A stretch of 64,000 nt of DNA from Nitrobacter sp. NHB1 (GTDB lineage: Bacteria; Pseudomonadota; Alphaproteobacteria; Rhizobiales; Xanthobacteraceae): positions 1,240,001 through 1,304,000 of the forward strand of contig NZ_JBAMDA010000001.1 of the NCBI RefSeq assembly GCF_036964665.1. The letters run 5' to 3'. Numbering within the stretch: the first letter of the stretch is position 1; each line of letters opens with the position of its first letter. The translations under genes were made by a program, and so were the position numbers. Under the pieces are notes generated by a model. The model did no database searches. It was not told the DNA's origin and saw only the letters and a program-made list of their open reading frames with translations. This document shows positions 1-64,000 of this stretch, piece after piece.

Positions 1-287
1 TTGATCAAATCATTCACGCAAAAGGTCTCTACATACAAGCTGGCCGACCCGGCGATCGTCTAATCAAGAATCCAAATGCACCAAAAGTCATCGCGAATAT
101 CCCTGAAACTGGCTTTGGCACGATGTGGGAAAAGATTTTCTTTAAAGCCGCAGTGAAGCGGGCGCGCGCAGATGGGATTGGCAGGCGGCAGGCCAAAGAA
201 GCTGCCCGCGAGTTTATTACCCAATGGAGGGAATTCGGAAACTTTCGTATCAACAAGAGGCTAACTGATTTTTCTTCCACCGACTAA
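1..287 (+). CDS. 3' end of an unknown protein (partial)
   Basis: An open frame enters from the left edge (in frame from base 3) and ends at a TAA at 285-287, giving about 94 C-terminal residues. The visible part is hydrophilic and basic, with a predicted helical Lys/Arg/Ala-rich stretch in its second half. I do not recognise a family. It is more AT-rich than the genes to its right and converges on the trmJ-like gene, whose stop lies 8 bases away. Because it has no start inside the window it could be a chance frame, but the lack of stops and the reasonable composition favour a real gene. Confidence 0.5.
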   Translation, partial: DQIIHAKGLYIQAGRPGDRLIKNPNAPKVIANIPETGFGTMWEKIFFKAAVKRARADGIGRRQAKEAAREFITQWREFGNFRINKRLTDFSSTD

Positions 288-295
288 AGAGCGCC

Positions 296-1507
296 CTACG
301 CCTTCCTGCCCTCACCCGTCTCCATCCTCACCGCCAGCCCATCCAGCACGCCTGCCAGATCCGCCTCCACCTTCGCCGCTTCGATCGCGACCACGCGATA
401 GCCGCGCTCGGCCAGCCACGCGGTGCGCGCGGCGCGATCGCGCGCGATGGCGTCGCTCTCGTTCGGATTGACCAGTTCGATCGCGACGCGCTGCACGAAC
501 GACACGAAATCCGGGATGTGCCGACCGACCGGGGTCTGGCGTTTGAACTGGCCGGCGAAGCGGCGGTCGCGCGTCAGCGATTGCCACAGAATGCGCTCGG
601 CATCGGTGGGATTGCGCCGCAGAAGCCGCGCCAGCCCGCGCACCGTGCTGCTGCTGTCCGCGGACGCTCCGCTCGGTCCCTGCTCGGCCAGCAACGCCCG
701 CAGCCGCGTCGCCTGCGCGCCGTCGAGCACGCCGCCCTTGGCCGGTCCTTTGCGCCCCTCGGCAATGGCCATCACCACGCCGTGCAGCGTATGCATGTCC
801 TGCTTGGTCGGCTCCATGCGGGTGAAGATGTTGCGCAGGTTGACCAGCATGGTGTCGCGCTTCTCGGCCGGGCGGAGGAATTCCACCTTGTCGAGTTCGC
901 TGACGAGATTGTCGAAGAACGCCTGCATCTGGTGCTGGGAGGCGCGCTCCGAACGCTCCGGCATCGCGAACGGCAACGCGGCTCGCGTCACCAGCTTGAA
1001 CCATTCGTAGCCCATCAGCAGCACGGCCTGCGCCAGGTTGAGCGAGGCGAAACCGGGATTGACCGGATAGGTGATGATGCGGTCGGCCATCGCCACCTCT
1101 TCATTCAGCAGGCCGGCGCGCTCGCGGCCGAACAGGATGCCGACATGGCCGCCGGCCACGATCTGCGCGGTCGCCTCAACGGCCGCCGCTTCCGGCGCCA
1201 CCACAGGCTTGGCCTGATCGTGGGCGCGCGCGGTGGTCGCGAATAGCAGCGTGCAGTCGGCGACCGCCTCGGCCACCGTCTCGAACAGCTCGACGTGCTT
1301 GAGGATGTGGTCGGCGCCCGCGGCTGAGCGCTGCGCCGCGACGTTGGGCCAGCCGTCGCGCGGGTTGACGATGCGCAGTCGCGTCAGGCCAAAGTTGCCC
1401 ATGGCGCGCGCCGCCATGCCGATGTTCTCGCCGAGCTGCGGCTCGACCAGAATCACGGTGGGGCCGACCGCGTCGATGCCGGTTTTTGTCCTGTCGGTGC
1501 CGGACAT
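296..1507 (-). CDS. TrmJ-like tRNA 2'-O-methyltransferase fused to a DUF559 domain
   Basis: This 403-residue protein starts with a SpoU/TrmH-type SPOUT methyltransferase domain. The three family motifs are visible: VEPQLGENIGMAARAM at 21-36, GILFGRERAGL at 123-133 and the knot motif around NPGFASLNLAQAV at 150-162. TrmJ proteins 2'-O-methylate position 32 of tRNAs and are usually about 240-260 residues. Residues about 290-390 add a DUF559 region (Vsr/PD-(D/E)xK nuclease-like), recognisable from LLRRNPTDAERILWQSL and PDFVSF. The usual ELDGxxH block reads ELVNPNES, so the nuclease site looks degenerate. The methyltransferase call is firm; the exact tRNA target and any role of the tail are inference. 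Confidence 0.85.
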   Translation of the reverse strand: MSGTDRTKTGIDAVGPTVILVEPQLGENIGMAARAMGNFGLTRLRIVNPRDGWPNVAAQRSAAGADHILKHVELFETVAEAVADCTLLFATTARAHDQAKPVVAPEAAAVEATAQIVAGGHVGILFGRERAGLLNEEVAMADRIITYPVNPGFASLNLAQAVLLMGYEWFKLVTRAALPFAMPERSERASQHQMQAFFDNLVSELDKVEFLRPAEKRDTMLVNLRNIFTRMEPTKQDMHTLHGVVMAIAEGRKGPAKGGVLDGAQATRLRALLAEQGPSGASADSSSTVRGLARLLRRNPTDAERILWQSLTRDRRFAGQFKRQTPVGRHIPDFVSFVQRVAIELVNPNESDAIARDRAARTAWLAERGYRVVAIEAAKVEADLAGVLDGLAVRMETGEGRKA

Positions 1508-1804
1508 TTCGCCTCGTCTTTCAGTTCAAGCTGAGATTCTGGTTCAACGGCCGCTCGCCGCGTCTTCGATTGCGCCTTTCCCGATTTTTCTCAAGCCAAA
1601 TAATGCACTTATGGAATCGGATTGAATTTGCAGCGGAAGATGAGCACTTGCCGCCAAGCTTCAGGCTGGTTCGCTGCGAAAAACGTCAGAACGTCTGGAA
1701 AATCAGCGCCGTAATGCAGTCCGTTCGCTTCCGCCCGCGCCGTCGCGGTGCTATAGCCCGACACTTGCAGGCTATCCCCCTCCTCCGAAACGGCCCGATC
1801 CCCC
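1508..1804. other. Divergent intergenic region between trmJ-like gene and icd
   Basis: About 300 bases between two divergent genes, so it must hold both promoters. I see no convincing -35/-10 pair, repeat or RNA gene. The icd start has only a weak Shine-Dalgarno match. Confidence 0.4.
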
Positions 1805-3022
1805 ATGGCAAAAATCAAGGTGACCAATCCCGTCGTCGAACTCGACGGCGACGAGATGACCCGGATCATCTGGAAATACATCAAGGACAAGTTGATCTAT
1901 CCGTTCCTGGATATCGACCTGATGTATTTCGACCTGGGGATGGAATCCCGCGACAAGACCGACGACAAGATCACGGTCGAGGCGGCGAACGCCATCAAGA
2001 AGGTGGGCGTCGGCGTGAAGTGCGCCACCATCACGCCGGACGAGGCGCGGGTGCAGGAGTTCGGCCTCAAGCACATGTGGAAGTCGCCGAACGGCACCAT
2101 CCGCAACATCCTCGGCGGCGTGATCTTCCGCGAGCCGATCATCTGCAGGAACGTGCCCCGCCTCGTTCCCGGCTGGACCAAGCCGATCATCATCGGCCGC
2201 CACGCCTACGGCGACCAGTATCGCGCCACCGACATCAGGTTTCCAGGCAAGGGCACCCTGAGCATGAAGTTCGTCGGCGAGGACGGCACGGTGATCGAGC
2301 GCGAGGTGTTCAAGGCGCCCGGCCCCGGAGTCGCGATGGAAATGTATAACCTCGACGATTCCATCATCGATTTTGCGCGCGCCTCGCTCAATTACGGCCT
2401 GCTGCGCGGCTATCCGGTCTATCTGTCGACAAAGAACACCATCCTCAAGGTCTATGACGGCCGCTTCAAGGACATCTTCCAGGACATCTACGACCGGGAG
2501 TTCAAAACGCAGTTCGAGGCCCGCAAGCTGACTTACGAGCATCGTCTCATCGACGACATGGTGGCTTCGGCGCTGAAATGGTCCGGCGGCTATGTCTGGG
2601 CCTGCAAGAACTACGACGGCGACGTGCAGTCGGACACGGTGGCGCAGGGCTACGGCTCGCTCGGCCTGATGACCTCGGTGCTGCTGACCCCGGACGGCCA
2701 GACGGTCGAGGCGGAAGCCGCCCACGGCACCGTGACCCGGCACTACCGCGAGCACCAGAAAGGCAAGGCGACCTCAACCAATTCGATCGCCTCGATCTTC
2801 GCCTGGACCCGCGGCCTGTCGCATCGCGCCAAGCTCGACGACAACGAGGCGCTGGCGAATTTCGCGGCCACGCTGGAGAAGGTCTGCGTCGAGACCGTCG
2901 AAGCCGGGTTCATGACCAAGGACCTCGCGCTTCTCGTCGGCGCCGACCAGCGCTGGCTGTCCACCACCGGCTTCCTCGACAAGGTGGCGGACAACCTGAC
3001 GACAGCGATGGCGACGTCGTAA
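1805..3022 (+). CDS. icd: NADP-dependent isocitrate dehydrogenase
   Basis: The 405-residue protein converts isocitrate to 2-oxoglutarate and CO2 in the TCA cycle, making NADPH. It belongs to the homodimeric, eukaryote-like subfamily typical of alphaproteobacteria rather than the E. coli type: it opens with [19 protein letters not shown] and has the substrate loop [12 protein letters not shown] near residue 95-106. The metal-binding aspartates lie in the C-terminal half. Full length with no breaks. It is transcribed away from the trmJ-like gene; no clear promoter or strong ribosome site is seen. A VOC-family gene follows 69 bases downstream. Confidence 0.97.
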
Positions 3023-3091
3023 CGCTCGATCCATTTTTGTTCTTGATATGTTCCTGTCGACAGCGTAGCTTCCTCCCAAACGGAGGACGCT

Positions 3092-3490
3092 ATGATCGCT
3101 TATGTCACCATTGGTGCAATTGACGGCGATAAATCGGGCGACTTTTACGATGCCTTCTTTGATCCCATTGGCAGCGAACGCAAACTCGCAGGCGGTGGCT
3201 GGATCGGTTACGGCAAAAAGGGACCTGGCAAAACCATGATGGATTGCGATACCGCGATCTGCCCGCCGTTCGACGGCAAGGCCGCGCGGGCGGGCAATGG
3301 CATCATGGTCGCTTATGCCGCGCCCTCGCCGGAGGCTGTGAAAGCCGCGCATGACGGTGGAATGAAGAATGGCGGCACTGACGAAGGAGCGCCGGGCTTT
3401 CGTCCACCGGATGCAAAATCCGGATTTTACGCAGCGTATCTGCGGGATCCGACCGGCAACAAGCTGTGTGTGTTTTGCGTGGTGCAATGA
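3092..3490 (+). CDS. VOC (glyoxalase/bleomycin-resistance) superfamily protein
   Basis: A 132-residue cytosolic protein with the single-unit VOC pattern: an N-terminal strand (MIAYVTIGAID), a central GNGIMVAYAAPSPEAVKAAHD segment and the C-terminal YLRDPTGNKLCVF signature that ends these domains. VOC proteins are metal-dependent isomerases, dioxygenases or binding proteins; the substrate cannot be read from the sequence. A good Shine-Dalgarno GGAGG sits 5 bases before the ATG. It follows icd on the same strand and converges on alaS, whose stop is 31 bases away. Confidence 0.85.
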   Translation: MIAYVTIGAIDGDKSGDFYDAFFDPIGSERKLAGGGWIGYGKKGPGKTMMDCDTAICPPFDGKAARAGNGIMVAYAAPSPEAVKAAHDGGMKNGGTDEGAPGFRPPDAKSGFYAAYLRDPTGNKLCVFCVVQ

Positions 3491-3521
3491 GCAGCCGCTC
3501 GAACCGCGAGCATCGGATGGC

Positions 3522-6200
<2,679 letters not shown>

Positions 6201-6238
6201 TGTGTTCCATCGCGTCAGTTAAGGGCTCGCGGCCCTGA

Positions 6239-6290
6239 GCGCGTATTCCGCAAAAGTGGGTACCGGTTTTGCGATCAGAATACGCGCAAG
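6239..6290. repeat. Dispersed intergenic palindrome, family A
   Basis: A 52-base element of the form GCGCGTATTCCGCAAAAGTG...CGGTTTTGCGATCAGAATACGCGC whose ends pair (GCGCGTATTC with GAATACGCGC). Related copies occur at 37893, 42000 and 58701. It lies between alaS and the gcv leader. Confidence 0.85.
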
Positions 6291-6415
6291 TTTGCAGTCG
6301 CATTTTGTCCAGCGACCGCTTTTAGACGGGGGTGGCCGGACTGTCCAGAAAGTGTGCAGGAGGATCAGGGGCTTGGCCGGTTCAAATAACATCCGTTGAA
6401 AGATGCTGCGGTGCG

Positions 6416-6453
6416 TTGACAGTCTTGTTGAAACCGTATTTTCCTCATATCTG
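6416..6453 (+). promoter_or_regulatory. Candidate gcv operon promoter
   Basis: Just upstream of the riboswitch there is TTGTTG (6425-6430), a 17-base spacer and TATCTG (6448-6453). An alternative is TTGACA at 6416-6421 with TATTTT at 6437-6442 (15-base spacer). Either would start transcription close to the aptamer. Pattern only. Confidence 0.35.
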
Positions 6454-6460
6454 ATTGTAA

Positions 6461-6650
6461 GTCGCGTCGGGAGAGATCGGCCGCTTCTGAAGGGAAGCCG
6501 GCCGGCGCCGAAGGAGCAACCGCCCCGGAAACTCTCAGGCAAACGGACCGCGCGACTCGTTACATCTGGAAAGAGACCCTGCGGGCCGACGGTCCGGGAG
6601 GGTCCGCCGACGGGATAATACTCTCAGGCACAGCGACAGATGGGGTCTCT
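6461..6650 (+). promoter_or_regulatory. Tandem glycine riboswitch
   Basis: Two glycine aptamers lie head to tail before gcvT. The first (about 6461-6557) has GGGAGAG, the conserved GCCGAAGGAGCAA core (6507-6519) and GGAAACTCTCAGGCA. The second (about 6564-6650) has GGAAAGAGACC, GCCGACGGGATAA and a second CTCTCAGGCA (6621-6630). This arrangement is the classic leader that turns on the glycine cleavage operon when glycine is abundant. The expression platform lies between the second aptamer and the gcvT ribosome site at about 6685-6691. No obvious terminator stem with a U-run is seen, so control may be at translation initiation. Confidence 0.95.
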
Positions 6651-6695
6651 AACGGGTTTTCAGGGAATCGTCCCTTTGTAACCGCGAGGCCCCTG

Positions 6696-7847
6696 ATGGT
6701 AACGGACGTTTCCGAAGCTCCGGTTCTGCAACGAACACCCCTGCACGCCCTGCACCTGGCGCGCGGCGGCCGGATGGTGCCGTTCGCGGGCCATGACATG
6801 CCGGTTCAGTACGCATCCGGCGTGCTGAAGGAACATCTCCATACCCGCGCCGGCGCCGGCCTGTTCGATGTCTCGCACATGGGCCAGATCGCGCTGCGGC
6901 CCAAATCCGGCAAGGTCGCCGACGCCGCGCTGGCGCTGGAGCGGCTGGTGCCGCAGGACATCGTGGCGGTCGCGCCGGGACGGCAGCGCTATGCCCTGTT
7001 CACCAATGCGGCCGGCGGCCTGCTCGACGACCTGATGGTGGCCAATTTCGGCGACCACCTGTTTCTGGTGGTCAATGGAGCCTGCAAGGCCGCCGACGAG
7101 GCGCATCTGCGCGAGCACCTTTCCGATGTCTGCACGATCGAGGTCCTCGCGGATCGCGCGCTGGTCGCGCTGCAAGGCCCGAAGGCGGCGTCCGTGCTGG
7201 CGAAGGTCTGCCCTGAAGCGTCCGCGATGCGCTTCATGGATGCCGGGCCGCAGCGGGCGGACGACATCGACTGCTTCGTCTCGCGGTCCGGCTACACCGG
7301 CGAAGACGGCTTCGAGATCTCGATTCCCGCGATACAGGCCGAAGCGCTGGTGTCCGGGCTGCTCGACGATCCCGACGTGATGCTGGTCGGCCTCGGCGCC
7401 CGCGACAGCCTGCGGCTCGAGGCCGGCCTCTGCCTTTACGGTCATGACATCGACGCCACGACAACGCCGGTCGAGGCCGCGCTGGAATGGTCGGTGCAGA
7501 AAATCCGGCGAAGCGGCGGCGCGCGCGCCGGCGGTTTCCCCGGCACGAACGTGATTCTCCCCCAATTCGAGCAAGGCGCGTCCCGCCGCCGTGTCGGGCT
7601 GAGGCCGGAAGGCCGTGCGCCGGTGCGCGAAGGCGCGCCGCTGTTCGCCGAAGCAGGCTCTGCCGATCCGATCGGCATCGTGACATCGGGCGGCTTCGGA
7701 CCGAGCTTCAATGCCCCGGTCGCGATGGGCTATCTGCCGACATCACACGCCGCCATCGGCGGCACGGTCTTTGCTGACGTACGCGGACAGCGGCTGCCGC
7801 TGCGCGTATCCGCGATGCCTTTCGTTCCCCATAATTACAAGCGCTGA
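6696..7847 (+). CDS. gcvT: Glycine cleavage system aminomethyltransferase (T protein)
   Basis: A 383-residue T protein, which releases ammonia from the aminomethyl-lipoyl arm of GcvH and passes the one-carbon unit to tetrahydrofolate. Recognisable features are the N-terminal LHLARGGRMVPFAGHDMPVQY segment, AGLFDVSHMGQI, the SRSGYTGEDGFEI motif and the C-terminal GIVTSGGFGPSFNAPVAMGYL. Start chosen at the ATG with GAGG 7 bases upstream, 45 bases after the riboswitch. First gene of gcvT-gcvH-gcvP, with only 9 bases to gcvH. Confidence 0.97.
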   Translation: MVTDVSEAPVLQRTPLHALHLARGGRMVPFAGHDMPVQYASGVLKEHLHTRAGAGLFDVSHMGQIALRPKSGKVADAALALERLVPQDIVAVAPGRQRYALFTNAAGGLLDDLMVANFGDHLFLVVNGACKAADEAHLREHLSDVCTIEVLADRALVALQGPKAASVLAKVCPEASAMRFMDAGPQRADDIDCFVSRSGYTGEDGFEISIPAIQAEALVSGLLDDPDVMLVGLGARDSLRLEAGLCLYGHDIDATTTPVEAALEWSVQKIRRSGGARAGGFPGTNVILPQFEQGASRRRVGLRPEGRAPVREGAPLFAEAGSADPIGIVTSGGFGPSFNAPVAMGYLPTSHAAIGGTVFADVRGQRLPLRVSAMPFVPHNYKR

Positions 7848-7856
7848 GGATTTGTC

Positions 7857-8222
7857 ATGACCGTTTTATACACCACCGATCACGAATGGCTCCACATCGA
7901 GGGCGATACCGCGACCATCGGCATCACCGACCACGCGCAGTCGCAACTCGGCGACATCGTGTTCGTCGAACTGCCAAAAGTCGGACGCCAGTTGAAGAAA
8001 GCCGAAACTGCTGCGGTGGTCGAGTCGGTCAAGGCGGCCTCCGACGTCTACGCGCCGATTACGGGTGAAGTCATTGAAGTGAACGATGCGCTCGGCGCGG
8101 AGCCGGCGCTGGTCAATTCCGATGCCGACGGCAAGGCCTGGATTTTCAAGCTCAGAATCGCCGACAAGAACGAGCTTGACGGTCTGATGAATGAGGCCGC
8201 CTACAAGGCGCACACAGCGTGA
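7857..8222 (+). CDS. gcvH: Glycine cleavage system H protein
   Basis: The 121-residue lipoyl carrier that shuttles the aminomethyl group between GcvP, GcvT and the L protein. The lipoyl-accepting lysine lies in [13 protein letters not shown] near residue 60, and the N-terminus [13 protein letters not shown] is characteristic. It has a Shine-Dalgarno GAGGA and is the middle gene of the operon, 73 bases before the gcvP start. Confidence 0.98.
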
Positions 8223-8295
8223 GCATTTCTGTCGTGCCCGGCACAAAACGGGACATGACGCATTAAACTTAACCTATGCATCGAGGAGCAATCCG

Positions 8296-11160
<2,865 letters not shown>

Positions 11161-11684
11161 AAGATCACCGCCATCCAGAGGATCCGGCTGAAATGAGGCG
11201 TCATCGGCCGCGAAAGCGGACGATCCAGTAACCGAAGCGCACGCGACCGAAGTCGAGGCTAGAGCCTTTTTGCTTCTGATGGAATCGGAAGCGGAGCTCT
11301 ATGATTTTGATTTGACGCGTTTTCTTCACGCGAACCGGTATCCATCCTCGGGTCAAGCCCGAGGACATGCTTCGCTTGAAAACGCTCTAATATGATTACT
11401 GGATACTCCGCTTTCGCGGAGTATGACGGCTTTCGTGTTGCACCTTCGCCCGCAAAGCTGCTTCCCGGTCGACCACGGAGGTGCGCGACAGCAAAGCCGG
11501 GGAGGATGTCCTCCGAGGGCGATCAAAAACAACAACGGACGCTGGGGATGTCGGCAACTCAACATCCACAGCGCCCGCCTGCTTCCGAGAGGTGCGACAT
11601 ACGCTTCCGCAAAGGATTCCCGTCTTCGCGGATCGCACCGAGCCCACGAGCCCGTGCCCGGAATAATTCTCTATCGGCCGACTT
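11161..11684. other. Gap between gcvP and recA 3' ends
   Basis: A 524-base convergent gap. It holds a long family D repeat (11260-11391) and a small hairpin ACTCCGCTTTCGCGGAGT near 11404-11421. The remainder (11430-11684) shows no credible gene or RNA. Confidence 0.5.
11260..11391. repeat. Dispersed intergenic repeat, family D
   Basis: A 132-base composite element. It starts TAGAGCC, contains a small palindrome (TTCTGATGGAATCGGAAG), the block GATTTTGATTTGACGCGTTTT, and the pairing CCTCGGGTCAAGCCCGAGG, and ends AAAACGCTCTAAT. Close copies lie at 23509 and 34008, both also at gene ends. Confidence 0.9.
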
Positions 11685-12773
<1,089 letters not shown>

Positions 12774-12844
12774 AGGCCGGGCTCCTTATGAACGGGATTC
12801 GCGGGGGGGACAACGAATGGCGTTGTGGGGCATCAGGTAGAACT

Positions 12845-12873
12845 AATGTACCTTATTTGTTCTCAGTTCGCAA
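12845..12873 (-). promoter_or_regulatory. recA promoter
   Basis: Read on the minus strand: TTGCGA (12868-12873), a 17-base spacer and TACATT (12845-12850), about 75 bases before the recA start codon. The -35 box lies inside the LexA site, which fits repression by promoter occlusion. Pattern-based. Confidence 0.55.
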
Positions 12874-12880
12874 TATGTTC
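12866..12880 (-). promoter_or_regulatory. LexA (SOS) box of recA
   Basis: The minus strand reads GAACATATTGCGAAC, an exact GAAC-N7-GAAC direct repeat, the LexA operator form known from alphaproteobacteria. It overlaps the predicted -35 box. A further GAAC lies 3 bases on. Confidence 0.85.
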
Positions 12881-12886
12881 TTTTTA

Positions 12887-12894
12887 TCAGAACG
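12887..12894. repeat. Target-site duplication, left copy
   Basis: TCAGAACG directly before the left inverted end of the transposon; the identical 8 bases follow the right end at 14931-14938. Confidence 0.93.
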
Positions 12895-12918
12895 CAGATT
12901 TATCCCTTGACGACAAGT
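12895..12918. repeat. Left terminal inverted repeat
   Basis: 24 bases identical to the reverse complement of 14907-14930. The open frame of the protease gene begins inside it at a GTG (12917), though the ATG at 12929 is a likelier start. Confidence 0.95.
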
Positions 12919-12928
12919 GACGATTGCG

Positions 12929-14020
12929 ATGTACCAGACTAGAACGCGACTGCAGTATGGTTTTGATTCGCCCCGCCATGGGCCAATGCGGAGCGTCCCT
13001 GGTTTCAAAATGCTGCTTCGGGAAGACCTTCGAAAGTGCATCGCCTTTATCGGCACGCCGGGGCCAAAGGAAAACGGCGGCATAACTTGCTGTGCGACTG
13101 GTTTTTTTATCGGATACGGCGGCTCACGTTATTTAGTCACCGCGCAGCATGTGGCTGTTGGTCTTGGTGATGATCCTTATCTAATCCGTCTCAACAAGAC
13201 TGACGGAACGGCAGACAACATCACTGTTGATCCGCTGACGGATAACGTTCGTTGGTTTGTGAATGAAGCCGACCCTGATGTTGATCTGGCAGTAATGCCC
13301 TTCAACTACGCCTTAAGAGAGGCTGGTTACGAGTGCTTGTTTCTGAATGGTCCCGACTTCATTCGAGAGATGAACCCGCAAATCTCGCCGCCGGGCATTG
13401 GGGACTTCTGTTACACGCTTGGGCTATTCCAGTTGGTAGCGGGCAAGAAGCAAAATCTGCCTGTTGTCCATCGTGGTAGTCTCGCGATGATAGCTAATGA
13501 AGAGCGTATTCCCGTTTGGGATTGGTTAGCGCCGCCCGGCTCCGGGAAAGTTAGACAAGTACAGTGTCATCTAGTCGAGACTCAAAGCTTGCAGGGGTTA
13601 AGTGGCGCGCCAGTATTTGGGCGCGCATCCTTCGACATCGAAGGTTTTCCGGTTAGTGGATCGGAAGAGAAGATGACAATCAGAACTGCTGAACTCGGCG
13701 TGAGTCTATTGGGTATTTGGCAAGGTTCATGGGACGCTCCGCCGGGATCTATTCTTGGCGTTCAGGAGCATGGGTCATTTCGCGTTCCGGTCGGGATGGG
13801 TGTAGTAGTCCCAACAAAGAAGCTTATTGAGCTATTGGAAACGGAGCCAGTCGTGAATCAACGAGAAGATCACAAGCGCAAGTTTGCTAACGCCGCAACA
13901 CTCGATTCCGCATTTCCCGAGAAATCCGTCCCTCCCGCCATCGGCGCAAACCCCACTCACCGAGAGGATTTCATGCGTCTTGTAGGCGCGGCAGCGCGAA
14001 AGCCTCCACAAGAAGGTTAA
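12929..14020 (+). CDS. Trypsin-like serine peptidase (transposon passenger)
   Basis: A protein of about 363 residues with a complete chymotrypsin-fold triad. Numbered from the ATG, ATGFFIGYGGSRYLVTAQHV gives His74, DPDVDLAVMP gives Asp119 and LQGLSGAPVF gives Ser225 with its oxyanion glycine. No signal peptide or PDZ domain is seen, so it is probably cytosolic. The last 60 or so residues look disordered. The start is uncertain: GTG at 12917, ATG at 12929 and later ATGs are possible and none has a strong ribosome site. Codon use is less GC-rich than in the neighbouring core genes. It lies inside the transposon and overlaps the transposase 3' end. Target and benefit are unknown. Confidence 0.8.
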   Translation: MYQTRTRLQYGFDSPRHGPMRSVPGFKMLLREDLRKCIAFIGTPGPKENGGITCCATGFFIGYGGSRYLVTAQHVAVGLGDDPYLIRLNKTDGTADNITVDPLTDNVRWFVNEADPDVDLAVMPFNYALREAGYECLFLNGPDFIREMNPQISPPGIGDFCYTLGLFQLVAGKKQNLPVVHRGSLAMIANEERIPVWDWLAPPGSGKVRQVQCHLVETQSLQGLSGAPVFGRASFDIEGFPVSGSEEKMTIRTAELGVSLLGIWQGSWDAPPGSILGVQEHGSFRVPVGMGVVVPTKKLIELLETEPVVNQREDHKRKFANAATLDSAFPEKSVPPAIGANPTHREDFMRLVGAAARKPPQEG

Positions 14021-14846
14021 ACATCGCCCAGTGCGACTTACGCATGTTGCGGCGATAGCTAAATTCGCTGACGTACTTCCAAGAATGCTTCGCTGAGATA
14101 TGGACGTGAGTGCCCTTGATGGCGCGTTTGAACAGCGACCAATGGCTTTCCAGCCCGTTCACATGATGAATGCCTCGAACGTACTCTTTCGCGGAATGAT
14201 TGACGGTGCCGTGGTCGTAAGCATGGCGAAGGCCATGGTAGGCTTTATGTTCGTCGGTGCTGATGATCGTGCCAGCCGGGATGTTTTCGTTGATGATGCC
14301 TTCAACCGTATAGGTAGTCACATCCGGGATCGGCGCGGCCAGCAAGCGCCCGTCGCGCTGTAGCATCCCGAAAACGACCGTCTTGTTGTCAGGCTCACCT
14401 TGCTTGCGACGGCCTCCAACGTGCGTTTCGTCAATTTCAATGTGGCCATCCATAGGGCCGCCCCACTTGTCATCTGCCGCAGCCATCAGCTTGCGAAGTT
14501 CATGGCACATACGCCATGCACATTTGTACGTGACACCCAACTGTCGCTCGACCTCCTTAGCCGCAACGCCGTGGCGGGTGCTGGTCATCAGGTACATGGC
14601 AAAGAACCACTTGGTCAGGTTGGTGCGAGACTTGTGGAAGATCGTTCCGGCGGCCGGGTAAACATGGTGGCCACATTCCTGACAGGCATAAGCTCGACGC
14701 TTGCTCATAGGGTGGAACGTCGCCCGCTGTTTGCAGCTGGGGCAAACAATCTCGGTCCCACCGAAGTTGATTTCCATCAGCTTGGCGAGGCAGGCGGCAT
14801 CGTTGGGATATTCCTCTTGGAACTGCTTGAACGTGTATTTTGCCAT
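13971..14846 (-). CDS. IS1595-family transposase
   Basis: A 291-residue DDE transposase. The N-terminal zinc ribbon has C35-x2-C38 and C55-x2-C58 (CPSC, CQEC). The catalytic core shows EIDETHVGGR (Asp139), ISTDEHKAY (Asp198) and HHVNGLESHWSLFKRAIKG (Glu233, Lys240), the order seen in IS1595 (ISXO2-like) enzymes. The frame is intact and the inverted ends are perfect, so it is probably active. Its last 50 bases overlap the end of the protease gene on the other strand. Confidence 0.95.
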   Translation of the reverse strand: MAKYTFKQFQEEYPNDAACLAKLMEINFGGTEIVCPSCKQRATFHPMSKRRAYACQECGHHVYPAAGTIFHKSRTNLTKWFFAMYLMTSTRHGVAAKEVERQLGVTYKCAWRMCHELRKLMAAADDKWGGPMDGHIEIDETHVGGRRKQGEPDNKTVVFGMLQRDGRLLAAPIPDVTTYTVEGIINENIPAGTIISTDEHKAYHGLRHAYDHGTVNHSAKEYVRGIHHVNGLESHWSLFKRAIKGTHVHISAKHSWKYVSEFSYRRNMRKSHWAMFNLLVEAFALPRLQDA

Positions 14847-14906
14847 CGTCTTATCCCCTTCGCGGGCCAGCTACCTGCGATTGAGGGATAGCCTATCGAA
14901 CGGATT

Positions 14907-14930
14907 ACTTGTCGTCAAGGGATAAATCTG
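14907..14930. repeat. Right terminal inverted repeat
   Basis: Exact reverse complement of the left end at 12895-12918. Confidence 0.95.
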
Positions 14931-14938
14931 TCAGAACG
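14931..14938. repeat. Target-site duplication, right copy
   Basis: TCAGAACG, identical to 12887-12894. Confidence 0.93.
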
Positions 14939-14939
14939 G

Positions 14940-14997
14940 TACTGGCCTGTTTCGACCCTTAGCGGCCCAATTTGGAATATGCGGTGGCCTAGTTTGA
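14940..14997. repeat. Short repeat tract, possible IS end remnant (copy 1)
   Basis: Contains TACTGGCCTGTTTCGACCC and GTGGCCTAGTTT. The blocks recur at 15280-15318. Repeated TGGCCT-T-rich-GAC units resemble the multiple terminal repeats of IS21-family elements, but no transposase remains. Confidence 0.4.
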
Positions 14998-15055
14998 AAC
15001 CTCCCGCTACGCTCCCTTTGGTTGAAGCGGCCGTAACAACCATGCGAGGGATCAA

Positions 15056-15262
15056 ATGCGAAAGATCGTGGCTATTGCAGCCATCGGGATATTGCCGTTT
15101 TTGTTCAATGGTGGCGCAAATGCCCAAGGGGGAGGAGCAAGGGGCGCTAGCGGAAAATCTGTTAGGTGTCCCGTGAACACCTGCTCAAAAATCGGCACCG
15201 AACGGGCAAAGGATGTCAGATACTGTTCCGCCGCGAACTGCAGGAAAAACAGGCCGAAATGA
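15056..15262 (+). CDS. Small secreted Cys-containing protein
   Basis: A 68-residue ORF with a clear signal peptide: MRKIVAIAAIGILPFLFNGGANA, with cleavage expected after ANA. The mature part is about 45 residues, Gly-rich then basic, with four cysteines (RCPVNTCSK and RYCSAANCRK) that could form two disulfides or a metal site. GAGGGA lies 5 bases before the ATG. No family is recognised; similar short exported proteins are common in Bradyrhizobium relatives. It sits between two copies of a TGGCCT repeat tract and may be part of an old mobile element cargo. Confidence 0.6.
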   Translation: MRKIVAIAAIGILPFLFNGGANAQGGGARGASGKSVRCPVNTCSKIGTERAKDVRYCSAANCRKNRPK

Positions 15263-15279
15263 AGATAAGGCCGTCTCAG

Positions 15280-15330
15280 TACTGGCCTACTTTTTTGACC
15301 CAGCAAGTGGCCTAGTTCGGCCAGTACCTC
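15280..15330. repeat. Short repeat tract, possible IS end remnant (copy 2)
   Basis: TACTGGCCTACTTTTTTGACCC then GTGGCCTAGTTC, in the same orientation as the tract at 14940. The pair brackets the small secreted-protein gene. Confidence 0.4.
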
Positions 15331-15391
15331 GGCGGAGGTGGAGAACCGCTGTGAGAATCGCAGAGGAAAAAGGAGGAATCGATACGGCCGG

Positions 15392-15469
15392 TGGTCGGAG
15401 CGAGAGGATTTGAACCTCCGACCCCTAGTCTCCCAGACTAGTGCGCTAACCGGGCTGCGCTACGCTCCG
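15392..15469 (-). tRNA. tRNA-Pro (anticodon GGG)
   Basis: The minus strand folds as a tRNA: acceptor stem CGGAGCG/CGCTCCG, discriminator A and an encoded CCA. The anticodon arm is CTAGT-CTGGGAG-ACTAG with anticodon GGG, and the T arm holds GGTTCAAATCC. It reads CCC and CCU proline codons. Confidence 0.95.
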
Positions 15470-15491
15470 TGCCGTTCCGGCCCCGTTCCAT

Positions 15492-15569
15492 TATAGCGTT
15501 TTCGAGCGAGGTGATACCGGTTCGCCCAAAGAAAACGCGTCAAAACAAAAAGCCGGAGGTAAGCTCTAG
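15492..15569. repeat. Dispersed intergenic repeat, family C/D
   Basis: TAGCGTTTTCGAGCGAGGTGATACCGGTTCGCCCAAAGAAAACGCGTCAAA...GCTCTA: the AGCGTTTTC arm pairs with GAAAACGC. It lies just downstream of the MerR-family gene and upstream of the tRNA, which are both on the minus strand. Confidence 0.8.
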
Positions 15570-15644
15570 CCGCGTTCACGCGGCGGCGCAAGAAGCCCGC
15601 GGCATCCGCCGCGAGCGTCCTTGAAACGGGCTCCTCGGGACCCG

Positions 15645-16232
15645 TCAGCCGTCCGTGAGCGCGCTGTCCAGCAGTTGCCTGCAGGCGACAAGTTCGGCCA
15701 ACACATCCTTGAGCTTCGCAAGGTCGAGCCCAGCGCTTACGCCCCGGATTGCCGCGCTGTCGGGACCGGACCACAGCACGTCATCGAGATCGTGCCGCAG
15801 CGGCTTATGCTCGCCCGGCTCCCGCGCGCGGGGCAAGCTGTCGCCGACATCCTCATCGTCCTCATGGTCCTCGGTCTCATAGCCGGGCGCGTCGTCGTCA
15901 TCGATCGCGCCGAGGGTGCTGCGGATGTCGTCCTCGATGGCGCCAAAGGCCGCGGCGGACGACCCCTCGGTCAGGCCCTGCACCGATTTGATGCCGTGTT
16001 CTTTCAGAATCCGTTGCACGCCGCGGATCGTATAGCCCTCGCTGTAAAGCAGATGGCGGATGCCGCGCAGCAAATCGACGTCGTCCGGGCGATAGTAGCG
16101 CCGGCCGCCGCTTCGTTTCATCGGCTTGATCTGCGCAAACCGGGTTTCCCAGAACCGCAGGACATGCTGGGGAACATCGAGATCAGCAGCGACCTCGCTG
16201 ATGGTCCGGAAGGCATCCGGTGCTTTGTCCAA
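15645..16232 (-). CDS. MerR-family transcriptional regulator
   Basis: A DNA-binding regulator of 195 residues from the TTG chosen here. The MerR helix-turn-helix and wing are at the N-terminus: [22 protein letters not shown] followed by [26 protein letters not shown]. The C-terminal half is acidic and lacks metal-binding cysteines, so it is not a metal sensor. The open frame reaches an ATG at 16310, but its first 26 codons are not family-like, whereas the TTG at 16232 has GAGGAG 7 bases upstream. It follows ihfA, fabH and plsX on the same strand; the target is unknown. Confidence 0.88.
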
Positions 16233-16347
16233 ATGCTCGCTCCTCTGCCAATCGTGTGCCGAACGCCGGACCAGTGTCCCGATTCCGAGGTTCGCATGCC
16301 CTCGCAGCAACCTTTGATGCGAACTTAGGAATCAAAGGGACACTAGC

Positions 16348-16680
16348 CTAGTCAGACTTGGTGTCGGCGCCGTTGCCGTTGCTGTTACCGTTGATCCGCT
16401 GCTTCAGAATAGCCGACGGCTTGAATACCATCACGCGACGCGGAGAGATCGGCACCTCGGTGCCGGTCTTGGGATTGCGGCCGATACGCTGGCCTTTTTT
16501 GCGCACCATAAACGACCCGAACGACGACAACTTCACCGTCTCGCCCTTTTCCAGGCAATCGGTGATCTCCTTCAGAACCAGCTCAACGAATGCAGACGAC
16601 TCTGTCCGCGACAGTCCCACCTTTTTGTAGACTGCTTCGCAGAGATCGACACGAGTGACTGTTTTTCCGGTTTCGGTCAT
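16348..16680 (-). CDS. ihfA: Integration host factor subunit alpha
   Basis: A 110-residue DNA-bending HU/IHF protein. [25 protein letters not shown], the [25 protein letters not shown] block and the beta-arm segment [21 protein letters not shown] identify the alpha subunit. It partners IHF-beta to bend DNA in recombination and transcription. An ATG further upstream at 16707 would add nine unlike residues, so the 16680 start is preferred. The tail [14 protein letters not shown] is a low-complexity extension. It lies between fabH and the MerR gene on the same strand. Confidence 0.95.
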
Positions 16681-16811
16681 CGCCTGCCCCACGCTCCCGG
16701 CGAACAATTCGTAACTGAAATTAAGAGTTTAACGCCCGACGGTCAACCTATCACATCATGCTTTCGCATACTAGATGACGGCAATTTCCGGTGGATATTT
16801 TGACTCAACTC

Positions 16812-17789
16812 TTACCAGCGCAGGAGCGCAGAGCCCCAGGTGAAGCCTCCGCCCATCGCTTCCAGCAACACCAAATCGCCCCTTTTGATGCGTCCGTCCG
16901 CGACGGCGACCGATAATGCCAACGGAATCGATGCCGCGGAGGTATTGCCGTGGCGATCGACCGTCAGCACGACTTTTTCCGGCGCAATATGCAGTTTGTG
17001 GGCCGACGCATCGATGATTCGCTTGTTGGCCTGGTGCGGAACGAACCAGTCGATGTCGTCCGCGCTCGTGCCCGACGCATCGAATGCATCGACGATGACG
17101 TCGGTAATCATGCCAACGGCGTGCTTGAACACCTCGCGGCCTTCCATCCGGAGATAGCCCACGGTCCGGGTCGAGGAAGGTCCGCCGTCGACATAAAGTT
17201 TTGATTTATGACGGCCGTCCGAGCGCAGATGTGTCGTCAGAATGCCGCGATCCGAAGGCTTGCCGGGCTGCTCCTGGGCTTCCAGCACGACCGCGCCGGC
17301 CCCGTCGCCGAACAGTACGCAGGTCCCGCGATCGGTCCAGTCCAGAATGCGCGAGAAAGTTTCCGCGCCGATCACCAGCGCGCGCTTGAACGCGCCGGTA
17401 CGCAGGAAATTATCGGCGGTGGCCAGCGCAAACACGAACCCGGAACAGACCGCCTGGAGATCGAAGGCCGCGCCTTGCTTGATGCCGAGTTCGCTCTGGA
17501 CCACGACCGCCGTGGCCGGAAACGTGTTGTCCGGCGTCGACGTCGCCAGCACGATCAGGTCGATCGACTGTGCGTCGATGCCGGCATGAGCGAGCGCAGC
17601 CTGCGCCGCATGGATGGCGAGGTGCGACGTGAACTCCCCCTCCGCAGCGATGTGGCGCTGACGAATGCCGGTGCGCTGGACGATCCACTCGTCCGAGGTA
17701 TCGACCCTGGTGGCCAGTTCGGCATTGGTCAGTATTCTTTGTGGCAGGTAGGAGCCGCAGCCGAGCACGACCGAACGTATCGCAGTCAA
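16812..17789 (-). CDS. fabH: 3-oxoacyl-[ACP] synthase III (KAS III)
   Basis: A 325-residue enzyme that condenses acetyl-CoA with malonyl-ACP to start fatty acid synthesis. The catalytic triad is visible: Cys in [13 protein letters not shown], His in [13 protein letters not shown] and Asn in [11 protein letters not shown]. The start codon is TTG at 17787-17789, overlapping the plsX stop (TTGA), which implies translational coupling. Ordered plsX-fabH-ihfA-merR on the minus strand. Confidence 0.96.
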
Positions 17790-18847
17790 GAGAGGGCCTC
17801 CTGCACTGCCGACGCCGAAGCAAGGGTGTGGCCGTGGCGGTTGAGCGTTTCGTTGATCTTGGTCAGGAGATCGTAGCGGACCATCTCATAGCCAACATCG
17901 ACCGCGTAAGCAAAGCCTTCGGCGTCGGTTCCACCGTGGCTCTTGACCACGATCCCGTTAAGGCCGAGGAACACGCCGCCATTGGACTTCCGGGGGTCCA
18001 TCTTGTCGCGCAGCGCCTTGAAGGCTCCCCGCGCGAACAGATAGCCGATCCGCGATAACAGGGTGCGCGACATCGCGCTGCGCAGATATTCGGCGAGTTG
18101 CCGCGCGGTTCCCTCGGCCGCCTTCAGCGCGATATTGCCGCTGAAGCCCTCGCTGACAATGACGTCGGCGGCCCCCTTGCCGATACCGTCGCCTTCGACG
18201 AAACCGATGAATTCGAGCTGCGGCAGATCCATCGCCCGCAGCAATTCCGCGGCTTCGCGGATTTCCTCCCCGCCCTTGATCTCCTCGACGCCGATATTGA
18301 GGAGACCGACGGTCGGCCGCTCCAGATCGAACAGAACACGCGCCATGGCGCTGCCCATGATCGCGAGCGCCATCAGGTGGTGGGCATCGCCGCCGATCGT
18401 GGCGCCGAGATCGAGCACCACGGAATCGCCGCGCATGGTCGGCCATACCGCCGCGATCGCCGGGCGGTCGATGCCGGGCAGCGTCCGCAGGTTGAATCGC
18501 GCCATCGCCATCAGCGCGCCGGTATTGCCGGCGGACACCGCAACGTCGGCCTCGCCTTTCTTCACCGCATCGATCGCAAGCCACATCGAGGAGGTCTTGC
18601 GGCCGCGGCGCAGCGCCTGGCTGGGCTTGTCGTGCATGGCGACGGCGACGTCGGTGTGGACGACGCGAGAGACCGCCTTCATCGCCGGGTGAGCGGCGAG
18701 TTGCGCTTCGATCAGGACGCGGTCGCCGTAAAGCAGAAACTCGGTGTCGGGATGACGGTTCAGGGAAATCGCGGCGCCCGGAATGACCACCGATGCGCCG
18801 ATGTCGCCACCCATGGCGTCAAGCGCGATTCGAACCTTTTGCGGCAT
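17786..18847 (-). CDS. plsX: Phosphate acyltransferase PlsX
   Basis: A 353-residue enzyme that makes acyl-phosphate from acyl-ACP for phosphatidic acid synthesis. It starts [21 protein letters not shown], the family signature, and contains [16 protein letters not shown]. The frame extends upstream to 18898, but the extra residues are not family-like. It overlaps fabH by the TTGA junction. A candidate promoter (TTGAAG-N17-TATTTT) lies about 200 bases upstream in an AT-rich patch. Confidence 0.95.
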
Positions 18848-19045
18848 GGAAGTCCCGGAAACCCTGATCTCTTGCAGCCCTGAAGCGCCCGGCCGCAAAC
18901 GGAAGGATCGCCACCCCAGTGGCAGTCGCGAACGGCAGAGCGCGGCGCTTCATCGGCCCGGCCGCGACAATAGCGTGTCCCGGCCTTGATACAACCTCCC
19001 GACCCCGTGGAATCCCGCAGCCTTGCAACTCAAAAACAAGCGTCG

Positions 19046-19074
19046 AAAATAGAACGAAATCCCTTTATCTTCAA
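19046..19074 (-). promoter_or_regulatory. Candidate plsX-fabH promoter
   Basis: Minus strand TTGAAG (19069-19074), 17-base spacer, TATTTT (19046-19051), in the AT-rich gap after the DUF177 gene. Pattern match only. Confidence 0.4.
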
Positions 19075-19121
19075 TTGTTTACCATCAAATTTCTGAAAAA
19101 TCACATCCGGTGTTTCGCACC

Positions 19122-19727
19122 TCAATCCTGCGTTGGCTTCTTCTTGCGCGATGAATTCGGATCGATTTTCAGCGCTTTAAGGCCGGCGAAGGGATGATCC
19201 TCGGGATCCGCCGCGCTGGAGGGGGGAGCGAAAACGGCATCGGGTTTCCGCGGATAAGGGTCGATCCCCAGAAACAATGCGTCGGTCGCCAGGCGCCCGA
19301 GATCGATGACTCCATTGACGATGGGCTCAAGCGCATCCGCAATGTCGCGGCCCGCATCCTCATCGTTATTGGCGGACTCCGCGAACTCGCGGACCCGACC
19401 TTCCGGCACGAAGACGAGGTCGATGTCCTCGACGATGTCGTTCTCGATCGGCTCGAGGGACACCACGCAGGTCTGCCCGACCCGCGCCGACACCCTGCCC
19501 CGCACATGCACCCTGTCATCGCGGCCGGGCGTCAGATCGAACGATGCGCGGGCCGATTCGATATCGCGCAAACCGGCGATCCTCGCCAGCGCCACGCGCG
19601 TGGCGTCGTCGGCCTCGATGTCGCGATGAAGGCCCGTTTCCGGAATCTGCGCCGCAACGACTCGCGCGCTCCAGGGATTTGCGATCGTGTCCGGCCTGTC
19701 CCTGGCGGTCATGCCCTGCTCTTTCAT
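19122..19727 (-). CDS. DUF177 (YceD-family) protein
   Basis: A 201-residue DUF177 protein. The conserved Cys lies in RVGQTCVVSLEPIENDI, followed by an acidic LVFVPEG region and the family's C-terminal DPYPRKPDAVF motif. Members in other bacteria are linked to 23S rRNA or L32 metabolism and often sit before rpmF-plsX; here rpmF is absent and plsX follows after 274 bases. The start overlaps the stop of the upstream chaperone gene (ATGA); a second ATG five codons in (19712) is possible. Confidence 0.85.
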   Translation of the reverse strand: MKEQGMTARDRPDTIANPWSARVVAAQIPETGLHRDIEADDATRVALARIAGLRDIESARASFDLTPGRDDRVHVRGRVSARVGQTCVVSLEPIENDIVEDIDLVFVPEGRVREFAESANNDEDAGRDIADALEPIVNGVIDLGRLATDALFLGIDPYPRKPDAVFAPPSSAADPEDHPFAGLKALKIDPNSSRKKKPTQD

Positions 19728-20263
19728 GTCCGTTGCGCGAGGTCCGGAAAGCGCAACCCTGCGCTCGAGGTTGCCTCGTCGCCATCGGCGAGCGTGGCTA
19801 TCGCGTCCGCCGTATAGGCGGCAAGCCGCCGCGCGCTTTCGATGTCCCGGCCATTATAGATATTCTTGTCGAGCGCCTGTGCCAGCGGCTCCGGGCCTCC
19901 GGCAAAGGAAAGATCGTAGGCCGCCGAGCGGCCGTAGAACGCTTCCCCAAACGCCCGCATCCGCTTGGGAACGCTCAGATCGCCGACACCCATTTCGCGC
20001 AAGTTAGCGTCCATGTCGCTGCAGAAATGATCGAACAGCGCCTGCCGAAGTGCGTCGTCCGGTCTCGGCTTCAGTTGCCGAAGGACCATCCACAAGTGCA
20101 GCAGAACCATATCGAAGCGGCCATCGACCGTGTCCGGCACTCCTAAGGCACGATAAAACAAGGGCTCTCGCGCTTGCGCCACGATCATGCCATAGATGGC
20201 TTCAATGGTGCGGCGCGACGGAGCGCTGGGTTGTTTTCTGAAGCGATTGAACGGCCAGAGCAT
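19724..20263 (-). CDS. Ubiquinol-cytochrome c chaperone family protein
   Basis: A 179-residue homologue of mitochondrial Cbp3/UQCC1, which assists assembly of cytochrome b into the bc1 complex. The diagnostic segment is GRFDMVLLHLWMVLRQLK near 50-67, then LFDHFCSDMDANLREMGVGDLSVPKRMRAFGEAFYGR. No signal peptide. It overlaps the DUF177 gene by four bases and is divergent from bamE, so both promoters lie near 20264-20372. Confidence 0.9.
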   Translation of the reverse strand: MLWPFNRFRKQPSAPSRRTIEAIYGMIVAQAREPLFYRALGVPDTVDGRFDMVLLHLWMVLRQLKPRPDDALRQALFDHFCSDMDANLREMGVGDLSVPKRMRAFGEAFYGRSAAYDLSFAGGPEPLAQALDKNIYNGRDIESARRLAAYTADAIATLADGDEATSSAGLRFPDLAQRT

Positions 20264-20372
20264 GTGGGTTTCCGAAAGACAGCCCGCAGGACTCCCGATT
20301 GTTGCAATCGGGGACCGTTGCCGGGTACGTCAACGGCTCGCGCGATGCAAGAGGATGAGGTCAGCCTCGAAA

Positions 20373-20861
20373 ATGACGATTTCGACCCCGACAATTTCGA
20401 TCCCAAAGACAGCACGCGGAAACGCCGCGCCGCGATGGCGTCGCCTGCGCGCGACGCTCGCAGCCGCGCTGGTATGTGCGGCCATGGCGGGCTGCACCGG
20501 CGAGCAGTTCCAGAAGGGCTACATCCTGCCTCCCGGCGCGCTCGAGCAAATCCAGATCGGGGCCAGCCAGGATCAGGTGCTGATCGTGATGGGGACTCCG
20601 TCCACGGTCGCGACGCTGAACGGCGAGGTCTTTTATTACATTTCGCAGCGCTCGAACCGTCCGGTCGCGTTCATGCATCAGCGTGTCACCGATCAGCGCG
20701 TGATCGCCATCTATTTCGACAAGAACCGCCAGGTGATCCGGCTCGCCAACTACGGGCTGAAGGACGGCAAGATCTTCGACTTCATCAGCCGCACCACGCC
20801 GACATCCGGCCAGGAGATAAGCTATCTCGCGCCGCTGTTTAAACTGCTGAGCTTCAATTAA
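20373..20861 (+). CDS. bamE: Outer membrane assembly lipoprotein BamE
   Basis: A lipoprotein of about 162 residues of the SmpA/OmlA/BamE family, part of the machinery that inserts beta-barrel proteins. The signal peptide ends at a lipobox MAG-C with Cys41, preceded by RWRRLRATLAAALV. The domain contains IQIGASQDQVLIVMGTPS, the family hallmark, and AIYFDKNRQVIRLANYGL. Start choice is uncertain: ATG at 20373 has GAGG 12 bases upstream, while an ATG at 20355 abuts its AGAGG. Confidence 0.9.
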   Translation: MTISTPTISIPKTARGNAAPRWRRLRATLAAALVCAAMAGCTGEQFQKGYILPPGALEQIQIGASQDQVLIVMGTPSTVATLNGEVFYYISQRSNRPVAFMHQRVTDQRVIAIYFDKNRQVIRLANYGLKDGKIFDFISRTTPTSGQEISYLAPLFKLLSFN

Positions 20862-21169
20862 AGCGGGATGTTGACGAACGTTTCAACGCGTCACGGCCGG
20901 GCATAGCCGTTCGAAGAACGGCGTCGCTTCGCTCGCCTATGTCCCGACCATCCAGGTCTTTGATCGGATTGTTTCAAGACGTGGATGCCCGGCATAAAGC
21001 CGGGCATGACGGGCCAATCAAATCTCATCCCCCTTTAGCGTCACGCCCGCATCGCACCGAACGACCTCACCGCATCCGACAGGTGCTCGCGCGGGTATCA
21101 CGCATCGAAGGCGGCACGTTTGGAAACGGCGGAGGATGTGAAGGAGGGGCATTAGATTAAGACGCCAGC
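20862..21169. other. Gap between bamE and the AIPR gene
   Basis: About 308 convergent bases. The first part (20880-21012) is a mosaic of short palindromic repeats; the rest shows no credible gene. It forms one edge of the AT-rich AIPR region. Confidence 0.45.
20880..21012. repeat. Intergenic repeat mosaic, family E
   Basis: Contains GTCACGGCCGGGCATAGCCG and the palindrome TGGATGCCCGGC-N4-AGCCGGGCATGAC. Similar units occur at 40001-40092 and 49411-49485. Confidence 0.75.
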
Positions 21170-22918
21170 TTAACCTTCGATATCTCGAATCAAAGAAAGA
21201 TTATCCTCAAACTTCCTTTCGATAGCAGCCCAAACCTTTGGGTCACGAGGCAGTGAAAATGCCGTTCCTTCCTCGCTACTGAGCATATCTCGATAAGATT
21301 GGGATAATGTGCGGCTTATAACTTTCATTGAACGATCAAAAAACGAGTTAAACTTCCCCCCGAAAGCAAAAAGTTCATCAAACGAAACAATCCGATCTAC
21401 TACAACCACTTGATCACAATATCGCTTGAATAGCTTCAGGCCATAGTACTTCAGACGCGAAATCTGCCTTAGGTCGACGATACTGGTCTGCAAAGACTTC
21501 AGCGCGGATTCAATTTTCCAAAAAGCATGTATCGCAAGCAACGTCGTACGGAATTGATCATCACTCCAAATATCAACTAATTCCCCATCCGCTCCAAAAG
21601 AGAATCCATACAACCCTCCCTCCTCCGGCAATAAAAATAGTTTCGCCGGATCGGAAATAGGAATGCGAGGATCATTATGCCACGCGTATCGGATTTTTCC
21701 TAAGTCTTGAAGCTTAAGAACCGATTGTGCAGCACTCGATCGCGGATAAGGCCGCTTTCTACCATAAGCAATCTGAGGAAATTCGCCCCGAGGCTTTGTA
21801 GACTTAAACTTCTCCTCAAGCCAAAGCTGGATCTTATCATTAGATCGAAAGTCTGGCGCTCGAAGCGTATTCTGTGTGTTGTTCGTCTTGATTAGGGACG
21901 CGGCTATCCCTGTTTCGCGGTGGGCATGTCTAACGGCAGTTAGCTTCACCAAGACAAGAACGTCTTTTAATTGCTCTGAATTGGTATGCCTAATTGCACC
22001 AAGCGTTTGAGCGCCGTTTACGACCTGCAACTTTGTAATTTGCAGTTTTTTCGATTTTGGTTCGAAATGGAATTCCTCGCAGAGTGCAGAAATGCCGTTA
22101 TTAAAATAGTAAAAGTGCTCCGGGTGCTTGGATAGCGTCTCTGTCAGACCAGCATTCACCTCGCCCTTACGCCCCAAAAATCGACGTATATTCCAGTTGA
22201 ATAAACTATCCTTATGCTCTAGCGCCAAATCCTTTAGGGCAGTTCCCCGAATAGCGAATGTCAGATTATTTAGATTCCCGTCCGGTTGCATAAAATGCCC
22301 GCCAGCCAGAGTAAGCGTTACATTGTCGGGATACTTTTCCTCAATACTTTGAACAGAGACGTATTCATCACGAAGTCCAGAAATATCCCAGACGTCAAAT
22401 TTAACATTGGCTTTGTGTTTTGCGCCGTTAAAATTTTCAATTAGAGCCGCGACCTTATCATCAGCGATGCCAGTACTTACAAAAATAAAATGAATCAGGT
22501 ATCCCTGCTTAATCCAATACTCAAACTCAGCAACAAGCTCCAATATTTTCGGATTTTTTGTTCTCCGTTGCTCAAAATATTTATGATCCCGCAATAATTC
22601 GTAGTTCGAGAAAAACGATTTTATTTCGTGCTCAGGAATAGGGTCTGACGCGGCAATTTTGGGATGCTTGCACTGAAGAATGTAAATTTCTTCAGTCTCC
22701 TTGCTCTCAAAAAATATATCAATTCCGGCGTCATCGCTTCTGACTATGCATTGCTCAGCGTTGTTATCCGCGGCAGGGTACCGATCGCTCAACAGACGAA
22801 AGCACCAATCTTCGAATACCATCCCCCTCTGCTTAGCGTTGTCGAAGCTCCAATTGTTGTGCGCACATGTTTCCTGCAAGGAAGATCGCAGACTTTGCTT
22901 GAATTCCTCGATCTTCAT
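21170..22918 (-). CDS. AIPR-family abortive-infection protein with Mrr-like nuclease domain
   Basis: A 582-residue protein. The N-terminal 100 residues carry a restriction-endonuclease-like site: Glu36 (GMVFEDWC), Asp67 (DAGIDIFF) and QxK at 82-84 (ILQCK), as in Mrr-type nucleases. The middle has the AIPR hallmark block FYYFNNGISALCEEF followed by LQVVNGAQTLGAIRH, and ASLIKTNNTQNTLRAPDF. AIPR proteins were first described in phage-resistance by abortive infection. The gene is strikingly AT-rich compared with its neighbours, which points to horizontal acquisition. No partner restriction or toxin-antitoxin gene adjoins it. Function as a nuclease-based defence protein is inference from family. 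Confidence 0.88.
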   Translation of the reverse strand: MKIEEFKQSLRSSLQETCAHNNWSFDNAKQRGMVFEDWCFRLLSDRYPAADNNAEQCIVRSDDAGIDIFFESKETEEIYILQCKHPKIAASDPIPEHEIKSFFSNYELLRDHKYFEQRRTKNPKILELVAEFEYWIKQGYLIHFIFVSTGIADDKVAALIENFNGAKHKANVKFDVWDISGLRDEYVSVQSIEEKYPDNVTLTLAGGHFMQPDGNLNNLTFAIRGTALKDLALEHKDSLFNWNIRRFLGRKGEVNAGLTETLSKHPEHFYYFNNGISALCEEFHFEPKSKKLQITKLQVVNGAQTLGAIRHTNSEQLKDVLVLVKLTAVRHAHRETGIAASLIKTNNTQNTLRAPDFRSNDKIQLWLEEKFKSTKPRGEFPQIAYGRKRPYPRSSAAQSVLKLQDLGKIRYAWHNDPRIPISDPAKLFLLPEEGGLYGFSFGADGELVDIWSDDQFRTTLLAIHAFWKIESALKSLQTSIVDLRQISRLKYYGLKLFKRYCDQVVVVDRIVSFDELFAFGGKFNSFFDRSMKVISRTLSQSYRDMLSSEEGTAFSLPRDPKVWAAIERKFEDNLSLIRDIEG

Positions 22919-22928
22919 ACGTTCATCC

Positions 22929-23068
22929 TCACAACGGAGTATTATCGAGCTTCTTCGTCAGCGCATCGACGTGTTTGTCCCTCAGCATCGCGATCACGCT
23001 TGCACGACGCGGCGGCACGCCGAGCGCGCCATGATCACGTCGTCGATGGTGCCACGCTCGGCGGCGCT
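22929..23068 (-). pseudogene. Frameshifted remnant of the 3' end of an acyl-CoA carboxylase beta gene
   Basis: About 140 bases closely match the end of pccB at 23632-23771. On the minus strand one frame gives AAERGTIDDVIMARS and another, after a shift, gives [20 protein letters not shown] then a stop, against [20 protein letters not shown] in the intact copy. The upstream bulk of the gene is missing. It sits directly between the AhpD-like gene and the AIPR gene. Confidence 0.85.
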
Positions 23069-23076
23069 GTCCTTCG

Positions 23077-23421
23077 CTACGCCTTACTGATGGCGTCGTA
23101 AGCGTCCATCACTCTTGCGGAAAAAACCAGCGCAGCCCCGGCATTTATCGCGATGGCGACCCCAAGCGCTTCCGCGACTTCCTCGCGTGTTGCGCCATAC
23201 TTGATGGCCGCGTCCGTATGCACGGCGATACAGCCGTCGCACTGCCGGGTCACAGCGACAGCCAGGGCGATCAGTTCGCGGGTCTTGTCGCCAAGCTTTC
23301 CTGTCTTGGCGCTTGCACCGCTGATCTCTGAGTATCCCCGCGTAATCGAAGGACTGATCTTTCCAATTTCGCCAATCCTGCCCGAAAGCTGCTTCTTGTA
23401 GTCGTTCCAGTCGAACATCAT
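23077..23421 (-). CDS. Carboxymuconolactone decarboxylase (AhpD-like) family protein
   Basis: A 114-residue all-helical protein of the CMD/AhpD family. It has the C-x-x-C redox-type pair in TRQCDGCIAVHTDAA (residues near 61-64), and LGDKTRELIALAVAVT before it. Members act as peroxidase adaptors, oxidoreductases or decarboxylases; the CxxC-x3-H pattern favours a redox role. The start is preceded by GGAGGCGACG. It lies downstream of pccB and just upstream of the pccB remnant. Confidence 0.9.
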   Translation of the reverse strand: MMFDWNDYKKQLSGRIGEIGKISPSITRGYSEISGASAKTGKLGDKTRELIALAVAVTRQCDGCIAVHTDAAIKYGATREEVAEALGVAIAINAGAALVFSARVMDAYDAISKA

Positions 23422-23508
23422 CGTCGCCTCCTCGATTATCCGGGTTTACGAGTTTGCTAACATCGAAGTCGTGAGATCGTTTGCAAGCGTCTCATTATTA
23501 TTCCAGGC

Positions 23509-23614
23509 TAGAGCCTTTTCGCTTCTGATGGAATCAGAAGCGGGGCTCTATGATTTTGATTTGACGCGTTTTCTTGACGCGAACCGGTATCCACTTCGCT
23601 CGAAAACGCTCTAA
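23509..23614. repeat. Dispersed intergenic repeat, family D
   Basis: Same start (TAGAGCC), GATTTTGATTTGACGCGTTTT core and end (AAAACGCTCTAAT) as 11260-11391, but shorter because the CCTCGGG...CCCGAGG hairpin is missing. Confidence 0.88.
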
Positions 23615-23631
23615 TCTTCCGTCGTATCCGC

Positions 23632-25164
23632 TCACAGCGGAATATTGTCGTGCTTCTTCATCGGTGCGTCAACGTGCTTGTCCCTCAGCATCGCCAGCGC
23701 ACGGGCGATGCGCTTGCGGGTCGAGTGCGGCATGATGACGTCGTCGATGTAACCGCGCTCGGCGGCTATGAACGGCGACAGGAAGCGATCCTCGTATTCT
23801 TTTGTGCGCGCGGCGATCTTCTCCGCATCGCCGATGTCGCTGCGGAAGATGATCTCCACCGCGCCCTTGGCACCCATCACCGCGATCTGCGCGGTCGGCC
23901 AGGCGTAGTTCATGTCGGCGCCGATTTCCTTGGACGCCATCACGTCGAACGCGCCGCCATAGGCTTTGCGCGTGATGACGGTGACCAGCGGCACCGTGCA
24001 TTGCGAATAAGCGAACAACAGTTTTGCGCCGTGCTTGATCAGCCCGCCATACTCCTGCGCCGTGCCCGGCAAAAAGCCCGGCACATCGACGAACGTCACG
24101 ATCGGAATGTTGAAGGCATCGCAAAAACGCACAAAGCGCGCGGCCTTGCGTGATGCGTCAGAATCCAGCACGCCCGCCAGCACCATCGGCTGGTTGGCAA
24201 CAAAGCCGACGGTGCGCCCGGCAATGCGGCCGAAGCCGGTGACGATGTTTTTCGCAAACGTCTCCGCGAGTTCGAAGAAGTCGCCCTCGTCCACGACCTT
24301 CAGGATCAGTTCCTTGATGTCATAGGGCTTGTTGGGATTGTCGGGAATCAGCGTGTCCAGCGAGTCGTCGGTACGCTCGATGTCGTCGAAACTCGGCCAT
24401 TCCGGCACGCCGTCGGTGTTGTTGCCCGGCAGGAAGTCGATTAGCCGGCGCATCTGCAAGAGTGTTTCGACATCGTTTTCGAACGCGCCGTCGGCGATCG
24501 ACGACTTCGTCGCGTGCACGCTGGCGCCGCCGAGTTCTTCCGCGGTCACCACTTCGTTGGTGACGGTCTTCACCACGTCGGGACCGGTGACGAACATGTA
24601 GCTGGTATTCTTCACCATGAAGATGAAGTCGGTCAGCGCCGGCGAATAGACGTCGCCGCCCGCGCACGGCCCCATGATGACCGATATCTGCGGAATGACG
24701 CCGGAGGCCTGCACGTTGCGGCGGAATACATAGGAATAGCCCGCGAGCGCGGCGACGCCTTCCTGAATGCGCGCACCGCCGGCATCGTAGAGGCCGATGA
24801 TCGGCGCCCGCGCCTTCAGCGCCATGTCCTGTATTTTGGTGATCTTCAGCGCGTGCGTTTCCGACAGCGAGCCGCCGAACACCGTGAAGTCTTTCGCGAA
24901 CACAAACGTCTTGCGGCCGTTGACGGTGCCCCAGCCGGTGACGACGCCATCGCCCGGCACCTTCGATTTCTCCATGCCGAATTCGGTCGAGCGGTGCTCG
25001 ACGAACATGTCGAACTCCTCGAACGAGCCCTTGTCGAGCAGAAGCTCGATACGCTCGCGCGCCGTCAGCTTGCCGCGCGCGTGCTGCGTCTCGATGCGCT
25101 TCTCGCCACCGCCGAGTTTTGCAGCGGCGCGGCGGGCGTCGAGGGTTTCGAGGATGTCTTTCAT
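23632..25164 (-). CDS. pccB: Propionyl-CoA carboxylase beta chain
   Basis: A 510-residue biotin-dependent carboxyltransferase that moves CO2 from carboxybiotin to propionyl-CoA, feeding methylmalonyl-CoA into the TCA cycle. It starts [39 protein letters not shown] and has [33 protein letters not shown] and the C-terminal [29 protein letters not shown] precedes the ATG. The open frame runs on to 25530 but only as a shadow of the next gene. The alpha chain is not nearby. A partial second copy of the 3' end lies at 22929. Confidence 0.95.
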
Positions 25165-25303
25165 GGGCTCCGGCCGGGGTTTCGTCGATTCCCGTTTGCG
25201 GCAAAAAAGGCGGTTTGGGCTGCCTCGGGTTTGCCGCATCGTTTCAGTCGATTCTAGCACGCCGTTTTTGAGGCTGTCACCAACGCGCGCGGTGCGAACG
25301 ACG

Positions 25304-25573
25304 TCAGGGCGCCCGTCCCGACAGCCGCAGCACGAACACCAGCACTTCAGCGACGGCCTTGTACAGTTCGGCCGGAATCTCGTCGCCGAGTTCGACATGC
25401 GACAGCGCGCCGGCCAGCACCTCGTTTTCCTCGATCGGAATGTCGTGCTCTCTCGCCACCTCGATGATCTTCGCGCCGAGCGATCCCCTGCCCTTGGCGA
25501 CCACGCGCGGCGCACCGCTGCCCTTGTCATAGTGAAGGGCGACCGCGACTTGATCCTTGGTCTCCGGGCTCAT
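25304..25573 (-). CDS. FlhB-like C-terminal domain protein
   Basis: An 89-residue protein matching only the cytoplasmic C-terminal part of FlhB/YscU export-switch proteins: [49 protein letters not shown]. It lacks the membrane domain and the autocleavage NPTH motif. Such short orphan forms (FlhX-like) occur near a FliK-like gene. Its start overlaps the stop of the FliK-like gene (ATGA), so the two are probably co-translated. Role outside a flagellar locus is unknown. Confidence 0.88.
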
Positions 25574-27282
25574 AACGCGCGATCCAGAAAATGGCCCGCC
25601 GGCGCGGGCCTCTGTTGCGGCGGCACGCCCTCGCTGATGACGATATCGCCCGGCTGCAATTCGGCGCGGCTCAATGCCTGACTCAACTGCGAGGCGCCGG
25701 CGCGCAACCGGCTTACTGTTGCAGGACGCTCGGCCCAGAGCCGCACCGACGTGTTGTCGCCGGTCAGCGACACCAGCGCATGAACCGGCCCTGTGGGTTC
25801 GACGTCGAGCGAAAAGCGCGCGCGCCAGACCCGCTTCGCCGTCTCGACATCGTGAGCAGCGGCATCGCGCGCAATCTCGAACTGTGCAATGGCGGTGCCC
25901 ATCGGCGTCGCGAACGGAATCTCGAAATTCCAGCGCGGCGCAAGCTGATCGGACCTCACGCCTGCGGTGTCGACACGATCCGGGAGCGAGGCAACCTGCA
26001 ACAACGTTTGGCGCGCGATCGCTGCATCGGTATCGTCAAGCAGATGCCGTGCGATCTCGCTCGCCGGTGCGCCCGACGCTAGCAGCGGCAACGCGACGGG
26101 TTGCGCGCTCGGCAGCGCGTCGCGAAAGGGCGGCGACGGTGTGCTGGTGCGTACGATGAAGACGTTGTTCTCAGTGGGGCCGTTCGCGGCAGCGGCCCTG
26201 AGCGGCGACGGTCCGGCCGCGGGGTCGCCGTCGAGTCCGAGTTCAACACCGAAGCCGGTTCTGCTCCCTCCGTTCTGAAGCACTTCTTGCAAACGATTCA
26301 AGGCAGCACCGGTGGCGGCGGCGCGAACGCCGGCATCTGATACGCGCGAAAACAATGTCTGGTTCATAGCCGCCGGATTGTCGGGATCGTCGGTGACGGG
26401 CAGCCGCGCCTGCGGCAGATAGGCTTCCTGCGGCTCGAAGTCCGGTGACAACGGCGGCGCGCCTGTCATCGATGGCGCTGGCCCGGCCGCGGGTTGCGGC
26501 GCTTGCTGTGCGCCCGACGCGCTCTGCGTTACCGGCGCGCCGGCAGTGATCGAAAGCGCCTCGCGAAGCACAAGCAGCGCGGCCTTGAGATCGGGAAGTT
26601 GCGCGGGCGCCGATGCCGGCGCAGCCGATGGCGCACCCTTCAATCCTGCCGCCAGCGATACCTCGAGAAAAAGCCCGGAATTCCGGAACGCGGTCTTGAT
26701 GTCGCTCCCGGCCAGGTTCGGACCGAGATCGGGACGCAGCGACAGCAGCCGATCCACGACCTGTTGCGCCTGCGGCGGCAGCTTGCCCGATCCGGCGGCC
26801 ACCAGCAGATTGGCATAGAGCGGCGACAGGCTGCCTTGCCGCGTCGCGGCGGACTGCGCCGCGGCCGATACGAAAAGGGCTTCCAGCGCTGTCAGAGCGG
26901 ATTTTGAGGGTGGGGCCAGCGCATCGGCTTTAGCCGCAGCGACGGTGGCCGCGCCATCCGCCGTCAGCGTCACGGTATCCGTCGGCTCCGCGGTAGCCGC
27001 CGCCGCAGCGGCCGCCAGATTTGGCGACCCGCTTTGCCCCACCACTGACAACTTCAGGCCTTGCGCGGTCTGCGACACCGCAAGCTGCAGGGATTGGCCG
27101 ACTTGAAGCGGAATTTCGGACAGCACCTCGATCGTCAGGTTGGCGATCGCGATGCGAACGAGATCGTTGGCGAGGATCTTCTGGACCCGCGCGTCGATCA
27201 CGCTGCCCGGCTGAAGCGCAGCATCAGACGCAGCGCCTTGCGCCGCGATGACCGGAAAGATCGGATTGATCGAAATCGCCAT
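25570..27282 (-). CDS. FliK-like flagellar hook-length control domain protein
   Basis: A 570-residue protein rich in Ala, Pro and Gln with long low-complexity stretches. The N-terminus (PGSVIDARVQKILANDLVRIAIANLTIEVLSEIPLQVGQSLQL) is a small beta domain and the C-terminal ~100 residues (WNFEIPFATPMGTAIAQFEIARD...VSLTGDNTSVRLWAERPATV) match the FliK C-terminal fold. FliK senses hook length and acts through FlhB; the FlhB-like partner lies directly after it. No other flagellar genes are present. Confidence 0.75.
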   Translation of the reverse strand: MAISINPIFPVIAAQGAASDAALQPGSVIDARVQKILANDLVRIAIANLTIEVLSEIPLQVGQSLQLAVSQTAQGLKLSVVGQSGSPNLAAAAAAATAEPTDTVTLTADGAATVAAAKADALAPPSKSALTALEALFVSAAAQSAATRQGSLSPLYANLLVAAGSGKLPPQAQQVVDRLLSLRPDLGPNLAGSDIKTAFRNSGLFLEVSLAAGLKGAPSAAPASAPAQLPDLKAALLVLREALSITAGAPVTQSASGAQQAPQPAAGPAPSMTGAPPLSPDFEPQEAYLPQARLPVTDDPDNPAAMNQTLFSRVSDAGVRAAATGAALNRLQEVLQNGGSRTGFGVELGLDGDPAAGPSPLRAAAANGPTENNVFIVRTSTPSPPFRDALPSAQPVALPLLASGAPASEIARHLLDDTDAAIARQTLLQVASLPDRVDTAGVRSDQLAPRWNFEIPFATPMGTAIAQFEIARDAAAHDVETAKRVWRARFSLDVEPTGPVHALVSLTGDNTSVRLWAERPATVSRLRAGASQLSQALSRAELQPGDIVISEGVPPQQRPAPAGHFLDRAL

Positions 27283-27331
27283 GAAAGCCTCGTTTGACCC
27301 GCGAGGCTAACTTCGGTGTCTAAACCTCTCG

Positions 27332-28117
27332 TTAACCGAATGGTTTAGTCTGCACCGCCAGAACCGCCGCAGCGGCCCTGAAATCGGCCATACGGGCCGC
27401 CCGCCGGACGGCCACCTCCTCGTCGACGCCCCATTGCTCGCTGTTCCAGTCCTCATCGACATGGGCGGCGGCCCAGACCGCGTCCGCATCCAGCCGTCCT
27501 CGCATCAAGGCGAGCGCGAGCAACGCCGAGCCGGTCAATGTCGTGGCCACATGCAGGGCTCCAGCCGCCCAGGGATCGGACGGCAGCGCCGCGCGAGCGA
27601 CGGCGATCGCCTGATCCGGCTGGCGGACGTGGACGATGCCCTCGCTCAGGATGAAATGCGCTCCCAGCGTTTCGGCCGCCCAGAACAACACGGGATCCCA
27701 ATGCGCGGCTTCGCGCGCAACCAGCGCCTCGGGATGGCCGGCGCGGTAGAACAGAAGGTCCGATCCGAAGTATTTGGCAATATCCTCGACCACGGCATCG
27801 ACGTGGCCGGCCACGGCATCGATGACGCTGTTGGCGAGCCGCGTCATCGGCATGGTCATGGGGTTGATGAGGTCCTGCTGCGCTTGCCATTCGGCGGCAA
27901 TGATTGCGGCGATCTCCCGGACCGGCGCCGCCAACAGGTTGCGCGACGGCGTGCGAACAGGCTTGTCATCGAGCAGGATGGCGAACCCTTCCGGCGCCTC
28001 CCTCACACCCGCGCGTGCATAAAAACGCTTGCGCTGCCCGGTTCGCGCAGAGTTGCGCGCAGCTTCCTCCGGATCCAGCGGCGACGGGCCAAGACCTTCT
28101 TCGAATAATTCACGCAT
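27332..28117 (-). CDS. ATP12 family F1-ATPase assembly chaperone
   Basis: A 261-residue homologue of mitochondrial Atp12, which protects the alpha subunit during F1 assembly. Seen: KRFYARAGVREAPEGFAILLDDKPVRTPSRNLLAAP, the EWQAQQDLINPMTMPMTRLANSVID block and DLLFYRAGHPEALVAREAAHWDPVLFW. These genes are typical of alphaproteobacteria. No signal or membrane segment, so cytosolic. It follows the rluC-type gene on the same strand after 62 bases and is probably co-transcribed. Confidence 0.92.
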   Translation of the reverse strand: MRELFEEGLGPSPLDPEEAARNSARTGQRKRFYARAGVREAPEGFAILLDDKPVRTPSRNLLAAPVREIAAIIAAEWQAQQDLINPMTMPMTRLANSVIDAVAGHVDAVVEDIAKYFGSDLLFYRAGHPEALVAREAAHWDPVLFWAAETLGAHFILSEGIVHVRQPDQAIAVARAALPSDPWAAGALHVATTLTGSALLALALMRGRLDADAVWAAAHVDEDWNSEQWGVDEEVAVRRAARMADFRAAAAVLAVQTKPFG

Positions 28118-28179
28118 GGCATACTCTCATCTCGCCCGATGCCGATTGAACCCGAAGGCCCCGGCGCAACGGCACGGAC

Positions 28180-29403
28180 CTACTCCTCCGGCGCGTTCTC
28201 GATCGGGTCGAACCGATCCGCTTCAAGGCCGAGCAGATTCCAGGATTGCAGCATGTGCGGCGGCAGCGGCGCAGTGACGTCGATGACGCCGCCGCGCGGA
28301 TGCGGGATCACGATGCGGCGCGCCAGGAGATGCAGCCGCTTCTGAAGACCTCCCGGCAATTGCCAGTTTTCCTTGTTGAAATACTTGGGATCGCCGACGA
28401 TGGCATGACCGATATGCGCCATGTGCGCGCGGAGTTGATGGGTCCGTCCCGTGACGGGCTTCAGCGATACCCAGGCAAGCTTCTGCGCCGAGGTTTCCAC
28501 CACCGCGTAGTAGGTCACCGCGTGGCTCGCGCCCTCGTCGCCATGCGCGGCGATCCGCATGATTGAATCCTCCTCGCTCTCGTCCTTGGCGAGATAGGTC
28601 GATATGCGGCCCTGCTTCGGCTTCGGCACGCCCGCAACCAGCGCCCAGTAAACCTTGCGCGCCGAACGATGGCGGAACGACCCTGTCAGGGCGGTCGCCG
28701 CAAAACGCGTCTTGGCCACCAGCAGGCAGCCGGCTGTCTCGCGATCGAGCCGATGCACGAGGCGCGGGCGCTGACCTTTCGCGTCGCACATCACGTCAAG
28801 CATACCGTCGATGTGCCGCGACAGACCCGAGCCGCCCTGCACCGCAAGACCAGCCGGCTTGTTCAGCACCATGACGTCGGCATCCTCGAACAGCACCATC
28901 TTCTGCAATTCGTCGCGTATCTTTGTCTCGGCCTCGGACAGGCCCGACGCGGCCTTCGGCGTGTCGAGCTTGAGCGGCGGGATGCGGACCTTGTCGCCTT
29001 CGCCCAGGCGATCCTTGCTGTCGGCGCGCTTGCCGTTCACGCGCAACTCGCCTTTGCGGACGACGCGCTGAATGTGGGAAAATGACAGGCCGGGAAAGCG
29101 CGCCTCAAGAAAGCGATCGACGCGCATGTTGGCTTCGTCGGCCGTCACGGCCACGGTCTGCACCTTCGTCGGCAGCGGCATTTCCTTTCCCTCCCCCTGC
29201 CTGGCGGTGGGGAGGGTCGGCGTCGCAGACGCCGGGGTGGGGTGAGGCTTCGAGGTCGAATGCCCCCCACCCCCGACCCCTCCCCGGCGCTTCGTTTCGC
29301 TTTGCGGAGGGAGGGGAGCAGACTTGCGCTCGCTACGCACTCTGGCGCGCTTGTCATCGCGCACGGACTTCTTCGCGAGAGGTCGCTTGACGCGGCGGCT
29401 CAT
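28180..29403 (-). CDS. RluC/RluD-family pseudouridine synthase with in-frame repeat insertion
   Basis: A 407-residue 23S rRNA pseudouridine synthase. After an S4 RNA-binding domain (MRVDRFLEARFPGLSFSHIQRVVRKGELRVNGKR, about 93-126) comes the catalytic HRLDRETAGCLLVAKT with its Asp and the GRTHQLRAHMAHIGHAIVGD motif. Residues about 30-73 are encoded by a palindromic intergenic-type repeat inserted in frame (29186-29317), giving a low-complexity Gly/Pro/Thr tract. The ATG at 29403 has AGAGGA upstream and a basic Arg/Lys-rich start, so the tract is probably translated; an ATG at 29181 just after the repeat is the alternative. Confidence 0.92.
   Translation of the reverse strand: MSRRVKRPLAKKSVRDDKRARVRSERKSAPLPPQSETKRRGGVGGGGHSTSKPHPTPASATPTLPTARQGEGKEMPLPTKVQTVAVTADEANMRVDRFLEARFPGLSFSHIQRVVRKGELRVNGKRADSKDRLGEGDKVRIPPLKLDTPKAASGLSEAETKIRDELQKMVLFEDADVMVLNKPAGLAVQGGSGLSRHIDGMLDVMCDAKGQRPRLVHRLDRETAGCLLVAKTRFAATALTGSFRHRSARKVYWALVAGVPKPKQGRISTYLAKDESEEDSIMRIAAHGDEGASHAVTYYAVVETSAQKLAWVSLKPVTGRTHQLRAHMAHIGHAIVGDPKYFNKENWQLPGGLQKRLHLLARRIVIPHPRGGVIDVTAPLPPHMLQSWNLLGLEADRFDPIENAPEE
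29186..29317. repeat. Intergenic-type palindromic repeat inside a gene
   Basis: A 132-base (44-codon) element with CTCCCCCTGCCTGGCGGTGG at one end, GGGGTGGGG/CCCCACCCCC arms in the middle and CGGCGCTTCGTTTCGCTTTG near the other end. The arms pair imperfectly. Its length is a multiple of three and contains no stop in the rluC frame. Confidence 0.75.
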
Positions 29404-29495
29404 CCGTTCCTCTAACTTGCCAACAAACCGTGTGGGTAGCGCAGAAGCCGGGCAGCGTCACGATGAAATCACGTCGCTCGCCCGCCACCCGAGCG

Positions 29496-30194
29496 CTACT
29501 GGCAAGCCGCCTGCCTCTTTAGCATGAAGAGATCGATCATCACGTCGCGCGAGCGCTTGAGCTTGTCAGCCTTGCTCGCGGCCGCACACGCGCCTGCGGC
29601 GTCGCCGGTCTGCAACCGCGCAAGTCCGAGACTGGCCCACCCATCCGCGAATTCCGGCGCGTCGCGCACGCCCGCCTCCAGCATGGTTTTCGCCTCGGCC
29701 GGACGCTTGGTCTTCAGCAGCAGGCGTCCGTAATCAGCCTTCAGCGTTTGCCGCGGTTTCGGCTGGCGAAGCGCAATCTTGAACAGTTCTTCGGCATATT
29801 CGAGATCGCCGAAGCGCGCCGCAGCGATCACCGCAAAACCGTGATAGACCGCGCTGCGCTCCGGGGCGAGCAGCCACGCCTGATTGAAGCGTTTGGCCGC
29901 CTCCGACAGGTCGCCGCGAGCGATATGCGCCCAGCCGCGCGCGATGGCTATATCGAAAACCGCCTCGCGCGAGCCGAGCTTATCCGCCGCCGCAAGAAAG
30001 TCGGCATCGGCCTTGCGCCGTTCGGGAGTTTTCTCGGCAAATCCGAAGAACGGCTGCTCGTCACTCGGTGCCGGGAATGTCTTCTTCGTCACCTTGACGC
30101 CGGGAGCGGTCTCGACCATCTCCGCATGCGACGGCGTCACGCACGCGAGAGCGACGATGCCGATGATCCAGGCACGGATAAACTTCATAATCAT
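29496..30194 (-). CDS. Periplasmic tetratricopeptide-repeat protein
   Basis: A 232-residue protein with a signal peptide (MKFIRAWIIGIVALACVTPSHA, cleavage after SHA) and TPR helices from about residue 80: RGWAHIARGDLSEAAKRFNQAWLLAPE, AVIAAARFGDLEYAEELFKIALRQ and GWASLGLARLQTGDAAGACAAASKA. It likely mediates protein-protein contacts in the periplasm; no enzyme motif. The start overlaps the rarA stop (ATGA), making it the last gene of deg-rarA-TPR. Confidence 0.85.
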   Translation of the reverse strand: MIMKFIRAWIIGIVALACVTPSHAEMVETAPGVKVTKKTFPAPSDEQPFFGFAEKTPERRKADADFLAAADKLGSREAVFDIAIARGWAHIARGDLSEAAKRFNQAWLLAPERSAVYHGFAVIAAARFGDLEYAEELFKIALRQPKPRQTLKADYGRLLLKTKRPAEAKTMLEAGVRDAPEFADGWASLGLARLQTGDAAGACAAASKADKLKRSRDVMIDLFMLKRQAACQ

Positions 30195-31531
30195 ACCCTG
30201 CCGCTCTCCTTCTCTCGTCGCAGCCTGGCCCAGTAGTCCAGCCGCTTCCTGATCTCGCGCTCGAAGCCGCGATCGAGCGGATCGTAGAACGTCCGCCGTC
30301 CCAGCGCTTCTGGAAAGTAGTCCTGGCCGGAAAAGCCATCCGGCGTATCGTGATCGTACTGATAACCGCCACCGTAGCCTTCCGACTTCATCAGCCTGGT
30401 CGGCGCGTTGAGAATATGCTTGGGCGGCAAGAGCGACCCCGCCTCCTTTGCCGTGCGCATCGCCGCGCCGAACGCCTTGTAAGCAGCGTTGGATTTCGGC
30501 GCGGTGGCGAGATAGATCACGGCCTGCGCGATCGCCAGCTCGCCCTCGGGCGAGCCGAGAAAATCGTAGGCATCCTTGGCGGCGTTGCAGATCGCCAGCG
30601 CCTGCGGATCGGCAAGACCGATATCCTCCACCGCCATTCGCACCACGCGGCGCGCCAGAAACAGCGGATCCTCGCCAGCCTGGAACATCCGCGCCAGATA
30701 ATACAGCGCCGCATCCGGATCGGAGCCGCGCACCGACTTGTGCAGCGCGGAGATCAGGTTGTAGTGCCCATCGGCGGACTTGTCGTAGATCGGCGCGCGG
30801 CGCTGCAGCACGCCCTGCAACTGTTTAGCGTCGAAGATCTCGCCTTCGCGAGCCGACCGCCAGACTTCCTCGACCAGCGTCAACGCCGCGCGGCCGTCGC
30901 CGTCGGCCATACGCACCAGCGCAGAGCGCGCCTCGGTATCGAGCGGCAGCGGCTTGCCTTCGACCTGTTCGGCGCGCGAGAATAGCTTCTCGATCGTCGC
31001 AGCGTCGAGCGAGCGGAACACCAGCACGCGCGCCCGCGACAACAGCGCCGCGTTCAGTTCAAACGACGGGTTCTCGGTGGTCGCCCCGACCAGGACGACG
31101 GTGCCGTCCTCCATGACAGGCAGAAACGAATCCTGCTGCGCCTTGTTAAAGCGATGCACCTCGTCGACGAACAGAAGCGTTCCGGTCCCCAACTCGCGGC
31201 GCTCGCGGGCGGCGTCGAACGCCTTCTTCAGGTCGGCGACGCCGGAGAACACCGCCGACAGTTGCTCGAAGTGCAGCGCAGTCGCATCCGCCAGCAGCCG
31301 CGCCACCGTGGTCTTGCCGGTCCCCGGCGGCCCCCAGAAGACGAGCGAGCCGAGCGTGCGGGTTTCCAGCATCCGGGTCAGCGCGCCGTCCGGTCCGAGA
31401 ATGTGATCCTGCCCGACCACGTCGGACAGCGCCCGCGGTCGCAACCTGTCCGGCAGCGGATGCGGCGCATCGCGCTCCAGACCCGCCGCGGCAAACAGGC
31501 TTTTAGAATCGCGCTGGCGCTTCGGGTTCAT
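30191..31531 (-). CDS. rarA: Replication-associated recombination protein A
   Basis: A 446-residue AAA+ ATPase (MgsA/Mgs1/WRNIP1 family) acting at stalled replication forks. Walker A GPPGTGKTTVARLLA, Walker B FVDEVHRFNKAQQDSFLP and sensor GATTENPSFELNAALLSRARV are in order; the C-terminal tetramerisation region has LYYLARMFQAGEDPLFLARRVVRMAVEDIGLADPQAL. It overlaps the protease gene upstream and the TPR gene downstream by four bases each, so translation is coupled. Confidence 0.96.
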   Translation of the reverse strand: MNPKRQRDSKSLFAAAGLERDAPHPLPDRLRPRALSDVVGQDHILGPDGALTRMLETRTLGSLVFWGPPGTGKTTVARLLADATALHFEQLSAVFSGVADLKKAFDAARERRELGTGTLLFVDEVHRFNKAQQDSFLPVMEDGTVVLVGATTENPSFELNAALLSRARVLVFRSLDAATIEKLFSRAEQVEGKPLPLDTEARSALVRMADGDGRAALTLVEEVWRSAREGEIFDAKQLQGVLQRRAPIYDKSADGHYNLISALHKSVRGSDPDAALYYLARMFQAGEDPLFLARRVVRMAVEDIGLADPQALAICNAAKDAYDFLGSPEGELAIAQAVIYLATAPKSNAAYKAFGAAMRTAKEAGSLLPPKHILNAPTRLMKSEGYGGGYQYDHDTPDGFSGQDYFPEALGRRTFYDPLDRGFEREIRKRLDYWARLRREKESGRV

Positions 31532-32934
31532 CCGCCGAGCATGACTTGAATCTGCCGGCCGCCGCGCATCAGCGTGATCCGCCAGAGCCGCCTGGCTTCG
31601 CTAACGGCCCGTTCGAGATCGGCCGTCTTGACGATCTTCTTGTTGTTGACCGACAGGATGATGTCGCCTTTCTTGAAGCCGACATTCGCGGCCATCCCAT
31701 CATCGGTCAGCGCGGTCACCACGACGCCTTCGGCGCCGGCATCGAGATGAAGTTCGTCGGCGAGCGCTGGCGAAATGTTCGCAACCTTCGCGCCCTGGAA
31801 CGGCGACTGCGCGGTGATCACGATCTCGTCGCGGCCTGTGTCCGGCGCCGTCTCCAGCGGAACAGAGAGTTTCATCAGCTTGCCATTGCGTTGAACTTCC
31901 ACTCGCGACGTGCCGCCGATCGGGCGCGTCGCGAAGCGATAGTCGAACGCATTGGGATCCTCGACGGGCTGTCCGTCGATCGACACGATCAAATCGGACA
32001 GCTTGAGGCCGGCCCGCGCCGCCGGACTTCCCGGCGCAACGCTGGCGACCAGCGCGCCGGCAGGCGCCTTGAGGCCCATGGTTTCGGCAATTTCCGGAGT
32101 CACCGCCTGCAGTCGCGCGCCGAGCCAGGGCCGCTTCACGGCCTTGCTCCCGTGCTTGGCGGACGCCACGACGACCCGCACCATGTTGGCCGGAATCGCG
32201 AAGCCGATACCCTGCGATCCTCCCGAGCGCGAGAAGATTGCCGTGTTGATGCCTGCAAGACGGCCCGTCATATCGACCAGCGCGCCGCCGGAGTTGCCCG
32301 GATTGATCGCCGCATCGGTCTGGATGAAGAACTGGTAGTCGGAAATGCCAACCTGGGTTCGCGCCAGCGCCGAAATAATGCCGTGCGTCACCGTCTGCCC
32401 GACGCCGAACGGGTTTCCGATCGCGAGTACAACGTCTCCGACCTGCAATTCATCCGAATTGGCAAAATCGAGCGTCGGAAATTTCTCATGCACATCCTTC
32501 AGGCGCAGGATCGCGAGATCGGTCCGCGTATCCTTGAGCACGATCTCGGCCTCGAACTCGCGCTTGTCAGACAAGGCGACCTTGACCTGATCGGCGCCCT
32601 CGATCACGTGATTGTTAGTCACGACAAGGCCGGACGGATCGACCATCACCCCCGAGCCGAGCGAACGCTGCATCTGTTCCGGCTGCTGGCCGGGAACACC
32701 GAAGAAGCGGCGAAAGATCGGGTCGTCGAGAAGCGGATTGCGGCGCTGGATCACCTTGGCGGCATAGACGTTGACCACGGCCGGCGCCACCCGCTGCACG
32801 ATCGGCGCATAGGACAACCGAAGCTCGGCTTGAGAGGCCGGCACGCGGCGGTCCTGCGCCGCTGAAGAGTTGACGCTGCCGGATACGACGACGGCGCACA
32901 GAGCCGCCGCAAGGAAAGCACTGATTCGGAACAT
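31528..32934 (-). CDS. Do/Deg-family periplasmic serine protease
   Basis: A 468-residue HtrA-type protease. A signal peptide (MFRISAFLAAALCAVVVSGSVNSSAAQ) is followed by the trypsin domain with His in VTNNHVIEGAD, Asp in TRTDLAILRL and Ser in NPGNSGGALVD, then two PDZ domains (about 265-350 and 375-465). It is expected to degrade or refold damaged periplasmic proteins. The frame runs on to 32982, but the ATG at 32934 has GAGAGG 5 bases away and gives a proper signal peptide. Followed by overlapping rarA. Confidence 0.94.
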   Translation of the reverse strand: MFRISAFLAAALCAVVVSGSVNSSAAQDRRVPASQAELRLSYAPIVQRVAPAVVNVYAAKVIQRRNPLLDDPIFRRFFGVPGQQPEQMQRSLGSGVMVDPSGLVVTNNHVIEGADQVKVALSDKREFEAEIVLKDTRTDLAILRLKDVHEKFPTLDFANSDELQVGDVVLAIGNPFGVGQTVTHGIISALARTQVGISDYQFFIQTDAAINPGNSGGALVDMTGRLAGINTAIFSRSGGSQGIGFAIPANMVRVVVASAKHGSKAVKRPWLGARLQAVTPEIAETMGLKAPAGALVASVAPGSPAARAGLKLSDLIVSIDGQPVEDPNAFDYRFATRPIGGTSRVEVQRNGKLMKLSVPLETAPDTGRDEIVITAQSPFQGAKVANISPALADELHLDAGAEGVVVTALTDDGMAANVGFKKGDIILSVNNKKIVKTADLERAVSEARRLWRITLMRGGRQIQVMLGG

Positions 32935-33110
32935 CGAGGCCTCTCGGAAAACTGACGAAATATAAGCGGTTCGGCGGCGCAATAGAAGGTGATTTGCTCC
33001 GATTTCGGCGCTTTGGCGATTCGCGCGGCAAGACGGTGCTGAGGGCTGGTAGCTCGCGGGTCGGCACCGGTGTGACGAACCGCAGACGACGTTGCAGGAT
33101 GGCGAAACCG

Positions 33111-33896
33111 CTACGCAATGGTCGGAACCAAACCGCCCTCCGCGCGCAGCGCAGCGCCGTTCGTTGCCGACGCCTGCTTTGAGGCGACATAGACGACCAT
33201 GTTGGCGATCTCGTCGACGCTGGCGAATCGCTGGATCAGTGATGTCGGCCGATGCTCCCTGATGAAATTCGCCGCGTCGGTGTCGACCGACTGGCCGTTC
33301 TGTTTGGCGAGGTCCTGCACAAAGGTCTTGACGCCCTCCGACATGGTCGGCCCCGGCATGACGGCGTTGACCGTAACGGCGGTCCCGCGCGTCAATTCGG
33401 CGAGCCCTCGCGAGATCGCAAGTTGCGCCGTCTTGGTCATGCCGTAATGGATCATCTCCTTCGGAATCATCAACGCCGATTCCGAGGCAATGAAGACGAT
33501 ACGACCCCAGTCACGCTTGAGCATGCCAGGCATGTAGCCGCGCGACAGACGGATTCCGGACATGACATTGACGTTGAAAAGCCGGGTCCAGTCTTCGTCG
33601 GGAATATCAAAAAAATCCTTTGGTTCGAAAATGCCGGTGTTGTTGACGAGGATGTCGACGTCCGGCACAGCCGCCAACAGCACCTTGCAACCCTCGGCCG
33701 TCGAAACGTCCGCCGCAATGCCGCGCACCTTGCCCGCTGACGACAGTTTCACGATGGCCTCGTCCACCCTCGATTGGGTTCGGCCGTTGACCAGAACATC
33801 CGCCCCCGCCTCCGCAAATCCCTTGGCGATGGCGTGACCGATACCGGATGTCGACCCGGTGACGAGTGCCGTTTTACCGGAAAGATCGATGTTCAT
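33111..33896 (-). CDS. Short-chain dehydrogenase/reductase
   Basis: A 261-residue Rossmann-fold oxidoreductase. The cofactor motif is TGSTSGIGHAIA (residues 14-25), NNTG follows strand 4, the catalytic Ser is in IASESALMIP and Tyr-x3-Lys is YGMTK. ARG/R at the end of strand 2 (NGRTQSR) suggests NADP preference. The C-terminus is degenerate compared with the usual GG-x-DGG ending (NGAALRAEGGLV). Substrate unknown. It stands alone between the Deg operon and the ribosomal cluster. Confidence 0.92.
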   Translation of the reverse strand: MNIDLSGKTALVTGSTSGIGHAIAKGFAEAGADVLVNGRTQSRVDEAIVKLSSAGKVRGIAADVSTAEGCKVLLAAVPDVDILVNNTGIFEPKDFFDIPDEDWTRLFNVNVMSGIRLSRGYMPGMLKRDWGRIVFIASESALMIPKEMIHYGMTKTAQLAISRGLAELTRGTAVTVNAVMPGPTMSEGVKTFVQDLAKQNGQSVDTDAANFIREHRPTSLIQRFASVDEIANMVVYVASKQASATNGAALRAEGGLVPTIA

Positions 33897-34007
33897 GATG
33901 GTCTCCGTTGTCTGATCACGGAGATATCGTCACCACCGGGCAGCTTCGCAATTGTCCGCAGCGCACTGCAGACGTGCAACAAAAAACGGCGCTTGAGCGC
34001 CACTTCT

Positions 34008-34134
34008 ACAGCCTCGGTTTCGATGGAATCAGAAACGAGGCTGTATGATTTTGATTTGACGCGTTTTCTTCACGCGAACTGGTATCCATCCTCGGGTCCA
34101 GCCCGAGGACATGCTTCGCTCGAAAACGCTCTAA
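34008..34134. repeat. Dispersed intergenic repeat, family D
   Basis: Near-identical in layout to 11260-11391, including GATTTTGATTTGACGCGTTTT, the CCTCGGGTCCAGCCCGAGG hairpin and the AAAACGCTCTAAT end. It lies just beyond the last gene (rplQ) of the ribosomal operon. Confidence 0.88.
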
Positions 34135-34158
34135 TGTTCCCCAGGTACCGCTAAGACC

Positions 34159-34575
34159 TCACGCGTCCTCGGCGGCCTTCTCCTGCACCGGACCGGAGTC
34201 CTGACCCTTGGCATCGACGTCGCGATCGACGAACTCGATCACCGCCATCGGCGCGTTGTCGCCATAGCGGAAGCCGGCCTTGATGATGCGGGTGTAGCCG
34301 CCCTGACGGTCCTTGTAGCGGGGCGCCAGCACGGCAAACAGCTTCTTCACCTGATCGACGTCGCGCATCTCGCTGATCGCCTGACGGCGCTTGTCGAGAC
34401 CGCCCTTCTTGCCGAGCGTCACGAGTTTTTCGACGATCGGCCGCAGTTCCTTCGCCTTCGGCAACGTGGTGACGATCTGCTCGTGTTTGATGAGCGACGC
34501 CGCCATGTTGGCGAACATCGCCTTGCGATGCTCCGCGGTGCGGTTGAGTTTCCGGTGAACCTTGCCGTGACGCAT
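34159..34575 (-). CDS. rplQ: 50S ribosomal protein L17
   Basis: A 138-residue bL17, the last gene of the alpha operon. It starts [32 protein letters not shown] with GAGGAAG before the ATG; the longer upstream frame is not coding. The extra C-terminal tail [24 protein letters not shown] is the acidic extension common in alphaproteobacteria. L17 lies near the tunnel exit. Confidence 0.97.
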
Positions 34576-34686
34576 TTTCTCTTCCTCAATGCTCGTCGCG
34601 ACCGCGGGTCGGACATTTAATGCAGGTGGGCATCCTGCGTTCGCCCTGCTCCTGTCCCCTCTCCTCGGAGGGGACAAATAAAAAGC

Positions 34687-35718
34687 TCAGTAATGATCCT
34701 CGAAGCGCTTGGCCAGTTCGTCGATATTCTCCGGCGGCCAGCCGGGCACTTCCATGCCGAGATGCAGACCCATCTGGGCCAGCACTTCCTTGATTTCGTT
34801 TAGCGACTTGCGGCCGAAGTTCGGCGTGCGCAGCATCTCCGCTTCCGACTTCTGCACTAGGTCGCCGATGTAGACGATGTTGTCGTTCTTCAGGCAGTTT
34901 GCGGAGCGCACCGACAGTTCCAGTTCGTCCACTTTCTTGAGGAAGCCCGGGTTGAACGCCAGATCCGGAATAATCTCGGCGGCGACTTCCTTGCGCGGCT
35001 CCTCGAAGTTGACGAAGACGTTAAGCTGATCCTGCAAGATGCGCGCGGCGAAGGCCACGGCGTCCTCCGGCGTCACGCCGCCGTTGGTCTCGATCGTCAT
35101 CGTCAGCTTGTCGTAGTCGAGGATCTGACCCTCGCGGGTATTCTCCACCTTGTAGGAGACCTTGCGCACGGGCGAATACAGGCTGTCGACCGGGATCAGT
35201 CCGATTGGTGCGTCCTCGGGCCGATTGCGCTCGGCGGCGACGTAGCCCTTGCCGTTGGCAACCGTGAATTCCATGCGGATTTCGGCGCCGTCGTCGAGGG
35301 TGCAGATCGGAAGGTCGGGATTGAGCACCACGATATCGCCGACGGTCTGGATGTCGCCTGCGGTGACGGTGCCGGGGCCCTGCTTCTTCACGACCATGCG
35401 CTTCGGGCCTTCGCCCTGCATCTTGATCGAAACCTCCTTGATGTTCAGCACGATGTCGGTGACGTCCTCGCGAACGCCCGCGATCGAGGAGAACTCGTGG
35501 AGCACGCCGTCGATGTGCACCGACTGCACCGCAGCGCCTTGCAGCGACGACAGCAGGATGCGGCGCAGCGCATTACCGAGCGTCTGGCCGAAACCGCGCT
35601 CAAGCGGCTCGGCGATCAGGGTCGCGAAGCGCGAGGGATCACTGCCGGGCACGACATGCAGCTTGTTCGGTCGAATAAGTTCTTGCCAATTTTTCTGGAT
35701 CGTCACTGTGTCACCCAT
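34687..35718 (-). CDS. rpoA: RNA polymerase subunit alpha
   Basis: A 343-residue alpha subunit. The N-terminal domain (about 1-235) dimerises and nucleates polymerase assembly, with [25 protein letters not shown] at 39-63. The C-terminal domain has [45 protein letters not shown], which binds UP elements and activators. Placed between rpsK and rplQ as in other bacteria. Confidence 0.98.
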
Positions 35719-35813
35719 GCCATCAATATCTCTGGCGTTGGAGTGCGCGGATCAACCCGCGCGATAAAAGGTCTCGAACCTGCGCAGACAACAAACCGCC
35801 CGCGGTCGAAATA

Positions 35814-36206
35814 TCAAACGCGCCGGCGTTTGCGTGGACGACAACCGTTATGCGGGATCGTGGTCACGTCGCGGATCGAAGTGACGGTGAAGCCCGCGGC
35901 CTGCAACGCGCGCAGCGCCGATTCGCGGCCCGAACCCGGTCCCGCCACCTCTACCTCGAGGGTGCGCATACCGTGTTCCTGCGCCTTCTTGGAAACGTCT
36001 TCCGCCGCCACCTGCGCCGCATAGGGCGTTGATTTGCGCGATCCCTTGAAGCCCATGGTTCCGGCCGACGACCAGGCGATCGTATTGCCCTGCGCGTCGG
36101 TGATGGTAATGGTGGTGTTGTTGAACGACGAATTCACATGCGCGATGCCGGACGCGATGTTCTTGCGTTCGCGACGGCGGACGCGTGTCGCAGCTTCCTT
36201 ACCCAT
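35814..36206 (-). CDS. rpsK: 30S ribosomal protein S11
   Basis: A 130-residue uS11. [43 protein letters not shown] is the signature and the end is [19 protein letters not shown]. Start placed at [17 protein letters not shown]; the eight residues before it are not conserved. It forms the platform of the small subunit near the mRNA exit. Confidence 0.97.
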
Positions 36207-36333
36207 TGTCAGCCTTTCCTGTGATCTCAACGCCGCCGTAATGCCAGCGGCTCCACCTGATGAGCGGATGGCGAGTGGTAACCAGCGAATAGTGAGTTGC
36301 CCTATTCGCTATTCGCCATTCCTATTCGCTCTC

Positions 36334-36702
36334 TTACTTCTTCTTGCCGGCGATCGACTTGGCCGGCCCCTTGCGGGTGCGCGCGTTGGTGTGCGTACGC
36401 TGGCCGCGTACCGGCAATCCGCGGCGATGACGCAGGCCGCGATAGCAGCCGAGATCCATCAGGCGCTTGATGTTGATGCCGACCTCGCGGCGAAGATCGC
36501 CTTCGACGATGTAGTCGCGATCAATGACTTCGCGAATCTGAAGCACTTCCTGATCGGACAGTTGCGAGACCCGGCGATCCGCCGGAATCTTGACCTTTTC
36601 GACGATCTCCGCGGCATTCTTCTGACCGATGCCATGGATATACTGAAGCGCAATGACGACGCGCTTATTGGTCGGGATATTCACGCCGGCAATACGGGCC
36701 AC
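36334..36702 (-). CDS. rpsM: 30S ribosomal protein S13
   Basis: A 122-residue uS13 of the 30S head, contacting the P-site tRNA and 50S bridges. It opens [25 protein letters not shown] and ends [35 protein letters not shown]. It is 127 bases upstream of rpsK. Confidence 0.98.
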
Positions 36703-37030
36703 AGACTTCTCTCCTGCCGCCAGCCCTCGACAGGCCGGCCATTCCTTCGATATTTCAGGCGGGTATCCTCAAACACAAACACGACGCCCGACCCTCTGTC
36801 ATCCTGGGGCCCGGCATCGTCTGAAAACCATCCGACTGGATGCCCGCTTATTAAAGGATTCAACGTCGTTTCGTCAACCGATTCGCGGCCTTAGCTCACT
36901 TTTTCGTGACTTTTTTGATCGCTTTTTCGGCTCGTTCCACTTGCCGGTTCCTCGGCTCGCGGGAGATATCGCTCGGGCGATCATTTGTCGGCTCATACAC
37001 GCGTTTTCGGGCCGCTTTTCCGGGCAGGCT
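36703..37030. other. Gap between adk and rpsM
   Basis: On the minus strand the adk frame continues after its TAA for 44 codons to a TGA at 36896-36898, ending in a basic KAIKKVTKK tail. Beyond this (36703-36895) I see only the rpsM leader and no gene. Confidence 0.45.
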
Positions 37031-37651
37031 TTACCACCTGCGGACGCCGAATTTGGACATCGGAACCCCGGACCGCCTCAGGACGCGGCGGATATCCCGT
37101 GTGACCTCCTCGATGGCCATCATGCCGTCAACAGTCAGCAGCTTGCGGCGCTCCGAATAGTAGTGAACGAGCGGCTCGGTCAACGCGCGATAGCTGGTCA
37201 GCCGCTTCGAGAGCACCTCCGGCGTATCATCGGCCCGCACCTGCTCGCCCCGCGCCGTCATTTCCGCGACACGACTTTCCACGCGCTGCAGCAGCGCGCG
37301 CTCGTCGACGCGAAGCTCGACCACGGCATCGAGCGCGAGATTTTTGGATTGGAGCAGGCGATCCAGCGCCTCGGCCTGCGGCACGGTGCGCGGAAAACCG
37401 TCGAGGATAAATCCATTCGTTGCGTCCGGCTGGTCCAGCCGGTCGGAAATAATGCCGATGACGACATCGTCGGGAACCAGCCCCCCGCTCGCCATGATGT
37501 CCTTGGCCTTGAGGCCGACCGGCGTGCCGGCGGCGACGGCTGCGCGCAGCATTTCGCCGGTGGAGAGCTGGACGATCCCGTAGTGATGGACCAGACGCTG
37601 CGCCTGCGTTCCTTTTCCCGCTCCCGGCGGTCCGAGAAGAATCAGTCTCAT
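37031..37651 (-). CDS. adk: Adenylate kinase
   Basis: A 206-residue nucleotide kinase interconverting ATP+AMP and 2 ADP. The P-loop is [16 protein letters not shown] at 4-19, and [17 protein letters not shown] and the LID segment follow. The LID is short and lacks zinc cysteines, as in other alphaproteobacteria. The protein ends at VRRW with TAA, but the same frame stays open afterwards and finishes in a lysine-rich tail, so the original protein may have been longer. It lies between secY and rpsM. Confidence 0.96.
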
Positions 37652-38009
37652 GAAGAATTACCCCATCGCCGGGTGAGCGAGCGGTCGTGCACCTGCGCTT
37701 CGATATCGGGAACGGCGCAAACCACAATCAGCACCGAGCCTCCGGCAAAGTCATACGGTACCTTGCCACAGGCGATCAATACCTCGGAAACAAGAAGCAC
37801 TGCGACAAGACAGGCCGCGCCGGCGAATGTCGTATACGCCCCCCTAAACGAGGAGCGCGCCGGGCGTGAAAGCGATACGCTTGGCCAACTCTAGCGCGTA
37901 TTCCGCAAAAGTGGATACCGATTTTGCGATCTTAATACGCGCAAGATATTAATTGAGAGCATTTTCTTCAGGCTAACCGGATTCCACTTAGCCGGAAAAT
38001 ACTCCAGCG
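37652..38009. other. Gap between secY and adk
   Basis: A 358-base gap within the ribosomal operon. It holds a family A repeat and a degenerate family C repeat (37893-38005). The rest (37660-37890) has no credible ORF. Confidence 0.45.
37893..38005. repeat. Dispersed repeats, family A followed by family C
   Basis: AGCGCGTATTCCGCAAAAGTGG...TTAATACGCGCAAG (family A), then GAGCATTTTCTTCAGGCTAACCGG...GGAAAATACTCC (diverged family C). Such an A plus C pair recurs at 41940-42052 (reversed) and 58701-58830. Confidence 0.8.
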
Positions 38010-39341
<1,332 letters not shown>

Positions 39342-39491
39342 ATTCAGCTTTCTCCCGCGCCAATCTTGCCGTCATACTCCGCCATGGCGGGGCGCTCGGC
39401 AGACGCCGGACCGCTTATGGTGCTCGGCTTTCGATAAATCTACCATCCGCAAGTCCACCGTCGTGCGCCAAAGCGGGCGATGACGCAGATG

Positions 39492-39977
39492 TTACGCTGC
39501 CTCACCTTCGTCCTTCTTCGGCGCAAGGATTTTCACCGTGCCGCCGGCCTTCTCGACCGCCGCAATCGCGGACTTCGAGGCGCCATGAACCTCGATCGTC
39601 AGTTTTGCCTTGATCTCGCCGCGGCCGAGCAAGCGAATGCCGCCCTTGGCACGCCGCACCACGCCGGACTTCACCAGTGACTCGGCGTTGACCGTGCCCT
39701 TGGCATCGATCGACCCGGCGTCGATCGCATCCTGAAGCCGGTCGAGATTGATCTCGGCGAACTCCACCCGGAAGATGTTGTTGAAGCCGCGCTTCGGCAG
39801 ACGCCGGTGCAGCGGCATCTGACCACCCTCGAAGCCCTTGATGCGCACGCCCGAGCGCGCAGTCTGGCCCTTGCCGCCACGGCCGCCGGTCTTGCCCTTG
39901 CCGGAGCCGATACCCCGGCCGATCCGCATGCGCTTCTTGCGCGAGCCTGCGTTGTCGGCGATATCGCTGAGCTTCAT
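39492..39977 (-). CDS. rplO: 50S ribosomal protein L15
   Basis: A 161-residue uL15. [43 protein letters not shown] is the Gly/Arg/Lys-rich N-terminal extension that reaches into the 50S core, and [18 protein letters not shown] follows. A 120-base gap with repeats separates it from rpmD. Confidence 0.98.
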
Positions 39978-40000
39978 TGTCGCGTCCTCATCGTGTTCGT

Positions 40001-40092
40001 CGTACCGGGATCGTCCCGGCTACCCCACGTCTTTTGCCGAAGGCGGCGCCTGGAAGGCGTGGACCCCCGGCAACAAGCCGGGCATGATGGCA
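40001..40092. repeat. Family E palindromes between rplO and rpmD
   Basis: CGTACCGGGATCGTCCCGGCTACCCCACGTC followed by GTGGACCCCCGGCAACAAGCCGGGCATGA. Both can form hairpins and resemble 20980-21012 and 49411-49485. Confidence 0.7.
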
Positions 40093-40097
40093 AATTG

Positions 40098-40292
40098 TTA
40101 GGTCTCGTCGATCACCCGGACGAGGTGTTGAACCTTCGCGATCATGCCGCGAGTTTCAGGCGTATCCTGCAACTCGGCGACCCGACCGATCTTGTTGAGC
40201 TTGAGTCCGACCAGCGTCGAACGCTGCGAGTGTTGGCGGCGGATTGCGCTGCGGGTCTGCTCGACCTTGATCGTCTTTGCGGCCTTGGCCAT
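40098..40292 (-). CDS. rpmD: 50S ribosomal protein L30
   Basis: A 64-residue uL30: [41 protein letters not shown]. The ATG at 40292 has GGAG 8 bases before it; a GTG three codons upstream is less likely. Placed between rpsE and rplO. Confidence 0.95.
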
Positions 40293-40371
40293 CGTCGTCA
40301 CTCCAAAAGTCCTGTCTCGTCCGACCGGGTCGACAGGGCCGGCGGCAACCGCCGCTCAGGCTCAGCCCAAC

Positions 40372-40944
40372 TTATTCGGCAACCGCTTCCGCGTCGCCGC
40401 CGACCCGGCGCGATTGCAGCGTGGATACCTTGATGTTGCGGCGAGCCGAAACCGACCGCGGCGAATCCTGATGTTTCAGCGCGTCGAATGTCGCGCGAAT
40501 CATATTGTAGGGATTGGACGAGCCGACCGACTTCGCCACCACGTCCTGGATGCCGAGCGTCTCGAACACGGCGCGCATCGGGCCGCCGGCGATGATGCCG
40601 GTACCGGCCGGCGCGGCGCGCAGGTAAACCCGGCCGGCGCCGTGACGGCCCGCGATGTCGTGATGCAGCGTCCGGCCCTCACGCAGCGCCACGCGCGTCA
40701 GATTGCGCTTGGCCGATTCCGTCGCCTTGCGGATCGCCTCGGGAACTTCGCGCGCCTTGCCGTGACCAAATCCGACCCGGCCTTTCTGATCGCCGATCAC
40801 GACCAGCGCCGCAAAGCCGAAGCGCTTGCCGCCCTTGACGACCTTCGCCACCCGATTGATGTGGACGAGCTTGTCGACGAATTCGCTATCGCGCTCTTCC
40901 CGACCACCCCTGTGGCCGCCACCGCGTTCGCGTTCACCTGCCAT
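40372..40944 (-). CDS. rpsE: 30S ribosomal protein S5
   Basis: A 190-residue uS5, important for decoding fidelity. The double-stranded-RNA-binding-like part has [28 protein letters not shown], followed by [18 protein letters not shown] and the C-terminal [37 protein letters not shown]. The N-terminus is Gly/Arg-rich. Confidence 0.98.
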
Positions 40945-41016
40945 GGTGCTTTTCCGATCCTGTAAAGACTTGCCTTGAGAGGCTTTCGCCCCAGTCCTCG
41001 TTCAATTTCAAATTCT

Positions 41017-41379
41017 TTAGAAGCTCAACCCGCTCTCGCGAGCCGCGTCGGCCAGCGCCTTGACGCGGCCGTGATAAAGATAGCTGCCGCGATCGAAGAC
41101 GACTTCCTTGACGCCGTTCTTCACCGCCCGCTCCGCCAGCAGCTTGCCGACCGCCTTGGCCGCATCGATGTTGGCGCCGGTGTTGCCGGCATCGCGCATC
41201 GCCTTCTCGAGCGACGACGCCGACGCCAGTGTCTCGCCTTTCAGGTCGTCGATGACCTGGGCATAGATGTGCTTCGACGAACGGAACACCGACAGACGCG
41301 GGCGGCCGTTGGCGGTGCGGCGCAACGACAGCCTCACGCGTTGCTTGCGCCGGGCATTCGTGACCTTGAGTTTCGACAT
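41017..41379 (-). CDS. rplR: 50S ribosomal protein L18
   Basis: A 120-residue uL18, which binds 5S rRNA in the central protuberance. [45 protein letters not shown] and the end [25 protein letters not shown] are typical. Confidence 0.98.
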
Positions 41380-41390
41380 GACCGGCTCCG

Positions 41391-41924
41391 TTACTTCTTC
41401 TTGCCTTCCTTGCGGAAGATGAATTCATCGGCGTACTTCACGCCCTTGCCCTTGTAGGGCTCCGGCGGACGATAGCCGCGGATCTCGGCCGCGACCTGAC
41501 CGACGCGCTGCGCATCATTACCCGCGATCGTGATTTCGGTCGGCTTCGGCACGGCGACCGTGATCCCCTCAGGGATCGCGTAACTGACGTCGTGGCTGTA
41601 GCCGAGCGCGAGTTGCAAGGTCTTGCCCTGCAACGCGGCGCGATAGCCGACGCCGACGATCTCGAGCTTCTTCTCGAAACCCTTGGTGACGCCTGCGACG
41701 AGGTTGGCGACCTGCGCGCGCGCGGTGCCATACAGCGCCTGCGCCCGGTTGGTCTCGTATCGCGGCGCGACCTTCACCGCGCCGTTCTCGAGCTTCACCT
41801 CGACGTCGCTATGGACGACGAACTCAAGCTGACCCTTCGGCCCCTTCATCCTGACCGTCTGCCCTTCGACGGTCGCGGTCACACCGGACGGCACCGTGAC
41901 TGGCCTCTTGCCAATGCGTGACAT
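41391..41924 (-). CDS. rplF: 50S ribosomal protein L6
   Basis: A 177-residue uL6 near the sarcin-ricin loop. [35 protein letters not shown] and the C-terminal [17 protein letters not shown] are conserved; two similar alpha/beta halves are evident. It is 11 bases upstream of rplR. Confidence 0.98.
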
Positions 41925-41939
41925 GGCTTATTCCTTCCA

Positions 41940-42052
41940 AAGCGTTTTCCGGCGAAGTGCAAAGCGGTTCGCCGCAGAAAACGCGTCCTGAATAATAGTC
42001 TGTGCGCAGTCTTGTCGCAAAACCGGTTCCCACTTTTGCGGAATGCGCACTA
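41940..42052. repeat. Dispersed repeats C and A between rpsH and rplF
   Basis: AAGCGTTTTCCGGCGAAGTGCAAAGCGGTTCGCCGCAGAAAACGCGTC (family C) followed by an inverted family A copy, TGTGCGCAGTCTTGTCGCAAAACCGG...TTTTGCGGAATGCGCAC. The repeats fill most of the 125-base gap inside the operon. Confidence 0.8.
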
Positions 42053-42448
42053 GAACACCGTGAAGAGAACTTCGCCGCCCACGTTCGCGTCGCGCGCCTC
42101 GTGGTCGGCCATGATTCCCTTCGGCGTCGACAGCACCGAAATTCCCAGCCCGTTCTTGACGCGCGGCAAATTCTTCACCGAGGCGTAAACGCGCCGCCCC
42201 GGCCTGGAGATACGCTCGATCTCCCGAATCACCGGCTCGCCATCGAAATACTTCAGCTCGATTTCGAGCTCGCTGCGGCCCGACGAATGCTCGACGCTGG
42301 CGTAGCCGCGGATATAGCCCTCGCTCTTGAGAACTTCGAGCACATTGGCGCGCATCCTCGAACCCGGGGTCGAAACCTTGGACTTGTTGCGCATCTGCGC
42401 ATTGCGGATGCGGGTGATGAGGTCGCTGATCGGATCGTGCGTGGACAT
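42050..42448 (-). CDS. rpsH: 30S ribosomal protein S8
   Basis: A 132-residue uS8, a primary 16S rRNA binder that also represses the spc operon in E. coli. [32 protein letters not shown] and the C-terminal [33 protein letters not shown] are diagnostic. Confidence 0.98.
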
Positions 42449-42461
42449 TTGGCGATCCTCC

Positions 42462-42767
42462 TTACCAGCTCGACTTCACGAGGCCGGGAACCAGGCCCCT
42501 GGAACCGAGATCGCGCAGCGCGATGCGGCTCAGCTTGTTCTTGCGGTAATTCGAACGCGGGCGTCCGGTCAGCTCGCAGCGGTTGCGAATACGCGTCGCC
42601 GACGAGTTGCGCGGCATTTCGGCGAGCTTCAGGGTGGCGGCGAACCGCTCCTCCATCGGCCTGGTCTTGTCGGCGATGATGGCCTTCAGCCGCGCGCGCT
42701 TCGCAGCCGCGTTGCCGGTCATCCGCTTGCGCCGGTTGTTCTTCTCGATCGAACTCTTCTTTGCCAT
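42462..42767 (-). CDS. rpsN: 30S ribosomal protein S14
   Basis: A 101-residue zinc-free uS14. Start at [21 protein letters not shown], with AAGGAG upstream; the longer frame to 43034 is a shadow of rplE. The C-terminus [40 protein letters not shown] is typical, without the C-x2-C pairs of the zinc form. Confidence 0.97.
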
Positions 42768-42810
42768 GCTTGGCTCCTTGCCTTTCCGCGTCTGAGCGCT
42801 TCTCAGCGTC

Positions 42811-43368
42811 TCACTGCCGGAACGGAAAATTGAATGCGGCCAGCAGCGCCCGGGCTTCGTCGTCCGTCTGCGCGGTCGTGCAGACAGTGACGTCCATGCC
42901 CCAGCTCTCCCCGGCCTTGTCGAAGTCGATTTCGGGGAAAATGATGTGCTCCTTGATGCCGAGCGAGTAATTGCCGCGACCGTCAAAGCTCTTTGGATTG
43001 AGGCCGCGGAAGTCGCGCACGCGCGGCAGCGCAACGTTTATCAGGCGATCGATAAACTCGTACATTTTCGTCTTGCGCAGCGTCACCTTGCAGCCGATCG
43101 GCTGGTTTTCGCGCAGCTTGAAGGTCGAAATCGCGACACGCGAATAGGTCACGAGCGCCTTCTGGCCGGCGATCAGCGACAGGTCACCAGCCGCCGTCTC
43201 GGCCTTTTTGCGGTCGTTCACGGCTTCGCCGATTCCCATGTTGAGAACCACCTTGTCGAGGCGCGGCACCTGCATGACGTTGACGTAGCCGAACTGCTCG
43301 GTCAGCTTGGTGCGAATGCTCTTGTCATACTCCGCGCGCAGGCGCGGTACGTAAGCAGTCTCAGCCAT
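42811..43368 (-). CDS. rplE: 50S ribosomal protein L5
   Basis: A 185-residue uL5 that binds 5S rRNA and contacts P-site tRNA. Start at [19 protein letters not shown]; the stretch upstream belongs to rpl[18 protein letters not shown] and GKGNYSLG-type region [23 protein letters not shown] are visible. It overlaps rplX by 8 bases. Confidence 0.97.
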
Positions 43369-43675
43369 CGATCTCCGCTCCCGAACGCTTGGCGACACGC
43401 ACCTTGGTGCCGTCGGCCTGAATCTTGAAACCGACGCGGGTCGGCTTGCCGTCCTTGCCGACAATCGCGATTTTGGACAGATGGACCGGCGACTCCTTCG
43501 AGATAATGCCGCCCTCCTGGTTCTGGGTCTGCTTCTGGTGGCGCTTCACCATGTTGACGCCGCGCACCAGCGCCCGGCTTTCCGCGGGGCGCACCTCGAA
43601 CACCTCGCCGGTGCGACCCTTGTCGCGGCCCGACAAAACGATAACCTTGTCGCCCTTCCGGATCTTGGCAGCCAT
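43361..43675 (-). CDS. rplX: 50S ribosomal protein L24
   Basis: A 104-residue uL24, an early 50S assembly initiator. The KOW motif is [22 protein letters not shown], then [14 protein letters not shown]. The ATG at 43675 has GGAGG 7 bases before it; the preceding GTG is unlikely. Confidence 0.97.
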
Positions 43676-44043
43676 CACAGCACCTCCGGCGCCAGAGATA
43701 TGATCTTCATGTGGTTCTTGGCGCGCAACTCGCGCGGCACCGGCCCGAAAATACGGGTGCCGACCGGCTCGGACTGATTATTGATCAGAACGGCCGCATT
43801 GCGGTCGAAACGGATCACCGACCCGTCCGCGCGGCGGATATCCTTGCGGACCCGCACCACCACCGCCTTCATGACGTCGCCCTTCTTCACCTTCCCGCGC
43901 GGGATGGCTTCCTTGATCGACACGACGATGATGTCGCCCACCGTTGCATAGCGGCGCTTGGAGCCCCCGAGCACCTTGATGCACATGACACGGCGTGCGC
44001 CTGAATTATCGGCCACGTCGAGGTTGGTCTGCATCTGAATCAT
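43675..44043 (-). CDS. rplN: 50S ribosomal protein L14
   Basis: A 122-residue uL14, close to the elongation-factor binding site. [33 protein letters not shown] and [23 protein letters not shown] are conserved. Its stop overlaps the rplX start by one base. Confidence 0.98.
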
Positions 44044-44082
44044 TGATGCACCTAGTCCTCTTTCTGGTGCGCAAAATCGCGC

Positions 44083-44331
44083 TTAAGCGGTTTTCTTCTG
44101 TTCGCCCCGGACCACGGTCCAGCGCTTCAACTTCGAGATCGGCTTGCTTTCCTCGATCCACACCATGTCGCCCGGCTTGAACTCGTTGTTCTCGTCGTGC
44201 GCGTGATAGTTTTTCGAGCGACGAATGGTCTTCTTGTAGAGCGGATGGGTAAAGCGGCGATCGACGCGCACCACAACCGTCTTGGCTTGCTTGTCACTGA
44301 CGACCACGCCCTGAAGCGTACGTTTCGGCAT
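44083..44331 (-). CDS. rpsQ: 30S ribosomal protein S17
   Basis: An 82-residue uS17, an early 16S 5'-domain binder. It starts [21 protein letters not shown] with AAGGGG upstream, and contains [21 protein letters not shown]. The frame upstream to 44409 is not conserved. Confidence 0.97.
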
Positions 44332-44341
44332 CTCGGGCCCC

Positions 44342-44548
44342 TTATTTCTTCGCGTCGCGCTTCTGCGCGGCGATGGTCTTGATCCGTGCGATATCGCGGC
44401 GGGCTTCACGCATCCGCGAAGTGTTCTCGAGCTGCCCGGTGGCGCGCTGGAAGCGCAGATTGAACCGCTCCTTCTTCAGATTGGCGACGGCGTCGTCCAT
44501 CTGGTCGGGGCTCATCGCGCGGATGTCGGAGGTCTTCATTGCGGCCAT
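44342..44548 (-). CDS. rpmC: 50S ribosomal protein L29
   Basis: A 68-residue uL29, a two-helix protein near the tunnel exit. [46 protein letters not shown] is typical. Start placed at 44548, with GGAG 8 bases before it and 5 bases after the rplP stop; a second ATG at 44539 is possible. Confidence 0.95.
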
Positions 44549-44553
44549 GTCGG

Positions 44554-44967
44554 TTACTCCGCGATGCGCGCGACGAAGCGCGTCTTGATCGGCAGCTTGG
44601 CGGCGGCAAGCGTCAGCGCTTCCTTCGCGGTCTGCGGAGCCACTCCGTCGATCTCGAAAAGAACCCGACCCGGCTTGACCCGCACGACCCACAATTCCGG
44701 CGCGCCCTTGCCCGAGCCCATGCGGACCTCAGCCGGCTTCTTCGATACAGGCACATCCGGAAATACGCGGATCCAGACGCGGCCGGCGCGCTTCATGTGG
44801 CGCGTCAGCGCGCGCCGCGCGGCTTCGATCTGGCGCGCCGAGATGCGCTCGGGCGCCATCGCCTTCAAGCCGAACTGGCCGAACGCCAGCGTCGCGCCCG
44901 ACGACGCGGTGCCGTGGATGCGGCCCTTGTGCGCCTTCCGGAACTTGGTCTTCTTCGGTTGCATCAT
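44554..44967 (-). CDS. rplP: 50S ribosomal protein L16
   Basis: A 137-residue uL16, needed for A-site tRNA positioning. [37 protein letters not shown] and [26 protein letters not shown] are the hallmark blocks. Confidence 0.98.
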
Positions 44968-44996
44968 GGCTTACGCCCTCAAGCCTTCTGTCTATT

Positions 44997-45045
44997 GCGC
45001 ATGATCTGATCCGAAAACCGGTATCCACTTTTCGGGATCATGCTC
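44997..45045. repeat. Palindromic repeat between rplP and rpsC
   Basis: GCGCATGATCTGATCCGAAAACCGGTATCCACTTTTCGGGATCATGC: the GCATGATC arm pairs with GATCATGC and CCGAAAA with TTTTCGG. It is related to family A in its ACCGGTATCCACTTTT centre. Confidence 0.8.
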
Positions 45046-45049
45046 TTGT

Positions 45050-45745
45050 TCAAGCCGCGTCGCGGCGCGGACGGTTGTCGTCACCAGCCAGGCGCTTGTC
45101 CTGGGCCATCGGATCGTGCTCGAGGATTTCGCCCTTGAAGATCCAGACCTTGACACCGCAGGTACCGAACGTCGTGAACGCGGTGGCAACGCCGTAATCG
45201 ACGTCGGCGCGCAGCGTGTGCAGCGGTACGCGGCCTTCGCGATACCACTCCATGCGGGCGATCTCGGCGCCGCCGAGACGGCCTGAGCAGTTGATGCGAA
45301 TGCCCTCGGCGCCGAGACGCATCGCCGACTGCACGGCGCGTTTCATCGCGCGGCGGAACGCGACGCGGCGCTCAAGCTGCTGTGCGATCGATTCGGCGAC
45401 CAGCGTGGCATCAAGCTCCGGCTTGCGAATCTCGACGATGTTGATGACGACGTCGGACGAGGTGATGTCGGCAACCCTCTTGCGAAGCTTGTCGATATCG
45501 GCGCCCTTCTTGCCGATCACGACGCCGGGGCGCGCCGAATGGATCGTCACGCGGCACTTCTTATGCGGACGCTCGATCACGATGCGCGCGACGGCCGCCT
45601 GCTTGAGCTCCTTGTGCAGGAGTTCGCGGATCTTGACGTCCTCGTGCAGCAGCTTGCCGTACTCGTTCTTGCCGGCATACCAACGGGAGTCCCAGGTCCG
45701 GTTGATGCCCAGACGCAGCCCGATTGGATTGATCTTTTGACCCAT
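45050..45745 (-). CDS. rpsC: 30S ribosomal protein S3
   Basis: A 231-residue uS3 at the mRNA entry site. [36 protein letters not shown] and the KH domain [17 protein letters not shown], then [31 protein letters not shown], identify it. The C-terminal end [22 protein letters not shown] is variable. Confidence 0.98.
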
Positions 45746-45764
45746 CGTTTTCTCCTGCGCCTGT

Positions 45765-46151
45765 TTAAGCGCTCGCCTCGGCCTCGACCTGACGCACCAC
45801 GATCGTCAGTTGCGAGAACGGTTTATAGATACGGCCCGAGCGGCCACGGCCGCGCGGTGCGAAACGCTTCATCACCATGCCGTTGCCGACAAATGCCTCG
45901 GACACAACCAGTTCGTCGACGTCGAGGTCGTGGTTATTCTCGGCGTTGGCGATCGCCGATTCCAGGCACTTCTTCACGTCGCCCGCGATCCGCTTGCGCG
46001 AAAACTGCAGGTCGGCGAGTGCCGCCGACGCCTTGCGGCCGCGGATCAGTTGCGCGACCAGGTTGAGCTTCTGCGGGCTCACCCGAAGCATCCGGGCGAT
46101 CGCCTTGGCCTCGTTTTCCGGGAGGCTCCGTTCGCGCTTTGGTTTGCTCAT
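45765..46151 (-). CDS. rplV: 50S ribosomal protein L22
   Basis: A 128-residue uL22 whose beta hairpin lines the exit tunnel. [39 protein letters not shown] and [23 protein letters not shown] are typical. Between rpsS and rpsC. Confidence 0.98.
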
Positions 46152-46161
46152 AACTTAAACC

Positions 46162-46440
46162 TCAAGCCCTCTTGGCTTTCTTGTCGCCCGAATGGCCATG
46201 GAAGGTCCGGGTCGGCGAAAACTCGCCGAACTTGTGACCGACCATCTCCTCGTTGACAGACACCGGCACGTGCTTATGGCCGTTGTAGACGCCGAACACC
46301 AAGCCGACAAACTGCGGCAGAATGGTTGAGCGGCGGCTCCATATCTTGATGACGTCATGACGGCCGCTTGCCCGCGCGGCATCTGCTTTCTTGAGCAGCG
46401 AGCCTTCGACGAACGGGCCTTTCCAGACTGAACGAACCAT
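46162..46440 (-). CDS. rpsS: 30S ribosomal protein S19
   Basis: A 92-residue uS19 in the 30S head. [46 protein letters not shown] and [22 protein letters not shown] are conserved. 15 bases after rplB. Confidence 0.98.
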
Positions 46441-46455
46441 GTCCGGCTTTCCTTA

Positions 46456-47289
46456 CTACTTCTTCCGCTTGTGGCGGCTGATGAGAATGAACTTGTTGGT
46501 CGACTTGTTGGAACGGGTCTTCTTGCCCTTGGTCGGCTTGCCCCACGGTGTCACCGGGTGACGGCCGCCCGAGGTGCGGCCTTCGCCGCCGCCATGCGGA
46601 TGGTCGATCGGGTTCATGACCACGCCGCGGTTGTGCGGGCGGCGGCCCATCCAGCGGGTGCGGCCCGCCTTGCCGATCGAGGTATTCATGTGATCCGGAT
46701 TCGACACCGCGCCGATGGAGCCGCGGCAACGGCCGTGCACCAGGCGCTGCTCGCCCGAATTCAGGCGCAGGATGACGTAGTCCTGGTCGCGGCCGACGAT
46801 CTGGGCATAGGTGCCGGCGGACCGCGCGAGCTGACCGCCCTTGCCGATCTTCATCTCGACATTATGGACGATGGTGCCGACGGGCATATTGCCGAGCGGC
46901 ATGACATTGCCCGGCTTGACGTCGACATAGTTGCCGGCAACGACGGTGTCGCCGACGGCCAGACGCTGCGGCGCGAGAATATAGGCCTGCTCGCCGTCCT
47001 GATATTTGATCAGCGCGATGAACGCGGTGCGGTTCGGGTCGTATTCGAGCCGCTCGACGAGCGCCGGCACGTCCGCCTTGCCGCGCTTGAAATCGACGTT
47101 GCGGTAGGCCTGCTTATGGCCGCCGCCGCGAAACCGCACGGTGATGCGCCCGGTGTTGTTGCGGCCGCCCTTGCCTCGCTTGCCCTCGGTAAGCGCCTTG
47201 ACCGGCTTGCCCTTGTAGAGGGCCGAGCGATCGACCATCACCAGCTGGCGCTGGCCCGGCGTCGTGGGGTTGAATGTCTTAAGTGCCAT
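46456..47289 (-). CDS. rplB: 50S ribosomal protein L2
   Basis: A 277-residue uL2, essential for subunit joining and peptidyl transfer. [53 protein letters not shown] and the conserved His-containing [28 protein letters not shown] are present. Confidence 0.98.
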
Positions 47290-47317
47290 AATCTATCGCC
47301 TTAAAGCCGTTTCCGCC

Positions 47318-47614
47318 TCAGAGACCGGTGGTGACGTCGATGCGGTGGCCCTCTTCGAGGGTCACAACCGCGCGCTTGGCGTCCGACTGCGAACCGAAGC
47401 TGCCGCGGAACACCTTCGCCTTGCCCTTGCGCACCAGCGTGTTCACACTCTTGACCTTGACGTCGAACAGTTTCTCGACCGCTTCCTTAATCTGCGGCTT
47501 GGTCGCCTTGCGCGCGACCTTGAACACAACCTTGTTGTATTCGGAGGCCATCGTCGCCTTTTCGGTAATGACCGGAGCGACGATCACGTCGTAATGCTTC
47601 GCATCGATTGTCAT
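47318..47614 (-). CDS. rplW: 50S ribosomal protein L23
   Basis: A 98-residue uL23 at the tunnel exit, docking site for trigger factor and [47 protein letters not shown] is typical. Its ATG overlaps the rplD stop (ATGA). Confidence 0.98.
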
Positions 47615-48231
47615 TTGAAGCGCGCCTCCAGCGCATCAACCGCCGCCTTGGTCAGCACCAGCTTCCGACGGCGCAGGATGTCGTAGACGTTGATGCCCTG
47701 GATCGGCAGCACGTCGATGTTCGGAATGTTGCGCGCGGCGGTCGCGAACCCGGCATGAACCGCGGCGCCGTCGACGATCAGCGCGCTGGTCAGGCCGAGG
47801 CCGGAAAAATGACCCATCAACGCCTTGGTCTTGGCCTCCTGCAGTTCAGCGCTGTCGATGACGATCAGACCGCCGTCCTTGGCCTTCGCCGACAGCGCAT
47901 GACGCAGCGCCAGCGCGCGCACCTTCTTCGGCAGATCGTGCGCATGACTGCGAACGACCGGGCCGAACGCGCGACCGCCACCACGGAACTGCGACACGCG
48001 GGCCGAGCCGTGACGGGCATTGCCGGTACCCTTCTGCTTGAACATCTTCTTGCCGGTGCGCCAGATTTCCGCGCGGCCCTTGGCCTTGTGGGTGCCGGCC
48101 TGACGCTTGGCAAGCTGCCAGTTGACGCAGCGCTGGATCAGATCCTTGCGCGGCTCAAGACCGAAAATCCCGTCCGAGAGCTGAACCGAACCCGCGGCCT
48201 TGCCTTCGAGGGTGGTGACGTTCAGTTCCAT
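47611..48231 (-). CDS. rplD: 50S ribosomal protein L4
   Basis: A 206-residue uL4, whose extended loop reaches the exit tunnel ([41 protein letters not shown]). In E. coli L4 represses the S10 operon. Start at [16 protein letters not shown] with AAGGAGGG upstream; the frame before it overlaps rplC. Confidence 0.97.
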
Positions 48232-48232
48232 G

Positions 48233-48979
48233 TTATGCACCCTCCTTCTCGGCCGGGGCATCCGTCGTGACCTTGTCATCGCCCGCAGCCTGCGCGCCGC
48301 CGCCCGCAACCTTGAACTTGCCGGGTTTCGGCGCTTCCTTCGGCAACGGCTTCTTCACCGCGTCACGCACCGCGATCCAGCCGCCCTTGGAGCCGGGAAC
48401 GGCACCCTCGACCAGAATCAGGCCGCGCTCGACGTCGGTCTGCACGACGCGCAGGTTGAGCGTGGTGACGCGATCGACGCCCATGTGGCCGGGCATCTTC
48501 TTGTTCTTGAAAGTCTTGCCCGGATCCTGACGTCCGCCGGTTGAGCCGATCGAACGATGCGAGACCGAGACGCCGTGCGTGGCGCGCAGACCGCCGAAGT
48601 TCCAGCGCTTCATGCCGCCGGCGAACCCCTTACCGACCGAGGTGCCGGTAACATCGACGAACTGGCCGACCACGAAATGGTCCGCCTGAATTTCCGCGCC
48701 AACCGGAAGCAGCGAATCTTCGGAGACACGGAATTCCGCGACCTTGCGCTTCGGCTCGATCTTGGCGACCGCGAACTGTCCGCGCTCCGCCTTCGGCATG
48801 TAGACCGTCTTGCGCGCGCCCGAGCCGAGCTGCAAGGCGACGTAGCCGTTCTTCTCACTGGTCCGGTGCCCCAACACCTGACAATTGCTCAGCTTCAGCA
48901 CGGTCACAGGGATATGTTCGCCGGTTTCTGTGAAGACCCGCGTCATCCCGACCTTTTGTGCGATCACTCCGGAGCGCAT
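48233..48979 (-). CDS. rplC: 50S ribosomal protein L3
   Basis: A 248-residue uL3. [29 protein letters not shown], the glutamine loop [20 protein letters not shown] and an unusual Ala/Lys-rich C-terminal tail ([32 protein letters not shown]) are seen. The glutamine methylated by PrmB in other species is the one in GGRQDP. Confidence 0.98.
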
Positions 48980-49080
48980 CGTCGTGCTTCCTGTTCTTTC
49001 TGTCCGCTAACGTTCGGACTGTTCCCAAACTTCGTTTCGACTTCCGCGTGCCCCGATCCGAAAAACGGCGGGCTCTCGCG

Positions 49081-49389
49081 TCAGAGCTTGATCTCGACGT
49101 CGACACCCGCGGCCAGATCGAGCTTCATCAAGGCATCGACTGTCTGCGGAGTCGGATCGACGATATCGAGAAGGCGCTTATGCGTACGCATCTCGAACTG
49201 CTCACGGCTCTTCTTGTCGACGTGCGGCGAACGGTTGACCGTAAACTTCTCGATCCGCGTCGGCAGCGGAATCGGTCCGCGAACCTGCGCGCCGGTGCGT
49301 TTCGCGGTGTTCACGATCTCGCGGGTCGACGTATCGAGAATCCGATGGTCGAACGCCTTGAGACGGATGCGAATATTCTGGCCGTTCAT
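49081..49389 (-). CDS. rpsJ: 30S ribosomal protein S10
   Basis: A 102-residue uS10 (NusE), also a subunit of antitermination complexes. [45 protein letters not shown] is canonical. First gene of the S10 operon, separated from tuf by a repeat-bearing 105-base gap. Confidence 0.98.
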
Positions 49390-49410
49390 TGCCTTGATCT
49401 CTCTGTTCCG

Positions 49411-49485
49411 TCATGGCCGGGCTCGTCCCGGCCATCTCCGTCTTAAGAAGAAGTCGTGGATGCCCGGATCAAGTCCGGGCATGAC
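49411..49485. repeat. Family E palindromes between tuf and rpsJ
   Basis: TCATGGCCGGGCTCGTCCCGGCCAT and TGGATGCCCGGATCAAGTCCGGGCATGAC, each a perfect or near-perfect hairpin. They could act as a processing site or weak terminator between the str and S10 segments. Confidence 0.8.
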
Positions 49486-49494
49486 GAAAGCTGG

Positions 49495-50685
49495 TTACTC
49501 GATGATGCTCGCGACGACGCCTGCTCCGACGGTGCGTCCACCCTCGCGGATGGCGAAGCGCAGCTTCTCCTCCATTGCGATCGGCACGATCAGGTGCACT
49601 TCCATCGCAACGTTGTCGCCCGGCATCACCATCTCGGTGCCGGCCGGAAGATGCACCACGCCGGTCACGTCCGTGGTGCGGAAGTAGAACTGCGGACGGT
49701 AGTTGGTGAAAAACGGCGTGTGACGACCGCCCTCCTCCTTGGTCAGGATGTAGGCTTCCGCCTTGAACTTGGTGTGCGGCTTCACCGAACCCGGCTTGCA
49801 CAGAACCTGACCGCGCTCAACGTCCTCGCGCTTGGTGCCGCGCAGCAGCGCACCGATGTTGTCGCCGGCCTGACCCTGGTCCAGCAGCTTGCGGAACATC
49901 TCGACGCCCGTCACCGTCGTCTTCTGCGTGTCGCGGATGCCGACAATCTCGATTTCCTCGCCGACCTTGACGATGCCGCGCTCCACGCGCCCCGTCACCA
50001 CCGTTCCGCGGCCCGAGATCGAGAACACGTCCTCGACCGGCATCAGGAACGGCAGGTCGACCGGACGCTCTGGCTGCGGAATATAGGCGTCGACCGCCTT
50101 CATCAGTTCCAGCACCGCGTCATGGCCGAGCTTCGGGTCCGAGTTCTCCAGCGCCGCCAGCGCCGAACCCTTGATGATCGGAATGTCGTCGCCCGGGAAG
50201 TCGTACTTAGACAGAAGCTCGCGGACTTCCATCTCCACCAGTTCCAGCAGTTCCGGATCGTCGACCATGTCGCACTTGTTCAGGAACACCACGATCGCCG
50301 GAACGCCAACCTGGCGCGCCAGAAGAATGTGCTCGCGGGTCTGCGGCATCGGACCGTCCGCCGCCGACACCACCAAAATCGCGCCGTCCATCTGCGCCGC
50401 ACCAGTGATCATGTTCTTCACGTAGTCGGCGTGGCCCGGGCAATCGACGTGCGCATAATGCCGGTTCGGCGTCTCGTACTCGACATGCGACGTCGAAATC
50501 GTGATGCCGCGCGCCTTCTCTTCCGGCGCCTTGTCAATCTGGTCGTAGGCCGTGAACGTCGCTCCGCCCGCTTCCGCCAGAACCTTCGTGATCGCAGCCG
50601 TCAAAGACGTCTTGCCGTGGTCAACGTGACCAATCGTCCCGATGTTGCAATGCGGCTTGTTCCGTTCAAACTTCGCTTTGGCCAT
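49495..50685 (-). CDS. tuf: Elongation factor Tu
   Basis: A 396-residue GTPase that delivers aminoacyl-tRNA to the ribosome. G1 [36 protein letters not shown] and NKCDMV are intact; switch I contains RGITI. Located after fusA. Many proteobacteria carry a second tuf elsewhere; only one is in this window. Confidence 0.98.
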
Positions 50686-50724
50686 TTGACTCTCCGTTTA
50701 GTCGTTGACTGTCGCCAGCGACAA

Positions 50725-52797
50725 TCAGGCAAACTTCTTCTGGACTTCCGCCGACACATTCGCCGGGGCTTCCGCGTAATGATCGAATTGCATGGTGAAG
50801 GTCGCGCGCCCCTGACTCATCGAGCGCAGGTTGTTCACGTAACCGAACATGTTCATGAGCGGCACCATCGCGTTGATCACGTTGGCATTGCCGCGCATGT
50901 CCTGACCCTGGATCTGGCCGCGCCGCGAGTTGAGATCGCCGATGACCGATCCGGTATAGTCTTCCGGCGTCACCGCCTCGACCTTCATGATCGGTTCGAG
51001 CAGCACCGACTTGCCCTTCTGCAGAGCCTCGCGGAAGCAGGCGCGGGTCGCGATTTCGAACGCCAGCGCCGACGAGTCGACGTCATGGAACTTGCCGTCG
51101 ATGAGCTGCACCTTGACATCGACCACGGGGAAGCCCGCGACCACGCCGGAGCCAAGCACGCTCTCGATGCCCTTCTCAACGCCGGGAATGTATTCCTTGG
51201 GCACCGCGCCGCCGACGATCTTCGACTCGAACTCGTAGCCTTTGCCAGCCTCGTTCGGTTCGACGATCAGCGTGACCGCCGCGAACTGGCCGGTGCCACC
51301 GGTCTGCTTCTTGTGGGTGTAGCTGTGCTCGACACGCTTGGTGACACGCTCGCGGAACGCCACCTGCGGCGCGCCGATGTTAGCGTCGACCTTGTAGGTG
51401 CGCCTGAGGATATCGACCTTGATGTCGAGATGGAGCTCGCCCATGCCCTTGAGGATTGTCTGGCCGGATTCCTGATCGGTGGAAACGCGAAACGACGGAT
51501 CTTCCGCTGCGAGCTTCGCCAGCGCGATACCGAGCTTTTCCTGGTCGGCCTTGGACTTCGGCTCGATCGCGATCTCGATGACCGGATCGGGGAATTCCAT
51601 CTTTTCGAGGATCACCTGATGGGCCGGATCGCACAGCGTGTCGCCGGTGCGCGCTTCCTTCAGGCCGGCCAGCGCGACAATGTCACCGGCATAGGCCTCC
51701 TTGATATCCTCGCGGTTGTTCGCATGCATCAGCAACATCCGGCCGATGCGCTCCTTCTTCTCGCGCGTCGAATTGACGACGCCGGTGCCGCTCTGAAGAA
51801 TACCGGAATAGATACGACAGAACGTGATGGTGCCAACGAACGGGTCGTCCATGATCTTGAACGCCAGCAGCGACATCGGCTCCTTGTCGTCGGCGTGACG
51901 GAGGATTTCGTTGCCCTTGTCATCCACGCCCTTGATGGCCGGAACGTCAAGCGGCGACGGCAGATAGGCCACCACGGCGTCGAGCAGCGGCTGCACACCC
52001 TTGTTTTTGAACGCGGTACCGCACAGCACCGGATAGAAAGCCCCGGACAGCACCGCCTTGCGGATCAGCCTCTTCAGCGTGGCTTCGTCGGGCTCGGTAC
52101 CCTCAAGATAGGCCGCCATCGCATCGTCGTCGAGCTCGACGGCAGCTTCCACGAGCTTCTCGCGGTATTCCCTGGCTTTATCGGCGAGGTCGGCCGGAAT
52201 CTCGGCGATGTCGTACATCGCGCCCGCCGCTTCGCTGCTCCAGACCAACGCCTTCATGCGGACGAGGTCGACCATGCCCTTGAAGTTGTTCTCCGAGCCG
52301 ATCGGGAGCTGCAGCGCCACCGGGCGCGCGCCGAGACGATCAACGATATCGGAGAGACACTTGTAGAAGTCGGCGCCGGTCTTATCCATCTTGTTGCAGA
52401 AGACGATGCGCGGCACCTTGTACTTGTCGCCCTGGCGCCAGACCGTTTCGGTCTGCGGCTCAACGCCCTGGTTGGAGTCGAGCACGCACACGGCGCCGTC
52501 GAGCACGCGCAGGCTACGCTCCACCTCGATGGTGAAGTCGACGTGGCCGGGGGTGTCGATGATGTTCAGACGCTTGCCATCCCAGAACGCGGTAGTCGCG
52601 GCAGAGGTAATGGTGATGCCGCGCTCCTGCTCCTGCGCCATCCAGTCCATCGTCGCAGCGCCCTCGTGGGTCTCGCCGATCTTATGGTTCTTGCCGGTGT
52701 AATAAAGGATACGCTCGGTCGTGGTGGTCTTGCCGGCGTCGATATGCGCCATGATACCGAAGTTACGGTAATCCTCGATGGCATGTTGGCGGGGCAT
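50725..52797 (-). CDS. fusA: Elongation factor G
   Basis: A 690-residue translocase GTPase. [24 protein letters not shown] gives G1, [23 protein letters not shown] gives G3 and [10 protein letters not shown] gives G4; domains II-V follow without breaks. Target of fusidic acid in other bacteria. Between rpsG and tuf. Confidence 0.98.
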
Positions 52798-52829
52798 GGA
52801 GCTGTCCTTAAATTCCTGTTGTGTCGCCG

Positions 52830-53315
<486 letters not shown>

Positions 53316-53687
53316 TTATTTCGGACGCTTGGCGCCGTACTTCGAACGGCGCTGCTTGCGGTTCTTGACGCCCTGGGTGTCGAGGACGCCGCGGAGGATG
53401 TGGTAGCGCACACCGGGCAAGTCCTTGACGCGGCCGCCGCGGATCATGACCACGGAATGTTCCTGAAGGTTATGCCCCTCACCCGGAATGTAACCAATGA
53501 CCTCGAAGCCATTGGTGAGGCGTACCTTGGCGACCTTACGCAGCGCCGAATTCGGCTTCTTCGGAGTCGTGGTGTAAACACGCGTGCACACACCGCGCTT
53601 TTGCGGCGACTGCTGCAACGCAGGCACCTTCTTGCGCGACTTCTGTATGACGCGCGGACTTGCGATCAGTTGGTTGATCGTCGGCAT
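53316..53687 (-). CDS. rpsL: 30S ribosomal protein S12
   Basis: A 123-residue uS12 at the decoding centre. [25 protein letters not shown] and [19 protein letters not shown] are present. The lysine in PKKPNS, mutated in streptomycin resistance, is wild type. First gene of the str operon, with a long leader. Confidence 0.98.
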
Positions 53688-55027
53688 CGTTCGCCTTCAC
53701 CCTTAAATTTACGCGAAACCCCGATCGGTTTCGCAACTTCGTTCGAGGCCACCGCCCATCCGCTCGCGATGCATGAAGCGATCCACGCAAAACGAAATCG
53801 CGCCAACCGCTCATTGCTGAGCGGGAAGCGCTTCGACGCCACAGAGGACCGCGATCAACGCCAACCGATAACGAACCGGCCGACTTCCACCGAGGTCATG
53901 CACCCGAAATCGATCGCAAGAGTCTCGCTCAAGAGAACGACTATCGTCCTGGCACTGCCTAGCTATTATCAGCAGCGTCTGAGCAGCATTCGTCGAGGTT
54001 GGTGCCCGTCTCTATCAATTAAAACAGATAGAAAGGGTGTTCCGTTCCAACGTTGGCTTAGCTCACCGCCTGCCGTTAAGTGGGCGGGTTTTATCCACCG
54101 CGAGTCGTCAAGTCAAGGCTAAACCGCCGTAGCGGAAGCACTTCTGGCCGTCGATACCCGGCATCCACGAGAATTCTGGTCCGCCGGGAATCGCTGGCGC
54201 ACCGGGTTCGCCGGCCGCCGGATACCCCTCGAAACAATGGTCTTTCTGCGATATCGGCCACGCTCACCCGCTGCGTCCATCCCGCCGGCGACGGTGGCGA
54301 CCGCAAGGTCAAGCGACCGTCCGCACCGCCGAATCCCGGGTTCTTAATATATGCCCCGACCGCCTCCGCCGCCGTGGTGCCGAATCGGATATCCGCGACC
54401 GCCTGGCGAAGGCTCCTGCCGATGCTGAAGGGTATGGGAAGGTCTGAACCGGACGGCGGAGGGTTTCGCGTCTGGACGGAAACATCGCGATCATCCGCCA
54501 TCTCGGGAGGCGGCGATGGATGCGCGGGTCACTGGCGGGGCGAAAGCGACACCCATCCTCGAACAGCTATGCCCTGCGCATGGCGTCGGATCAAAGAGTG
54601 ATTCTGGGTAATCGAGAGTCGCCGTGCGCCGCAATAGCTGCTCGCGCCTCAGGCCTGCCGCCCGCCAATCGCGAATTCCGCGTCGTGGTGAGATGGCGCA
54701 ACATCACGCCCCGCCAGTCGCCGCGCAGCGCTGCTATGGGATTGAGTTGCTATTGGATTGAATCGGCTCGTCCGTGACGACCAAGCAGCGTTATAGAGGG
54801 TGGACAAGCCCGGCTGCGGATCCAAGCGACCCGATTCACATCGCTTGGCATGGTCAACGCATTTCGGAAGGCGCAGGCTGTAACATGTGAAGACGAGAAG
54901 ATTAAGCAGATCGCTTGAAGCGACAGCCACCTGCGGCGGGGGCTAATTAAAGAGCCTCCGCGGCAGAAAGCGATGACGATATCTGAACCGCTAGGGCGGC
55001 TCGCACCGTCTACTTCTTTAATTCAGC
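53688..55027. other. 1.3-kb gene-poor region upstream of rpsL
   Basis: No confident gene. The region must contain the rpsL promoter. The longest candidate is a minus-strand frame of 136 codons (54091-54501; contains SIGRSLRQAVADIRFGTTAAEA) without a ribosome site or recognised family; overlapping plus-strand frames are equally weak. Composition is mixed and less GC-rich between 53930 and 54120. It may be an eroded gene or an old insertion between rpoC and the str operon. Confidence 0.45.
54088..54116 (-). promoter_or_regulatory. Candidate str operon promoter
   Basis: Minus strand TTGACT (54111-54116), 17-base spacer, TAAAAC (54088-54093), about 400 bases before the rpsL start. This is the best pair seen in the gap, but the leader would be unusually long. 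Confidence 0.35.
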
Positions 55028-55264
55028 CTAATGGCCGTGACCGTGGCTGTTCGCCGCTTCACGATGAGCCAACTCGCTCAACAGATCTTGCGCAATCAAG
55101 TCCTGTCCCATTTGGTCGAAGCGGGATCTGCCAAAATGACCGAAGCGGGCACTCTTCGCGCCCAGCGTTCCCGAGCCGGCATGGATCACCTTGCCGTCCG
55201 TTATGTATGAACCTTCGACCTGTATTCCCAGCGATTCGTCATAGAAAGAGACATGTCTCGGCAT
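55028..55264 (-). CDS. Small hypothetical protein with His-rich C-terminus
   Basis: A 78-residue ORF starting MPRHVSFYDESLGIQVEGSYITDGKVIHAGSGTLGAKSA and ending HREAANSHGHGH. A strong GGAGGAG lies 9 bases before the ATG at 55264, which decides against the earlier ATG. The alternating His/Gly tail might bind metal. No family is recognised. It sits between the gap and the divergent-looking regulator gene on the same strand. Confidence 0.65.
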   Translation of the reverse strand: MPRHVSFYDESLGIQVEGSYITDGKVIHAGSGTLGAKSARFGHFGRSRFDQMGQDLIAQDLLSELAHREAANSHGHGH

Positions 55265-55349
55265 TGGTGTGCACTCCTCCATTATCGGATTTCTTTATGT
55301 ACCGATGGAGACAGCGACGGGATAGCCAACTAGTTTACATAGCTGATAA

Positions 55350-56060
55350 TTATTTTGTGAAAGAGCCGGGCAGCAGCCTGTCGTATTCACGCCGAACCGC
55401 GCGATAGCACTCGCAGGATGTGCGCTCCAATAGCCTTCGGTCCAATATCGTGATGATGCCGCGGTTGTATGTGAGAGCCTGCTGTTGCTGAAATTTTTTT
55501 AGCTCTGCGTTAACCGCCACGCGGCTGACAACCAACAACTCGGCCAGGAACTGCTGCGTTAATCGAAGCTCGTCACCTTCGACACGATCGTGAGACTTCA
55601 ACAGCCATCGCGCACAGCGCTGAAGGAGCGTATGGCTGGCGTTGCATGCAACGGACTGCATCACTTGCCCGAGAAACGCACGTGAGTAGGCGTTGAGCTT
55701 GCGCCGGAATACCGGCAGACGTGCCTGCAGCTCCTGAAACTCGCGAAAGGAAATGCGGATGGCGTCACCGGACACATGGACGACAGCTCGGTGCATCGAT
55801 TGGTCATCGCCCATGATAGCACCGACGTTAACCACCCCCTCCCGTCCGGTGGTCGAGGTTTCGGCCGTCTTGTCGGCCTTCAGCGGGGCGACGTTGGCGA
55901 TAATCGCCGTTTCCGGAAAGTACACGTAATCGAATGGGCCGCGTGGTTCGTACAGCACGCGTCCAAGTGACAGTTTGACCGACTCGCACAGGCTCTGAAT
56001 CTCGAGCCATTCCGAGTCCGGTATGCTCGCCAACAGGCCGTTCTTTAGTCTGTTCACCAT
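55350..56060 (-). CDS. Crp/Fnr-family transcriptional regulator
   Basis: A 236-residue regulator: an N-terminal cyclic-nucleotide-binding fold (LGRVLYEPRGPFDYVYFPETAIIANVAPLKADKTAETSTTGREGVVNVGA) and a C-terminal winged helix (DELRLTQQFLAELLVVSRVAVNAELKKFQQQQALTYNRGIITILDRRLLE). It lacks the Fnr cysteine cluster and its recognition helix departs from the Crp consensus, placing it in the divergent group common in Bradyrhizobium. The next gene on this strand upstream is the GNAT-like gene, 121 bases away. Confidence 0.9.
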   Translation of the reverse strand: MVNRLKNGLLASIPDSEWLEIQSLCESVKLSLGRVLYEPRGPFDYVYFPETAIIANVAPLKADKTAETSTTGREGVVNVGAIMGDDQSMHRAVVHVSGDAIRISFREFQELQARLPVFRRKLNAYSRAFLGQVMQSVACNASHTLLQRCARWLLKSHDRVEGDELRLTQQFLAELLVVSRVAVNAELKKFQQQQALTYNRGIITILDRRLLERTSCECYRAVRREYDRLLPGSFTK

Positions 56061-56181
56061 TGTCTTACGATCACCGGTTCTTGCCGCGGTTCAAACCGGC
56101 GGACACAATCTGGGTATTTGGGAGGCGAAGGCAAGCCGCGCCGGATTGACGGCACCCGGCAAGCCACATCTGCCCGCCCGG

Positions 56182-57321
56182 CTAGCGATGCGCGGCAAAA
56201 CTCACCTTCTTGCTTTTGGGTACGGCCAGCACCGACCCGGTTCGAATCCGGTCGCGAAACCGACGGAGCTGGTCATAGCCCTGCTGGCGGATGGCTTCCA
56301 GCGAAAACACCAGCGATTTAGGCGGGCCGACATCAATGAGCAGATCGGCCATCTTCCGGCGGCCCGCCCAGAGCTGAGCCATAAAGCTTCCCTCGTGCGA
56401 ACAGGAATCGATCGCCGCGATCCCGGCGGAGGAAAACAGGTCGTCTGTGATCCTGTCGATCAGCAGCGCGCCCGGCGAATATTTTGCGTAGTCCGGGCTG
56501 AATGCCGTTTTCCAGGTGTAGGCTGTAGCGCCACAATACATCAGCACCTGCGCGGCGATGGCGCGGCCATCGACGCGAAGCAATGCCACCGAGGCATTGC
56601 CACGTTCGGCGAGCGCGGCGACCATCTGTCTGGCGAAGGCCGCGTCCGCGGCATTGCACAGCAAGGCCGTACCGCGCGCTCCTTTCCAGCTAGCGGCTTC
56701 CAGCTTCAGGAACGTCTCGAACGCCTCGCGCGTATCTGCCGTGCGGTTGTTGACGATATCGACCGCGCCAACGGCGGAGAGCCGGTTCCAATCCTGCCGC
56801 AACTTCTTCCGGGTCGAGCCGGACCGTTTCACGCCAGCGTCGGGGGTCGCGATAGGCCGTCTGCTCTCGGTCAATCTAAACCGCGCGCTTCCCTGCTCCG
56901 TCAGCGCGTTCACAAGCATCTCGAAGCTCGGAGCCTCCGCATCGAGTGACTTCAGACTGATCACCTTGGGCAGCAGCGGGCTGTCCCGGATCGCCGACAG
57001 GAAGGCCGGGATGACCTCGCTGACATAGGCGGGATCGACGACCGGGTTTGAGAGGAAGGCGTAGTTGTACGGCAATGCCTCGAGCAGCGCAGGCCACAGC
57101 GGCGAAATCCTGCGGACCTGAAAGGCCCAGATACCGACCAGCCTCCTGGGTCCGGTGCTGTCGTCCCACGCCAGCAGAACCTGGATGCGCGCGAAACCAG
57201 TCTCGTTCGCGACGGTCAGGACAACCGGATTCATGAACACATTGGACGAGGCCCGCCGGACGAGATCGTCCCACGGCGCCGCCATGTCCAGCGTTGGTGA
57301 ACAAATATTTACCGAAATCAT
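56182..57321 (-). CDS. GNAT-like acyltransferase (BioF2/FemAB-type)
   Basis: A 379-residue protein with two acetyltransferase-like halves. The conserved second half has FLKLEAASWKGARGTALLCNAADAAFARQMVAALAERGNASVALLRVDGRAIAAQVLMYCGATAYTWKTAFSPDYAKYSPG, typical of the GNAT_BioF2 (CelD-like) group linked to exopolysaccharide, lipid or amino-acid acylation. No signal peptide. It is divergent from the FAD oxidoreductase gene. The real acceptor is not known. Confidence 0.8.
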   Translation of the reverse strand: MISVNICSPTLDMAAPWDDLVRRASSNVFMNPVVLTVANETGFARIQVLLAWDDSTGPRRLVGIWAFQVRRISPLWPALLEALPYNYAFLSNPVVDPAYVSEVIPAFLSAIRDSPLLPKVISLKSLDAEAPSFEMLVNALTEQGSARFRLTESRRPIATPDAGVKRSGSTRKKLRQDWNRLSAVGAVDIVNNRTADTREAFETFLKLEAASWKGARGTALLCNAADAAFARQMVAALAERGNASVALLRVDGRAIAAQVLMYCGATAYTWKTAFSPDYAKYSPGALLIDRITDDLFSSAGIAAIDSCSHEGSFMAQLWAGRRKMADLLIDVGPPKSLVFSLEAIRQQGYDQLRRFRDRIRTGSVLAVPKSKKVSFAAHR

Positions 57322-57505
57322 CAGACGCCTTGGATCATCCCTGGATCATCCTTGGAGCGATCCCGTTTGGACGGCATAATGTTGCTCCGGCATTGCTTTT
57401 CAGTTAAGCCGCATCGATCCGATCCAGGCCCGATCACTCGATATCTTTCAAGGTTTATTTGCTTTTTGCGGGGCAATGATAGCCCTGCGGAACAAGGGCC
57501 GATCC

Positions 57506-58702
57506 ATGCGCTATACCGACATTGCGATCGTTGGCGGCGGGCTGGCCGGCTCGACCACAGCCGCGATGCTGGGCCGCGCGGGTATTGCTGCGATCATGAT
57601 CGATCCGCACACGGCGTATCCTCCAGACCTGCGCTGCGAAAAGCTCGGCGGCACTCAAACTCCGAGATTGCGCAAGACAGGGCTCGACGAAGAGATACTG
57701 CGCGCGACGACCGTGGACGGCGAAGTCTGGGAAGCACGGTTTGGTTTCGTGGTGGCCAAAAAACCCAGCGACCAGCACGGCGTGATGTACGACACCCTCG
57801 TCAACACCATGCGCGCGCAAATCCCGTCCAGTGTGGAGACCCTTTACACCAAGGTCGTCGAGGTCGCCACGAGCGGTGAACGCCAGCGCGTGGTGCTGGC
57901 GGGTGGCGATACGATTTCCGCGCGCCTGATCGTGCTCGCGAACGGTCTCAGCATCAGCCTGCGTCACCTGCTCGGCCTCAGGCGGCGCATCATCAGCGAA
58001 TGTCATTCGGTGACGCTCGGTTTCGATGTCGCGCCGGTCGATCGACCGGAATTCCCCTTCCCGGCCCTGACCTATTGGCCGAAACGCTCCGACGCGCGCA
58101 TGGCCTATCTCTCGATGTTTCCGATCGGCAATGCCATGCGGGCCAACATGATGGTCTATCGGTCGATGGACGACATCTGGTTTCGCGAATTTCGTGAAAA
58201 CCCCGAAGCGACGATGCGCGCGATAATGCCGGGCCTTGACCGCATGACCGGCGGTTTCAAGGTGAGCGGGCCGATCAAGATCCGGCCGGCGGATCTGTAC
58301 GTCACGGACAATCATCGACAAGCCGGAGTCGTTCTCGTCGGCGACGCTTTCGCGACCTCGTGCCCGGCCGCGGGCACCGGCACCGACAAGGTGTTCACCG
58401 ACGTCGAGCGACTTTGCAACGTCCACATCCCGAACTGGCTTGCGACCGAAGGCATGGACCGCACCAAGATCGACATGTTCTACGACGATCCGGTCAAGAC
58501 AGCATGTGATGCATGGTCGACCGCGAAAGCCTGGCATCTTCGCTCGCTTTCGATCGACGACGGCCTGACGTGGCGCGCACGCCGGTGGGCACGCTTCATC
58601 GGACGGCTGGCACAGGGCCTGACACGACCGACGAATGGATCGGGCATCCGGCCATCCGCATCGCCGCCGCGCTCGGAATCCCACGAAGGCAGGCTTGCTT
58701 AG
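57506..58702 (+). CDS. FAD-dependent oxidoreductase (halogenase/geranylgeranyl reductase-like)
   Basis: A flavoprotein of 398 residues. The Rossmann FAD motif DIAIVGGGLAGSTTAAMLGRAGIAAIMIDPH is at the N-terminus and the second FAD motif AGVVLVGDAFATSCPAAGTGTDKVFTDVERL lies in the C-terminal third, as in the p-hydroxybenzoate hydroxylase fold. The WxWxIP motif of tryptophan halogenases is not seen, so halogenation is not supported; hydroxylation or reduction is more likely. The ATG at 57506 is preferred to 57476 because the motif then lies at the usual distance. Its stop codon falls inside a family A repeat. Confidence 0.85.
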   Translation: MRYTDIAIVGGGLAGSTTAAMLGRAGIAAIMIDPHTAYPPDLRCEKLGGTQTPRLRKTGLDEEILRATTVDGEVWEARFGFVVAKKPSDQHGVMYDTLVNTMRAQIPSSVETLYTKVVEVATSGERQRVVLAGGDTISARLIVLANGLSISLRHLLGLRRRIISECHSVTLGFDVAPVDRPEFPFPALTYWPKRSDARMAYLSMFPIGNAMRANMMVYRSMDDIWFREFRENPEATMRAIMPGLDRMTGGFKVSGPIKIRPADLYVTDNHRQAGVVLVGDAFATSCPAAGTGTDKVFTDVERLCNVHIPNWLATEGMDRTKIDMFYDDPVKTACDAWSTAKAWHLRSLSIDDGLTWRARRWARFIGRLAQGLTRPTNGSGIRPSASPPRSESHEGRLA

Positions 58703-58830
58703 CGCGTATTCCAGGTGGATGCCGGTTTTGCGATCGGAACACGCGCAAGTTGTTGATAGCGTTTTCGAGCGAAGCATGTCCTCTGGCTTGACCCGAGGAC
58801 GGGCACCGGTTTGCGTGAAGAAAACGCTAT
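58701..58830. repeat. Dispersed repeats, family A followed by family C
   Basis: AGCGCGTATTCCAGGTGGATG...GGAACACGCGCAAG (A), then ATAGCGTTTTCGAGCGAAGC...TTTGCGTGAAGAAAACGCTAT (C, with perfectly pairing ends and an internal CCTCTGGCTTGACCCGAGG hairpin). It separates two convergent genes. Confidence 0.85.
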
Positions 58831-58853
58831 CGCCGCGCGCAGATGTGGCAGCG

Positions 58854-60866
58854 CTACTCGTCATCACCATCGCTGCTATCGTGCCCGTGTCTCTGGTCGT
58901 CCCACAGCTTGCGGTAGAGGCCATTGGCCTTCATCAGTTCTGCATGGGAACCCCGTTCGATCGCCCGACCGCTGTTGATGACGATGATCTCGTCCATATC
59001 GACTACCGAGGTCAGGCGGTGAGTTGAAGAGATCATGGTTCGACCCCTGGCTACCTTCAGCAGCGTACGATTGATAGCAGCTTCTGTGGTCTGGTCGAGC
59101 GCAGACGTCGCCTCGTCGAGCAGCAGAATCGACGGGTCGCGTACGATCGCGCGCGCAATCGCCACCCGCTGGCGCTGGCCACCCGACAGCGTATCGCCGC
59201 GCTCGCCGACGACGGTGTCGTAGCGTCGGGGCAGGCTCATGATGAAGCGATGGATCTCGGCCTTTTTCGCCGCGGCCTCGACCTCCTCGTCGCTGGCGTC
59301 TTCCTTGCCGAGACGGATGTTTTCCCGGATCGACAGGTTGAAAAGCATGTTCTCCTGGAACACCACCGCCATGCCGGATCGAAGCGACTCGCGCGTCACC
59401 TTACGGGTATCGACGCCGTCGATAGTGACGCGCCCATGGTTCGGAACATAGAGGCGCAGGATCAGATTGAGCAGCGTGCTCTTGCCGGAGCCGCTCGGTC
59501 CGACAATCGCGATGCGCTTTCCCGCATCGAGCTTCAGACTGAGATTGTTGAGAACTGGTGTCTCGTCGCCATCATATCGAAACGTCACGCGATCAAAGGT
59601 GATGTCGTGGCTGATGCGCGGCAGGTCCGGCGCACCGGGGCGGTCGGCGCCACGCGTCGGCTCGTCAAGCAGTTCCTCCATGTGGCGCACGGCGGCTGCG
59701 GCCTGAATCGAGACCGGCACGTAGGACATCAGATGCGCGATATTGTATGAGACTTCCCAGAACGCACTTTCAAACGTCACGAACGTTCCGATCGTGATCT
59801 GCCCGCTGGTCGCGAGATAGGCGCCGATGCCGAGAACGACAAGGTGCAACAGCAGCACGGCGACGGTGACCGACCGCTCGACCATGCTCGACAGGAAGGT
59901 GGAGGATGCGATCTTCCTTCTGGTCTCCTCGTTGCTGACGGTGAACCAGGCGCGGGCGCGACGCTGGAGGCTGAAAGCCTTGACCAGGGCTTGCGCCGCA
60001 ATGTTTTCCTGAACCACGCCGAGGATCGCGGACTCATTGACCTTCTGCTCGTAGTTTGCCTGCACCGCTTTCGGAGTCAGGATACGCGGCCCGATCAACG
60101 TGATCGGAAAGATCAGCAACGCGACCACCGCCAACGGCCAACTCAAAAACAGCATCAGAACAATACCTGCGACCAGTTCCATCGCCGGAAGCAGCGCCGT
60201 ACTGACGAGCGCTTTCGTCGCACCTTCGAATGCCGAGAGATCGACGGAGAAGCGCGACAGGATTTCTCCCCGTCTGGTGCGTGCAAAAAATGCCGATGGC
60301 AGATCCTGCACGTGATTGAACAACCGCTGCCGCACCTCCGAGACGATCGACGACGACAGCCAGGCGTCCCAGCGTTCGTACCAGATCGAGATCAGCGAGG
60401 TGACGATGCCGGCGACCGCGAGCACCGACAGGATTCGAACCAGAACGCCGAAATCCTCCTCGCCGAGCGCATCGTCGATCAGGAACTTGAGACTGAGCGG
60501 CATGATGACGTTGAACACCGTCTCGACCAGCAGGCCGAAACCGACGAAGGTTAATGCCTTGCGGTAATTCCGAAGCAAAGGCCGGATGAACGCATAGATC
60601 GTCGCGGCCGCACCGGCGGCCTCGCGCGCCGTATAGACGACGAGTTCCTCGTCATCATCGTCGAGGACGGGTTCGCCTTCCTCGCCATCGTCCCCATCGT
60701 CGGCTTCTTTATCCTCGACACGCTCATGCGGTCGGGACTCGAGAAGAGGTTTGCGCGGCGCTGGCGGCGCGGACGCCGGCCCGGTCTCGGCAGGCGGGCT
60801 CTCTGGCGGAGCCGTTACTGCGTCATCGGGAACGAGTGAATGGTCGAGCGGCGGCACCTTGAGCAC
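58854..60866 (-). CDS. ABC exporter, fused permease and ATPase
   Basis: A 670-residue half-transporter of the MsbA/lipid or peptide exporter type. A Pro/Glu/Asp-rich cytoplasmic extension of about 95 residues comes first, then six membrane helices and the ATPase: Walker A GPSGSGKST at about 455-463, signature LSGGQRQRVAIARA at about 558, Walker B SILLLDEATSALDQ at about 578-590. It would work as a dimer in the inner membrane. The substrate is unknown, but it follows the amine-oxidase/methyltransferase gene on the same strand (135 bases) and may export that enzyme's product. Confidence 0.93.
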   Translation of the reverse strand: MLKVPPLDHSLVPDDAVTAPPESPPAETGPASAPPAPRKPLLESRPHERVEDKEADDGDDGEEGEPVLDDDDEELVVYTAREAAGAAATIYAFIRPLLRNYRKALTFVGFGLLVETVFNVIMPLSLKFLIDDALGEEDFGVLVRILSVLAVAGIVTSLISIWYERWDAWLSSSIVSEVRQRLFNHVQDLPSAFFARTRRGEILSRFSVDLSAFEGATKALVSTALLPAMELVAGIVLMLFLSWPLAVVALLIFPITLIGPRILTPKAVQANYEQKVNESAILGVVQENIAAQALVKAFSLQRRARAWFTVSNEETRRKIASSTFLSSMVERSVTVAVLLLHLVVLGIGAYLATSGQITIGTFVTFESAFWEVSYNIAHLMSYVPVSIQAAAAVRHMEELLDEPTRGADRPGAPDLPRISHDITFDRVTFRYDGDETPVLNNLSLKLDAGKRIAIVGPSGSGKSTLLNLILRLYVPNHGRVTIDGVDTRKVTRESLRSGMAVVFQENMLFNLSIRENIRLGKEDASDEEVEAAAKKAEIHRFIMSLPRRYDTVVGERGDTLSGGQRQRVAIARAIVRDPSILLLDEATSALDQTTEAAINRTLLKVARGRTMISSTHRLTSVVDMDEIIVINSGRAIERGSHAELMKANGLYRKLWDDQRHGHDSSDGDDE

Positions 60867-61001
60867 GACTGGGTTTTACCGTTGCGAAACGGCCGGACCG
60901 GCCGCCGGGTGAAATACGGAAGTCTTCCATGGCAAGCCGGATCGACCGGAGGCACCCGCGGATCAAGGCAGATGCATGTTCCGGTTTCGCCTGACGACGA
61001 C

Positions 61002-63050
61002 TCAGGCACTGTCCTCGACCTTGTCGAACAGCGAGTAACGCAGGCTTTCGGAATCCGCGTACCACCGATCCGGTCCCTTGTTGGCTGCGATGGCCGCCGC
61101 CCACAATTCGTCGGTGCGATCGTTGCGGTTCATGGCGAGGTCGAAACCGTTATTGAAAAAGATTTCAGACCACTCCCACCAGGTACCGAGCTTCTTCACG
61201 CCGCACAGCAAGTCGTATCGGTCGATCAACGCCGGCTTCATGTCGCTGGTGACGGAGCCGAAGATCAGCCCGGTCTTGACGACGCGGTTCAACTCGCGAA
61301 CCGCCCGCTGCGTCTGGGATTCCGGGACATGGCAGAGGCTCGTTTCATAGATGAAATCGAACTGCCCGTCCTCGAACGGCATGTCGACGATCGAGCCGAA
61401 CCGGTTAAACGTTTGCAGTGCCGCCGGAGTCATCGCATGAATCGCGCGGTTGTTCTCGATGCCCCAGGCATCGATGCCGCGGGCGCGCAACGCGCCAACC
61501 AGTTCGCCGCTCGCGGATCCCGCCACCAGCAGCTTGCAGTTCGTCGTCCCGTTCCAGGCGATCCGGATCAGATTCATCAGAAAGTCCGGATCGCTGAACT
61601 GCTGCCAGACCTCGCGATAAAGCCCGAGGCCGCGATAGTTCTCGAAGTAATTGCGATCGATCCGGTTGAAGGCGGTTGCGCGACTCCCGCCGCGCGCACG
61701 GCGCAGCTTCATCATCTCGGTGACGACGATGTCGGTCGCCGCGTCCGACGAATCCAGAAGGCCGTTGAGAGTCGAATCGAACAGATAGTCGCCGACAACA
61801 ACCAGGCCCGGATGCGCCTTCGGCTCGGGCCGATGGTTGGTCATGACGTCGCGCGCCGGAAGGCCGCCGGGAATCGCGTTGACCGACGACATCCAGCGAT
61901 GGATCTTGCCTTCGAGGAAATGCTCGCGCGCATTGCCGAGCGACGCCGGCAGCGACTTCAGCGCCGCATCGATCAACTCCATGTCGCTGAGGTTTGCGAA
62001 CGCCAGCGCGTCGGAGCCGGCGATCAACCAGTTCAGCACGCCGTGACGGCCGACGTCGTGCCGCGCGCCCTCGTTGTAGACGCAACAGCCGCCGAAGGCT
62101 TCGGACATAAACCATGCGCCCGAAATCTTTTCGCCCCAGAACGGCTCGTCGAACAGGACCGAAACGCGAAGGTAATGCGCCGGCCGGTCGAAGTAAGCGA
62201 CATGCTTGACCATCGACTTGCGCAACTGCTCGCCATCCCATCCCACGGTCGCGAGCCAGCTATGGGGCAGGCACATGATGACGAGATCGAAGTCGCGGGT
62301 CTCCGGTCCCTTGCCGTTCATCATGTTGAGTTGATACCGGCCGGCCGGTGTCTTGCCGACCTTGAGGACGCGGTGATTGAGCTGGATGTCGGCATCGACC
62401 TCAGCCCTCAGGCAGTCGATCAACTGCTCGTTGCCGTTCTGGATCGAATACAGACCGATGTAACCGTCCACATCCATCACGAAGTTCTTGAGCGCGTTCA
62501 GCCCGTTGGTGTTGTGGCTCTCGGTGGCGATATCGGAGCGCGCCATCACCTTGAAGAAGCGCCTGGCGACCGGGTCCGCGACCTCCTTGTCGAGCAACTC
62601 CTCCGCCGTCATGAACGCCCAAGGGTGCTCGTTGTCGCGCGCGCCTTCGTAATACTCGATCGGCGACATCATCTCGGCGCAGCGCTTGCGGAAGGCGACG
62701 ATCGCATCGGCAGTCACCGCGCCGTATTTGCGGCGCATGCCAGGAATGTCGTCTAGCAGTTCGCCGTCGAGCTGCACCTGCCCGGCGTCTATCGGAATCG
62801 TCTGCAATCCGAAATGCTGGATCAGTTCGCGTAGCGGATCCGGCCCTGTCGCCGAGTAGTCGTAGATCTCCGCAACGCCCGCCTCGTACATCGCCGGCGC
62901 GGTCTCGAACTTGTGGGTCAGCAGCTTGCCGCCGAGGCGGCCGGAAGCTTCAAAGATGGTAACGCGGCACAGTTCTCCGAGTTTTTTCCTGAGGTGCCAT
63001 GCGCTCATCAGCCCGCCGGGGCCACCGCCAACAATTGCTAGATCAAGCAT
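61002..63050 (-). CDS. Amine oxidase-like flavoprotein fused to a SAM methyltransferase
   Basis: A 682-residue two-domain enzyme. Residues 1-450 are an FAD amine-oxidase/phytoene-desaturase-like domain: LAIVGGGPGGLMSAWHL at 4-20, FEASGRLGGK at 33-42 and the C-terminal FAD contact VVVGDYLFDSTLNGLLDSSDAA at 417-438. Residues about 465-682 are a class I methyltransferase: KLLVAGSASGE at 506-516 (motif I) and DMPFEDGQFDFIYETSLCHV at 556-575. The ATG at 63050 is chosen because the FAD motif begins there; the frame extends to 63134. Substrate unknown. Confidence 0.88.
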   Translation of the reverse strand: MLDLAIVGGGPGGLMSAWHLRKKLGELCRVTIFEASGRLGGKLLTHKFETAPAMYEAGVAEIYDYSATGPDPLRELIQHFGLQTIPIDAGQVQLDGELLDDIPGMRRKYGAVTADAIVAFRKRCAEMMSPIEYYEGARDNEHPWAFMTAEELLDKEVADPVARRFFKVMARSDIATESHNTNGLNALKNFVMDVDGYIGLYSIQNGNEQLIDCLRAEVDADIQLNHRVLKVGKTPAGRYQLNMMNGKGPETRDFDLVIMCLPHSWLATVGWDGEQLRKSMVKHVAYFDRPAHYLRVSVLFDEPFWGEKISGAWFMSEAFGGCCVYNEGARHDVGRHGVLNWLIAGSDALAFANLSDMELIDAALKSLPASLGNAREHFLEGKIHRWMSSVNAIPGGLPARDVMTNHRPEPKAHPGLVVVGDYLFDSTLNGLLDSSDAATDIVVTEMMKLRRARGGSRATAFNRIDRNYFENYRGLGLYREVWQQFSDPDFLMNLIRIAWNGTTNCKLLVAGSASGELVGALRARGIDAWGIENNRAIHAMTPAALQTFNRFGSIVDMPFEDGQFDFIYETSLCHVPESQTQRAVRELNRVVKTGLIFGSVTSDMKPALIDRYDLLCGVKKLGTWWEWSEIFFNNGFDLAMNRNDRTDELWAAAIAANKGPDRWYADSESLRYSLFDKVEDSA

Positions 63051-63205
63051 ATCTTTCTTTCGACATCCGCCCCTGGCGCTTTCGCGGCCCAGATCCGGCC
63101 TTTCCCTAAATCTGCCCAGCGAAGTTCGGTCCATCGAGGGAGCATCAGCTTGCTCGATGGTTTAATTTTTTGGTCTGTCGCCGCGTGCTGTTTTCGAGTG
63201 CAGCC

Positions 63206-63315
63206 CCTAGAGCATTTCCCGGCGAAGTGGAAACCGGTTCACCGTAAGGAAATGCGCCCCCTCCATAGTTTAGAGCGCCCGTTCTGATTCCATCAGAACG
63301 GTAAGCGCTCTAGGG
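63206..63315. repeat. Dispersed repeat, family C/D variant
   Basis: CCTAGAGCATTTCCCGGCGAAGTGGAAACCGGTTCACC...GGAAATGCGC and then TAGAGCGCCCGTTCTGATTCCATCAGAACGG...GCGCTCTAGGG. Both halves are palindromic; the TTCTGAT-N-ATCAGAA hairpin is also found in family D copies. Confidence 0.75.
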
Positions 63316-63390
63316 AAAGCGCTTTCCACATGAAGGGAAGATGAACAAACCGGGCCTCGCCGAAAAAAGCCCCGCCGGGCGCCACGCAAC

Positions 63391-63425
63391 GCAAAAAGGG
63401 CCGGTTTGCACCGGCCCTTTTTGCG
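63391..63425 (-). terminator. Rho-independent terminator of rpoC
   Basis: GCAAAAAGGGCCGG-TTTGCA-CCGGCCCTTTTTGC is a near-perfect hairpin with A and T runs on both sides, so it can end transcription from either direction. It lies 17 bases beyond the rpoC stop. Confidence 0.9.
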
Positions 63426-63441
63426 TAAAATCAGGCTATTC

Positions 63442-64000
<559 letters not shown>

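Follow-up and report, generated by a model that had tools for sequence, protein, structure and literature searches.

A fixed distance to LexA boxes in about two dozen related IS1595 elements, most with different cargo, suggests a transposon homing to SOS genes

Why should a serine protease gene travel inside an insertion sequence, and why should that element sit just upstream of recA? These questions are raised by one locus of the window (the whole stretch of 64,000 nucleotides of Nitrobacter sp. NHB1 DNA that was analysed), in which positions 12895-14930 are occupied by an IS1595-family element of 2,036 bp with two convergent genes. Its inverted ends (12895-12918, plus strand, on the cargo side; 14907-14930, minus strand, on the transposase side) are 24 nt each and 100% complementary, and the 8-bp target duplication TCAGAACG flanks it at 12887-12894 and 14931-14938 (both plus strand), the left and right copies matching at 8/8 positions. 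The passenger gene (12917-14020, plus strand) and the transposase gene (13971-14846, minus strand) share 50 nt at their 3' ends (13971-14020). The element is present in a single copy in its own genome. To its left lies the SOS gene recA (11685-12773, minus strand; Pfam RecA, E 5.7e-147), the region upstream of which was the insertion target. Between the two is GTTCGCAATATGTTC (12866-12880), which we take to be a LexA box of the alphaproteobacterial type (GTTC-N7-GTTC), separated by 6 bp from the left duplication and by 14 bp from the cargo-side end. From the analyses described below, we consider it likely that the IS1595 element is complete and, with its two genes, probably mobile, and that it comes from a lineage that often inserts at LexA boxes, with cargo that is exchangeable and likely to serve in defence.

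The transposase (291 aa) matched the Pfam models PF12762 (DDE_Tnp_IS1595, E 1.1e-36) and, N-terminally, PF12760 (zinc ribbon, 4.5e-9) above their curated cut-offs, as well as NCBIfam NF033547 (E 2.8e-52). An 8-bp target duplication with terminal inverted repeats is typical of the IS1595 family, some members of which carry passengers, and the element displays both features; presumably it belongs to the ISNwi1-like group. The preliminary description had proposed an intact IS1595-type transposon with perfect 24-base inverted ends, an exact 8-base duplication, an intact DDE transposase with zinc ribbon and a real passenger, and ends, duplication, transposase domains and open reading frame bear this out. 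The element resembles ISNwi1-like elements in its DDE and zinc-ribbon transposase, related inverted ends, 8-bp duplication and passenger region; it differs in LexA-box-spaced insertion and block-wise passenger exchange, neither of which was found described for them in the open-licence PMC literature. A profile scan with the transposase alignment recovered nine loci in genome contigs and one in viral contigs (one scan each).

The passenger open reading frame comprises 367 aa and is convergent to the transposase. The GTG listed as its start falls within the inverted end, and in-frame ATGs at 12929 and 12986 are probably the likelier starts. Residues H78, D123 and S229 are invariant across an alignment of 14 relatives, and a predicted model (mean pLDDT 72.7, pTM 0.71) matched DegS/HtrA serine proteases by Foldseek (best E 2.2e-8), specifically the catalytic domains of DegS and HtrA1. 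The full His-Asp-Ser triad claimed from the sequence is therefore real, and alignment and predicted model together place the protein in the trypsin-like (chymotrypsin/HtrA) fold. No Pfam match was obtained at E<=0.01, Trypsin_2 included, nor any NCBIfam family; Trypsin_2 was matched by five of 32 cargo proteins of the lineage. Solved structures with sequence similarity to the protease numbered none at E<=10, and no signal peptide was visible by eye.

Matches to the protease were found in five of 200 related genomes and in six of 385 class-level genomes, its own included in each count. None of the eight other genomes of the genus matched it, so the protease does not lie upstream of recA in these relatives independently of the element; the recA upstream region itself was matched in eight of nine genus genomes, including its own. 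Phage records held no relative and plasmid records one distant one. Two related genomes have the protease convergent to a close transposase (94% identical in G078, 71% in G016). Ten elements have a transposase at least 60% identical and cargo that can be read; nine of them (the window, L039, L040, L041, L042, L044, L046, L065 and L068) carry a protease of the same family in the same convergent layout, and the exception, L048, carries a SocA/Panacea-domain gene. This shared layout, together with the absence of matches in the eight other genus genomes, led us to reject the ideas that the protease gene came along by chance or that it is old and fixed, in agreement with the initial reading of the locus. 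Three further loci cut at contig ends (L043, L045 and L047) were left out of the ten; L043 is the same stretch again as L098, where the protease tail remains. Relatives of the protease were also seen in L007, L008, L064, L066 and L067, with no recognised transposase in the fetched stretch. In L068 the protease element lies 92 bp behind an rpoH-like gene (identified by eye), codirectional with the cargo.

Comparison of close elements revealed that the passenger region is replaced as a unit. The nearest element, L039, has a transposase 94% identical to that of the window and a protease only 28% identical. At the DNA level the two share 86% identity from element position 1036 to the end, which takes in the transposase gene and the part of the protease gene that encodes its C-terminal tail; there the similarity stops, and on the cargo side of position 1036 only the terminal repeat matches (first 24 bases, 96%). 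The tail itself (NPTHREDF..AAARK), within which the 3' overlap of the two genes lies, occurs in all nine proteases that are carried by elements and in none of the other five in the alignment. Among wider relatives, transposases 86-95% identical are accompanied by cargo without a match at E<1 in the pairs L071/L072 (transposases 94.5% identical), L018/L019 and L012/L088, and related cargo is kept in two pairs with similar transposases (L051/L063 and L019/L078). Thus, the passenger between the far end and the tail is exchanged as a block, with transposase, inverted ends and tail remaining constant. The cargo had been called tightly integrated on account of the 3' overlap; the overlap is real, but it belongs to the constant tail, and the remaining cargo is replaced between elements. 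Most of the other cargo among the 32 proteins of the lineage has no Pfam family, and many of these proteins appear by eye to contain membrane segments. Five loci (L022, L051, L063, L088 and L092) contain open reading frames of 63-69 aa that are convergent with, and overlap, the 3' end of the transposase; perhaps these are an unfused counterpart of the constant tail of the protease.

The recA upstream site was compared within the genus. An identical 15-base box lies upstream of recA in the seven other genus genomes aligned (eight including the window), and three of the eight (the window, G002 and G004) carry an element at the window's spacing behind it, each with different cargo. The transposases of G002 and G004 are 98% identical, against 46% for the window's, and the match between the G002 and G004 cargo proteins (E 0.064 over 57 residues) is too weak to count as real similarity. 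A second kind of sequence is also found here: a repeat-like end, TACTGGCC, at window positions 14940-15327, one base behind the right duplication of the element. In four genus genomes (loci L100, L101, L103 and L106) such an end follows the recA LexA box at a distance of 15 bp. Its variants are TACTGGCC in the window, G003 and G005, TACCGTCC in G001 and TACTATCC in G008, with repeats like TGGCCTAGTTTGA. No second close copy was present in its own genome, and no recognisable transposase adjoins it; approximately 1.9 kb on in G005 there is a gene that looks transposase-like by eye. An IS21 identity for the TACTGGCC ends was a guess, which no adjacent transposase backs.

To examine siting across the lineage, element ends were defined by an 8/8 duplication and at least 16/24 matching ends, a rule that is blind to the box. 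Duplicate loci of one place, fragments and already replaced loci (L027-L033) were skipped before counting. This yielded a strict set of 32 elements of the window's lineage and, from 25 loci examined (20 plus L034-L038), a control set of 16 elements of other IS1595 subgroups. Outside the strict set, as their ends were not exact in the search, stand five loci at recA (L020, L021, L040, L074 and L077); L014 and L055 were also outside it, with exact boxes at +17 and -34, respectively, neither of them a canonical place. GTTC-N7-GTTC is the LexA box motif of Alphaproteobacteria, and such boxes were first visible in the flanks of 27 elements. An exact box begins at -29 or -30 relative to the cargo-side end in 15 of the 32 strict elements; over 2000 shuffles of the flanks, the mean number of boxes at these positions was 0.0045 and the maximum one. 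In two further elements an exact box occupies the mirror position by the transposase-side duplication (+6, +7), so that both sides together give 17/32 for exact boxes and 20/32 for boxes matching at 7/8 positions or better, the 7/8 boxes at canonical places being those of L016, L041 and L046. From the motif density in its own genome (126 in 3.79 Mb), 0.0085 exact boxes would be expected in 32 elements. None of the 16 control elements has a canonical box (Fisher 2e-5 against 20/32). All 17 exact boxes lie 6 or 7 bp from the duplication, in either orientation, and the 7/8 boxes lie 6 bp away, with one at 5. This spacing, at recA as elsewhere, had gone unnoticed in the preliminary description. 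No canonical box was found in 12 of the 32 strict elements, among them L044, L065 and L068 of the protease group.

The generality of this pattern was assessed in a replicate, for which at least 30% hits in class-level genomes had been predicted beforehand. Among 26 loci, 17 met the formal thresholds; the replicate fell short, with hits in 3/17 (18%), or 3/15 after two rows were dropped (L176, whose ends lack the usual motif, and L182, a second copy of L181), and all three have 7/8 boxes. The 15 remaining rows were used for the tree and the combined counts. The three hits, all upstream of recA in other families, come from the five elements with a transposase at least 60% identical to that of L020, and none of the 12 more distant elements gave one. 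On a tree of 63 transposases the box property needs 10 changes, compared with a shuffled mean of 18.9, and none of the 16 outgroup rows has it. Replicate and tree together rule out that all ISNwi1-like elements target LexA boxes. We read the confinement of the replicate hits to closer relatives, and the pattern on the tree, as a trait that only part of the lineage has; for that part, insertion associated with LexA boxes has good support. The target sites of two elements with no LexA box, L172 and L169, look by eye to be embedded in short palindromes or repeats, which hints at a different target rule in other branches.

Across the 47 elements combined (32 strict and 15 replicate) there are 23 hits, and in all of them the box lies 5-7 bp from the duplication. 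Eighteen have the box on the cargo side and five on the transposase side (two-sided p 0.01). The neighbouring gene is recA in 13 (the window, L018, L019, L039, L046, L057, L072, L073, L078, L085, L164, L165 and L167), so that the counts, with 13/23 at one gene, are not fully independent. It is DnaE-like in three (L042, L062 and L081; Pfam confirmed a PHP domain for the L042 gene), a UvrD-like helicase in two (L041 and L016), lexA in L013 and a ribonucleotide reductase in L051. For the remaining three, the neighbour in L092 appears rmuC-like by eye, without confirmation by Pfam, and those in L012 and L088 have no assignment. Descent from one recA insertion was judged insufficient by itself, given that the cases differ in duplication, cargo and transposase lineage and that recA is not the only gene used; the duplications of the 32 strict elements all differ from one another, and L039, from another genus, is also upstream of recA, yet with a different duplication. 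Some of the recA cases may nevertheless share descent.

These neighbours also bear on whether the recA upstream spot is simply a hotspot for many kinds of mobile element. The repeat-like ends described above, which four genus genomes have 15 bp behind the box and one of which directly adjoins the window element, would fit such a hotspot. However, lexA, DnaE-like, UvrD-like and ribonucleotide reductase genes are targeted at the same spacing and the 16 other IS1595 elements are not found there, and we regard a general hotspot as very improbable. Nearly as improbable, in our estimation, is that selection alone produced the pattern, with elements landing at random and those upstream of SOS genes surviving since the spot is harmless or its expression pays. 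The concentration of hits at recA is what selection would give, as are the box and recA gene that remain intact in the window and in the genus relatives read. Survival alone, however, accounts neither for a distance of 5-7 bp in every hit nor for its maintenance in inverted elements, and control elements of the same family do not show the spacing at all.

We therefore infer that selection does not merely retain insertions near the box, but that the transposition complex recognises the box itself or the LexA protein occupying it. The complex would dock on LexA or on the box and would place the 8-bp duplication 5-7 bp from the GTTC-N7-GTTC motif, at recA in the case of the window; with the duplication set off by this distance, box and gene stay intact. 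Whether LexA protein takes part is a separate matter, as the transposase could itself read GTTC-N7-GTTC with LexA playing no role. We give this version a substantial chance, somewhat short of even: the evidence consists of DNA, and one-mismatch boxes (L016, L041 and L046) are used too. Against it, the spacer and flanks of the boxes vary while the LexA half sites are common to them, and the window transposase has no LexA-like DNA-binding domain, only DDE and zinc-ribbon domains by Pfam and NCBIfam.

Target choice of simple insertion sequences is generally thought to be loose, and Tn7-type elements use a chromosomal attachment site. The present elements resemble the latter in using a conserved host gene as the sign of a safe insertion site; they differ in having a single transposase, with no targeting subunit seen, and in that the mark is a repressor box common to several genes. 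Targeting of LexA boxes by an insertion sequence was not found described in titles or abstracts of the open-licence PMC literature. LexA-regulated integron integrases also tie a mobile element to LexA, but there LexA controls the recombinase gene (PMC3108266), whereas here the box is at the insertion site. More tentatively, and with rather less confidence than we would need to favour it, these elements may be LexA-guided, single-transposase defence transposons that land beside recA, lexA, dnaE and other SOS genes without breaking them; expression of their exchangeable defence cargo would then follow the SOS state while phages attack. A promoter at the junction may put the cargo under SOS control, but no promoter-like site was found there, and 5/23 hits have the box on the transposase side, with the cargo far from it. 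A small transposon with such a fixed SOS-box address, if it exists, would connect transposition to DNA damage and perhaps to phage defence. It would account for the variety of elements that gather upstream of recA, and it would constitute a one-protein system for site-directed insertion. It would also supply a search rule, by which new defence genes may be sought as exchangeable cargo beside recA LexA boxes.

What the passenger does was approached through its similarity to defence families and through its neighbours. The window protease matched the PADLOC model PDC-S45, which belongs to a candidate class and is termed a 'Phage Defense Candidate' in PMC12429752. The match is weak and partial (E 1.7e-6; 31-122 of 293 profile positions) and overlaps the His-Asp part of the protease. 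Eight of the 32 cargo proteins match PDC-S45 and eight of the 32 are proteases; the L062 cargo matches PDC-S42. At L067:1510-2989 a protease relative outside a recognised element has an AbiV-family gene (Pfam E 3.6e-22) directly behind it, at a distance of one base. Cargo of the control IS1595 elements includes BstA in two of 18 proteins (L109, confirmed singly, and L110; best E 8.9e-118), with a CapP-like peptidase (capP, 1.7e-28) beside the BstA-like cargo in L109, as well as a protein matching a pAgo model and another trypsin-like protease; the BstA-bearing elements belong to subgroups without LexA-box siting. By association with these family matches and neighbours, the window protease is somewhat more probably a phage-defence protein than not. 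That it instead serves the element, or has an addiction or stress function, seems on balance unlikely. Its fold is that of the DegS/HtrA stress proteases and most non-protease cargo of the lineage matches no family, as such a role would allow. Unrelated proteins are, however, swapped in as cargo between near-identical elements, which argues that the protease is hardly needed for transposition, and several cargo types match defence models. A second IS1595 element, of 3.1 kb, is present in the same genome (L125, G000:C1:988700-995200; duplication TATAATAT), and its cargo is a 528-aa protein with a strong match to a pAgo model.
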